This document shows, piece after piece, positions 1-36,253 of a DNA stretch of 36,253 bases. The position numbers and the translations under genes were made by a program. The DNA is from a virus. The notes beneath the pieces are model-generated. The model was not told where the DNA came from, made no database searches, and saw nothing but the letters and a program-made list of their open reading frames with translations. Positions within the stretch are counted from its first letter, which is position 1. Each line of letters starts with the position of its first letter. The stretch lies in IMG/VR virus record IMGVR_UViG_3300045411_000391, positions 1-36,253 of that record, one strand, 5' to 3'.

Positions 1-53
1 ACGCGGCTCCCGAGGACCTGCAGCATCTGTTCCGCGGTCTCAGCGAGCAGCAT
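1..53 (-). CDS. partial CDS, gene downstream of terminase (portal N-terminus?)
   Basis: Only the first 17 or so codons are present, starting MLLAETAEQMLQVLGS and running off the left edge. The ATG at 53-51 is preceded by GGAGG with an 8-base spacer, and it lies 12 bases after the terminase large subunit stop. In most tailed phages the portal follows terminase, and a matching C-terminal fragment of an unidentified gene ends at the right edge of the window upstream of the protease. I therefore infer a portal protein, but the residues visible are too few to show it. Confidence 0.5.
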   Translation of the reverse strand, partial: MLLAETAEQMLQVLGSR

Positions 54-65
54 GTCAGTCGCCTC

Positions 66-1445
66 CTACGCTGCCCTCGCGCCGCGCCAGCCGCGGACCA
101 CCGCCCAGCACGCCATGGCCAACGCGTCCGCCCGGTCCGGCGAGGGCAGGCCGGTGCGCCGGGTGTAGTCTTCCTTTCGCTCCAGTCGCAGCCGACCGTT
201 CGGCAGCGTCTCGTAGTCTCGCGTGGTCAGCTGGAGCGTGAGCTCCGGGTCCTCCTCTTCTATCGCCAGCACCCCGCCCTCCAGCTGCTCCCGCACCGCC
301 CACCACGCCTCCGTCGCCGCGTTCGCGTAGCGCTCCGTCGCGTCCGCCCGCCCGCCGTTGTGGAACGGTAGCACCGGGCAGCCGCGCGACGCGAGCACGT
401 CCGTCACCCCGCCGCCCACCCCGTCGTCGTCCACGACCACCATGTCCGTCGGGTCTCGCCGCCACTCCTCCTCGACGCGGTCCGCCGTCTCGACCACGCT
501 CGCCTTCTCCCACGTGACCAGGCCGAGGATCGCCTGACCGTGCTGCCTGACCATCGCGGTCTGGTTGTCGCCGTACCGCGCCACGTCCACCGCCAGCGCC
601 GTGGGCCAGGTCGTCGTCGCCCTCACCGCCAGGGCCCCGCGTACCATGTCCCTCGTCACGATGCACCGCGCCCCGCCGACGGGGAACAGGCCGCGCACGC
701 GCGAGGATATCGCGTCCGGCCTGGACGCGTAGTCTCGCTCGAACGCCTCCACCCACTCCCTCGTCACGGCGCCCGGAATCAGCTCCCGTCCCGTCCTGAC
801 GTTGGGGTGGTCGTGGCACGACACCCTCATCGTGGTCACCCCGCCGCGCTCCAGGTCCTGGAAGAAGTGACCGTACGGTACGATCGGGTTGCCGAGCGAC
901 AGGACCTGCGCCTGCCGGTTCACCATGCACGCGTCTATCGCCTCCCATATCGACTCCGGCAGCGCGTTCGCCTCGTCCACGATGAACAGTATCCGCGGCG
1001 CGTGGATGCCCTGGAACCTGCCCGGCTCGCGGGTGCTGAATCCGACGGCGTAGTGCCCCGCGTGGCACTCCAGCCTGGTGGTCAGGCACTCGCCCTGCTG
1101 GCGGAACCGCTCGCTCGACGTCCACAGACGACGTACCTCCCGCCAGAGCTGGTCGCGCACCTGCCTGAACGTCGGCGCGGTCGTGATGACCGTGTACGGG
1201 GGATCGGCGCAGCCCATCGCCCAGCACACTAGCATCGCCGCGTCCAGCGTCTTCCCGATGCCGTGGCCGGTGTACACGCTCACCCGTCGGTCGCCCCGGG
1301 CCACCGCGTCCATGATCGCCCGCTGCGCTCGCCACGGCCTGACGCCGAGCACGTCCCTCGCCATGCGGGTGGGCGACATCGACCAGAGCGGCCGCTCCGT
1401 CGCCGCGCGACCGACCGCGTCCGCGACTAGCTCCCAGAGGCGCAT
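66..1445 (-). CDS. terL: terminase large subunit (DNA packaging ATPase/nuclease)
   Basis: This is the 459-residue motor that cuts phage DNA and pumps it into the prohead. The ATPase domain has a Walker A loop GHGIGKT (residues 60-66) and Walker B ILFIVDEA (152-159, D157/E158). The C-terminal RNase H-like nuclease has candidate metal-binding acids in ALAVDVARYGD (D287), VVVDDDG (339-341) and SPDRADAL (D440). Length is normal for the family. It overlaps the preceding small-subunit gene by 19 bases, with GGAGG 10 bases upstream of the ATG. The fold assignment rests on motif order and spacing and is firm. Confidence 0.95.
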   Translation of the reverse strand: MRLWELVADAVGRAATERPLWSMSPTRMARDVLGVRPWRAQRAIMDAVARGDRRVSVYTGHGIGKTLDAAMLVCWAMGCADPPYTVITTAPTFRQVRDQLWREVRRLWTSSERFRQQGECLTTRLECHAGHYAVGFSTREPGRFQGIHAPRILFIVDEANALPESIWEAIDACMVNRQAQVLSLGNPIVPYGHFFQDLERGGVTTMRVSCHDHPNVRTGRELIPGAVTREWVEAFERDYASRPDAISSRVRGLFPVGGARCIVTRDMVRGALAVRATTTWPTALAVDVARYGDNQTAMVRQHGQAILGLVTWEKASVVETADRVEEEWRRDPTDMVVVDDDGVGGGVTDVLASRGCPVLPFHNGGRADATERYANAATEAWWAVREQLEGGVLAIEEEDPELTLQLTTRDYETLPNGRLRLERKEDYTRRTGLPSPDRADALAMACWAVVRGWRGARAA

Positions 1446-1987
1446 TCACCAAGTGCCTCCCTGTGCGGCAGACACGCCACGCCGCCGGGCCACTTCGTCT
1501 CTCGCATGTCCCTGGACACGGCCTCGAGCACGTCGGACCCGACGTACTTCGTGAGCACGCGCAGGATGTTCGACACGACGAGCGCGACCTGCTCCGGCGT
1601 TATCGACCGCCGCTGCTGCTGCTCGTCCACGGCGCGGGCAACGTCCCGAACGTCGGCCACCAACCTCGCCGCCTCGCGGCAGCAGGCCATCTCCAGCAGC
1701 GGCTTCTCCGACAGCGCCTGCATCAGCTCCAGCGTCCTGCCCAGCAGCGTCCTGGCCAGGCGCAGCTCCTCCGTGAGGTCCGTCTCCCCGTCCATCGACT
1801 CCATGGCGCTCGCCAACGTCCGCCCAAGGTACCGCGAGTACCGTCCGGTCAGGACAACGGCGCCGCCGCCGTGCCAGGCGCACCTGTCCTTGCCCGGCAG
1901 CGCGGACCACTCGCACTGCCTGCCGGTCTTGTGCGCCGTGGCGACGCATCGCCTCGACTGGTCGCCGTTCTTCTTCCATCGCGGCAC
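1427..1987 (-). CDS. terS: probable terminase small subunit
   Basis: This 186-residue protein is encoded directly upstream of, and overlapping, the terminase large subunit, which is the usual place of the DNA-recognition subunit. The N-terminus has a small Cys/His-rich segment (C14, C25, C36 and the sequence CAWHGGG) of the kind seen at the start of many phage small terminase or HGG-motif proteins. A mostly helical region follows (about residues 70-150), compatible with ring oligomerisation. It starts at a GTG immediately after the TGA of the 77-residue gene, implying translational coupling. Function is inferred from position and the HGGG segment. Confidence 0.7.
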   Translation of the reverse strand: MPRWKKNGDQSRRCVATAHKTGRQCEWSALPGKDRCAWHGGGAVVLTGRYSRYLGRTLASAMESMDGETDLTEELRLARTLLGRTLELMQALSEKPLLEMACCREAARLVADVRDVARAVDEQQQRRSITPEQVALVVSNILRVLTKYVGSDVLEAVSRDMRETKWPGGVACLPHREALGECASGS

Positions 1988-2221
1988 TCACGCCTCCATG
2001 AGGTATATCGTCGCACCAGCGGTCGCGTTGGCGTAGATGGTCTGCCCGGGGCTGCGGTCCAGGACGAACGGCGTGTTCACCGGCACCGGGAACCCGGCGC
2101 CCGCGGCCGCGTGCCGCAGCGTCACCTCGTGGGTCTTGCACAGGACGACCAGCTTCATCATCCGCACGATGGTGATGGCCTGGTCGGTATCGTCGGCGAT
2201 CAGCGCGGTCAGCACCCTCAT
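1988..2221 (-). CDS. small conserved-looking protein, unknown
   Basis: This 77-residue reading frame starts with an ATG that overlaps the stop of the 474-residue gene as ATGA, and it ends directly before the GTG of the small terminase gene. No domain is recognised. The C-terminal half (FPVPVNTPFVLDRSPGQT and on) looks like a short beta-rich structural segment, like small capsid- or fibre-associated proteins. Perfect junctions on both sides support it as a gene. A much longer open frame covering this stretch is a shadow of the upstream gene, and only the final 77 codons are likely real. Confidence 0.7.
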   Translation of the reverse strand: MRVLTALIADDTDQAITIVRMMKLVVLCKTHEVTLRHAAAGAGFPVPVNTPFVLDRSPGQTIYANATAGATIYLMEA

Positions 2222-3642
2222 GACGTCACTCCCGCGGGCAGCAGCACCCGCCTGTCGCGTACCATCGGCCGCACCCGCGTGGACGCGCACCACGCCACGC
2301 CGGCCGCAGGCGTCTTCTGGTGGAGCAGGTTCTCGACGTACACCTTGTCGAACCCGACGAACGTTCTGGCGCGCGGGGAGCACCCGTGACTCTCGAACCG
2401 CAGGACCAGCGGTGCCCCGTCCACCTCGACGTCCACCACCGGCGACTTCACCGTGGCGGCGGCGTCGGTCGGGTACCGCGTCTCGCTGCCGGGCTCCCGC
2501 ACGTAGTGCCTGATCAGGCTGAGCCCCTGCGCCACGTTCGCGGTCCCGGCTATCATCCCGCCGTACAACGTGCTCGCGCCCACGACGCCCGCCCCGAACA
2601 CGACGACCAGCGACGACTCGATGCCGTACGCCGTGATCGAGTGCACATACTGCATCGTGGTAGCGGTCCCGGTGATGGTCCCATCCTGCACGACGACGAT
2701 CTCGTCCCCCTGCCACACCGTGCCGCGGAGCAGGCCGGCGACCGTCATGTCGCCGATCAGCACCCCGTCCACGTACAGCAGCGGGTTGCTGACCAGCGCG
2801 TACGGCGTCGAGTCCCCTCCACCGTAGTGCGGCCACCCGAGCGAGGACCACTTCGCCCCGGCCCCGTGGTCGGTCTGGATGATCGGCTCCCACGTGTTGC
2901 CGATGGCCATGCGCCACGCCTGCCCGGAACGCTGCGCGTTGGGCACGTGGAGGGAGTACTGGTTCGCGACCGCCGCCTGCGAGTCCGACACTCGTTCCAT
3001 CAGGGTGCACCCGTCCACGAGACCGCCGGTCGCCGAGCGCGGGTCGGCCAGCGTCCCCGACGCCCAGCTGCGCACGGCGAGCACGGCGAGCACCTTGCCG
3101 CCGTTGCCGGTCCCCGTGATGGTGAGCTCGCGGGCCGACGCCGATACGCCCACGTCGTAGCTCCTCGAGTCGATCTTCGAGACGACGGGCGCGTACGCCA
3201 GCGTCTCGAGCGGCGCCCCGTCGAGCGCGATCACCACAGACGGCTTCACGTTCGTCGGGACCAGCAGCGTCACGTGCACCACGTCGTGCCCCGCGGGCAC
3301 GGAGTAGGAGAGGGCGCACGGGTCGCTCGCGGAGTAGGCCGCTCGGTGCCCGGAGAAGTTCCCCGACCAGGCCTCGTTGTAGACGGCCCACGCCCCCGAC
3401 ACGACGGTCAGCCGACCGTTCGAGTACGTGGCCACCCGCCCGAGGCGAGGGTACCCGACGCTCGCGGCGCCGACGGCGAGCACCTTGTACGACAGGCACG
3501 CCGCGAGGTCCGCGTTATTGAAGTAAGGCTGCGCCAGGTTCAGCTGCAGCCACGGCCCGAGCACGTCGCTCGTCCCGGGGATGAGCACGTCGTACCCGCG
3601 CCACTGGTCGAACCTACGGAATATCGCGGGCTGGGGGGCCAT
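2218..3642 (-). CDS. putative structural/adhesin protein, 474 aa
   Basis: The protein is rich in Gly, Ser, Thr, Val and aromatics with predicted beta character, typical of tail-fibre, receptor-binding or capsid-surface proteins. Features are an N-terminal segment RFDQWRGYDVLIPGTSDV, several hydrophobic beta-like stretches and no transmembrane helix or signal peptide. It sits away from the main tail cluster, just upstream of the terminase genes. The ATG at 3642 lies inside the end of the preceding gene (29-base overlap). No family was recognised. A virion surface role is inference from composition only. Confidence 0.75.
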   Translation of the reverse strand: MAPQPAIFRRFDQWRGYDVLIPGTSDVLGPWLQLNLAQPYFNNADLAACLSYKVLAVGAASVGYPRLGRVATYSNGRLTVVSGAWAVYNEAWSGNFSGHRAAYSASDPCALSYSVPAGHDVVHVTLLVPTNVKPSVVIALDGAPLETLAYAPVVSKIDSRSYDVGVSASARELTITGTGNGGKVLAVLAVRSWASGTLADPRSATGGLVDGCTLMERVSDSQAAVANQYSLHVPNAQRSGQAWRMAIGNTWEPIIQTDHGAGAKWSSLGWPHYGGGDSTPYALVSNPLLYVDGVLIGDMTVAGLLRGTVWQGDEIVVVQDGTITGTATTMQYVHSITAYGIESSLVVVFGAGVVGASTLYGGMIAGTANVAQGLSLIRHYVREPGSETRYPTDAAATVKSPVVDVEVDGAPLVLRFESHGCSPRARTFVGFDKVYVENLLHQKTPAAGVAWCASTRVRPMVRDRRVLLPAGVTS

Positions 3643-3931
3643 ACGCTAGCTCTCGTTCCACGTCGTGCTGGTTCATGCCGGCGTACTCGTACGCCAGCCG
3701 CTCGAGGTCTCGCAGGCCCGGCCACGCGGGCCGGCCCAGGCGACCGTGCAACCAGCGGGCGAACAGCTCCGGCTGCGGGGCACCCGGGCCAGGTCGGCTG
3801 GTCGTGGGCCGAACCGATCCTGGCTCCGGGCGTCCGGTCGCGCCATCACAACGTCCACTATACCCTTCACCCGCGGGACTGTCCACCATAACTTCGCTTT
3901 TGGGAACCTTACGGTTGCCTCGCGAGGGCAT
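3614..3931 (-). CDS. small protein of unknown function
   Basis: This 105-residue protein has a Pro/Gly/Arg-rich first half and a more ordered C-terminal half (PGLRDLERLAYEYAGMNQHD). The start at 3931 is chosen because AAGGAG lies 8 bases upstream. It overlaps the end of the HTH gene by 23 bases and the next gene by 29. A good promoter-like sequence lies inside its first 25 codons (3857-3885), so the coding value of the N-terminal part is less certain than that of the C-terminal part. No family recognised. Confidence 0.6.
   Translation of the reverse strand: MPSRGNRKVPKSEVMVDSPAGEGYSGRCDGATGRPEPGSVRPTTSRPGPGAPQPELFARWLHGRLGRPAWPGLRDLERLAYEYAGMNQHDVERELAYGPPARDIP
3857..3885 (-). promoter_or_regulatory. 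putative sigma70-type promoter for the adhesin-terminase genes
   Basis: On the minus strand TGGACA (3885-3880) is followed after exactly 17 bases by TATAGT (3862-3857), a 5/6 plus 5/6 match to the consensus. Transcription would start near 3850 and serve the 474-residue gene, the 77-residue gene and terminase. It lies inside the 5' part of an annotated reading frame. That is allowed but lowers certainty. It follows the regulator genes, which fits a late-gene switch (inference). Confidence 0.45.
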
Positions 3932-4172
3932 TGATGATTCTCCTTCGCATGGCCGTGGTGACGATGACACCGCCACCCTCCATCCTCGACACGTACGTGT
4001 GCGACACGCCGGCCAGCCCGGCCAGCTCCCGCTGCGACAGGCCCCTCGCCACGCGAGCGCGCGCCAGGCCGCGACCGTCTACGCTCCAGCGCCGAGTCGC
4101 GACATGAAACAGCTCCTGCAGACGCCCGAGCTCAGGACCCACTGCCTCGACTTCGTCCTCGTCTCGCCGCAT
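3909..4172 (-). CDS. helix-turn-helix transcriptional regulator (XRE/Cro-like)
   Basis: This 87-residue protein has a C-terminal helix-turn-helix, ARVARGLSQRELAGLAGVSH followed by TYVSRMEGG, which is the classic Cro/C1-type recognition helix region. It should bind an operator as a dimer and control phage transcription. A GTG is also available at 4181, but GGAGGTG sits 6 bases before the ATG at 4172, so that start is used. Its first 31 codons overlap the zinc-ribbon gene in another frame by 94 bases. Candidate targets are the promoters at 3857-3885 and 10064-10092, or the palindrome at 10037-10054 (inference). Confidence 0.85.
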   Translation of the reverse strand: MRRDEDEVEAVGPELGRLQELFHVATRRWSVDGRGLARARVARGLSQRELAGLAGVSHTYVSRMEGGGVIVTTAMRRRIINALARQP

Positions 4173-4282
4173 GCTGGGCACCTCCGGTCGGGGAACACGC
4201 GGTCCAGCTCCGCCTCGCGCGCGCGGCGCGCCGCGTCCCGGTAGTACTCGCGCCTGTACCGCCTGTCCGTGAACTTCGACAT
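4079..4282 (-). CDS. small zinc-ribbon protein
   Basis: This 67-residue basic protein has a four-cysteine zinc-binding arrangement, CPACGE and CRSC, spaced by about 18 residues, preceded by an Arg-rich helical segment (MSKFTDRRYRREYYRDAARR). Such small proteins are common in phage genomes as nucleic-acid-binding or regulatory factors. The ATG at 4282 has only a weak GAGCG-type binding site. The zinc ribbon itself is encoded in the region shared with the HTH gene (94-base overlap). Both reading frames look protein-like, so I keep both. Confidence 0.65.
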   Translation of the reverse strand: MSKFTDRRYRREYYRDAARRAREAELDRVFPDRRCPACGETRTKSRQWVLSSGVCRSCFMSRLGAGA

Positions 4283-4306
4283 CGTTCGCTCGCCGTCGCC
4301 GAGTGC

Positions 4307-4509
4307 GCCTCGGCTGGTACTTTTGCCAGTCGTCCCCGACCGGGTCGCTAGGTCCGGGCCGAGGAAAGGTAGGGGTAGCTCCATATACTAACTAACTAAC
4401 TAACTCTGGGCGTAAACTGTTGGAGATACTGGTACTCCTACCCCAACCTTTGTCGCCCCGAACCCGGTCGTCGTCGCCCCGGCCGACTGGCAAAAGTACC
4501 AGCCGAGGC
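4307..4509. repeat. large inverted repeat with tetranucleotide-repeat loop
   Basis: A perfect 26-base arm at 4307-4332 recurs as its reverse complement at 4484-4509. Similarity continues inward imperfectly: 4365-4378 pairs with 4438-4451 at 13 of 14 positions, and there are shared CGACCGGGT-like blocks between. It also continues outward in a CGCCGAG block. The central part (4388-4403) is four copies of CTAA, read as TTAG on the minus strand. The right arm encodes the last part of the VRR-NUC protein, and the left arm lies in the leader of the zinc-ribbon gene. It could be a transcript hairpin, a replication origin or a remnant of an inverted insertion. Confidence 0.85.
4388..4403. repeat. (CTAA)4 microsatellite, stops in all six frames
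   Basis: Four tandem CTAA units give TAA in all three plus frames and TAG in all three minus frames, directly downstream of the VRR-NUC stop and upstream of the zinc-ribbon gene. This AT-rich spot in a very GC-rich genome lies in the loop of the inverted repeat. It would block translational read-through into the loop, and it is easily melted. Confidence 0.85.
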
Positions 4510-4851
4510 ACTCTCGGCGTAGTCCACGACCGTGTCGATGATCTGGTCGGGCGGCACGCCTTCCCGCACGACGTTCCCGAAGTCCATGTCGCACGTCGTG
4601 CCGTCGGGCGAGTACCTCGCCACGACCACCACCTGGCCGCGTTCGCGGAGCCGCCGGATCATCTCCGCCTGCAGCGGTCTCACGCGCCCGCGCGGGCCCT
4701 TCGCCTCCACCCAGAACGTCGCCGCTCGGTGAACGATCAGCCGGTCCGGCAGGCCTGCCATCGACATCTCCGTGCCCACCATCGGCACGCACACAGCGCC
4801 CTGCCTCGCCATCACCTCGCAGTACCGCCTGGTCAGCCTGGACTCGGTCAT
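4438..4851 (-). CDS. VRR-NUC family nuclease
   Basis: This is a 137-residue PD-(D/E)xK nuclease of the VRR-NUC type, common in phages as a stand-alone structure-specific endonuclease for recombination or replication forks. Visible motifs are an N-terminal acidic residue (E3), GLPDRLI (D36), WVEAKGP (E49, K51) and a following Q at LQAEMI. The start overlaps the stop of the glycosyltransferase gene as ATGA. The last ~24 residues (from about ASAGTF) are encoded by the right arm of the inverted repeat and look low-complexity, so the original C-terminus may have been replaced. Confidence 0.88.
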   Translation of the reverse strand: MTESRLTRRYCEVMARQGAVCVPMVGTEMSMAGLPDRLIVHRAATFWVEAKGPRGRVRPLQAEMIRRLRERGQVVVVARYSPDGTTCDMDFGNVVREGVPPDQIIDTVVDYAESASAGTFASRPGRRRPGSGRQRLG

Positions 4852-6017
4852 GCTAGCGCGTAGCCTCCATACCGCCCCGTGTCCACCGGTCGCCCCGCCA
4901 GCAGGTCGTCCACCAGCGAGTGCAGCGCTGAGAAGTCCGGCCTGCACGCGGCCAGGACCAGCTCCGCCGCGCCCTCCGCCTCCGCCCTTTCGAGGGCCGC
5001 GGCCACCCCGACGCCGTCGCCGTACCTGCAGCACGCGGGCAGGTGGTCGCCCGGGTAGCTGGCGTGCACGAGCGGCTGCGACCCGACCATCGCGTACCAC
5101 AGCGGCTTCGGGCTCTCGTGCCACGACTGCTGCGGGAGGCAGAAGCCCGCCGACCCGCGGGCCACGTACGCCAGCACCTCCTCCATCGTCGCCAGCTGCC
5201 CCGGCCAGTCCATCTCACCGACGCGCGGGTAGTCCTCCCAGCCGCCGCCGCACGCCCCGACCAAGCCTGGCCACTCGTCCAGGGCCGCGTCGATGGTCTC
5301 GGCCCACCACCGCTCGCGCCGGGCGCGCCCGGTCAGGCCGCTCATGGTCGGGTGGTAGAGCTGCGCGGCGGCGATGACGAGCGGCTCGCCGGACGCCGGC
5401 GGTGCCGCGACGGGCAGCGAGCACGGCCAGTACGTGCTAGCGCGCACGCTCCGGCAGCGCAGGGCGCGGCCCTGCACCTCCTGCGCCCACGACCGGTCCT
5501 CGTTCGCCAGCACCGCGGCGGGGCGGACCCGGGGCCACGCCGTGACCATCTCGCCCTCGCTGGGCAGGCACTTGGGGTCGTTCAGCAGCACGATCCTCGG
5601 CAGGTCCAGCGAGTGGCACGCCCGGAGCGCGGGCGTCGTGTACCGGAGGCCGCTCTGCCGCGGCGCGGCGCCAGCCTCGTTGTGCGGCCAGGCCCACGAG
5701 TCGCGCGAGCCCGAGTTCACGATGATGCCGACGGGGTCCCGCCGGCGCAGCTCGGCCTCGGGCCCGGCGAGGAGCTCCTCCATGTGCCCGGCGGTCTCGA
5801 ACTCCCGGGCTACCGTGCCGGTCACCTCCACGAGGTCCTCGCCCTCGGGCGGTCGCTCGCCCGGCATGACGCGCCCGTACCACGTAACGTGGACGTCGCC
5901 CCGCGCTCGCAGCTCGCGGGCGGCGGCCAGCAGCTCGAGGTAGATGCCCGACGGGGTCCTGCCGGACGATCCCCACCTGAGCGGGCTCCCGGTCCTCGAC
6001 AGCACGATGGTCCTCAC
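4848..6017 (-). CDS. glycosyltransferase-like protein (GT-B type, possible DNA-modifying)
   Basis: This 389-residue protein has an N-terminal Rossmann-like start (TVRTIVLSRTG, then GIYLELLAAARELRARGDVH) and a C-terminal segment CLPQQSWHESPKPLWYAMVG. That segment resembles the donor-binding Glu motif of GT-B glycosyltransferases, where a glutamate-containing stretch precedes 'K.xEAMA.G.P'. The GTG start overlaps the upstream stop as GTGA. Its size matches T4 alpha- and beta-glucosyltransferases (about 350-400 residues), but sequence identity was not tested. With the dCMP-type TS-family enzyme at 13438-14403, a role in glycosylating modified cytosine is attractive. Modifying a host surface glycan is the alternative. 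Confidence 0.55.
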   Translation of the reverse strand: MRTIVLSRTGSPLRWGSSGRTPSGIYLELLAAARELRARGDVHVTWYGRVMPGERPPEGEDLVEVTGTVAREFETAGHMEELLAGPEAELRRRDPVGIIVNSGSRDSWAWPHNEAGAAPRQSGLRYTTPALRACHSLDLPRIVLLNDPKCLPSEGEMVTAWPRVRPAAVLANEDRSWAQEVQGRALRCRSVRASTYWPCSLPVAAPPASGEPLVIAAAQLYHPTMSGLTGRARRERWWAETIDAALDEWPGLVGACGGGWEDYPRVGEMDWPGQLATMEEVLAYVARGSAGFCLPQQSWHESPKPLWYAMVGSQPLVHASYPGDHLPACCRYGDGVGVAAALERAEAEGAAELVLAACRPDFSALHSLVDDLLAGRPVDTGRYGGYALA

Positions 6018-6241
6018 GGTGACACCATCGCGAGCAGCTCCCGCTCCTCGAGGTCTACCATCACCGCGGTCCACCGTCGCTGCAGGAGCAGGCCGACGGG
6101 TCTGCCCCGCCACGATTCCACGTACACGTCGTCCTCCAGCAGCACGGTCGTCGGGTCAACCTCGTGGCCCGTCCTCGCCGCTATGGCCCGCGCCACGAGG
6201 GACCTCGCCGCGTCGTCCCCCTTGAACGTTGCTCGTGCCAT
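6014..6241 (-). CDS. small protein, unknown
   Basis: This 75-residue protein has a helical N-terminus and a beta-like C-terminal part (VGLLLQRRWTAVMVDLEE). Its ATG follows AGGAG by 7 bases, and its stop overlaps the glycosyltransferase GTG. No family recognised. It is co-translated with the glycosyltransferase, so it may serve the same pathway (inference). Confidence 0.75.
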   Translation of the reverse strand: MARATFKGDDAARSLVARAIAARTGHEVDPTTVLLEDDVYVESWRGRPVGLLLQRRWTAVMVDLEERELLAMVSP

Positions 6242-6251
6242 CGCTCGTCTC

Positions 6252-6428
6252 CTACGGTCGGGATTGTAGCAGGTCGCTCAGCGCGTCCCACACGCGCCGC
6301 AGTCGCTGCGCGGTCGCCGGGAGCGAGGCGTCGATCTCGTCGCCCACGGCGCGCTTGATTCGCTCCAGGTCCCGTCGTCGCACGATCACCACGTCCAGTC
6401 GCTCGACCTCGATGCGCTCGTCGTTCAT
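6252..6428 (-). CDS. small acidic protein, unknown
   Basis: This 58-residue protein is rich in charged residues (MNDERIEVERLDVVIVRRRD) and looks mostly helical. The start overlaps the stop of the lipoprotein gene as ATGA. The open frame extends further upstream, but the overlap and composition favour the short form. No function can be assigned. Confidence 0.7.
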   Translation of the reverse strand: MNDERIEVERLDVVIVRRRDLERIKRAVGDEIDASLPATAQRLRRVWDALSDLLQSRP

Positions 6429-7066
6429 GGCCTCACCTCTCGCTGCCACACCGCCACGTCCCCCATGTCTAGGATGAACCATGCTCGGTACCGCACGTTC
6501 ATGGCCTCGACCGCCGACGCGTCGCAGCCCACGGGGATCGGCACGTCCAGCAGGCGCGTCCCTTGGCGCGCGTCCCACACGGTCCACGCCGTGCCGTCTC
6601 CGTTGCCGTCACCATCGGGCCAGCGGGGCGGCGGCGGCCCCAGGGCCGCGCGGGCGACGGGCGGTCGGTTCGTCAGCAGCGCGACGAAGGGCTGCACGTC
6701 CTTCAGGTCCGGGTACATCCCGTCGCAGTCGATGTCCCCGTTCCGGGGGTTGCAGCCGGGGTGCGCGGCCAGCCACGCGGTGAGGTTCGACAGGTACGCG
6801 ACGAACGGGTTGATGTCGCGGAAGTCCACCGTGCCGTCGCAGTCGAGGTCACCGCGTCTGCTCGGCCGCTCGTCGGACCACACTTCTACCCGACCGTCGG
6901 CGTACAGCCGGGCCGTAACGAGCCCGTGACGAACGATGCGCGGGTCGGCGGGCGCGGCGGCGCGCCGCAAGGCTGCACCCTTGGGCGCGGTCGCCGGCCC
7001 GCTCGCGCGCGGCTGGCAGCCGCAGACGAGGACGATCAGCGTCGATACCACGATGCGCGGCGTCAC
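6425..7066 (-). CDS. lipoprotein with two dockerin-type calcium-binding repeats
   Basis: This 213-residue protein has a short signal peptide (TPRIVVSTLIVLVCGC) with Cys17 as the likely lipidated residue. A linker is followed by two EF-hand-like dockerin repeats, GDLDCDGTVDFRDINPFV (about 72-89) and GDIDCDGMYPDLKDVQPFV (about 110-128), then an Asp-rich DGDGNGDG segment. The repeat style is a hallmark of planctomycete secreted proteins, where it is typical of Ca-binding stability or docking modules. The GTG start has GGAGG 8 bases upstream and a GTGA overlap. In a phage it may act at the host surface (superinfection exclusion, lysis, anchoring). This is inference. Confidence 0.85.
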   Translation of the reverse strand: MTPRIVVSTLIVLVCGCQPRASGPATAPKGAALRRAAAPADPRIVRHGLVTARLYADGRVEVWSDERPSRRGDLDCDGTVDFRDINPFVAYLSNLTAWLAAHPGCNPRNGDIDCDGMYPDLKDVQPFVALLTNRPPVARAALGPPPPRWPDGDGNGDGTAWTVWDARQGTRLLDVPIPVGCDASAVEAMNVRYRAWFILDMGDVAVWQREVRP

Positions 7067-7803
7067 TCGTCGTCCCTCCACCGCGTGAACCTCGGGTGCA
7101 GCATCCTGCCGCGCGACCCGATGGCCTGGTACTCGACCTCCAGCAGGCGACCGACGCGGGCCGAGGCTCGCTCCGAGTCCGTCATTCCCGCGACCCGACC
7201 GAGCACCGCCCGCGTGTCGGGGTCCACTACCTCGAGGCTACCGACTTCGCCGCGGTGCAGGCCCGTGCCCGGCACGAGCCTCGAGACCACGGCGTCCCTG
7301 GTGCGCGTGGGCTTCCACCGCCACCACCCGCGGTACGCGCTCTCGTGGACCACGTAGCCCTCCCACCCGCGGCGCGACGCGATGTCCTCCGGGTGCGACG
7401 TCCACGCATACGTGGTCGCGGGGCACAGCGAGAGTTCTCCAGCTCGCCTGACGTTGCGGGCCGTCGGCTCGTCGGCCAGGTACTCGCCCCGCCACCACGG
7501 CACGGCGAACGCGATGAACCCCAGCTCGTGCGGCTCGGCGCCGCGCACGTCGCTCGCCCGGTCGCTCTCGGTGACCAGCTCCCCGTCCACCGACGTCATC
7601 GCCGGCATGCGCCGCGGGAACCACGCGCACGCGGATAGTCGCTCGCTGAGCTCGAGGTCGGGTCGCACAGTGCGCCCGAACGCGAGCACCGACCCGTCGG
7701 GCTGGCCGAAGAGCGTGAGCCGGTGCCCGTTTAGCTTGCGCTGCCACGGGCCCTCCTGCGCGACGCGATCCGCGGCCCGCAGCCTATCGTGCGTCCATGG
7801 CAT
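7063..7803 (-). CDS. ATP-dependent DNA ligase (compact, variant active site)
   Basis: This 246-residue ligase has only nucleotidyltransferase plus OB domains, similar in size to the small viral ligases. The adenylation motif reads KLNGHR at residues 23-28, with Asn in place of the usual Asp of KxDGxR. Motif III is DGELVTE, motif IV EGYVVHES, motif V region WRWKPTR, and the OB domain ends LHPRFTRWRDDE (motif VI-like). It should seal nicks during replication or repair. The start uses AGGAGG 6 bases upstream of the ATG at 7803, overlapping the previous gene by 20 bases. Whether the Asn variant is fully active is open. Confidence 0.85.
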   Translation of the reverse strand: MPWTHDRLRAADRVAQEGPWQRKLNGHRLTLFGQPDGSVLAFGRTVRPDLELSERLSACAWFPRRMPAMTSVDGELVTESDRASDVRGAEPHELGFIAFAVPWWRGEYLADEPTARNVRRAGELSLCPATTYAWTSHPEDIASRRGWEGYVVHESAYRGWWRWKPTRTRDAVVSRLVPGTGLHRGEVGSLEVVDPDTRAVLGRVAGMTDSERASARVGRLLEVEYQAIGSRGRMLHPRFTRWRDDE

Positions 7804-8200
7804 CGAGCACCTCCTCGATCGGCACCGCGACGATGCACGACGCGCCGCCGCGGAAGAACAGGCTGGTGGCCGGGCCAGCCTCATCGTCCGGGCGCGGCGC
7901 GGACCTCAGCCACGAGACGCTGTCGAGCCTGACGAGCGTCGGTGCCCACCGCGCTCGGCCTTGGACGAGCGTGAGGCCCTGGCACGCCAGCCACCCTCTG
8001 GCGTCCTGGTCCATCCAGTCTCGATCGTCCTTCGCCTCGAACTGGTACGGGCCGGACGACAGCACTAGCATCACGCTGCTCTGGCCGCGCATGATCACGC
8101 ACACGTCCTCGGGGCGCACCGCCATGTCTAGCCACGCCTCCATCGCGTGGCCCGGTATGCGGCTGGGTAGCGTTACCCGCGTCTGTCCTCGCATCATCAT
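7784..8200 (-). CDS. protein of unknown function, 138 aa
   Basis: The start region is three tandem ATGs. AAGGAG lies 5 bases before the first, and the first overlaps the stop of the preceding gene as ATGA. The protein is beta-rich in the centre (VMLVLSSGPYQFEAKDDRDW) and ends in a helical segment. No family recognised. It is sandwiched between a glycosylase-like gene and DNA ligase, suggesting a DNA repair or modification role by context only. Confidence 0.75.
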   Translation of the reverse strand: MMMRGQTRVTLPSRIPGHAMEAWLDMAVRPEDVCVIMRGQSSVMLVLSSGPYQFEAKDDRDWMDQDARGWLACQGLTLVQGRARWAPTLVRLDSVSWLRSAPRPDDEAGPATSLFFRGGASCIVAVPIEEVLDAMDAR

Positions 8201-8670
8201 GGCAGCTCCTTCGCGACGAACGCCTCGAGCTCCTCGACGGCGCCCGCGTCGTTCCACCAGCGGCTGCGCCCGCTCGGGTGCGGCAGCACGGCGGCCCGCA
8301 CCACGTCCCGGTCCAGCGCTACCAGCGGCGCGCGTCGCCCCGGCTCGCACGGACCTCGGCGAAGGAGCAGCCACCGGTACCTCGGCCACGTCTGCTCGAC
8401 CCCGAAGGCCGCGGCGACCCGCGCCCCGAGCAGCAGCACCGCGTCCTGCTCCATGCGCCACGTGGCCACCCACGCGGCTACCATCGACGACGGCCACCCG
8501 TCGGTCCGGCGGAACCCGTGCTCTAGGCCCCATCGCAGCGCCTCACGGTCGAGCACGTTCCTCGTCGCGTAGGTCCTTCCGTCCATCGCCCTCGCGATCC
8601 GTCTCCCGCTCCGTGACGTCGGGCTCAGCGCCGGCGTCCCGCCGCGCTCGCCCACCACCAGTATCGTCAT
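8197..8670 (-). CDS. uracil-DNA glycosylase superfamily protein
   Basis: This 157-residue protein has a GERGG motif near the N-terminus (residues 7-11, motif 1-like), a LLLGARVAAAFGV core strand-helix and PHPSGRSRWWND near the C-terminus. The last matches the HPS(G)xxR motif of UDG family 4/5-type and phage UDG-like proteins. It would cleave the N-glycosidic bond of uracil or another odd base. It could repair DNA, attack host DNA or act on modified bases. GAGGTG lies 7 bases before the ATG. It overlaps the following ATG cluster. Substrate cannot be read from the sequence. Confidence 0.75.
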   Translation of the reverse strand: MTILVVGERGGTPALSPTSRSGRRIARAMDGRTYATRNVLDREALRWGLEHGFRRTDGWPSSMVAAWVATWRMEQDAVLLLGARVAAAFGVEQTWPRYRWLLLRRGPCEPGRRAPLVALDRDVVRAAVLPHPSGRSRWWNDAGAVEELEAFVAKELP

Positions 8671-8770
8671 GTCCGATCACCTCGATGTCATCACCGTCGC
8701 TGACGAAGCGCCTCGCGCGCGCGGTGTCCTCGTTGCCGTCTATCTGGTACACGTCGTTCTCTCCGTACAT
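8543..8770 (-). CDS. possible small acidic protein overlapping the glycosylase gene
   Basis: This 75-residue open frame has an acidic, protein-like first half (MYGENDVYQIDGNEDTARAR) and an Arg/Asp/Glu-rich second half. The second half overlaps the glycosylase gene by 128 bases in another frame. No good ribosome binding site is visible before its ATG. It would fill the otherwise empty 8671-8815 gap. The start of the frame may be real and the end may be overlap noise. Confidence 0.4.
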   Translation of the reverse strand: MYGENDVYQIDGNEDTARARRFVSDGDDIEVIGHDDTGGGRARRDAGAEPDVTERETDREGDGRKDLRDEERARP

Positions 8771-8815
8771 AGCGGAGGCGTCGTATCGCCTCCGACACGA
8801 CGCCTCGCGTGTCCT

Positions 8816-9118
8816 CTAGTACGTGTGCGACCAGCTCCAGCCGCACCGCCTGCACCGCAGGCACTCTTGCCCGCCGTCGGGCGTCGCGTACGACCCGTCA
8901 TCGATGAGGTCGTGGTCCACGAACGCGCACAGTAGCCGCGGCCCGAAGTCCGCGACCAGCGAGCACGCGAACCGCAGCCTGGTCGGTCGCGATGGGCTCA
9001 TCCATGCGTACGCATCGTACTCGTGCGCGGCTCGCCACAGGTCGGCGCACCACTCGATGAGCTCGCGGCCCGTGGCCCGCCACCAGGCCGGCCTGAAATA
9101 TCGTCGCCACCTTCTCAC
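8816..9118 (-). CDS. small basic protein with C-terminal zinc-knuckle-like cysteines
   Basis: This 100-residue protein is rich in Trp and Arg (RRWRRYFRPAWWRATGRELI) and ends CLRCRRCGWSWSHTY, a tight CxxCxxC cluster that may bind a metal. The GTG start at 9118 has GGAGG 6 bases upstream. It is the first gene after the hairpin at 9140-9169, so it may be expressed by read-through or from its own unseen promoter. No family recognised. Confidence 0.75.
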   Translation of the reverse strand: MRRWRRYFRPAWWRATGRELIEWCADLWRAAHEYDAYAWMSPSRPTRLRFACSLVADFGPRLLCAFVDHDLIDDGSYATPDGGQECLRCRRCGWSWSHTY

Positions 9119-9139
9119 ATCGTGCCTCCAAACAGAAGG

Positions 9140-9169
9140 GCGGGCGCCGGTCGAGCGACCGGCGCCCGC
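9140..9169. terminator. strong perfect hairpin, likely (bidirectional or partial) terminator
   Basis: A 14-base arm (9140-9153) is followed after 2 bases by its exact reverse complement (9156-9169). The stem is extremely GC-rich. On the minus strand it is followed by CTTCTGTTTGG, a weak U-tract. It sits between the 142-residue coiled-coil gene and the next gene, so it would limit or attenuate transcription from the promoter at 10064-10092. Confidence 0.7.
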
Positions 9170-9182
9170 CGCGCGTGTCCCG

Positions 9183-9611
9183 CTACTCCACCGTACCGCC
9201 GCAGACGCCGCACACGCGGCCCGGACCGAGCGAACCGTCCGGGCGGTAGTACGGCATAGCGTTATCGACGCACTGATGGTTCTCCATCAGCTCCTTGTAC
9301 ATCCGCACCAGCTTCTGCACCTCCCGATCGTGTCGCATGCCGGTCAGCGCCGTGCGGCACTCCTCCAGCCGGCGCTCGGCCTGGAGCACGCGGGCTGGTG
9401 CTATCGCGTGCTCGTGCTGGGCCTGGTCGATGGCCCGCTGCGCGGCTGCGAGGGCCGTCATGCCCTCGTTCACGCGCCGCTCCAGCTCGGCCGACGACGC
9501 CTGAATCTTCCAGTACCGCAGGTGCGCCTCGGCGATGCGCACGCCTTCCTCGGCGTCGCGCAGCGCCTCGAGTCGGCCTGCGATCCTCGTCGTGTTTCGC
9601 TTCCGTCGCAT
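9183..9611 (-). CDS. coiled-coil protein with C-terminal CxxC, unknown
   Basis: This 142-residue protein has a long charged alpha-helical region (about residues 10-110, heptad-like, for example LERRVNEGMTALAAAQRAID) and a C-terminal tail with CGVCGG. GAGGAG precedes the ATG by about 9 bases. It is the second gene behind the strong promoter at 10064-10092 and lies just upstream of the terminator hairpin, so it is probably an abundant early product. No family recognised. Confidence 0.8.
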   Translation of the reverse strand: MRRKRNTTRIAGRLEALRDAEEGVRIAEAHLRYWKIQASSAELERRVNEGMTALAAAQRAIDQAQHEHAIAPARVLQAERRLEECRTALTGMRHDREVQKLVRMYKELMENHQCVDNAMPYYRPDGSLGPGRVCGVCGGTVE

Positions 9612-9629
9612 TATCGTGTCTCCTCGTCG

Positions 9630-10004
9630 CTACTTCTTCGCGGCGTCGGCGGCCTTGATCGCCGCATCGACGTTGATCCCCTGGTCCTCGAGCTCCTTGC
9701 GGAACGCGGCGAAGCGGTCCCGCATCTTGACCAGGCGGCGCGCCATCGCGATGTCTTTCTTGCTTCCGAGGGTCTTCGCCAGCTCGGCCTTCGCCCGGAT
9801 CGCGCTCGCCTTGAACTCGAGCGCATCGGCCTGGTGGAACAGGTACGCCGCCTCGGTCTCGAACGCACCCTTCTTCAGCGGCTTGTACTTCGTGAAGTCG
9901 TAGCCGCTCGGCGCGACCGCGAGCTTCTTGTCCACGTTCATCGCCGTCTTCTTCGTCTTCTCCTTCTTCTCCTTCTTTGTCGCCTTGCCTACTGTCGTGA
10001 CCAT
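9630..10004 (-). CDS. lysine-rich helical early protein, unknown
   Basis: This 124-residue protein has a Lys-rich N-terminus (KATKKEKKEKTKKTAMNVDK) and an Ala/Lys-rich helical body. The start at 10004 is set by GAGGAG 6 bases upstream. It is the first gene after a consensus promoter, with a 53-base leader containing an 18-base palindrome. The basic tail suggests nucleic-acid or acidic-partner binding, for example a host-takeover or DNA-coating protein (inference). No homologue recognised. Confidence 0.8.
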   Translation of the reverse strand: MVTTVGKATKKEKKEKTKKTAMNVDKKLAVAPSGYDFTKYKPLKKGAFETEAAYLFHQADALEFKASAIRAKAELAKTLGSKKDIAMARRLVKMRDRFAAFRKELEDQGINVDAAIKAADAAKK

Positions 10005-10036
10005 GTTCTGCTCCTCGTGTCGAGGACAACCGTTCG

Positions 10037-10054
10037 GGGCGGAGCGCTCCGCCC
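10037..10054. promoter_or_regulatory. 18-bp perfect palindrome in promoter leader (candidate operator)
   Basis: The sequence GGGCGGAGCGCTCCGCCC is a perfect palindrome starting about 3 bases after the predicted transcription start of the 10064-10092 promoter. As DNA it is a good dimeric operator. As RNA it could fold into a leader hairpin. The HTH protein encoded at 3909-4172 is a candidate binder, but nothing in the sequence proves this. Confidence 0.6.
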
Positions 10055-10063
10055 ACACGTACC

Positions 10064-10092
10064 ATTATACCCGGACGACGCGACGCTGTACA
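10064..10092 (-). promoter_or_regulatory. consensus-like promoter TGTACA-N17-TATAAT
   Basis: On the minus strand TGTACA (10092-10087), a 17-base spacer and a perfect TATAAT (10069-10064) precede the 124-residue gene. The same -35 hexamer, spacer and -10 recur at 22772-22800, so this looks like a shared early promoter type read by host sigma70 RNA polymerase. Confidence 0.85.
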
Positions 10093-10237
10093 GCCGAATG
10101 GCAACAAAATGTTTACACCTAAGTGCCTGTAATCACTAGACTTACGCTCGTCGATACGCTCCGACAAGGTCGCCGGTAGAATCGACCGGGCTACCGTCGT
10201 CGCGTTCGTCTCCGATCATCCTACGCAGTCTGGCGGG
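10093..10237. other. intergenic region upstream of early promoter
   Basis: These 145 bases lie between the DNA polymerase stop and the early promoter. They are locally AT-richer than the genome around them (AACAAAATGTTTACACC, then GTAATCACTAGAC) and contain a short interrupted repeat CTAAGTG...CACTAG. They also contain a CGGTAG...CTACCG pair at about 10172-10199. They could hold the end of the replication operon transcript, an operator or part of an origin. No gene is seen. Confidence 0.5.
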
Positions 10238-12121
10238 CTACGTCGCGGTCAGCGTCGCCCACGTCGCGTCGCCGCGCTTCGTCTCCCATCGTACCGGCAC
10301 CCGCAGCGACCGCGACGGGTGCTCCAGAACGTCTCGCATCCACGCCAGCGCCCGGTCGTCGCGCGCCACGTCAGGTTCGCAGCTCATCAGCACCTCGTCG
10401 TGGACGATGGCGTGGATGGTGAGCCCGAGGTCACGCGCCTCGCGGCAGTACCGCGGTGCTATCGCCGCCACGCGATCCTTCATCATGTCCGCGGCGAAGC
10501 TCTGCACCACGGCGTTCAGCGCCTTGTACGACTTAGCCCGCCGCAGGTACCTGCGACGACCGTACCCGTTGAACACGTACCCGCGGCGCTCGGCGTTCCG
10601 CGTCGCCTCCTTGCTGAGCCTGGCCAGCTCCGGCAGCCGGGCGTGGTACGTGCGATACACCTCGTGGCCGCGTCGTCGGCAGAGCTGGTCGAACATTTCC
10701 TTGCGTCGCGACGGGTCGCACCTGCCCGAGGCTATCGCGTCGTCCACGGCGACCAGTAGGCCCGACACCAGCTCCGGTTCCTGCGACAGCATGCTCACCA
10801 CCCGCGGGCGACCGGCGCCGTACCCCATCGCGAAGTTCACGTTCTTGGCCGGGCGTCGCGGTATGCCGCACAGCCGTGCGACCCACTCGTGGTAGTCCGT
10901 GCGTGGGTCGGCGCCGTAGGCTCGGATGGCCTCCTCGTTCCGCATGTAGTGGACTAGGATGCGGAACTCGATCTGCGAGGCGTCGTGCGACACGAACCAC
11001 CGCCCGACCGGCGGGTGCACGTACGCCTTCGCCTCCGCGCTGAGCTGCTGGGCGTTCGGGTGACTGCACGACATGCGACCGGTGCGCACGGCCTGGTTGT
11101 ACGTCGGGTGCAGCACGCCGTTACGATGCAAGCTCGCGTACGGTTCGACGAACGTGTGCAGCAGCGTCGCCTGCTCGCGGTACCGTAGCATGGACTCGAC
11201 GAGCGTGGACAGCGCCGGCGACCCGACAACCTGCGGGAGGCGCGCGTAGTGTCCGAGCGCCTCGGCGTCGAACGACGGGTCGCCCGCGTCGGTGCGTCCC
11301 ATCACGGGCAGTCCGTTCGCCACGCACAGCCCGGCGTAGCAGTCGTCGTTCGAGCTCGGGTTCAGCGGGAACCCGGCGGTCGAGGCTATCCGCTCCTCCA
11401 GCCGTATCAGCCGCCCCATGAGCACCAGCGCGGCCACCTTGAGCTCCGTCGGGTCCACCCGCATACCGGCGCGCTCGATGTCGTACAGTACCAGGGTCAC
11501 GCGTCGCTCTATCTCCCACAGGTCGGAGCACTCCGCCGGCATGTCTCGCTCTAGTCGTCGCCTCAGGGCGCGGGTCAGGAGGACGTCCCGGCAGCCGTGC
11601 TGCCCGAGCAGGTCGATGGGCAGGTCCCCGAAGTCCTTGGACCTCGCCCCGCGCAGGTACTGGTCGAGCGCGTCGTCGCCCTTCCCCTGTCCGAGCAGTC
11701 GCCGCGACAGCGCGTCGAGCGAGTAGTCCTCCCAGTCCGAGTTGACCAGCTTGGCCTGCGTCAGCGTGCACTCGACCTCGTCGCACGGCTCCACGCCGTC
11801 GGCCGCGACGAAGTGCGCGTCGAACTTCACGTTGTGGTTGCACCACCGCGTGGCTCGGCGCATCGCGTCCGCCACCCACCGCGTGACCGCGTCGAGATCG
11901 AGGTTGTTCCCGCGCGAGTGGCGCACCGGCATGTACCACGCTGGCCCGTCGTCGTCGAGCGCGTAGGCTACGCCGCAGACGCGGTGACCCTGCCACGGGT
12001 CCAGGGCCGCCGCGCCCGGGTCGCCGGACGTGGTCTCCACGTCCAGGATCATTCGACCGTCCGGCAGCGGTGGGAGCGCGTCGCCCGGCTCTAGGATCGT
12101 GCCGTCGCTAACACGCAGCAT
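10238..12121 (-). CDS. family A DNA polymerase with 3'-5' exonuclease
   Basis: This 627-residue replicative polymerase has an N-terminal proofreading domain with Exo I LDVETT (D27, E29), Exo II NHNVKFD (96-101 region) and Exo III around D179. In Exo III the usual Tyr four residues earlier is His. The polymerase domain has motif A SHDASQIEFR (D380), motif B RRPAKNVNFAMGYG (K426, F430, Y434) and motif C VHDEV (H574-D575-E576). There is no 5'-3' exonuclease domain, as in T7-like enzymes. Phe at the position equal to E. coli Pol I 762 is typical for cellular-type discrimination against dideoxynucleotides. It is the last gene of the replication block, with GAGGTG before the ATG. Confidence 0.96.
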   Translation of the reverse strand: MLRVSDGTILEPGDALPPLPDGRMILDVETTSGDPGAAALDPWQGHRVCGVAYALDDDGPAWYMPVRHSRGNNLDLDAVTRWVADAMRRATRWCNHNVKFDAHFVAADGVEPCDEVECTLTQAKLVNSDWEDYSLDALSRRLLGQGKGDDALDQYLRGARSKDFGDLPIDLLGQHGCRDVLLTRALRRRLERDMPAECSDLWEIERRVTLVLYDIERAGMRVDPTELKVAALVLMGRLIRLEERIASTAGFPLNPSSNDDCYAGLCVANGLPVMGRTDAGDPSFDAEALGHYARLPQVVGSPALSTLVESMLRYREQATLLHTFVEPYASLHRNGVLHPTYNQAVRTGRMSCSHPNAQQLSAEAKAYVHPPVGRWFVSHDASQIEFRILVHYMRNEEAIRAYGADPRTDYHEWVARLCGIPRRPAKNVNFAMGYGAGRPRVVSMLSQEPELVSGLLVAVDDAIASGRCDPSRRKEMFDQLCRRRGHEVYRTYHARLPELARLSKEATRNAERRGYVFNGYGRRRYLRRAKSYKALNAVVQSFAADMMKDRVAAIAPRYCREARDLGLTIHAIVHDEVLMSCEPDVARDDRALAWMRDVLEHPSRSLRVPVRWETKRGDATWATLTAT

Positions 12122-12509
12122 CGACGCACCTCGGCGGGAGTACCGGGTTGCTGAACACGTGCCTACGGCGCCACGATCGGCGTCTGCCGTCCATGCAGGT
12201 CACCACGACGCTGGTCGGGGTCACGTCCTCGATGTACCCCACCCGCGGCGCCACGGTGCACATGATCGCGACGCGCTCGTGCTCGCGCACCGGGTGGCGC
12301 AGCACGTTGCGCATCCTGCCGATCATGTCCTTCACGGCCGGTGTCGGCCTGTCCGCCAGGACCGCGACGAGCCCGGGCTCGTGCCGTCGCATCTCGTCGC
12401 GCGCCGTCGCCGCGTACGGGCTGCGCCCGTTCAGGGACAGCCACAGCCTGTCCAGCGTCACGGCGTACATCCACAGCACCACCCTAGGGTCGTTCTCGTG
12501 TCCATCCAT
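12108..12509 (-). CDS. protein of unknown function, 133 aa
   Basis: AAGGAG lies 7 bases before the ATG, and the end overlaps the polymerase start by 14 bases. The protein has a helical first half and a beta-like segment (EDVTPTSVVVTCMDGRRRSW) near the end. No family recognised. The position between dCMP deaminase and polymerase suggests a replication or nucleotide role, by context only. Confidence 0.75.
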   Translation of the reverse strand: MDGHENDPRVVLWMYAVTLDRLWLSLNGRSPYAATARDEMRRHEPGLVAVLADRPTPAVKDMIGRMRNVLRHPVREHERVAIMCTVAPRVGYIEDVTPTSVVVTCMDGRRRSWRRRHVFSNPVLPPRCVDAAC

Positions 12510-12975
12510 TGCGTGTCTCCTTGTCCCACGATACCATCCGCACGATCGTGTCGTCTATGACGCACTGCTGGGTCGCGTGGGTGACGATCACCCCGCCGGC
12601 CTGCAGCAGCTCGCGCGCCGCTTCATCGCGGTACGAGCACCTGTACACTACCATCGCCACGCGACACGAGTTCAGTATCGCCGCGGCGCACTGCGAGCAG
12701 GGTGACGTGGTCGTGGCCATGATCATCTGCTCGGCGGTGACGGCCCGTAGCAGGGCGTTCACCTCGGCGTGGGCGCAGCCGCACGCGTCGGTGTCCGACC
12801 TGCACGAGTCGTTCGGAAGGCCCACGGGAGGGCCGGAGTACCCCATCGCGTGCACCCTGTCGCACCTGGGCGAGAACAGCACCGCGCCTACGTGCGACCG
12901 AGCGCACGTGCTCAGCCCGGCCAGGTCGTCGGCGAGCCGGACCATCACCATCACCTTGTCGTACGCGCGGGTCAT
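12484..12975 (-). CDS. dCMP deaminase
   Basis: This 163-residue zinc enzyme converts dCMP to dUMP, feeding thymidylate synthesis. Motifs are CAHAEVNAL (H69, E71) and SPCSQCA (C93, C96), the zinc ligands and proton shuttle of the cytidine/deoxycytidylate deaminase fold. Additional Cys residues near C58, C65 and C67 fit the second zinc site known in T4-type dCMP deaminases. The start overlaps the kinase stop as ATGA. In the present cluster it competes with the TS-family enzyme if that enzyme uses dCMP. Confidence 0.93.
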   Translation of the reverse strand: MTRAYDKVMVMVRLADDLAGLSTCARSHVGAVLFSPRCDRVHAMGYSGPPVGLPNDSCRSDTDACGCAHAEVNALLRAVTAEQMIMATTTSPCSQCAAAILNSCRVAMVVYRCSYRDEAARELLQAGGVIVTHATQQCVIDDTIVRMVSWDKETRNGWTRERP

Positions 12976-13520
12976 GATCGCAGCGCCCTCATGAGCTCGC
13001 GCCATATGAGGTACTCGCGGACGATGCGCACGATATCGTCGTCGGTCGCGTACCGCACCGCGCCGTCGCGGTCCAGCCCGACCTGAACCTCGTGGTCGGC
13101 GTATCGCTCGGACAGCGTCGCGAACTGTCGGTTTACCGCCACGATGTCGCGGAGCTCGAACAGCTCCGGTTCTCGCTTGTTGCGGTACGCCATGTCCAGC
13201 GTCCCGTCCTCCTCGGCCACGAGCACGACCGTGAACCCGCCGGCCGCGCGCAGCATCGTCGTCAGCGCGTCGAGCTGGATCGGCGACACCCTGCTCCCGC
13301 CGCGCACCACGGGGCCGTACGCGGCCTCGCTCAGGAAGAACCGGTCCTGCACCACGCTCGGCCTAATCCGCGACACGTAGTCGTTCACGTAGTCCCACTC
13401 CGCCGGGAGCAGGCCGAGGTGAGCGTACTCGTGGGGTTCATCCAGCGCCGCCAGCCGCTCGCGTAGTTTCTCGCACAGCACGGTCTTGCCCGTCAGATCT
13501 GTTCCTTCCACGATAAGCAT
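12972..13520 (-). CDS. P-loop deoxynucleoside monophosphate kinase (thymidylate kinase-like)
   Basis: This 182-residue kinase begins MLIVEGTDLTGKT, a Walker A loop with the EGTDxxGKT form typical of thymidylate/dNMP kinases. VVQDRFFLSEAAYG is a DRxxxSxxAY-type segment of the same family. It would phosphorylate a dNMP (dTMP or a modified dCMP) to the diphosphate. AAGGAG lies 7 bases before the ATG. Its first 83 bases overlap the end of the TS-family gene in another frame. The substrate is inferred from the neighbours. Confidence 0.85.
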   Translation of the reverse strand: MLIVEGTDLTGKTVLCEKLRERLAALDEPHEYAHLGLLPAEWDYVNDYVSRIRPSVVQDRFFLSEAAYGPVVRGGSRVSPIQLDALTTMLRAAGGFTVVLVAEEDGTLDMAYRNKREPELFELRDIVAVNRQFATLSERYADHEVQVGLDRDGAVRYATDDDIVRIVREYLIWRELMRALRS

Positions 13521-14403
13521 CGCTCTGCTCCTTCATGCCCGGGTCGTTCCACGGCGCGTCATCGTGTACCGTCGTCCACCTGGTGGCGCACGCGGCGACC
13601 AGGTCTCGCATCGTTGGGTGTACCGGGGGCGGCGGCTCCCCGCGTCCTAGGCGCGCGGTCTGCTCGCTCGCCACGGCCGCGCGCACGTCGTCCCACGACG
13701 GGGACGACGACCACGCGGCGAGCTCCGGCTGCCGGTCGTTCCACGCGAATCGTCCGGCCACCATCGCCTCCCGCGCCTTCTCCACGTCCTTCTCGTACAG
13801 GTGCAGGCTCCCGGCCTGGTGCACGTACGTGCCCGGGCGCAGGTCGAGCATGCTCGCCACGAGGTTGTGGATCGTGCAGAAGCAGAACATGTCGTACGGG
13901 GTCCCGAGCCACAGGTCGTTGCTGCGCATGGTCGCGATGGTGTGCAGCGCGTCGTCCCGCACCAGCATCTGGATCGTCAGCGTGCACGGGACGTCGCGCT
14001 TGTCCCACGCCCACAGGTCGTTGTGTCGCCATATCGACGCGACGCCGTGCCGCGTGTCCGGGTCGTCCCGCAGGCGGCGTACCAGCTCCGCGAGCGCGGG
14101 CATGAGTCGCGGGCCGTACGCGCCGTACGGCGCGCCACCGGGCTCGCAGAACTCGCGGTACCGCGGGGCGTACGCGCATATCATCTCCGGGTCGTTGGTC
14201 CCGGACAGGTACCACAGCAGCTCGCCCGAGGCGTACGTGGATGAGATGTTTCGCCGCGTGTTGGCCAGCAGCGGGCGTCGCGTGTCGGAGACGCACACGC
14301 TGACGCCCACGACCTCCGTGGTCGGGCCCGCCCTCGACGCGTGCCTGCGCCCGGCCAGCAGCACCAGCGAGCACAGCGTTTCCCAAGCCTTCGTCACGTC
14401 CAC
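13438..14403 (-). CDS. thymidylate synthase-family enzyme, dCMP-type (candidate dCMP hydroxymethylase/methylase)
   Basis: The 321-residue protein carries TS-fold residues: E61 in GELLWYLSG, Y96, R118, catalytic C140 in DVPCTLTIQ, MRSND (159-163) and GSLHLYEKD (H201, Y203). The residue equal to the uracil-selecting Asn of TS (PFN in E. coli) is Asp171 in GTPYD. The residue after the catalytic Cys is Thr, as in T4 dCMP hydroxymethylase (MCTNTVQ, MRSND, FRNDY). N-to-D at this site is the known switch from dUMP to dCMP. The GTG start at 14403 has AAGGAG 7 bases upstream. The C-terminal ~50 residues extend beyond the core. Confidence 0.85.
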   Translation of the reverse strand: MDVTKAWETLCSLVLLAGRRHASRAGPTTEVVGVSVCVSDTRRPLLANTRRNISSTYASGELLWYLSGTNDPEMICAYAPRYREFCEPGGAPYGAYGPRLMPALAELVRRLRDDPDTRHGVASIWRHNDLWAWDKRDVPCTLTIQMLVRDDALHTIATMRSNDLWLGTPYDMFCFCTIHNLVASMLDLRPGTYVHQAGSLHLYEKDVEKAREAMVAGRFAWNDRQPELAAWSSSPSWDDVRAAVASEQTARLGRGEPPPPVHPTMRDLVAACATRWTTVHDDAPWNDPGMKEQSDAYRGRNRSDGQDRAVRETTRAAGGAG

Positions 14404-15464
14404 GACGCGTCTCCTTTCCTCAGGTCCACGCGGCGCGCGATACCTTCCGCGCCGCTGTTGCCGAGCGACGTTTCCACCGACCTTGCCACCCACTCCCCGA
14501 CCGCCGGCACTATCCCTTTCACGCACTGCTCGTAGGGTCGCTCGCCGACCGGGTGGTCGTCCCACCCCATCAGCGCGGCCACCTCGCGCACCGATAGCGT
14601 GCGGTCCAGTCGCGGGTGCAGCAGGTTCCGGCACCCGGAGTGCAGCGTCGGGCAGACCGCGTCCCATCGTAGTCGTCGCAGGGCGTGGAGTCCGAACGGT
14701 TGCCCGGACCTCCTGAAGAGGGCTCTGTCGCCGTACCGTTCCGACGCGGCCGCGAGCTCGTCGTGACGGTCCACCGCCAGGTGGTTCAGCGACTCGCCCT
14801 CCCGCAGCAGGCGCAGCACCGATCGTTCGTCGCGGTTCAGCGCGCGGCACACGTCCGGTGTCGAGCCGACGGTCACCGGCTTCATCGGCGTGACATCGCG
14901 CCCTAGGTGCGGGGACAGGACGTCGCCCGTGGTAGGCTGGGCGACGCGCGGCGGCGGGAGCGGCTCGAACCGAACTCGCGATGCCACGAAGAAGTAGCGG
15001 CGCCGGTTCTGCGCGCTGCCGAAGTCCGCCGTGGTCAGCAGCACGTGCGTCACGTCGTAGCCCTTGCCGCGGAAGCGAGCTTCCTCGTCCTCGACGAGCC
15101 GGCGTCCGACCGTCAGGGCTTGGCACACCGACTCCCACACGACGAACGTGGCCCAGTGTCGTCGTCCCCACGCGCAGAGCTGCCTGATGTCCACCGTCGG
15201 GGTCGCGTCGGGTCCGCGTCGGTCGGGCCCGCTGCTGCTGCTCAGCGAGCTGAACGCGGTGCACCTTGGGTTCCCGAACACCAGGTCCACGCTCGTGTCC
15301 ACGACACCCTTCCACAGGCCGCCGGGATCGACGACGACCCGGCACCGGCGGGCGGCTGTCTCGTGCCCGAACGCCGACGCCTCCAGCTGCGCGGTGACCG
15401 GCGTCGCGCGCAGGACGCCGGACGTGAACCCTCCGGCGAAGCAGTGTATCCCTACAGTTCGCAT
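14394..15464 (-). CDS. cytosine-C5 DNA methyltransferase-like protein (variant motifs)
   Basis: This 356-residue protein starts with SAM-binding motif I IHCFAGGFTSG. Motif IV is GNPRCTAFS, with catalytic Cys68 but Arg in place of the second Pro of PPC. A motif VI-like WESV (E111) and motif VIII AQNRRRYFF (Q152, R154-R156) follow. Near the C-terminus is VKGIVPAVGEWVA, motif X-like without the usual GN. It would methylate cytosine C5 in a target sequence, protecting phage DNA or altering modified cytosines. It overlaps the next gene by about 10 bases, in one cluster with the TS-family enzyme. The altered motifs leave activity uncertain. Confidence 0.8.
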   Translation of the reverse strand: MRTVGIHCFAGGFTSGVLRATPVTAQLEASAFGHETAARRCRVVVDPGGLWKGVVDTSVDLVFGNPRCTAFSSLSSSSGPDRRGPDATPTVDIRQLCAWGRRHWATFVVWESVCQALTVGRRLVEDEEARFRGKGYDVTHVLLTTADFGSAQNRRRYFFVASRVRFEPLPPPRVAQPTTGDVLSPHLGRDVTPMKPVTVGSTPDVCRALNRDERSVLRLLREGESLNHLAVDRHDELAAASERYGDRALFRRSGQPFGLHALRRLRWDAVCPTLHSGCRNLLHPRLDRTLSVREVAALMGWDDHPVGERPYEQCVKGIVPAVGEWVARSVETSLGNSGAEGIARRVDLRKGDASWT

Positions 15465-15883
15465 CGTCTCAGCACTCCGTCCAGGTCCGGGGGCGACCAC
15501 GCGGGGCCCTTGTCGCGACCACGCTGGTCGCCCATCGCCTTGCTCATGTTCGACCGGTGCACCTCCCTGAAGCCCTCGTCCAGCGGCAGCCCGAACGCGA
15601 CGGCGCACCCTACCACGACGTACGCGAGGTCGCACAGGGCGTCGAGCGTCGCGACCCGGTCGGTCTCGCCGAGCGCTATCATCAGCTCCGAGAGTTCCTC
15701 CACGATCAGGTGGCAGCGTAGGAAGCGCAGGTCGCCGGAGGAACCCCACGCGTGGTCCAGCTCGCGCGCCAGGCGCGCCGCGTCCGCGGACCAGACGACT
15801 AGCCTCGCGTTCCGTTCCGGTCCGATCGGTCGCCCGATCTGCTGGCCCTTCGTCCGCATGAACTCGATCACCTCGTCGATCAT
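15452..15883 (-). CDS. MazG-like all-alpha nucleotide pyrophosphohydrolase
   Basis: This 143-residue protein has the EExxE...DxxxDxxYV arrangement of all-alpha NTP pyrophosphatases (IVEELSELMIALGET, then LDALCDLAYVVVG) and a conserved-looking tail (MSKAMGDQRGRDKGPAWSPP). Such enzymes split a (d)NTP to (d)NMP and pyrophosphate. Phage members include dCTP/dUTP-cleaving enzymes in the same superfamily. In this cluster, hydrolysis of dCTP to dCMP would both remove normal dCTP and supply the TS-family enzyme (inference). The start overlaps the preceding stop as ATGA. Confidence 0.82.
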   Translation of the reverse strand: MIDEVIEFMRTKGQQIGRPIGPERNARLVVWSADAARLARELDHAWGSSGDLRFLRCHLIVEELSELMIALGETDRVATLDALCDLAYVVVGCAVAFGLPLDEGFREVHRSNMSKAMGDQRGRDKGPAWSPPDLDGVLRRCEL

Positions 15884-16173
15884 GGCAGCACCTCGCAGTC
15901 CGCCTCGCACACCGCCGCCGAGTACGCCTCGAGCGCGGGCCACGACCCGCGCGCCGCGCCGACCACGACGCACGCGTAGTACAGGCGGGCCACGATCGCG
16001 GCCACCGCCACGCCGGGACACAGGTTGGCCCACCGGATCAGCGCCGGCATGTGGTCCGTGTCCACCTGGAACGTGTCGCCGTCCGGACCCGACGCGCGCG
16101 TCACTCCCAGCATGTGCGCGGCCGCCGTCAGCCACGCCCGGTTGGTGACGCGCAGTCTCAGTCTCACTACCAT
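15880..16173 (-). CDS. small protein, unknown
   Basis: This 97-residue protein has a basic N-terminus and a hydrophobic central helix (VAVAAIVARLYYACVVVGAA) that could be amphipathic or membrane-associated. The start overlaps the primase-helicase stop by one base (TGATG), with AGGA upstream. No family recognised. Confidence 0.7.
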   Translation of the reverse strand: MVVRLRLRVTNRAWLTAAAHMLGVTRASGPDGDTFQVDTDHMPALIRWANLCPGVAVAAIVARLYYACVVVGAARGSWPALEAYSAAVCEADCEVLP

Positions 16174-19025
16174 CACAGTTCCTCCACGTACTCTGGCCTC
16201 GACAGGTCGTCCCGTTCTAGCAGCGCCTTCAGCAGCGATATGAACGCCGCGCTCTTGCGGTAGGCCTGACGGTCTCGCACGAGCGCGTGCTTCCTGACCA
16301 GCACCGACAGCAGCTCTATCCCGTCCTCGCGGTCCCACCCGCACCAGTCGCACAGGTCCCGCAGCTCGATGCTCGTCGTGTGCAGCAGCTGCTCGACCAG
16401 GTCCCGCGGGAACGGCGATGCCTTGACCCTCGACTCTAGCATCCCGGGGTCCAGCAGCTCGTCGGCCCTGGCCGCGGCCCGCGAGTAGTCGGAGTACCCG
16501 CACTCGGCCGCGCCGTACAGTCGCCTGATGGTAGCCTCCACGAACTTGGCGTGGCACTCCCTGACGATCACGACGCGTCGGTCGCCGTTCGTGCTGAACG
16601 TGCGGCACGCTACCGACGCGGACAGCCTGGCGAGCTTGAACCTCGCCCCGCCGCTGTCCACCAGCGGGATGCTGTGAGCGAACTCGCGGCCCATGGATAT
16701 GGCCGCGTCGGAGATTATGTCCATCGCCCTGGGTTCGAACGCGACCTGCTCCGGCCGGCGCGTCCAGGCCCACAGCACGAGGCGCCGGCACGCGTCGGAC
16801 GTGTGGGCGTGCTCCACCGAGACCCGTCGCGCGCGGTCTATCGTCTCGGACCCGACCTGCGAGGCGGCGACTAGCAGCGCCGCGTCGAACCGCCTGACGT
16901 CCTCCGGGGAGCCCATCAGCTCGGACACGGCCTCCACGCCGAAGTTGAACTCTCGCATCGTGCGCCCGCTGCGCGGGTTCGACAGGCACACCAGGCGCGT
17001 GCGGGCGTGCGTTCTGCGTCGCTCTATCTTCGGCAGCTCCGCGACGCCCGACGAGCGCATGTCCGTCAGCCGGGCTATCACCTCGATGGACGCGCCCTTG
17101 AGCTCTTCGAGGATTATCAGGCGCCGGTCGTGCATCGGTATCACGCCCCACGTGATGAACCACCGCGTCCCCACCTGCTGCAGGCCCCCGATCAGGCCCG
17201 CCGCGCTCGCGTTCTTGCAGTCCACGCGCTCCCCCAGCCCGTAGTGTCGCATCAGCCCGGTCGCCGTCTCCGTCTTCCCCTGCGAGCTGTCGCCCAGCAC
17301 CAGCACCTCGACCCACCCCTTGGCGCGGTGGCCGCCCAGGTCGAGCACGAGCGGGCTGTGGTACGCCATGTCCATGATCATGTGCATGTCGTCGCGGCAG
17401 TAGATGCGCGTCACGTTCGCCGCGAGGTCAGCGTACAGCGCTGCCAGCTTGTCGGCCACGTGCGACTCGGTCCATCGGAGCGGCCTGAACAGCTCCAGGT
17501 CGGCCAGCTCGTCGCTCGTCGGGTCGTGCTCAGAGAGCGCGTCGCTGGCCGGGTCCGCGCGCGTCGCGAGCAGCACGCTCTGCTGCGTCCTAGGGTTGGG
17601 GAACGGACGCCCGACCATGCTGTACGGCGCGTTGCTCTCCAGCCCGTGCCCGACGCAGTACGCCGGATACATCGAGCGCTCCGCCGCGTCGTCCGTTATC
17701 CCGAGCTGCGGCGACAGGCGACAGTCCTCTACGTTGTACCACGTCGTCGTGACGAACGCGACGACCTTGCACTCGGGTATCCCCAGCCCGCGTCGTATCG
17801 CGTCCCGTAGCTCGCGCTTCGTCGCGCCCACCATCTCCAGCAGCGCCGGCGCGTCCGGCGGGACCGTGAGCACGGGGCCCCCGCGGTCTGGATTCAGCTC
17901 GCGCAGGAAGACCGGGCACGACGCGCACCCGTCCTGCGACCTGTCGCAGTCGCACCTGACCTCGCGGGGCACGACGTACGGGGCCACGTCGAGCGCGCAC
18001 ACCACGGCTCGCGTCCTGACCGTCCGGCCGACGTGCTCCGCGAGCGTCACCGCTCGCAGCGGTATGTCCGCTGCCTCCGCCTCGCTCGCCTCGTCCTCCC
18101 TCGGCGCGGACCACTCCGTCGCCGCGTCCAGCAGGGCACCGAAGTCCGCTGCCGTGCCGCCCGCTCGCCCGAAGTAGTCGTTCACGTCCCCACCCGGCCA
18201 CCTGTCCGGGTCCAGCGGCAGGAGCACGTTCCGCACCGTCCGCGCCACGCCGCGGAGCGTGCGGCAGTACTTGCTGGCCGCGCGCCTGCCGCCGAGGTCC
18301 ACGTCCATGCACACCCACACGTCCTTCCCCCGCAGGGCGACGCCGAACGCGGGTATCCACGAGCCTTCCCCCGCGGTGGGGCTCACGGCCCCGTACCCGG
18401 TCGAGTTCATCCTCGACGCGACCGCGATGGCCTTTACCTCCCCGCCGCACAGCACGATCTTCTCGTACGACAGCTGGTCCGCTGGGTACAGGACGTTCCC
18501 CCCGCACCCCGGGCTGTTCTTCATCTTCTCGTTCGGCGGCGCGCCCGGCGCGTAGTACCGCATGTTCACCACCGCCCCCGAGGCGTCTCGTACCGGGATC
18601 GAGACGCGGCCCTCCCTGGCGCCGAGGCGCCACCTGCGAATGTCGTCGTCCGTCAGTCCCCTGGTCCTCAGCTCGCGCAGCAGCGTGCCGGCGCGCCATA
18701 TCGCGGCGTGGCACCGCTCGACGAACTCCGAGCTGATGGTCTTGCGGGTGGGCACCGCGTACCGCTCGGACAGGTCCGCTACGATGACCCGTCGCGTGGT
18801 CCGCATGGCCCCGGCCAGGAACGATATGAAATCCCCCTTCGGGTTCGGGCAGCTCGCGGCGTGACAGCAGAACTTGCGCTTCTCGGTGTTGATGTTGCAG
18901 GATGGGGTCCGGTCGTCGTGGAACGGGCACGGCACCCGGACCTCATCGCTGCCGACGAACTCGAAGCGAATGCCACATCGCTCGAGCTCAGCGATCACGC
19001 TCACTGTCCTGAGAAGCGCTTCCAC
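16173..19025 (-). CDS. primase-helicase: CHC2/TOPRIM primase fused to MCM-type AAA+ helicase
   Basis: 950 residues. Domain order: CHC2-like zinc finger (C33, H36, C53/C54, H55, C59); TOPRIM (GGE at 194-196, CMDVDLG with D241 and D243); OB fold with four-Cys zinc site as in MCM N-domains (HVGRTVRTRAVV at 331-342, C358, C360, C367, C370); AAA+ domain with Walker A GDSSQGKT (578-585), Walker B LIILEE (636-641), sensor-1 LSNPR, MCM arginine-finger signature VRRFDAALL (710-718) and sensor-2 ARLSASVA (799-806). It should prime and unwind at the phage fork. DnaB-like helicases have no such OB/RFD signature. The start GTG at 19025 is set by AGGGG 8 bases upstream. Starts at 19010 or 19004 are possible. 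Confidence 0.9.
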   Translation of the reverse strand: MEALLRTVSVIAELERCGIRFEFVGSDEVRVPCPFHDDRTPSCNINTEKRKFCCHAASCPNPKGDFISFLAGAMRTTRRVIVADLSERYAVPTRKTISSEFVERCHAAIWRAGTLLRELRTRGLTDDDIRRWRLGAREGRVSIPVRDASGAVVNMRYYAPGAPPNEKMKNSPGCGGNVLYPADQLSYEKIVLCGGEVKAIAVASRMNSTGYGAVSPTAGEGSWIPAFGVALRGKDVWVCMDVDLGGRRAASKYCRTLRGVARTVRNVLLPLDPDRWPGGDVNDYFGRAGGTAADFGALLDAATEWSAPREDEASEAEAADIPLRAVTLAEHVGRTVRTRAVVCALDVAPYVVPREVRCDCDRSQDGCASCPVFLRELNPDRGGPVLTVPPDAPALLEMVGATKRELRDAIRRGLGIPECKVVAFVTTTWYNVEDCRLSPQLGITDDAAERSMYPAYCVGHGLESNAPYSMVGRPFPNPRTQQSVLLATRADPASDALSEHDPTSDELADLELFRPLRWTESHVADKLAALYADLAANVTRIYCRDDMHMIMDMAYHSPLVLDLGGHRAKGWVEVLVLGDSSQGKTETATGLMRHYGLGERVDCKNASAAGLIGGLQQVGTRWFITWGVIPMHDRRLIILEELKGASIEVIARLTDMRSSGVAELPKIERRRTHARTRLVCLSNPRSGRTMREFNFGVEAVSELMGSPEDVRRFDAALLVAASQVGSETIDRARRVSVEHAHTSDACRRLVLWAWTRRPEQVAFEPRAMDIISDAAISMGREFAHSIPLVDSGGARFKLARLSASVACRTFSTNGDRRVVIVRECHAKFVEATIRRLYGAAECGYSDYSRAAARADELLDPGMLESRVKASPFPRDLVEQLLHTTSIELRDLCDWCGWDREDGIELLSVLVRKHALVRDRQAYRKSAAFISLLKALLERDDLSRPEYVEEL

Positions 19026-19036
19026 TCGTCGCGCCC

Positions 19037-19852
19037 CTACATCGTGTCGGTCGCCTCTTCGCCGTTGTCCTCGTCGTCGATGGCAGCGCGCAGCTTCGAG
19101 CTGGCGTGCATCGCGGCGAAGTCCTCGTGCAGCTTCTTCATCCGCTGGTAATCCTCCTCCGGCACCCACGGGCGACCGTCGGCGGGGTTCCTCGCGACGA
19201 AGCACAGCCACTCGCCCTTCGAGTTCTTGCGTTCCTCGAGGGACAGGTCGAACCGCATGCCGTATATCGGGGCGCGTCGCATGCGGACCAGCGAGGAGAA
19301 CTTCTGCCCCTCGATGTGCGACCCGCGGCTAAACGACACGACGGCGACCTCCTCGGACATGTGCTGGCCGGGCTCGACTAGGAGCACGAAGTTCAGGTGC
19401 TCCACGTGGCGGACCTTCAGCCCATCCTCCCGCGGGTGGTCCTCGGTGCGCAGGTTCGGGTTCCTCGCCTTCTGCACGATCGGGTCGCCCGGGTTGGTGG
19501 TGCGGTACGTGATGGCCGGCTCCATGCCGCGCAGCTGTATCGGGTTCCACGTCGCCCACTCGGGGTAGAAGTACACCGTCCTGACGCTGATCGTCGGCGC
19601 GCCGTCGGGCAGCGGGCGACCCTTCGGGTCGCGTTGCCACTCCTCGACTAGGGCGTTTACCGGCGACAGGATAACGTCGCCCACGCCGAACCTTGCCAGG
19701 AGCTCGGCCATCGCCTGCTTCTGGATGATCTTGAGCCTGGGCACCGTGACGTAGCCCTTGAGCTCGTCCGTGCCCGCGCCGACGTCCGGCGCCATGTACG
19801 CCGGTACCTCGGACGCGGTCGGCTCCACCTTCACGATACTCTTCTTCGACAT
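19037..19852 (-). CDS. replication-module protein, candidate ssDNA-binding/recombination protein
   Basis: This 271-residue protein has an N-terminal segment KGYVTVPRLKIIQKQAMAEL, followed by a beta-rich middle (ISVRTVYFYPEWATWNPIQL) and an acidic C-terminal tail (DDEDNGEEATDTM). An acidic tail after a beta-rich body is typical of ssDNA-binding proteins that recruit partners, and the gene precedes the primase-helicase. ATGs at 19861 and 19858 lie directly on the AAGGAG, so the ATG at 19852 (spacing 9) is used. The family resembles phage proteins seen next to helicase genes, but I cannot name it with certainty. Confidence 0.75.
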   Translation of the reverse strand: MSKKSIVKVEPTASEVPAYMAPDVGAGTDELKGYVTVPRLKIIQKQAMAELLARFGVGDVILSPVNALVEEWQRDPKGRPLPDGAPTISVRTVYFYPEWATWNPIQLRGMEPAITYRTTNPGDPIVQKARNPNLRTEDHPREDGLKVRHVEHLNFVLLVEPGQHMSEEVAVVSFSRGSHIEGQKFSSLVRMRRAPIYGMRFDLSLEERKNSKGEWLCFVARNPADGRPWVPEEDYQRMKKLHEDFAAMHASSKLRAAIDDEDNGEEATDTM

Positions 19853-19857
19853 CGACA

Positions 19858-20406
19858 TCATCTCCTTCCTTCATCGGTAAGCGCGCCCGTACCGCGCATG
19901 ATGAGCGCATACTCTAGCCTCTCGGCACCGCTGATGAACTCCGGCACCCTCCTGCCCCCCGCTAGCTCCGCCGTGGCCCAGTCCCGTATGGCCGGCCAGT
20001 GCGGCCTGAACCTCCCGTCGGCCGGGACGCCGAAGAACTCGCACATGCTCGCGTACGCCTCCGGGTCTCGCGACGGCGACGGCAGCGACGGGGAGGACCG
20101 CATGTCGGGGGTGCACGTGGCCCACCGCCCGCGTATGGTCGTGACGTCCGACGTCCCGACGCACACGGCGCACGCCATCTTCTGCGCCGTCTCGCTGGCT
20201 TCCTCCACCCGCACCGCTACGCCGCGGAACAGCTCCGACGCCTGCCTGAGCGCGTACGCCACGTCGGCGATGGTCGGCAGGTCGGTCTCCTCCCGCAGCG
20301 CCTCGACGGCGTCGCCCAGCCTACGGTACACCGCCGCGTGCTGCCGCCTCGCCGTCGTCAGAAGTCCCCGCGCCCGGGCTCTCATCGCTCGCCTTTTCTC
20401 TGCCAT
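19858..20406 (-). CDS. protein of unknown function, 182 aa
   Basis: The N-terminal half is basic and helical (RARARGLLTTARRQHAAVYR). The C-terminal part contains a short Cys pair (CAVC) and the aromatic segment SMCEFFGVPADG. GGAG lies 6 bases before the ATG. It overlaps the previous gene by 86 bases in another frame and is part of the replication operon. No family recognised. Confidence 0.75.
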   Translation of the reverse strand: MAEKRRAMRARARGLLTTARRQHAAVYRRLGDAVEALREETDLPTIADVAYALRQASELFRGVAVRVEEASETAQKMACAVCVGTSDVTTIRGRWATCTPDMRSSPSLPSPSRDPEAYASMCEFFGVPADGRFRPHWPAIRDWATAELAGGRRVPEFISGAERLEYALIMRGTGALTDEGRR

Positions 20407-20731
20407 CGTAGTCTCCGAGCACGCGCCGCACGTACCGCTCGCACGAGCGGTCGTACAGCAGCGCCGATATGGGGCCGAACGCCGCGACTATCGCTGCCAC
20501 GCCGACGCCGACGCAGCACAGCGAGCCCTGGACGCACACTATGTCTCGCCTCGGGTCGAATCCAGCCGACCGCAGCCTGCTCACCAGAACGGCGCCGAAC
20601 CGGTCCGTGCTGAATATCGGCGGCTTGCTGCGGTCGCCTCGCGGGAACACGACCGTGGAGCGCCCGTACTTGTCCGCGCTGCTCACGTCGAACGCGCTCC
20701 GAGGCTCCTCTATGAAGAACACGCGTGTCAC
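20321..20731 (-). CDS. protein of unknown function, 136 aa
   Basis: The protein has an alpha/beta-like body, with VVFPRGDRSKPPIF and DIVCVQGSLCCVGVGVAAIV as strand-plus-glycine segments. The disordered C-terminal tail (GTSDDGEAAARGG) is encoded in the overlap with the next gene. The start overlaps the Snf2 helicase stop as ATGA, so it is coupled to it. No enzyme motif is secure. Confidence 0.75.
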   Translation of the reverse strand: MTRVFFIEEPRSAFDVSSADKYGRSTVVFPRGDRSKPPIFSTDRFGAVLVSRLRSAGFDPRRDIVCVQGSLCCVGVGVAAIVAAFGPISALLYDRSCERYVRRVLGDYDGREKASDESPGAGTSDDGEAAARGGVP

Positions 20732-22734
20732 TCGTCGTCCTCCTCGTCACGTTCCTTGGCCACGCTCGACTCGCGGAGCGCGCCGAGTATCTCGCGAATG
20801 TCCTGCACCTGCAGGGCGGCGAGGCGCTTCCCCATCACCCGCGCCCGTATCTCCTCGTCGATGGTGCCCGGCACCACCAGGTCCGTGTACAGCACCGGCC
20901 TGCGCGTGCCACGACGGTGCGCCCGATCCTCGCTCTGGGCCCGCTGCGGGTGCGACCAGTTCTGCGAGAAGTAGACCACCCTCGTGCAGGAGCACCCGTG
21001 GTCGGGCTCGCCCGAGTCTGGGTCGTAGCCGCGCAGGTTCAGCCCGACCCCACCCGCGGCCGGGTTGCCCACGAGCACCTTGCACGCCGGGTCGCGGTTG
21101 AACGCTCGCACCGCGTCCTCGCGGTCGGCCTCGCTCGTCGCCCCGTAGTAGGTGACGCAGCTGATGCCCGCCGCCTTGAGGGCGCGCTCGACCTCCTTTA
21201 TGTCGCTGACGAACGTCGCCCACACTAGCATCTTCTCGTCGTGGTCCAGTGACGACGCTAGCTCGAGGATAGCCTGCGTCTTCGGGTTGGGCGTGAAGTA
21301 CAGGTGCTCGCCCTGCAGCACCGTGTCGTCGTCTAGCAGCATGTCGTCGCACTTCACGAAGCCTGACGTGATCTGCGCCAGGCGCAGCAGCTTGGTGAGC
21401 ACGTTCGTCACGGTCACCCGCCGGGTGCCCGCCTCCATGTCCGCCATATCCTGCTCTATCTCCGCGATCAGCTGCGCGCACAGCGCGTCGTACGCGGCGG
21501 CCTGCTGCGGCAGCATTTCGACCTCGTACACGTCGTACAGCTTCTCCGGCAGGCCCGGCACGGCCTCGGCCTTGCTGGCCTGGAAGGCGACGCGCGCCAG
21601 CCGCTCCTGGATGAGCGGCAAGTTCCTCATGTCCACTAGCTTCTCGGCTCGCATCGTGGCTTTCTTGAATCGCCCGTAGTAGGCGCGGAACCTCATGAAG
21701 TCCACGAACCCGGACCCGCCGGGGTACAGCCACTCCAGCTGCGCCCACAGGTCCATGTAGCTGTTGCAGATCGGGGTCCCCGTCAGCGCCATCCGGTGCG
21801 TCGCGATCTCGCGGAGCTTGGTGATGATGTGTCTGGTGCGCTTGGTCCGCGGGCTCTTGATGTAGTGCGACTCGTCCAGCACGACCAGGTCCCACTCCAT
21901 CATCGAGATCGCGTCCCACGACCGCAGGACGCCCTCGTAGGAGACGATGGCCGCCATCCAGCGGGTGCCGCGGGCCTCGCGGACGAGGTCGATCAGCGTC
22001 TCGACGCGCTTGATCGCCCCGCCGCGAAGCACCGCGAACGCGCCGGGGACGGTGGCGAACTTCTTGAACTCCTCTCCCCAGTTGGTGCGCACGCTCTTCG
22101 GACACACGACCAGCACTCGCATGGGCCTATCCAGCTTCGCGCTGTCCACGTTCACGCGGGCGATCACCACGGCGGTCTTGCCCGTGCCCTGCTCCATGAA
22201 CAGGCCGTAGCCCTCGCTGCCCATCAACGAGGCGAGCGCCGTGCGCTGGCAGTCGGACAGCGGGGACTCGGCCCTCATCGCGTCGGGGTGCAGGTGGTCG
22301 GGCACCACCTTCTCGGCGCGCCAGCGTGCCGGTATGAGCGCCCTGAACGACTGGTGCACGAACCTTGCGAGGTTGTACTCGTGGACTAGCCTCGCGTCCT
22401 CCGACTCGAAGCTGATCCTGTCGCCCGGCCACGAGCTGGCGGTGACCAGGGACGTGAAGTCGGTGGCCGCGACGCGCCACGTGAACGCGCCGTGCTCCTT
22501 CCGCTCGGGCAGGCGCAGCCAGAACGTGCGCCTCGCCGCGTCGCTGGTAGAGTACCAGTGCGCCGGGGACCCGTCGGGCGCCACCAGCTGCATGATGAAG
22601 TACCTGGGGTCCTCCGAGCTGAGCCCGATTCTCAGCCGATCGCTCGCATTGAGGCGAAGCGGCGAGAATATCGACCTCGTCGCCTCACTCAGCGGGGCGA
22701 TCACCGACGTGAACTGCTGGCTTGCGTCTACCAT
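20728..22734 (-). CDS. Snf2-family DNA helicase/translocase
   Basis: The 668-residue superfamily 2 motor has Walker A EQGTGKT (about 181-187), a DESH box (about 287-290), motif III LTGTP and C-terminal motifs CVTYYGATSEADRED, GNPAAGGVGLNL and QSEDRAHRRG. A 160-residue N-terminal part is of unknown fold. Phage Snf2-like proteins act in fork remodelling or recombination, for example annealing-helicase roles. Here it opens the replication operon behind the 22772-22800 promoter. The start at 22734 is chosen because GGAGGT lies 7 bases upstream. An ATG at 22749 has a weaker site. Confidence 0.93.
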   Translation of the reverse strand: MVDASQQFTSVIAPLSEATRSIFSPLRLNASDRLRIGLSSEDPRYFIMQLVAPDGSPAHWYSTSDAARRTFWLRLPERKEHGAFTWRVAATDFTSLVTASSWPGDRISFESEDARLVHEYNLARFVHQSFRALIPARWRAEKVVPDHLHPDAMRAESPLSDCQRTALASLMGSEGYGLFMEQGTGKTAVVIARVNVDSAKLDRPMRVLVVCPKSVRTNWGEEFKKFATVPGAFAVLRGGAIKRVETLIDLVREARGTRWMAAIVSYEGVLRSWDAISMMEWDLVVLDESHYIKSPRTKRTRHIITKLREIATHRMALTGTPICNSYMDLWAQLEWLYPGGSGFVDFMRFRAYYGRFKKATMRAEKLVDMRNLPLIQERLARVAFQASKAEAVPGLPEKLYDVYEVEMLPQQAAAYDALCAQLIAEIEQDMADMEAGTRRVTVTNVLTKLLRLAQITSGFVKCDDMLLDDDTVLQGEHLYFTPNPKTQAILELASSLDHDEKMLVWATFVSDIKEVERALKAAGISCVTYYGATSEADREDAVRAFNRDPACKVLVGNPAAGGVGLNLRGYDPDSGEPDHGCSCTRVVYFSQNWSHPQRAQSEDRAHRRGTRRPVLYTDLVVPGTIDEEIRARVMGKRLAALQVQDIREILGALRESSVAKERDEEDDE

Positions 22735-22771
22735 CGGCGCGACCTCCATTATCGTGTCCTGTGAGAGCGCT

Positions 22772-22800
22772 ATTATACCAGCATCGACTCGTCTTGTACA
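22772..22800 (-). promoter_or_regulatory. consensus-like promoter TGTACA-N17-TATAAT before the replication genes
   Basis: On the minus strand TGTACA (22800-22795) is followed after 17 bases by TATAAT (22777-22772), identical in boxes and spacing to the promoter at 10064-10092. The -10 box shares bases with the TAA stop of the preceding structural gene. Transcription would start near 22765, about 30 bases before the helicase ATG. Confidence 0.88.
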
Positions 22801-23477
22801 GTCAAAAGTTCAATAATTCCTGCGGCCTGCGCCGCGAGGCCCACCACGCGCAGCTCGTGCGCTCCCTCGCTCGGGGTCGTGCGACCGAGCCACGCGAGCG
22901 TGGGCTCGTCGTACGGGCACGTGAGGAGCGCCCCGCGGAGCGCATCGGTTCCCGTGACGCGCCCCACGAGCGTGATATCGGGCTCGGACGTGGGCGGAAC
23001 CCCGGCGGACGGCACGTGGATCACGCGCGCCACGCGCGTGTCCAGCACGATCGGGCCCGTGTCCACCAGAACGCCCGCGACGTCGGTCTCCCACGAGACC
23101 ACGATGCGACGGGCGTGGACGACGCCCCAGCGCAGCCTGACGACGCCGCGGGCGCGGGCTGCCGAGCGGACTACGATCCCGAGCGGCCCGTCGTGGTACG
23201 CTCGCACGCGGTCCCCGCCGACGGTCTCGCCCGCCACCGCGACCGTAGTGCTCCCCGCCGCGACCGCGACCTGGCCGCCCAGCACGTCCACGCCAAGGTC
23301 GCACGGCAGCTCGACCGATGTCTCCTGGTCGGTCAGCACGTCCACGCGCTCCACGACGCACGGACCGCCGACGCGCACGACCTCGGCGGCGACCTCTCCC
23401 GCCGACAGCGTGTCGAACACCACGGTCGTGCACCCGTCCGAATCGCGCGATACGGCGACGAGGCCCGAGCGTATCAC
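22773..23477 (-). CDS. structural/tail protein, 234 aa, unknown
   Basis: This beta-rich protein (VVVFDTLSAGEV, VDVLGGQVAVAAGSTTVAVA, VVRLRWGVVHARRIVVSW) is the last gene of the tail cluster before the replication genes. Its GTG start overlaps the previous stop as GTGA. Composition is of a tail-tip or fibre-like protein. No domain recognised. Confidence 0.75.
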   Translation of the reverse strand: MIRSGLVAVSRDSDGCTTVVFDTLSAGEVAAEVVRVGGPCVVERVDVLTDQETSVELPCDLGVDVLGGQVAVAAGSTTVAVAGETVGGDRVRAYHDGPLGIVVRSAARARGVVRLRWGVVHARRIVVSWETDVAGVLVDTGPIVLDTRVARVIHVPSAGVPPTSEPDITLVGRVTGTDALRGALLTCPYDEPTLAWLGRTTPSEGAHELRVVGLAAQAAGIIELLTVQDESMLV

Positions 23478-24331
23478 GCGCTCACCGTCACGGTGCGACC
23501 CGGCTCGAGGATCACGTTGATGGTACCGATGGGCGTGATCGTGCCGAGCGTGATCGTGCGCGCCCCATTGTTGGCGTTCAGCGTCGCCCGCGGCCACAGC
23601 ACGAACCGCGTGCCGCCGATGCTCTTGGGCGACCCCTCGCGCGACGCGTCGAACAGCCCGGCGACCACCTCGAGGTCCGGCACATCGCAGTCCGGGCCGC
23701 GCAGGATGAACTCACCGCCGGTCATCAGCAGCTCGTCCACGTCTACGCTCGTGCCGAGGTGGTCCCATCGACCGCGCCACAGGCGACCGACGGGCACGGC
23801 GGCCTGCGTGAACAGCGTGCCGCCGTCCACGTACACCTCGTCCATCGTCGCGCCGGGGTTGACGCTGACCGCGACATCGCGGTCCTGCACCCCGGCGTCG
23901 GCGGACAGGATCAGCGAGTCTACCTGAGCGCCGGCGCCGATCACTACGCCGCGACCGCTCTTGACGATCATCTGCGTGACCACGCCGTCCTCCAGCAGCA
24001 GGGCGTACGGGGACGCCCCGGCCGCCTGCACGACCATGGACGCGCAGTCGTCGGGCCAGAAGTTGAACGATGAGCAGTCCGCCGCCGCGTAGTGCACGTA
24101 CCCGACCGTGCCCAGCTTCAGCGGCGTGCCCGGCGCGCCCACGACGCACCTGAAGTTCGACCCGACGACCAGGCCGGCGGGGTCCACCGCGCTCTGGTCC
24201 AGGTTGGTGGTGATCGTCTTGCTCCCCACCAGCAGGCGGATGAGGTCGCCGTTCACCGGGACAGCGCCCCCGGTCCAGTTCGCCACGTCGTTCCAGTCCG
24301 CGCTCTGGTCCAGCCAGTCTCTCGTCGCCAT
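23474..24331 (-). CDS. beta-structured tail/adhesin-like protein
   Basis: This 285-residue protein starts MATRDWLDQSADWNDVANWT, with a Trp-rich 'W..GG.VP..GD' segment. That segment resembles the modules that open beta-helical or autotransporter-like surface proteins in planctomycetes. The rest is repetitive beta (GRGVVIGAGAQVDSLILSAD), consistent with a right-handed beta-helix. AAGGAG precedes the ATG. A fibre, tail spike or receptor-binding role is inferred from composition and location. Confidence 0.72.
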   Translation of the reverse strand: MATRDWLDQSADWNDVANWTGGAVPVNGDLIRLLVGSKTITTNLDQSAVDPAGLVVGSNFRCVVGAPGTPLKLGTVGYVHYAAADCSSFNFWPDDCASMVVQAAGASPYALLLEDGVVTQMIVKSGRGVVIGAGAQVDSLILSADAGVQDRDVAVSVNPGATMDEVYVDGGTLFTQAAVPVGRLWRGRWDHLGTSVDVDELLMTGGEFILRGPDCDVPDLEVVAGLFDASREGSPKSIGGTRFVLWPRATLNANNGARTITLGTITPIGTINVILEPGRTVTVSA

Positions 24332-24346
24332 GTGTGTGTCTCCTTG

Positions 24347-25498
24347 TCACTCGTTCCACAGACGTTGCACGCGGTCCTTCCACGTCGTCCAGTCGTACGG
24401 AAACCACCGGTTCAGCGTGGCCTGCCGCTCCTTGCACCCGCCGCACGGCTTGATGCCGAACGTTTCGGTCAGCCTCGCGATCGTGTCCCCCACGCCGCGC
24501 TGGCCGGACGGCGTCGCCTCCGGCTCGGACACGTACCGCCAGTCTCCTAGCAGCTCGCTCGCCGTTCGTCGCTGCGCCGGCGTGCCACGCGCCAGCAGGG
24601 CCGCGCGCACGACGCGCCGCTGCTGCGCCCCGCCGCCGGTGCCGACGATGACGTAGTGGGACAGCATGGCCATGCACTGGGGGTCGCACGGACCCATTGG
24701 CAGTGGGCCGTAGCCTGGTTCGCACGTGTGGTGCGCGCTCACCGCCATGTTGCACTCCACCGGCCCGGTCGCGGGGCCGACGTCCGTGTTGAAGCTGTAG
24801 GCCACCGACAGCACCCGGTTCTCCTCGCAGCACCCCGCGTACCCTGGCAGGGCTCCGGCCCACAGCACGATGCGTCCCTGGTCCGTGAAGATCGCGGCGT
24901 GAGCCTCGCCGGCTATGTCGAGGTACCAATCTCCGCACGACGCGCAGTCGGGCACGAACGGGTTGCAGTAGCGCACGTAGCGGAAAGGGTATATCGAGCC
25001 CGGCGTGGAGACGACGCAGCCGGACCCCACGTTGGCGAGCATCACCAGCGGGTTGACGAACTGGTTGTCGTACGCGCCGCAGCACTGGTGCGCGCTCACC
25101 GGGTAGGTGCAGAAGTGGGTGCTGTTCGGCAAGTACCCGCCGTGGCACAGGTCGCACGGTACGGTCGGGCACGGGTTGGGGTCGCACGTCGTACCGGCGC
25201 CGTAGAAGTGCCCGCCCGCCTGCTCGCAGACCGACCTCGGCAGGACATCGCAGATTGGCGGAACGCCCAGTTGATCGCGACAGCAGGCCCCCGGGCAGGG
25301 CTCCTCCTCGCACCGCGCGAACGGCAGACAATCCCCGTCGAGCGCCTCGCACGCGGCGCACGTGAGATCGTCGCGGCACGTGCCGTCCGGCAGGCAGCAC
25401 GTCACGGTGCCCGTGCAGCGGCGCAGCAGCGCGGGCCCGCTCGTGCAACGTCGCCCGAGCCTCGGTCCGGCGGCGCAGCGTTGGATCAGCGGCGGCAT
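24347..25498 (-). CDS. cysteine-rich protein with planctomycete-type GACC repeats
   Basis: The 383 residues contain about 34 Cys. The N-terminal third has paired repeats (CCLPDGTC..., CPGACC, then TTCDPNPCP) like the GACC/CxPNPC modules of planctomycete extracellular proteins. The middle has beta-rich Cys-pair segments. The C-terminus carries GIKPCGGCKERQ followed by RWFPYDW. No signal peptide is seen. It lies among tail genes, so it may be a virion tail-tip or fibre protein stabilised by disulfides or metal. Acquisition from a host surface protein is possible (inference). It starts at 25498 with a moderate binding site. Confidence 0.75.
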   Translation of the reverse strand: MPPLIQRCAAGPRLGRRCTSGPALLRRCTGTVTCCLPDGTCRDDLTCAACEALDGDCLPFARCEEEPCPGACCRDQLGVPPICDVLPRSVCEQAGGHFYGAGTTCDPNPCPTVPCDLCHGGYLPNSTHFCTYPVSAHQCCGAYDNQFVNPLVMLANVGSGCVVSTPGSIYPFRYVRYCNPFVPDCASCGDWYLDIAGEAHAAIFTDQGRIVLWAGALPGYAGCCEENRVLSVAYSFNTDVGPATGPVECNMAVSAHHTCEPGYGPLPMGPCDPQCMAMLSHYVIVGTGGGAQQRRVVRAALLARGTPAQRRTASELLGDWRYVSEPEATPSGQRGVGDTIARLTETFGIKPCGGCKERQATLNRWFPYDWTTWKDRVQRLWNE

Positions 25499-25514
25499 GG
25501 TAGTGGTTCGTCGT

Positions 25515-26252
25515 TCATCCGGTGCAGGTCCACGGTGCGGGTCCCTGGTACCACCAGCCAGCGTACGGCCCGACCCGGAACGAGACCAGCACGTCCTGGC
25601 CGCCCGCGAGGAACGGTAGCTCGCCCAGCGGCACGGCCCGCGAGTGTCCGTCTAGCCCAGCCGCCCAGACCTGCACCGTGATCGCCGCGCCCTGCGCGTT
25701 GGGCGTCGGGTCGGCGCCCGGCTCCAGGAAGCGAGCGGTGAACGTCGTGCCGCCGAGCGCCTGGACGCGAACCCAGTGCTGGGCCGGGAAGTTCCGGTCC
25801 CACAGCCTCCAGCCTTGCGCCGGCCAGGCCTGACAGTTCTCGACGCGGATCGCGCTGCCGACGACCGCGGCCGGGAGCACCATCCGCAGGTTCGGCGTCG
25901 TCACGAACGCGTTGTCCGCGAAGCCGTCCGGTGTGATCGTGATCTCGTCGCCATACGGTTGCCCTTGCTCGTCGAGCAGCCTGACCGTCAGCGTCGTCAG
26001 GTTCGCGGACAGCGCGGTGACCTCGGCCCAAGAGTAGCTCGGACCGCCCCCGCCGCCGCTCTTGGCGCTCGGCGCGGCCTGAGGCACGACGACGAGGAGG
26101 CCCGCCGTCCCCAGGCGCACCTGGACGTTCCCCATCCCGTGCGCCCGCTGCACCGCCGCGCACACGGCGATCATCGTGTTGAACCCAGCGGCATCGATGA
26201 ACCTGTCGCCGGGGGTGACGAACTTCGGCAGCGGTCCGAAGACGCGGGACAC
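25515..26252 (-). CDS. tail protein, 245 aa, unknown
   Basis: The N-terminal region MSRVFGPLPKFVTPGDRFID is followed by a Gly-rich linker (PSAKSGGGGGPSYSW) and a C-terminal beta domain (RFLEPGADPTP, FLAGGQDVLVSFRVGPYAGW). The linker arrangement suggests an N-terminal virion-attachment domain and a distal domain, as in short tail fibres. The GTG at 26252 follows GGAGG by 5 bases, two bases after the previous stop. No family recognised. Confidence 0.75.
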   Translation of the reverse strand: MSRVFGPLPKFVTPGDRFIDAAGFNTMIAVCAAVQRAHGMGNVQVRLGTAGLLVVVPQAAPSAKSGGGGGPSYSWAEVTALSANLTTLTVRLLDEQGQPYGDEITITPDGFADNAFVTTPNLRMVLPAAVVGSAIRVENCQAWPAQGWRLWDRNFPAQHWVRVQALGGTTFTARFLEPGADPTPNAQGAAITVQVWAAGLDGHSRAVPLGELPFLAGGQDVLVSFRVGPYAGWWYQGPAPWTCTG

Positions 26253-26254
26253 GC

Positions 26255-27157
26255 CTACCTCCGCGATAGCATGAGGTCGAAGTTAGCTCGCAGGGCCACG
26301 CGACCCTTCATCAGCTGCGTCGGTACTCGCTGACCGTTCACGGTGCGGGCGAACCGCCACCACAGGCAGTACTCCAGCGGGATCAGCGCGCCGCCAACGT
26401 CCTCCTGGAACGCCGGCGGGACCTGCGTAGCGCCCGCGTGGAAGAGTCGGGTCACGCTCCACCCGCCCGCGGTGAGCTCCTCCGCCTCCGCGCCGACGTA
26501 CCGGCAGAACCCGGGCGGCAGTCCGAAGAACACCGCGTCGTTCACGGTCCCCCAGAACGTCGCGTCGAACGCCACGTCGTACGAACACTGTTCGGGTTCC
26601 AGCAGTTGAAAGTTCACGTCCGGTATCGGCACGTCCACGCCGAACTTGGCGTCGTCGTCCACGATCGGGTTGCCGTTGCCGTCCCGCTGCGGTCCGCCGA
26701 ACGTGCGGTTCCAGAACGTGCGCTCGCCTATCGCGAGCCCATTCATGTCCACGTCCCATCGTTGCGACGTCTCGCCGATCCCCCACCGTATCCGTCGCGT
26801 CCACGGACCCATGCTACCGAGTCGCGGGTAGTCGTAGGTAATGTCCACGCGGTACGAGCTCCTGCCGAGCGGCTCGCCGTCGCGGGCGGCCACCAGGAGG
26901 AACGGGTTCAGCGGGTGCTCCGCGCCGATCGCCGGCACCCCGGGCGCGTCCATAGCCTCGTCCAGCGATAGCACGTAGTCTACCCTGAACGACTTGCGCC
27001 TCGTGTCGCTCGTGCTGGACTGCGACACGGACCTTCCGTCGTGCATCTCGTACACTTGCGGCGGCATCGCCCGGCCGCCGGCGCGGGTCGCCGTGAGTAT
27101 CCGCGGCACCCACAGCGGGTCGCGACTGATCGGTATCTCGTCGGACTTGCCTATCAT
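26255..27157 (-). CDS. tail protein, 300 aa (distal tail/tail-tip candidate)
   Basis: This beta-rich 300-residue protein contains aromatic segments (YDYPRLGSMGPWTRRIRWGI, TFWNRTFGGPQRDGN). It directly follows the tape measure gene with an ATGA overlap, the usual place of the distal tail protein in siphoviruses. No sequence motif confirms this, so the role is by synteny only. Confidence 0.72.
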   Translation of the reverse strand: MIGKSDEIPISRDPLWVPRILTATRAGGRAMPPQVYEMHDGRSVSQSSTSDTRRKSFRVDYVLSLDEAMDAPGVPAIGAEHPLNPFLLVAARDGEPLGRSSYRVDITYDYPRLGSMGPWTRRIRWGIGETSQRWDVDMNGLAIGERTFWNRTFGGPQRDGNGNPIVDDDAKFGVDVPIPDVNFQLLEPEQCSYDVAFDATFWGTVNDAVFFGLPPGFCRYVGAEAEELTAGGWSVTRLFHAGATQVPPAFQEDVGGALIPLEYCLWWRFARTVNGQRVPTQLMKGRVALRANFDLMLSRR

Positions 27158-29133
27158 CTGAACGTATCCCTAGACTCGCGCACGCTGCGGTCGAGGCGCT
27201 CGAGGAGCTGGTTCGTCTTGTCGCGCTGCGTCGCGGCCCGACGCTCCCACGCCTCCCTCTCGGGGCCCAGCGACACGGTCAGTCGCCCGACGCCCCTGCC
27301 GACCGTAGGCTCCAGGTGCGCGTACAGGTCCTTGTGCTTGGCGACGTCCATCATGGCCCCGGCGATATTGCGACCGATCTTGGTCCCGTAGTTCTTCGCG
27401 GCCTCCTCGGTGCCAGCGAGCTCCAGCGATAGCGGCGGTCGCGACGCCCTTTTCTTGAGGCGACGCGTTCGCTCGTCCTCGAGGTTCGTTATCTGCCCTC
27501 GCAGGTCCTCGTCTGTCAGCGTCTGCCGGAATCTGGGCAGCTTCTCGAACACCCTTCGCGACGCCGCGACGGCGGCATCGACGTTCTCCTCGTACGCCGC
27601 CGCCTCCGCCTTGCGACGATCCTCGGGCGATACCTTCCCGCGCGCGTACCTCTCCAGGCCGCCCTTAGGCAGGACACCCCACGCCGCGGCGGTGATCGCG
27701 CCGACGTCCTTCATCGCCTCCCACACGTCGAGTATGCGGGCACCGATGTACGCCGTCAGGTCGTCGGCCGACCGGTTCATGCCGACCACCGCCAGCTTGA
27801 ACGCGGCTATCATCATCACCCACGCGTTGTTCAGCCCGTCCACGAGGTCCCACGCCGCCTTGTGGATGACGAGGAACACCTCCTGCACGCTTATGTCCCA
27901 CGTCTCCAGCTCGTCCAGGAAGGCGTTCCACCCGTCGCTGATGTCCTCGAAGAACCCTCGCCAGCCGCGACTGCCCACGCCGAGCGCGGCGATCAGCCTG
28001 TTCACGCCCGCCTCGACGTCCTTGCCGATCGTCGACCACATGTCCTCAGCGATGTCGCTCGCGAAGACGAACGCCTGGGCCACCGCGCCCCCGATGCTCG
28101 TCAGCGCGCCGCTGAGCGCCTTCGTCGCCTGGCGACTCTTCTGCAGCGACATGTCCTGCGACCTGCCGTACTCCTCGGCCACCGTGCCGCCCGATTGCTG
28201 CAGCTCGTTCAGAACGCGCTGCGCGTCGCCCAGCGAGCGGACCAGCCGGCGCAGCGCGGTGTACCCCTCGTACCGCTTCCCTATGAGTCGCAGGTCCTCC
28301 TCGCTCGCGTTCGCCATGTCTCGCAGCACGGGCATCATGCCCTCGTGGATCATGCGCCCCGAGCTGACGTCCACCGACGGCTTCCGCTCGCCCGGTATCA
28401 TCTCCGTCGGGTACATCGCCCTGAGCGCCGTGCGTATGGTATCGACCGCCTCCGCGAACGTCTCCCCGCGCTCGGTCAGCGCCGTCATGAGGGCTATCAG
28501 CTCGTTGATATCACCGCCGGAGAACTCTATCGCGTTGCCCATGGCCGCCAGCGCCCTTGTCACGTCGGCCACGGACCCGCGGCCTATCTGCGAGGCCCTG
28601 GCCAACGTGTCCATCAGCGCGGCGAGCTGCGAGCCCGGCACGTCGAACCGTCGCATCACGGTGATTAGGTTCTCCAGTATCGGTCCCATCTGCTCCGAGG
28701 CGCCCACGGCCGCGCGTCCCGCGACGGCTACCAGTCGCAGCGCGTCGCTCGACGAGGCGCCGGCGTCCACCAGGTTCGCGGCGTACCGCGTCAGCTCGGC
28801 GCTGCCCACGCCGAACTCGGCCCCGAGCTTGCTCAGCGTGCTCGTCATCGCCGCCGCCTCACCGCGCAGGCCGGCTAGCTCGAACTCCAGGCTCCGCGTC
28901 GCGATCTCCATCTCCTGGTACTTCTTGATGCCCAGACTAATGGCCGCCGCGATCCCGGCGCCGAACAGCATCCCCGACCCGGTCAGCACGCCGAGCTGCG
29001 ACCGAACCGCGTCCGCCATGCCGGCCATACCGGCCGTGATCTGCGTCTTCGCGGCGGCCAGGCCCGCGGCCAGGCCGCGCGTAGAGGTGCCGATTTCGAC
29101 GAACGCGTCTGCCAGCTTGAACTGCGCGCTCAT
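27154..29133 (-). CDS. tail tape measure protein
   Basis: This 659-residue, Ala-rich, largely helical protein matches the phage tail tape measure family at its N-terminus (FKLADAFVEIGTSTRGLAAG, then the hydrophobic stretch LFGAGIAAAISLGIKKYQ). It also has the typical blocks ITRYAANL-like, LARASQIG and FSGGDINELIALMTAL. At about 1.5 angstrom per residue the tail would be near 100 nm (rule of thumb, not measured). The ATG overlaps the frameshifted chaperone stop as ATGA. A hydrophobic segment lies at about residues 50-68. Confidence 0.92.
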   Translation of the reverse strand: MSAQFKLADAFVEIGTSTRGLAAGLAAAKTQITAGMAGMADAVRSQLGVLTGSGMLFGAGIAAAISLGIKKYQEMEIATRSLEFELAGLRGEAAAMTSTLSKLGAEFGVGSAELTRYAANLVDAGASSSDALRLVAVAGRAAVGASEQMGPILENLITVMRRFDVPGSQLAALMDTLARASQIGRGSVADVTRALAAMGNAIEFSGGDINELIALMTALTERGETFAEAVDTIRTALRAMYPTEMIPGERKPSVDVSSGRMIHEGMMPVLRDMANASEEDLRLIGKRYEGYTALRRLVRSLGDAQRVLNELQQSGGTVAEEYGRSQDMSLQKSRQATKALSGALTSIGGAVAQAFVFASDIAEDMWSTIGKDVEAGVNRLIAALGVGSRGWRGFFEDISDGWNAFLDELETWDISVQEVFLVIHKAAWDLVDGLNNAWVMMIAAFKLAVVGMNRSADDLTAYIGARILDVWEAMKDVGAITAAAWGVLPKGGLERYARGKVSPEDRRKAEAAAYEENVDAAVAASRRVFEKLPRFRQTLTDEDLRGQITNLEDERTRRLKKRASRPPLSLELAGTEEAAKNYGTKIGRNIAGAMMDVAKHKDLYAHLEPTVGRGVGRLTVSLGPEREAWERRAATQRDKTNQLLERLDRSVRESRDTFR

Positions 29134-29707
29134 GCCAGCGCTCCGTACGACCTAGACCTGCGAAGCATCGCCGTGGCCTGGATCAGGGTCAGCGACCCGA
29201 CGTCCACGCCGGGGAAGTAGTGCAGCAGGTCGGCCACTATGGGCCCCCAGTTTCGTCCTCCGTTCTCGTCGTCCCCTCCCCCTTCGTCGTAGGGCGGCCG
29301 GCGAGCCCGGACGCTGCGCTGAGCGCGGCGAACACGATCGTGGCTTCCTCGATGGTCAGCGCGTCCGATGCCTTCCACGCGCCCTCCACGTCCGGGTTGG
29401 CGCGGGCGAAGCAGCGGTCGATGAGCCACGTCATGTTGTGGAGCTGCGCCAGCTCCTCCGTGATCGTGTCCTCGACGTTCCCCGCGTTGACTGACCACAG
29501 CAGTCGCGCGCGTTCCTGCGGGGTCCCGCCCAGCTTGTCCAGGCTACCGGTCAGCGCGGCCCGTCGCTCGTTCTGCACCTTGTTGGTGAACTCGGCGATG
29601 TCTGCCAGTCGTATCGCGTCGAACTGCACGTCGCGCCCGCGCAGCCGTACCGTCACGGGCGACGGCGCCAGCATGTGCGCTATCCCTCGCTCTACCTCCA
29701 CGTTCAT
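29130..29707 (-). CDS. tail assembly chaperone, frameshift product (G-T type)
   Basis: The 156-residue reading frame (29707-29237) can pass by a -1 shift into a frame that runs to 29130 and ends on the tape measure start, giving about 192 residues. The extra domain reads GRNWGPIVADLLHYFPGVDV and ends SRSYGALA, which looks like real protein. The likely slip site is the G5AG4 run at 29282-29273. There a P-site GGG codon (29281-29279 or 29275-29273) re-pairs perfectly after the shift. The position matches lambda G/GT and most siphovirus tail chaperones. Confidence 0.85.
29237..29707 (-). CDS. tail assembly chaperone, short form (G type)
   Basis: This 156-residue, acidic, helical protein (MNVEVERGIAHMLAPSPVTV) is the unshifted product. 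It ends in the low-complexity tail RPTTKGEGTTRTEDETGGP just after the G-rich slip site. In lambda-type phages this form chaperones the tape measure during tail assembly, in excess over the frameshifted form. The start overlaps the preceding stop as ATGA. Confidence 0.9.
   Translation of the reverse strand: MNVEVERGIAHMLAPSPVTVRLRGRDVQFDAIRLADIAEFTNKVQNERRAALTGSLDKLGGTPQERARLLWSVNAGNVEDTITEELAQLHNMTWLIDRCFARANPDVEGAWKASDALTIEEATIVFAALSAASGLAGRPTTKGEGTTRTEDETGGP
29273..29282 (-). promoter_or_regulatory. probable -1 ribosomal frameshift slippery site
   Basis: The minus strand has GGGGGAGGGG within a stretch open in both frames. In the zero frame the codons are AAG-GGG-GAG-GGG. Moving back one base keeps both GGG codons as GGG in the P site. 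The zero-frame stop lies 34 bases later, and the -1 frame stays open to 29130. Confidence 0.75.
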
Positions 29708-30225
29708 GGCGTCTGCCTCCCAATGGCTAGCAGCTCGTACGCGACGGTGTACGCACCGCCCGTGGCGAGCCTGAGGTTGTAGTGGCCCGCGTCCACGATG
29801 TACCCGTCCTTCGGGGACCACAGCAGCAGCAGGCCGTCGGGGCCGATCACGGCCTTGTCGGACGCGTCCGCGAACAACGATGATAGCGGCGCGACGGCGG
29901 CTCCGCCGACTACGAGCGTCTGCGACGCGGTGGTGTTCTTGTTGGTCACGATCAGCAGCGTCAGCTCCTCCAGCGCTATCGTCTGCCCGTAGATGTCCTC
30001 GAGCGATCCCAGCCCGAGGTCCACGTCCACGAAGCTCCCGCTCGATATGGTGCCCGAGGTCGAGTACAGCCGGTTCGACTGGTACTCGTCCACCCCGTGG
30101 GTCAGGGCTTCCAGCACGGTCTTGTTCAGCACCTTGGCCGCCTCGCCCCACGTCGTGTCGGCGAGGCGGTACCTGCCCGATACGGCCACGGACAGCTGCG
30201 CTGCTAGCGTCACGGTCAGCGGCAT
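29704..30225 (-). CDS. structural protein, paralogue A of tandem pair
   Basis: This 173-residue beta-rich protein contains a TISSGSFVDVDLGLG segment and LVVGGAAVAPLSSLF, and ends GGAYTVAYELLAIG. The same order appears in the neighbour at 30239-30763 (TIASGAFVDLWVGVG, LVVGGAAAFPLPLW, GGDVTYEMLIAG), so the two arose by duplication. It lies between the tail tube candidate and the chaperone, so a virion tube or surface role is likely. AGGAG precedes the ATG by 7 bases. Confidence 0.82.
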   Translation of the reverse strand: MPLTVTLAAQLSVAVSGRYRLADTTWGEAAKVLNKTVLEALTHGVDEYQSNRLYSTSGTISSGSFVDVDLGLGSLEDIYGQTIALEELTLLIVTNKNTTASQTLVVGGAAVAPLSSLFADASDKAVIGPDGLLLLWSPKDGYIVDAGHYNLRLATGGAYTVAYELLAIGRQTP

Positions 30226-30238
30226 GCGATCACTCCTG

Positions 30239-30763
30239 TCACCCTGGGTTAGCGTCCACCCCCGCGATCAACATCTCGTACGTGACGTCGCCGCCCGGCG
30301 CGGCTAGTCGCAGGTACCTGCCGAGGCCGACGGCGTACCCGCTCGTAGGGTTCACAAGCGCCACCAGACCTTTGGGTTCGACCATCTGCTTGTCGTTCCC
30401 CGCCGCCCACAGGGGGAGAGGGAACGCGGCCGCGCCGCCCACCACCAGCCGCGCGGACGTCGCGGACGTATTGATGATGAGCAGCAGTACCACGTTCCCC
30501 AGGTACACGGACAGGTCCCACACGTCCCGAGCGTGCGACGACGCCGGCATTCCGACGCCGACCCAAAGGTCGACGAACGCGCCGCTCGCGATTGTCCCGG
30601 AGCACGTGTACGCTACGTTCGCGCCCGGACCGACGGACCCGGCCATACGGCCGACCTGGTCCCCGGCCAAGGTTCGCACCGCGGGGCCCCACGGCTCGAC
30701 AGCATCGCCGTAGGACCCCACGAGCGACACGCGAACCCTGGCGTCGAGCAAGGTTACCGGCAT
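30239..30763 (-). CDS. structural protein, paralogue B of tandem pair
   Basis: This 174-residue protein is a paralogue of the adjacent gene, with the shared blocks TIASGAFVDLWVGVG, INTSATSARLVVGGAA and GGDVTYEMLIAG. No ribosome binding site is visible. The ATG follows a TGA-CGC after the upstream gene, the same junction (GCGTGACGCATG) as before the 76-residue gene at 32551, which suggests start by re-initiation. Role as for the paralogue: inferred virion structural. Confidence 0.8.
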   Translation of the reverse strand: MPVTLLDARVRVSLVGSYGDAVEPWGPAVRTLAGDQVGRMAGSVGPGANVAYTCSGTIASGAFVDLWVGVGMPASSHARDVWDLSVYLGNVVLLLIINTSATSARLVVGGAAAFPLPLWAAGNDKQMVEPKGLVALVNPTSGYAVGLGRYLRLAAPGGDVTYEMLIAGVDANPG

Positions 30764-30766
30764 GCG

Positions 30767-31141
30767 TCACGCGATCACGAAGTCCGCCGCGGCGCCCGTG
30801 CCCGAGAGTTCCCACCGGTAGGTGGCCACCTCGACGCCGTCCAGGCTCACGTTCACGGTCAGGCCGGACGTTACGATGGTGGCGGTGATCGTGCGCCCGG
30901 TGGCGAGCGTCATTATCAGCGTCCCAGTCGTGCCGACGTCCACCAGCGGCGTCGTGCCATCGACGTAGCACGAGAACGTGCCCGTCGCGGTGCCCAGGCC
31001 CGCGATCTTCGTGCGATTCTCGGACCCGAGGACGGTAGCCTCGGCCATCTCAAGGGCCCGGTCGCACGTCATCGCGTGGATGTGGGTGGTGTACCCGCCA
31101 GCGAATGTGATCGAGCCGTCCTTTCCGTGTACCTTCGCCAT
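30767..31141 (-). CDS. tail tube protein candidate
   Basis: This 124-residue protein is compact and beta-rich (GSITFAGGYTTHIHAMTC, GTFSCYVDGTTPLVDVGTTG, GLTVNVSLDGVEVATYRWEL). It is located between the neck genes and the tail chaperone, the usual tail tube position. Size and strand pattern fit the small tube-protein fold of siphoviruses. AGGAG lies 5 bases before the ATG. The paralogous pair next to it is the alternative candidate for the tube. Confidence 0.65.
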   Translation of the reverse strand: MAKVHGKDGSITFAGGYTTHIHAMTCDRALEMAEATVLGSENRTKIAGLGTATGTFSCYVDGTTPLVDVGTTGTLIMTLATGRTITATIVTSGLTVNVSLDGVEVATYRWELSGTGAAADFVIA

Positions 31142-31150
31142 GTTAGTCTC

Positions 31151-31594
31151 CTAGCTCAGGCGGTCGAGGAACACGCCTACGACCGTTACCAGCTCTCGCC
31201 ACTCCCCCTCGATCCCGTTGCTCCAGCCTCTGCGCATCATGGTCGCCTTCTCGTTGTACCCCTCGGTCCTGACCATGAGCGAGGGCGTATCGTCCAGCGC
31301 CCGCCACAGCTGGCCACGCTGACGGAGGCCTTCCACCAGCCCGCGACCGACCGGGGACCATATCGTGATTCGCAGCTCGACGTTCTCGCCCGACGGACCG
31401 CCCATCTCGGGCAGCGGTGACCCGGTCGCCTGGGATATGAGGATGAACGGGTCCTCGCCCTCGTAGTCCATCGGCGCGCTCTCGTACCACGTTCGTCCCT
31501 CGAACTGGGCCATGAGCTCGGGCGCCGCCACCCTGAGCATGTCGTGCACGGCGTCGTACAGCGCCATCAGCACGTCGCCAGAGTTCACGTTCAT
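31151..31594 (-). CDS. tail terminator/head-tail completion protein candidate
   Basis: This 147-residue protein has a helical N-terminus and a beta-sheet core (VELRITIWSPVG, GIEGEWRELVTVVGVFLDRL). It follows an HK97 gp10-like gene with an ATGA overlap. In siphoviruses this position holds the tail terminator that caps the tube. No secure motif was seen, so the call is by synteny. Confidence 0.65.
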   Translation of the reverse strand: MNVNSGDVLMALYDAVHDMLRVAAPELMAQFEGRTWYESAPMDYEGEDPFILISQATGSPLPEMGGPSGENVELRITIWSPVGRGLVEGLRQRGQLWRALDDTPSLMVRTEGYNEKATMMRRGWSNGIEGEWRELVTVVGVFLDRLS

Positions 31595-32007
31595 GATGCC
31601 TCCATCAGGCCCCTGAGGTTCGTCGTCACGGCGTCCAGCGCCGGTCGCATCCACGGCCTGGGCGCCAAGCCGCGCTTGGGAACGCCGAGCTCCAGGTACA
31701 AGCCGTATATCGTGTGCGGCGGGACGCCGATCCGCGCTCGCGTCGCGCGCTCGCCGCGTCCGCCGTTCTGGCTGTTCGACCCATCGTCGAGCTCCCACAG
31801 GATGCTCGACCGCAGCCTGCCCGTCCTCACCGCGGGCGGCTGCCCGGGGCGCGACGGGACGTGCTTCCGCGCACCCTTTCCCGGGGGTCTGGGCGTCATG
31901 TGGGTCTGCATGTGTCGCATGACCGCGATGGCGATCACTCGCAGCCTGGTGCCCATCGCAGAGGTGGTGGCGCTCGCCACCGACGTTCCGTACCACGCCA
32001 CCTTCAC
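31591..32007 (-). CDS. HK97 gp10-like neck/minor tail protein
   Basis: This 138-residue protein has the family pattern RTGRLRSSI, then PPHTIYGLYLELGVPKRG and PRPWMRPALDAVTTN near the C-terminus. HK97 gp10-like proteins share this 'R.G.L..SI ... YA..LE.G....P.P.l.PAL' layout and work at the head-tail junction. The ends overlap neighbours by ATGA. Confidence 0.82.
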   Translation of the reverse strand: MKVAWYGTSVASATTSAMGTRLRVIAIAVMRHMQTHMTPRPPGKGARKHVPSRPGQPPAVRTGRLRSSILWELDDGSNSQNGGRGERATRARIGVPPHTIYGLYLELGVPKRGLAPRPWMRPALDAVTTNLRGLMEAS

Positions 32008-32324
32008 AGTCGCCTCACCGCTATCTCGAGGACCTCGTCCTCACCACTGGGGTCGCCGACGCTCACCACGGAGTAGCGCGCGCCGTCGATGACCAGCCTG
32101 TCGCCGGCTCGCACGTCGAGCGGGGCGTCGGCGTACACCGTGCGATCGCCGACGTCCCGCTCGCGTCCCTGCTCGGTAGACCTGGACGACGTGAGCACGA
32201 CGCGGCACGGAACGTTCCTGGCTATCGGCTCGTCCGCGTCCACGCGGGCTCCGAGCTCGTCTACCGCGTCGCCGGGTCGCACGACATCCATCGTGCTCGT
32301 CATTAGGTCCGACCAGTCGCTCAC
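32004..32324 (-). CDS. head-tail joining/stopper protein candidate
   Basis: This 106-residue beta-rich protein (VVRPGDAVDELGARVDADEP, AGDRLVIDGARYSVVSVGDP) fits the small head-closure (stopper) proteins in size and in the 'GDRLVIDGARYSVVSV' type of strand. It overlaps the gp10-like gene as ATGA. Assignment is from context and a recognisable stopper-like C-terminal half. Confidence 0.75.
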   Translation of the reverse strand: MSDWSDLMTSTMDVVRPGDAVDELGARVDADEPIARNVPCRVVLTSSRSTEQGRERDVGDRTVYADAPLDVRAGDRLVIDGARYSVVSVGDPSGEDEVLEIAVRRL

Positions 32325-32551
32325 GTCTCCACCACGAACACGTCCTCGCGACCGTCCATCTGCTCCACGGCCAGTATCCTCGCGTAGTAGTCGCGGAGCT
32401 CGCGGAGCTCGCGGAGCGTGCTGGACAGGCTGATCGTCCTGTTCCCGAGGTTACGGTCGGCGAGCTGAGACAGGTCCGTGGACCCGCTCAGCTTCGCCGC
32501 TATCAGGGCGTCAATGTCGTCCAGTATTCCCTGGACTACGGTAGCGTCCAT
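32321..32551 (-). CDS. small helical connector protein, unknown
   Basis: This 76-residue helical protein contains STLRELRELRDYYARILAVE, where a triplicated 9-base unit at 32392-32418 encodes part of the LRE repeats. It lies directly downstream of the major capsid gene, where head-tail adaptor (gp6/gp15-like) genes usually sit. It overlaps the stopper candidate as ATGA. Its own ATG follows TGA-CGC without a visible binding site. Confidence 0.68.
   Translation of the reverse strand: MDATVVQGILDDIDALIAAKLSGSTDLSQLADRNLGNRTISLSSTLRELRELRDYYARILAVEQMDGREDVFVVET
32392..32418. repeat. three tandem 9-bp repeats (CGCGGAGCT)
   Basis: Units at 32392-32400, 32401-32409 and 32410-32418 (last one with a G at its end) encode the repeated Leu-Arg-Glu of a helix. 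This is a short in-frame tandem repeat inside the gene, likely made by slippage. Confidence 0.85.
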
Positions 32552-32554
32552 GCG

Positions 32555-33748
32555 TCACGCCGTGTTCTTGATGACGAACTTGTCGTCCGTCGCGTACACG
32601 CGGCTCTTGCGCCGCACGCGGAAAGCGGTGATCGTGTCGCGGCGCTGGTCGGGCGGGAGCTCCACGGTCTGGATCGGGAAAATCTCCTGCTCGTAGAACT
32701 GCGCCGGGAAGTCACCGACGTACCACGTGGTCGCGCAGGACATGAACGGCGACGACAGCGGAATGATCGCGCCGCCGGACTGCTGCAACAGGGCCACGAC
32801 GTTGGGCGACACGGTCACGTTCGCGGTCCACGGCGCGGTCTGGTCCGTGCCGCTCATGGCCTGGAGCTGCGTAGCACCGACCACGCGGAGCGCGGTGGCG
32901 AGCAGCGCCCTGGGCACCAGCATCTGGCGCGCGACCCACGTGATGGGGTCGCCCGCCTCGTCCGTCATGGCGTAGGCGACCAGCAGCGCGGCGTCCACGT
33001 CGGTCCAGTCCACCAGCGCGTTGGTGGTGGCCACGTTCACCGTCCTGTGGTAGTACGCCGTACCGCCCGCCACGGAGCGGTAGAGCGCGGTCTGCGTCGG
33101 CGTGTCGCCGCCCACGATCGGGTAGTAGGACTCATACCCGCTGGCGTCCTGGATGGCGTACATCCCGGCGGCCTCGCGGTCGTCGCGCATCGCGCGACCG
33201 CAGGTTCGCCCGCGAACGAGCACCTGCCCGGTCTGGTCGAAGAACACCGTCTCCTCCGTGATCGGGAAGATGAAGCCTCGCTTGCTGGGCTCGGGGCCCT
33301 GCGTGCCTTTGTCGCTGGTCCCCGCCTCGGGGTAGTCCTGGCCCTCCGGAACGTCCTTCACGCCGCCGATGGCCTGGATGCCGGCGAACCGCTCCGTGCG
33401 CATCTTGCTCGGCACGGGCGTGACCAGCTGGTCGAGCGTGCTGGGCAGCGCGTCGTACGCCTGCTGCACCGCGGCCGCGATCACGTTGCCCGTCAGGATG
33501 CTGAACGCGGTAGACTGCGCGGCCTCGATCACCGGCGACCTGTGGAAGCCGCCGCGGCCGAGCGCGCTGGCAATGGCCAGCGTCTGGCCGCAGGGACCGA
33601 TCAACGCTTCCCACGCCTCGCGTAGGCTGAACGCGTTGACGGGGATCCGCTCCGCGGGGTTGCTCGTCCAGAACAGTGGCACGAGCCGGCGCACGACCTC
33701 CTCGTGACCGTGCTCCTCGACTAGGTTCCTCAGGCTCTGACCGTTCAC
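32555..33748 (-). CDS. major capsid protein (HK97 fold)
   Basis: This 397-residue protein follows the protease-scaffold and decoration genes. Its C-terminal half has typical HK97-like sheet segments (VSPNVVALLQQSGGAIIPLS, CATTWYVGDFPAQFYEQEIF) and an N-terminal helical arm. Gene order (protease, decoration, capsid, connector) and size match the family. The GTG start has a GAGG-type site. It should be the most abundant virion protein. The fold is inferred, not proven by a signature. Confidence 0.85.
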   Translation of the reverse strand: MNGQSLRNLVEEHGHEEVVRRLVPLFWTSNPAERIPVNAFSLREAWEALIGPCGQTLAIASALGRGGFHRSPVIEAAQSTAFSILTGNVIAAAVQQAYDALPSTLDQLVTPVPSKMRTERFAGIQAIGGVKDVPEGQDYPEAGTSDKGTQGPEPSKRGFIFPITEETVFFDQTGQVLVRGRTCGRAMRDDREAAGMYAIQDASGYESYYPIVGGDTPTQTALYRSVAGGTAYYHRTVNVATTNALVDWTDVDAALLVAYAMTDEAGDPITWVARQMLVPRALLATALRVVGATQLQAMSGTDQTAPWTANVTVSPNVVALLQQSGGAIIPLSSPFMSCATTWYVGDFPAQFYEQEIFPIQTVELPPDQRRDTITAFRVRRKSRVYATDDKFVIKNTA

Positions 33749-33817
33749 TTGCTGACCTCTCTTTCTTGCTGAGCCGAGCCCACGACGCCGGCCGTGCCAT
33801 GTTACGCCGTCACGCCG

Positions 33818-34675
33818 TTACGCGGCTAGCGGCTGGATCATGTACTCGACCGCGACCTCGACCGACCCCGCGGTCGGCGTGGCATCGCCGGTCGCCCTCA
33901 ACGTGTCATCGTGCTCGCAGTAGTCGTTGTCCGGGTTCACCCCGCCCGGGGCCAGGTCGGCGAAGACCACGGTGCCCACGACGCTCGCGTCGGGGATAAC
34001 GAGCGTGTTGTCGAGCACGCCCGTCGTGGTCGTGAACGTGACCGTGCCCGCGGCGGCGGTCAGCGTGTTCACATGCGCGATGGCCCTGAGCAGCCGCACA
34101 CGCTCGCCGAACGTGTAGCCGAGGAAGTAGTCACCGCCGGCGCTGTAGAGCGCGGCGGTGACGTAGAACGTCGGCGTGCGATTGACCAGCGCCTTCAGCG
34201 TGTCCTCGAGCATGAGGGCCGAGAACCACGCGACCTGCACCGACGTGGTCGCCGCCGCGTAGTCCTTCACGCAGTAGGCCACGGCGTCGAACGGGTGCGT
34301 CACGAGCTGAAGCTGCTGCGAGTACAGGTAGTTTCCGCCCGCGTCCTTCTCGAACCCGAACAGGTCGCCGGCGTGCGGGGTGCACGACGTGCAGGCCACC
34401 TCCGCGATGCCGCACACTGGGATGGCCCGCGTGACGTCGAACTTGTCGTCGCTCATCGCCCTGAAGTCGGCGATGCCCGCGAACCTTCCCGTGGCGTCGC
34501 GGCGCGCGCGACTCTCGCTCGACCACGCGCGAACGAGGTTAGCCGACCCGCCGATGGGCTTCAGGGTGGTACCGTCCCACCACAGGAAGTCTCCCGGGGC
34601 GATGGTGGTCCCCGCCGTGACGTTCCACTCGCGGGGGGACATCGACGAGCGGATGAACGGGTACGCTGCATTCAT
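33818..34675 (-). CDS. capsid decoration/head protein candidate
   Basis: This 285-residue beta-rich protein opens AYPFIRSSMSPREWNVTAGT. Internal segments are EDTLKALVNRTPTFYVTAA and GTVTFTTTTGVLDNTLVIPD. It is placed between the protease-scaffold and capsid genes, where phage decoration or minor head proteins are often found. No signal or transmembrane segment is seen. A role in stabilising the shell is inferred from location. Confidence 0.65.
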   Translation of the reverse strand: MNAAYPFIRSSMSPREWNVTAGTTIAPGDFLWWDGTTLKPIGGSANLVRAWSSESRARRDATGRFAGIADFRAMSDDKFDVTRAIPVCGIAEVACTSCTPHAGDLFGFEKDAGGNYLYSQQLQLVTHPFDAVAYCVKDYAAATTSVQVAWFSALMLEDTLKALVNRTPTFYVTAALYSAGGDYFLGYTFGERVRLLRAIAHVNTLTAAAGTVTFTTTTGVLDNTLVIPDASVVGTVVFADLAPGGVNPDNDYCEHDDTLRATGDATPTAGSVEVAVEYMIQPLAA

Positions 34676-34709
34676 GTCATGCTCCTATCTTCGTGGCTAT
34701 GCGGCGGCC

Positions 34710-34723
34710 GCCCCGCGCGGGGC
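34710..34723. terminator. GC palindrome between protease-scaffold and decoration genes
   Basis: A perfect 14-base palindrome GCCCCGCGCGGGGC is found in the 70-base gap between two head genes. No U-tract follows on the minus strand, so it is more likely a transcript hairpin that tunes mRNA processing or attenuates than a full terminator. Confidence 0.5.
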
Positions 34724-34745
34724 TATCACCGACCGCGTAGGATGC

Positions 34746-35729
34746 TCACGCCATCGCGGCCTCTCGGAGCGCCGCCGTGGTGAGCTCGCCGCCCTTGCCG
34801 CCGCCGCCCTTGGGCGACGACCGCGCGACCGTCGGCAGCTCCGCGAGGAACTTCTCGGCCGTCTTGTCGTCCTCGATGGACTCGTACGCGACGAGCTGGG
34901 ACTCGGTCATCCGCGCGCCCTTCGCCACGGCGGCCCGCAGCCTCGCGGCGCGCCGCTCGTCCATCTCCTCCTTCGTCGTCTCCTTCGTCGTCTCGGACTT
35001 CTTCTCCAGCTCGGCGACCTTACCCTTCAGCGCCGCGATCTCGTCGTCGAGCGCCTTGAGCAGGTCCGGTCGCTCCTTGCGCAGGTCGTCGATGGTGATG
35101 TCCTTCCAGTCCATCTCAGTGGTCCTTTCCTCGAATATGCCGTGCGTGGTCGCCGGTTCCGACACGATGTCGACCGACCTTATCGAGCCTATGCTCCGAA
35201 CCTCCCCGGTGCGCTGGTTCACGTCGCCCACGGCGTCTATCGACAGACCCGCCGCGGTCGGGTCGTTCCTCGCGAGGCTGGACAGCAGGGGCCAGTGCTC
35301 CTCGTTCACCACCCGCAGCTTCCGCGCCCGGACCATGCCGCGGTCGTCCACGTACGGTCCGGACAGCCGCCCGACGTACGCGTTCACGGAGTGGTTCAGG
35401 TGCCGCCCGTCCACCTGCACCCGGTGGTTCATGAACACCTTGGCGCCCTCCAGCAGCCTCGCGGCGTCGCGCCTGGCCCCGTCCGTGTACGTGCGCCCGT
35501 TCAGCGACGAGGCGCCGAGCACGGCCACGTCGTTCAGGACCTTGCCCTCGGCGTCCAGCGAGCTGACGTTCAGGGTGACGGCCTCGGTGAACTCCTCTCG
35601 GTTCGACTCGAAGTACCGGCCGCACACGGCCAGCCGCTGGTCGTCGTCCGGGTACTCGGACCTCATGCCGTCGTCCTTCATGCACCGCGACACGAACGCG
35701 TCGCGGGCCTCACCCTTTCGCGGTATCAT
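34746..35729 (-). CDS. prohead protease fused to scaffold-like coiled coil
   Basis: This 327-residue protein has an N-terminal segment with DAFVSRCMKDDGMRSEYPDD and a protease domain (VKV-type strand, VFMNHRVQ His, AAGLSIDAVGDV Ser, then EPATTHGIFEERT). A C-terminal Lys/Glu-rich coiled coil follows (LKGKVAELEKKSETTKETT). The His...Ser order matches HK97-type/S78-like prohead proteases. Fusion with scaffold is common. It should assemble the prohead and then cleave the capsid. The start at 35729 is set by GGAGG 7 bases upstream. Confidence 0.88.
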   Translation of the reverse strand: MIPRKGEARDAFVSRCMKDDGMRSEYPDDDQRLAVCGRYFESNREEFTEAVTLNVSSLDAEGKVLNDVAVLGASSLNGRTYTDGARRDAARLLEGAKVFMNHRVQVDGRHLNHSVNAYVGRLSGPYVDDRGMVRARKLRVVNEEHWPLLSSLARNDPTAAGLSIDAVGDVNQRTGEVRSIGSIRSVDIVSEPATTHGIFEERTTEMDWKDITIDDLRKERPDLLKALDDEIAALKGKVAELEKKSETTKETTKEEMDERRAARLRAAVAKGARMTESQLVAYESIEDDKTAEKFLAELPTVARSSPKGGGGKGGELTTAALREAAMA

Positions 35730-36189
35730 GTATCGACCTCCAGAACGCGTGCCCGCGGGGGCACCGGAACCTGACCATGGGACCACGGGCGCGGTCCGGC
35801 GCGGACGGCTCGTCGTGCGCCTCGCACGGGACCGTCCCGACGAGGTCTACCTCGCGCTCAGAGAGGGCTCGGTCCCTCTGGTCCGTGAACGGGTAGTACC
35901 CGGGGTTCACGCGCACCCGGCGGGAGCCCGGCCGCGCGGCCCGGAGCAGCACCTCCCGCGCTCGCCCGTCGTCCGGCGACACCGTCTGCAGGACGTACGC
36001 GACGGGCCAATCGTCGAGCGGCACGGTCTCCTCCACCCGTACCCGTGCCAGCGGCCGGGAGCGCACGATCTCGCGGGCAGCCGCCGCCACCTCGTCCGGC
36101 GACCCGGACATCGTCGTGGCGACGACCCGCGACGCGGCAACGTCCCCGACGCGGACGATGCCCTCGCGGCTCACCATACGCAGCGTCAC
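35710..36189 (-). CDS. protein of unknown function, 159 aa
   Basis: The protein is basic with alternating strands and helices (VRVGDVAASRVVATTMSGSP) and a His/Cys-containing C-terminal part (RFRCPRGHAFWRSIHD). It lies between the presumed portal and protease, with a GTG start after AGGAGG (spacing 7) overlapping the upstream stop as GTGA. No head-gene family was recognised. Confidence 0.68.
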   Translation of the reverse strand: MTLRMVSREGIVRVGDVAASRVVATTMSGSPDEVAAAAREIVRSRPLARVRVEETVPLDDWPVAYVLQTVSPDDGRAREVLLRAARPGSRRVRVNPGYYPFTDQRDRALSEREVDLVGTVPCEAHDEPSAPDRARGPMVRFRCPRGHAFWRSIHDTAKG

Positions 36190-36253
36190 CGTCGTACCTC
36201 CTCCACGTCCACGTACGTGACGTCGCGTATCTCCGACGACCAGTGCACCCCGG
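36186..36253 (-). CDS. partial CDS, C-terminus (portal candidate)
   Basis: The last 22 or so residues (GVHWSSEIRDVTYVDVEEVR) of a protein run in from the right edge and stop with a TGA that overlaps the next GTG. The gene order upstream of a prohead protease is usually portal. Together with the N-terminal fragment at 1-53 this suggests that the window ends cut one gene or one small gene pair. Confidence 0.5.
   Translation of the reverse strand, partial: GVHWSSEIRDVTYVDVEEVRR

Follow-up and report, generated by a model that had tools for sequence, protein, structure and literature searches.

The gene at 16173-19025 of the window (the whole 36,253-nucleotide stretch of viral DNA analysed here) most probably encodes the phage's own replicative primase-helicase, in which a DnaG-type primase forms the N-terminal part and an MCM-type AAA+ helicase the C-terminal part, and which would work as a ring with the polarity and the relocated TOPRIM glutamate proposed below. 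We put this reading at a probability of about 0.86 on the basis of alignments and structural models. The same data demonstrate both enzyme halves, with their metal and ATP site residues intact, and their fusion in one frame, which is conserved in hundreds of phages.

The fusion gene and its distribution

The gene lies on the minus strand as a single open frame of 950 codons that runs from 19025 down to 16173, and its GTG start is about a dozen nucleotides past the stop codon of the preceding gene. This confirmed the 950-residue frame proposed in an earlier, sequence-only reading of the DNA. The source record covers a fragment of 36 kb, from which other replication genes may be missing. An assembly artefact or a pair of overlapping genes, for which nothing was found to speak, is an extremely improbable explanation: 173 classified frames, drawn from independent assemblies and isolates, carried the same fusion, and the final set comprised 299 loci (overlapping fetches counted).

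In one scan of viral contigs 417 loci were confirmed, and phages of Microbacterium, Arthrobacter, Bacillus, Weizmannia and Paenibacillus are among the carriers. Hundreds of viral loci showed this domain order; the fusion proposed in the sequence-only reading is supported as a DnaG-type primase on an MCM-type helicase, but it is not unique. Nothing supported the planctomycete host that had also been suggested: the record holds no tRNA, and there was no cellular match. Krampusvirus, Wollypogvirus, Bacillus BSP7, Weizmannia Youna2 and Paenibacillus SV21 share the two-part architecture at 22-30% identity. Relatives in GenBank are already labelled 'DNA primase/helicase', and the annotations of these five name a primase or primase/helicase only, leaving the MCM unstated; some read 'primase small subunit', which is wrong. 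Most of this group keep the canonical EGxxD motif and a DE Walker B, whereas SV21 has the relocated glutamate.

No relative was confirmed in cellular genome contigs with the full-length alignment; the helicase half recovered at least four loci there, of which at least three are not of the DnaG type (one locus, L104, is truncated). Because this absence is drawn from the matches listed, it is weak evidence that the carriers are strictly virulent phages. In the literature searched, no description of a DnaG-type primase fused to an MCM was found, although an earlier mention may exist, and no biochemistry was found on any DnaG-MCM member.

A DnaG-type primase with a probably displaced TOPRIM glutamate

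Residue conservation was counted over 145 family sequences. The gene and the features of its N-terminal half are as follows.

16173..19025, minus strand: whole gene, DnaG-type primase plus MCM-type helicase, 950 aa (open frame, full-length tblastn relatives, family matches)
18759..18935, minus strand: CHC2 zinc ribbon, residues 31-89, with C33, H36, C54 and C59 (Pfam Zn_ribbon_DnaG, 6.9e-7)
18462..18719, minus strand: DnaG-type RNA-polymerase basic subdomain, residues 103-188, with P144, R156 and K167 (family profile aligned to Aquifex DnaG)
18156..18461, minus strand: TOPRIM domain, residues 189-290 (family profile to DnaG; Toprim_2 above cut-off in relatives)
18432..18446, minus strand: canonical TOPRIM EGxxD position, here GGEVK, residues 194-198 (alignments; in the AF2 model a strand ends at 193 and a helix starts at 196)
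18366..18368, minus strand: E220, proposed as the TOPRIM glutamate in its new place, immediately C-terminal to the invariant Gly past beta-2 (194/220 Glu pattern)
18297..18305, minus strand: TOPRIM DxD motif, D241 (145/145) and D243 (141/145)

The N-terminal half consists of the CHC2 zinc, RNA-polymerase subdomain and TOPRIM of a DnaG-type primase. The zinc ribbon, which had been read as a CHC2-like finger, exceeded the Pfam cut-off, and its ligands are conserved (C33 in 141/145, H36 in 137/145, C54 in 143/145 and C59 in 115/145). In the basic subdomain P144 is present in every family sequence, R156 in 141 and K167 in 142; DNAG_N gave weak Pfam matches in relatives. The window protein alone fell below the Pfam Toprim cut-off. 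Against the PDB, the family profile matched Aquifex DnaG at 2.8e-29 over the basic subdomain and TOPRIM, and Aquifex DnaG was also the first-ranked Foldseek match of the full-length model (1.2e-13). The protein gave no Pfam match to the archaeo-eukaryotic primase (AEP) domain PF01896, carrying CHC2/TOPRIM instead. It differs from bacterial DnaG, with which it shares CHC2, the basic subdomain and a TOPRIM with DxD, in having GGExK for EGxxD and a TOPRIM glutamate after beta-2, and in lacking the C-terminal DnaB-binding domain, since the protein is MCM from residue 310 onward.

The TOPRIM metal-binding glutamate is regarded as invariant across primases and topoisomerases. Of the TOPRIM acids named in the sequence-only reading, D241 and D243 stood, but E196 did not as the canonical glutamate: in alignments to DnaG and the canonical phage primases PSS2 and THSA-485A, EGxxD falls on 194-198. 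The canonical position, 194, is Gly in the window protein, and the Asp four residues on is Lys (K198). E196 is also unlikely to compensate, because it is conserved with or without E194.

Loss of the canonical glutamate and of the +4 Asp could mean altered activity, and the primase of the window clade might then be degenerate or repurposed, for example as a primer-independent loader or a nuclease. In favour of this, GGExK replaces EGxxD in the window clade, and K198 occurs in all 75 members of the GGExK group, which argues that the site is under a new constraint. Against it, DxD, CHC2, P144, R156, K167 and D280 (kept in 143/145) are near-invariant, and the glutamate reappears elsewhere. All 197 of 197 distinct relatives have Glu at either 194 or 220 and never at both: E220 is present in 107/107 from lineages without E194 and in 0/90 from lineages with it. 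Seven independent switches were placed on the tree, and all seven were concordant. This pattern argues for compensation rather than decay, and we consider a degenerate or repurposed primase unlikely. E220 has probably taken over the catalytic role of E194. In the window clade the metal-binding glutamate would have shifted from the end of beta-1 (194, now Gly) to E220, past beta-2, and the primase would then probably retain activity, with its metal site rearranged. Because 194 is Gly and the glutamate stands at 220 instead of in EGxxD, the window primase is, as judged from the alignments, a 'DnaG-derived variant' rather than a canonical DnaG. No unfused GGExK-type primase was found; the sole apparent case (L243) runs to a contig end.

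An MCM-type helicase

The features of the C-terminal half are as follows.

17541..18071, minus strand: MCM-type N-terminal domain with zinc-bearing OB fold, residues 319-495, with C360, C367, C370 and C419 (AF2 model, Foldseek, Cys conservation)
16596..17468, minus strand: AAA+ MCM core and lid, residues 520-810 (profile against PDB MCM, 1.2e-12; AF2/Foldseek)
17268..17300, minus strand: Walker A, residues 576-586, LGDSSQGKTE region (K584 and G578 each 145/145)
17148..17189, minus strand: helix-2-insert (h2i) beta-hairpin, residues 613-626 (strand pair between alpha helices, AF2)
17103..17117, minus strand: Walker B (ILEE), residues 637-641 (E641 145/145)
17007..17045, minus strand: pre-sensor-1 (PS1) beta-hairpin, residues 661-673 (AF2 strand pair; K666 132/145)
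16884..16904, minus strand: arginine finger motif EDVRRFD, residues 708-714 (E708, D709 and R712 each 145/145)
16626..16628, minus strand: sensor-2 arginine R800 (134/145, otherwise Lys)
16212..16451, minus strand: C-terminal winged helix, residues 859-938 (AF2 secondary structure H-H-H-E-E-H)

The half combines a zinc-bearing OB fold, h2i and PS1 hairpins, Walker A and B, an RRFD arginine finger and a winged helix, as an MCM-type AAA+ helicase would. Sensor-1 N683 is invariant (145/145), and the conservation of R712 and R800 bears out the MCM arginine-finger and sensor-2 region that had been recognized from the letters. The EE of Walker B is real, but it is a clade-wide feature and not an oddity of this protein: residue 640 is E in 74 and D in 71 of the 145 sequences.

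A first AF2 model, of the full-length protein and built from six sequences, had an unusable AAA core (pLDDT <50 at 598-712) because the alignment was shallow, and it was replaced by a model of the helicase half from a 136-sequence alignment (pLDDT 96.1, pTM 0.92). With this model the best 50 listed Foldseek matches in the PDB were all MCM chains (top 7.3e-21, TM about 0.6), and the alignments covered 555-667 columns of full MCM chains, zinc/OB part and winged helix included. The four zinc cysteines are each present in 144-145/145, and the MCM N-terminal OB fold with four-Cys zinc that had been proposed was thereby upheld; by sequence, the zinc/OB part gave no Pfam OB match. Ahead of the first OB strand, where an MCM A domain (helical bundle) would be expected, the helicase-half model has just one short helix. 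The winged helix gave a weak profile match to the winged-helix repressor 5jlu.

The C-terminal half might instead be another phage AAA+ protein (SF3/D5, DUF927/Cch-type or MoxR) or a RecA/DnaB motor whose likeness to MCM is generic. The window protein alone scored 15.5 bits for Pfam MCM against a cut-off of 23.3, and several further helicases of phages matched it at 1e-8 to 1e-10 in a library of viral structures. Weak Pfam MCM matches were uninformative, as they appeared in 14/14 control genomes, bacteria without MCM among them, and a Pfam MCM search alone was rejected as evidence. The MCM call was made instead because DnaG-type relatives exceeded the cut-off (Youna2 27.3, BSP7 27.7 and Wollypog 24.0 bits) and on family profiles and structure: in the PDB the profile of 136 homologues matched MCMs as its only ATPases, and every listed structure match was an MCM. 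Together with the hairpins, the zinc-bearing OB fold and the RFD finger, these data make a non-MCM motor very unlikely. Neither the family of the C-terminal half nor its zinc/OB part spoke against a primase-MCM fusion, and that reading is supported.

Archaeal MCM and eukaryotic MCM2-7 share with the window protein the fold, zinc-OB N-tier, h2i/PS1 hairpins, arginine finger and winged helix. The window protein differs from them in its low identity (about 13%), its own primase, and an N-domain that is shortened and shows no evident helical bundle of the A-domain kind.

Probable role in phage replication

The neighbouring genes encode PolA, an SNF2 helicase, an NTP-pyrophosphohydrolase, a thymidylate synthase family protein and dCMP deaminase, and the order is the same in phage MW202657. 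A role in repair, restart or origin melting, with bulk fork unwinding by host DnaB, is improbable. It is favoured by the presence of DnaB in host cells, by the SNF2 helicase also encoded in the window, by the proposal that BcMCM of a B. cereus prophage acts at stalled forks (PMC4538821) and by the SCCmec initiator helicases Cch/Cch2 (PMC7581432). Against it stand the conserved linkage to phage PolA and nucleotide-synthesis genes and the finding that the fusion was the only CHC2 primase in 8 carrier genomes. In addition, no DnaB-type helicase (DnaB_C) was found in 12 carrier genomes (the window record and 11 others, with 7 named phage genomes and one phage-like plasmid).

Primase exchange and proposed mechanism

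The helicase half matched phrog_18685 at 1e-68 over residues 313-859. The AEP-MCM proteins of that family (Bacillus phage vB_BboS-125 gp45 and B. velezensis plasmid p3) have a homologous helicase half, with an N-terminal primase and a C-terminal MCM and winged helix, and their genes adjoin phage PolA as the window gene does. Their primase is of the archaeo-eukaryotic PriS type (PF01896), whereas that of the window protein is DnaG/TOPRIM. BcMCM is likened to phrog_18685, and compared with the window protein, by architecture. Within the helicase tree, one small clade has the unrelated AEP in place of the DnaG type, and as drawn with a midpoint root the AEP forms nest inside the DnaG-type tree (9-row group, support 82), which indicates that primases were exchanged on one motor.

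T7 gene 4 likewise joins a CHC2/TOPRIM primase and a ring motor in one polypeptide, with the primase on the N-terminal side, and the primase halves align; its motor is RecA/DnaB-type and 5'-3', whereas the window motor is AAA+ MCM-type and predicted to be 3'-5'. By analogy with other MCMs, six copies of the window protein would form a ring and move 3'-5' along the leading-strand template with the N-tier toward the fork. The primase, tethered to this fork-facing tier, would make primers on the lagging-strand template while the ring keeps that strand outside, and the family A DNA polymerase that the phage encodes in this run of genes would extend them. The proposed arrangement matches that of CMG and Pol alpha-primase and is opposite to that in T7 gp4, where the primase acts on the strand that passes through the ring. 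CMG moves 3'-5' with its N-tier first, and RecA-type rings have the opposite polarity (PMC13105403). BcMCM, of AEP-MCM architecture, has 3'-5' helicase, primase and polymerase activity (PMC4538821).

We lean toward a hybrid replisome in a widespread tailed-phage lineage, in which a bacterial-type primase on the fork-facing tier of an archaeo-eukaryotic-type MCM ring would prime the excluded strand, the metal-binding TOPRIM glutamate relocated from beta-1 to beta-2 about seven times independently, and the primase was swapped for AEP and TOTE-type AEP on the same motor.

Primase-helicase fusions are textbook enzymes, and the DnaG-type ones have RecA-type motors; to our knowledge, the phage MCM fusions described so far have AEP primases. 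The DnaG-MCM family crosses the divide between these two kinds of fusion and is common in phages. Its easily grown hosts (Bacillus subtilis, Microbacterium foliorum and Arthrobacter) make it directly testable. The 194/220 switch offers a rare experiment of nature at a catalytic residue that has been called invariant. The family also raises two questions: how a single helicase lineage can operate with primases that are unrelated to each other, and whether priming of the excluded strand, known from eukaryotes, had an independent origin here with a bacterial enzyme.

A DnaG-type primase fused to an MCM-type helicase

The fusion gene lies within a series of minus-strand genes on a complete 36,253-base IMG/VR record, which is classed as virus and has no placement in a cellular genome.

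19025 to 16173, minus strand: primase-helicase fusion gene, 950 codons, GTG start

All features listed in the sequence-only reading were present, and one of them, E196 as the TOPRIM glutamate, was mis-assigned. A CHC2 zinc ribbon was detected in the primase half (Pfam, 6.9e-7), and PHROGs matches were to phage primases (3e-13). A profile built from 13 family members matched Aquifex DnaG at 2.8e-29 and, over the same half, T7 gp4 at about 1e-7 to 3e-8. Aquifex DnaG also ranked first when the full-length model was searched with Foldseek (1.2e-13). The DxD motif (D241, D243), P144, R156, K167, and D280 were near-invariant in 145 distinct relatives. These results confirmed a CHC2/TOPRIM primase of the DnaG type, with D241 and D243 as TOPRIM acids.

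The Pfam MCM match of the window protein was weak (15.5 bits vs a cut-off of 23.3), and MCM searches gave matches in all control genomes; the match was therefore set aside as evidence. Relatives of the same architecture from Youna2, BSP7, and Wollypog exceeded the cut-off. With a profile of 136 homologues, MCM chains were the only ATPase family matched in the PDB (best 1.2e-12, core spanned), and the sole non-MCM match shown was a marginal winged-helix repressor (E 0.066). An AlphaFold2 model of the helicase half, built on the 136-homologue alignment (pLDDT 96.1, pTM 0.92), contained the OB domain, helix-2-insert hairpin, pre-sensor-1 hairpin, and winged helix. The best 50 PDB structure matches to this model were all MCM, the top one at 7.3e-21, with 555-690 columns aligned and TM reaching about 0.6. 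Among 145 relatives, essentially no variation was seen in the four cysteines of the zinc site, the Walker residues, the sensor-1 Asn, or the arginine finger. The proposed MCM-type AAA+ core, N-terminal OB fold, and four-Cys zinc site were thus upheld, as was the Walker B EE, which occurred in 74 of the 145 relatives, the remainder having the usual DE.

The components of the fusion are already known. Neither the DnaG-MCM combination nor the relocated glutamate described below was found in the literature searched, some key older work being beyond reach. Archaeal DnaG and MCM reportedly interact physically, which would be a precedent for the pairing.

Proposed relocation of the TOPRIM glutamate

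Descriptions of TOPRIM domains give them a DxD motif and two invariant residues, a Glu following beta-1 and a Gly following beta-2 (PMC6755086); in T7 primase the metals are bound by Glu and DxD (PMC5517523). In the window protein Gly stands at 194, the site of the canonical Glu, and Lys198 replaces the Asp four residues on. E196 aligns with the Tyr of DnaG EGYMD. E220 directly follows the beta-2 Gly.

18366-18446, minus strand: proposed move of the catalytic TOPRIM Glu (194 to 220), the two sites excluding each other in 197/197 relatives, with 7 independent switches

Glu occupied exactly one of the two positions in 145/145 relatives and in 16 newly added sequences; in the final set of 197 it was at 220 only in 107 and at 194 only in 90, with both or neither in 0. 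Switches were counted on a helicase-half tree, which leaves out columns 194 and 220, made with FastTree (support values approximate). Each trait changed 7 times, and 7/7 independent pairs switched together (sign test, p = 0.016). Some relatives carry EGExK, so K198 can come before the Glu move. The simplest reading of these alignments is that E220 compensates for loss of E194, and this relocation is arguably of comparable interest to the fusion itself.

Distribution and exchange of the primase

Full-length relatives were found by tblastn in Microbacterium, Arthrobacter, Bacillus, Weizmannia, and Paenibacillus phages, annotated as primase or primase/helicase. The label "DNA primase small subunit" is correct for L012 and L013, which are of the archaeo-eukaryotic primase (AEP) type, and wrong for Youna2 (L007), which has CHC2/TOPRIM. 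A single scan of viral contigs yielded 417 confirmed loci. Among the 185 frames that were classified, 173 were DnaG-type, 6 AEP-type, and 6 others (1 TOTE-type AEP, 2 apparently stand-alone, 3 truncated or unresolved).

L103:6465-9485, Omnitrophota MAG contig: MCM-type helicase fused to TOTE-type AEP primase (PF22548, 9e-32)
L142:3883-5715 and L164:4956-6821: family members with an MCM-type helicase, apparently stand-alone

The TOTE-type AEP is a third primase type on this helicase motor; no primase was found within the retrieved flanks of the stand-alone helicases. The AEP, TOTE, and stand-alone forms grouped together (9 rows, SH-aLRT 82) and adjoined the DnaG-type clades on the helicase-half tree. 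Primases of unrelated kinds have therefore been joined to a single motor lineage, the unrooted tree giving no direction of exchange. The window protein also matched phrog_18685, the AEP-MCM family, through its helicase half (1e-68).

Neighborhood and predicted function

Near the fusion are genes for a family A DNA polymerase, SNF2 helicase, NTP-pyrophosphohydrolase, thymidylate synthase family protein, and dCMP deaminase; the Manatee Spring phage genome (MW202657) keeps this order, the place of the SNF2 gene included.

20728-22749, minus strand: SNF2-type helicase, two genes upstream of the fusion (phrog_62, 5e-106)
19037-19861, minus strand: gene just upstream of the fusion (Pam3_Gp34 match, 3.8e-9)
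13438-15345, minus strand: 635-aa frame, thymidylate synthase/hydroxymethylase-like domain at residues 316-534 only

The Pam3_Gp34-like gene, of a phage family of unclear function, is possibly part of the replication module. The 635-aa frame adjoins kinase-like and dCMP deaminase genes, which together suggest pyrimidine modification.

No DnaB-type helicase was found in 12 carrier records, and the fusion was the only CHC2 domain in each of the 8 with a detectable one. The best explanation is that the fusion is a self-contained phage primase-helicase. Primase and polymerase activities, together with 3'-5' unwinding, are known for BcMCM, an AEP-MCM fusion from a B. cereus prophage (PMC4538821). 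In CMG, which travels 3'-5', the N-tier faces the fork and the lagging template is excluded there, unlike RecA-type rings, which move 5'-3' (PMC13105403). If the fusion follows the MCM rule, its N-terminal primase would ride at the front of the fork, beside the excluded strand.
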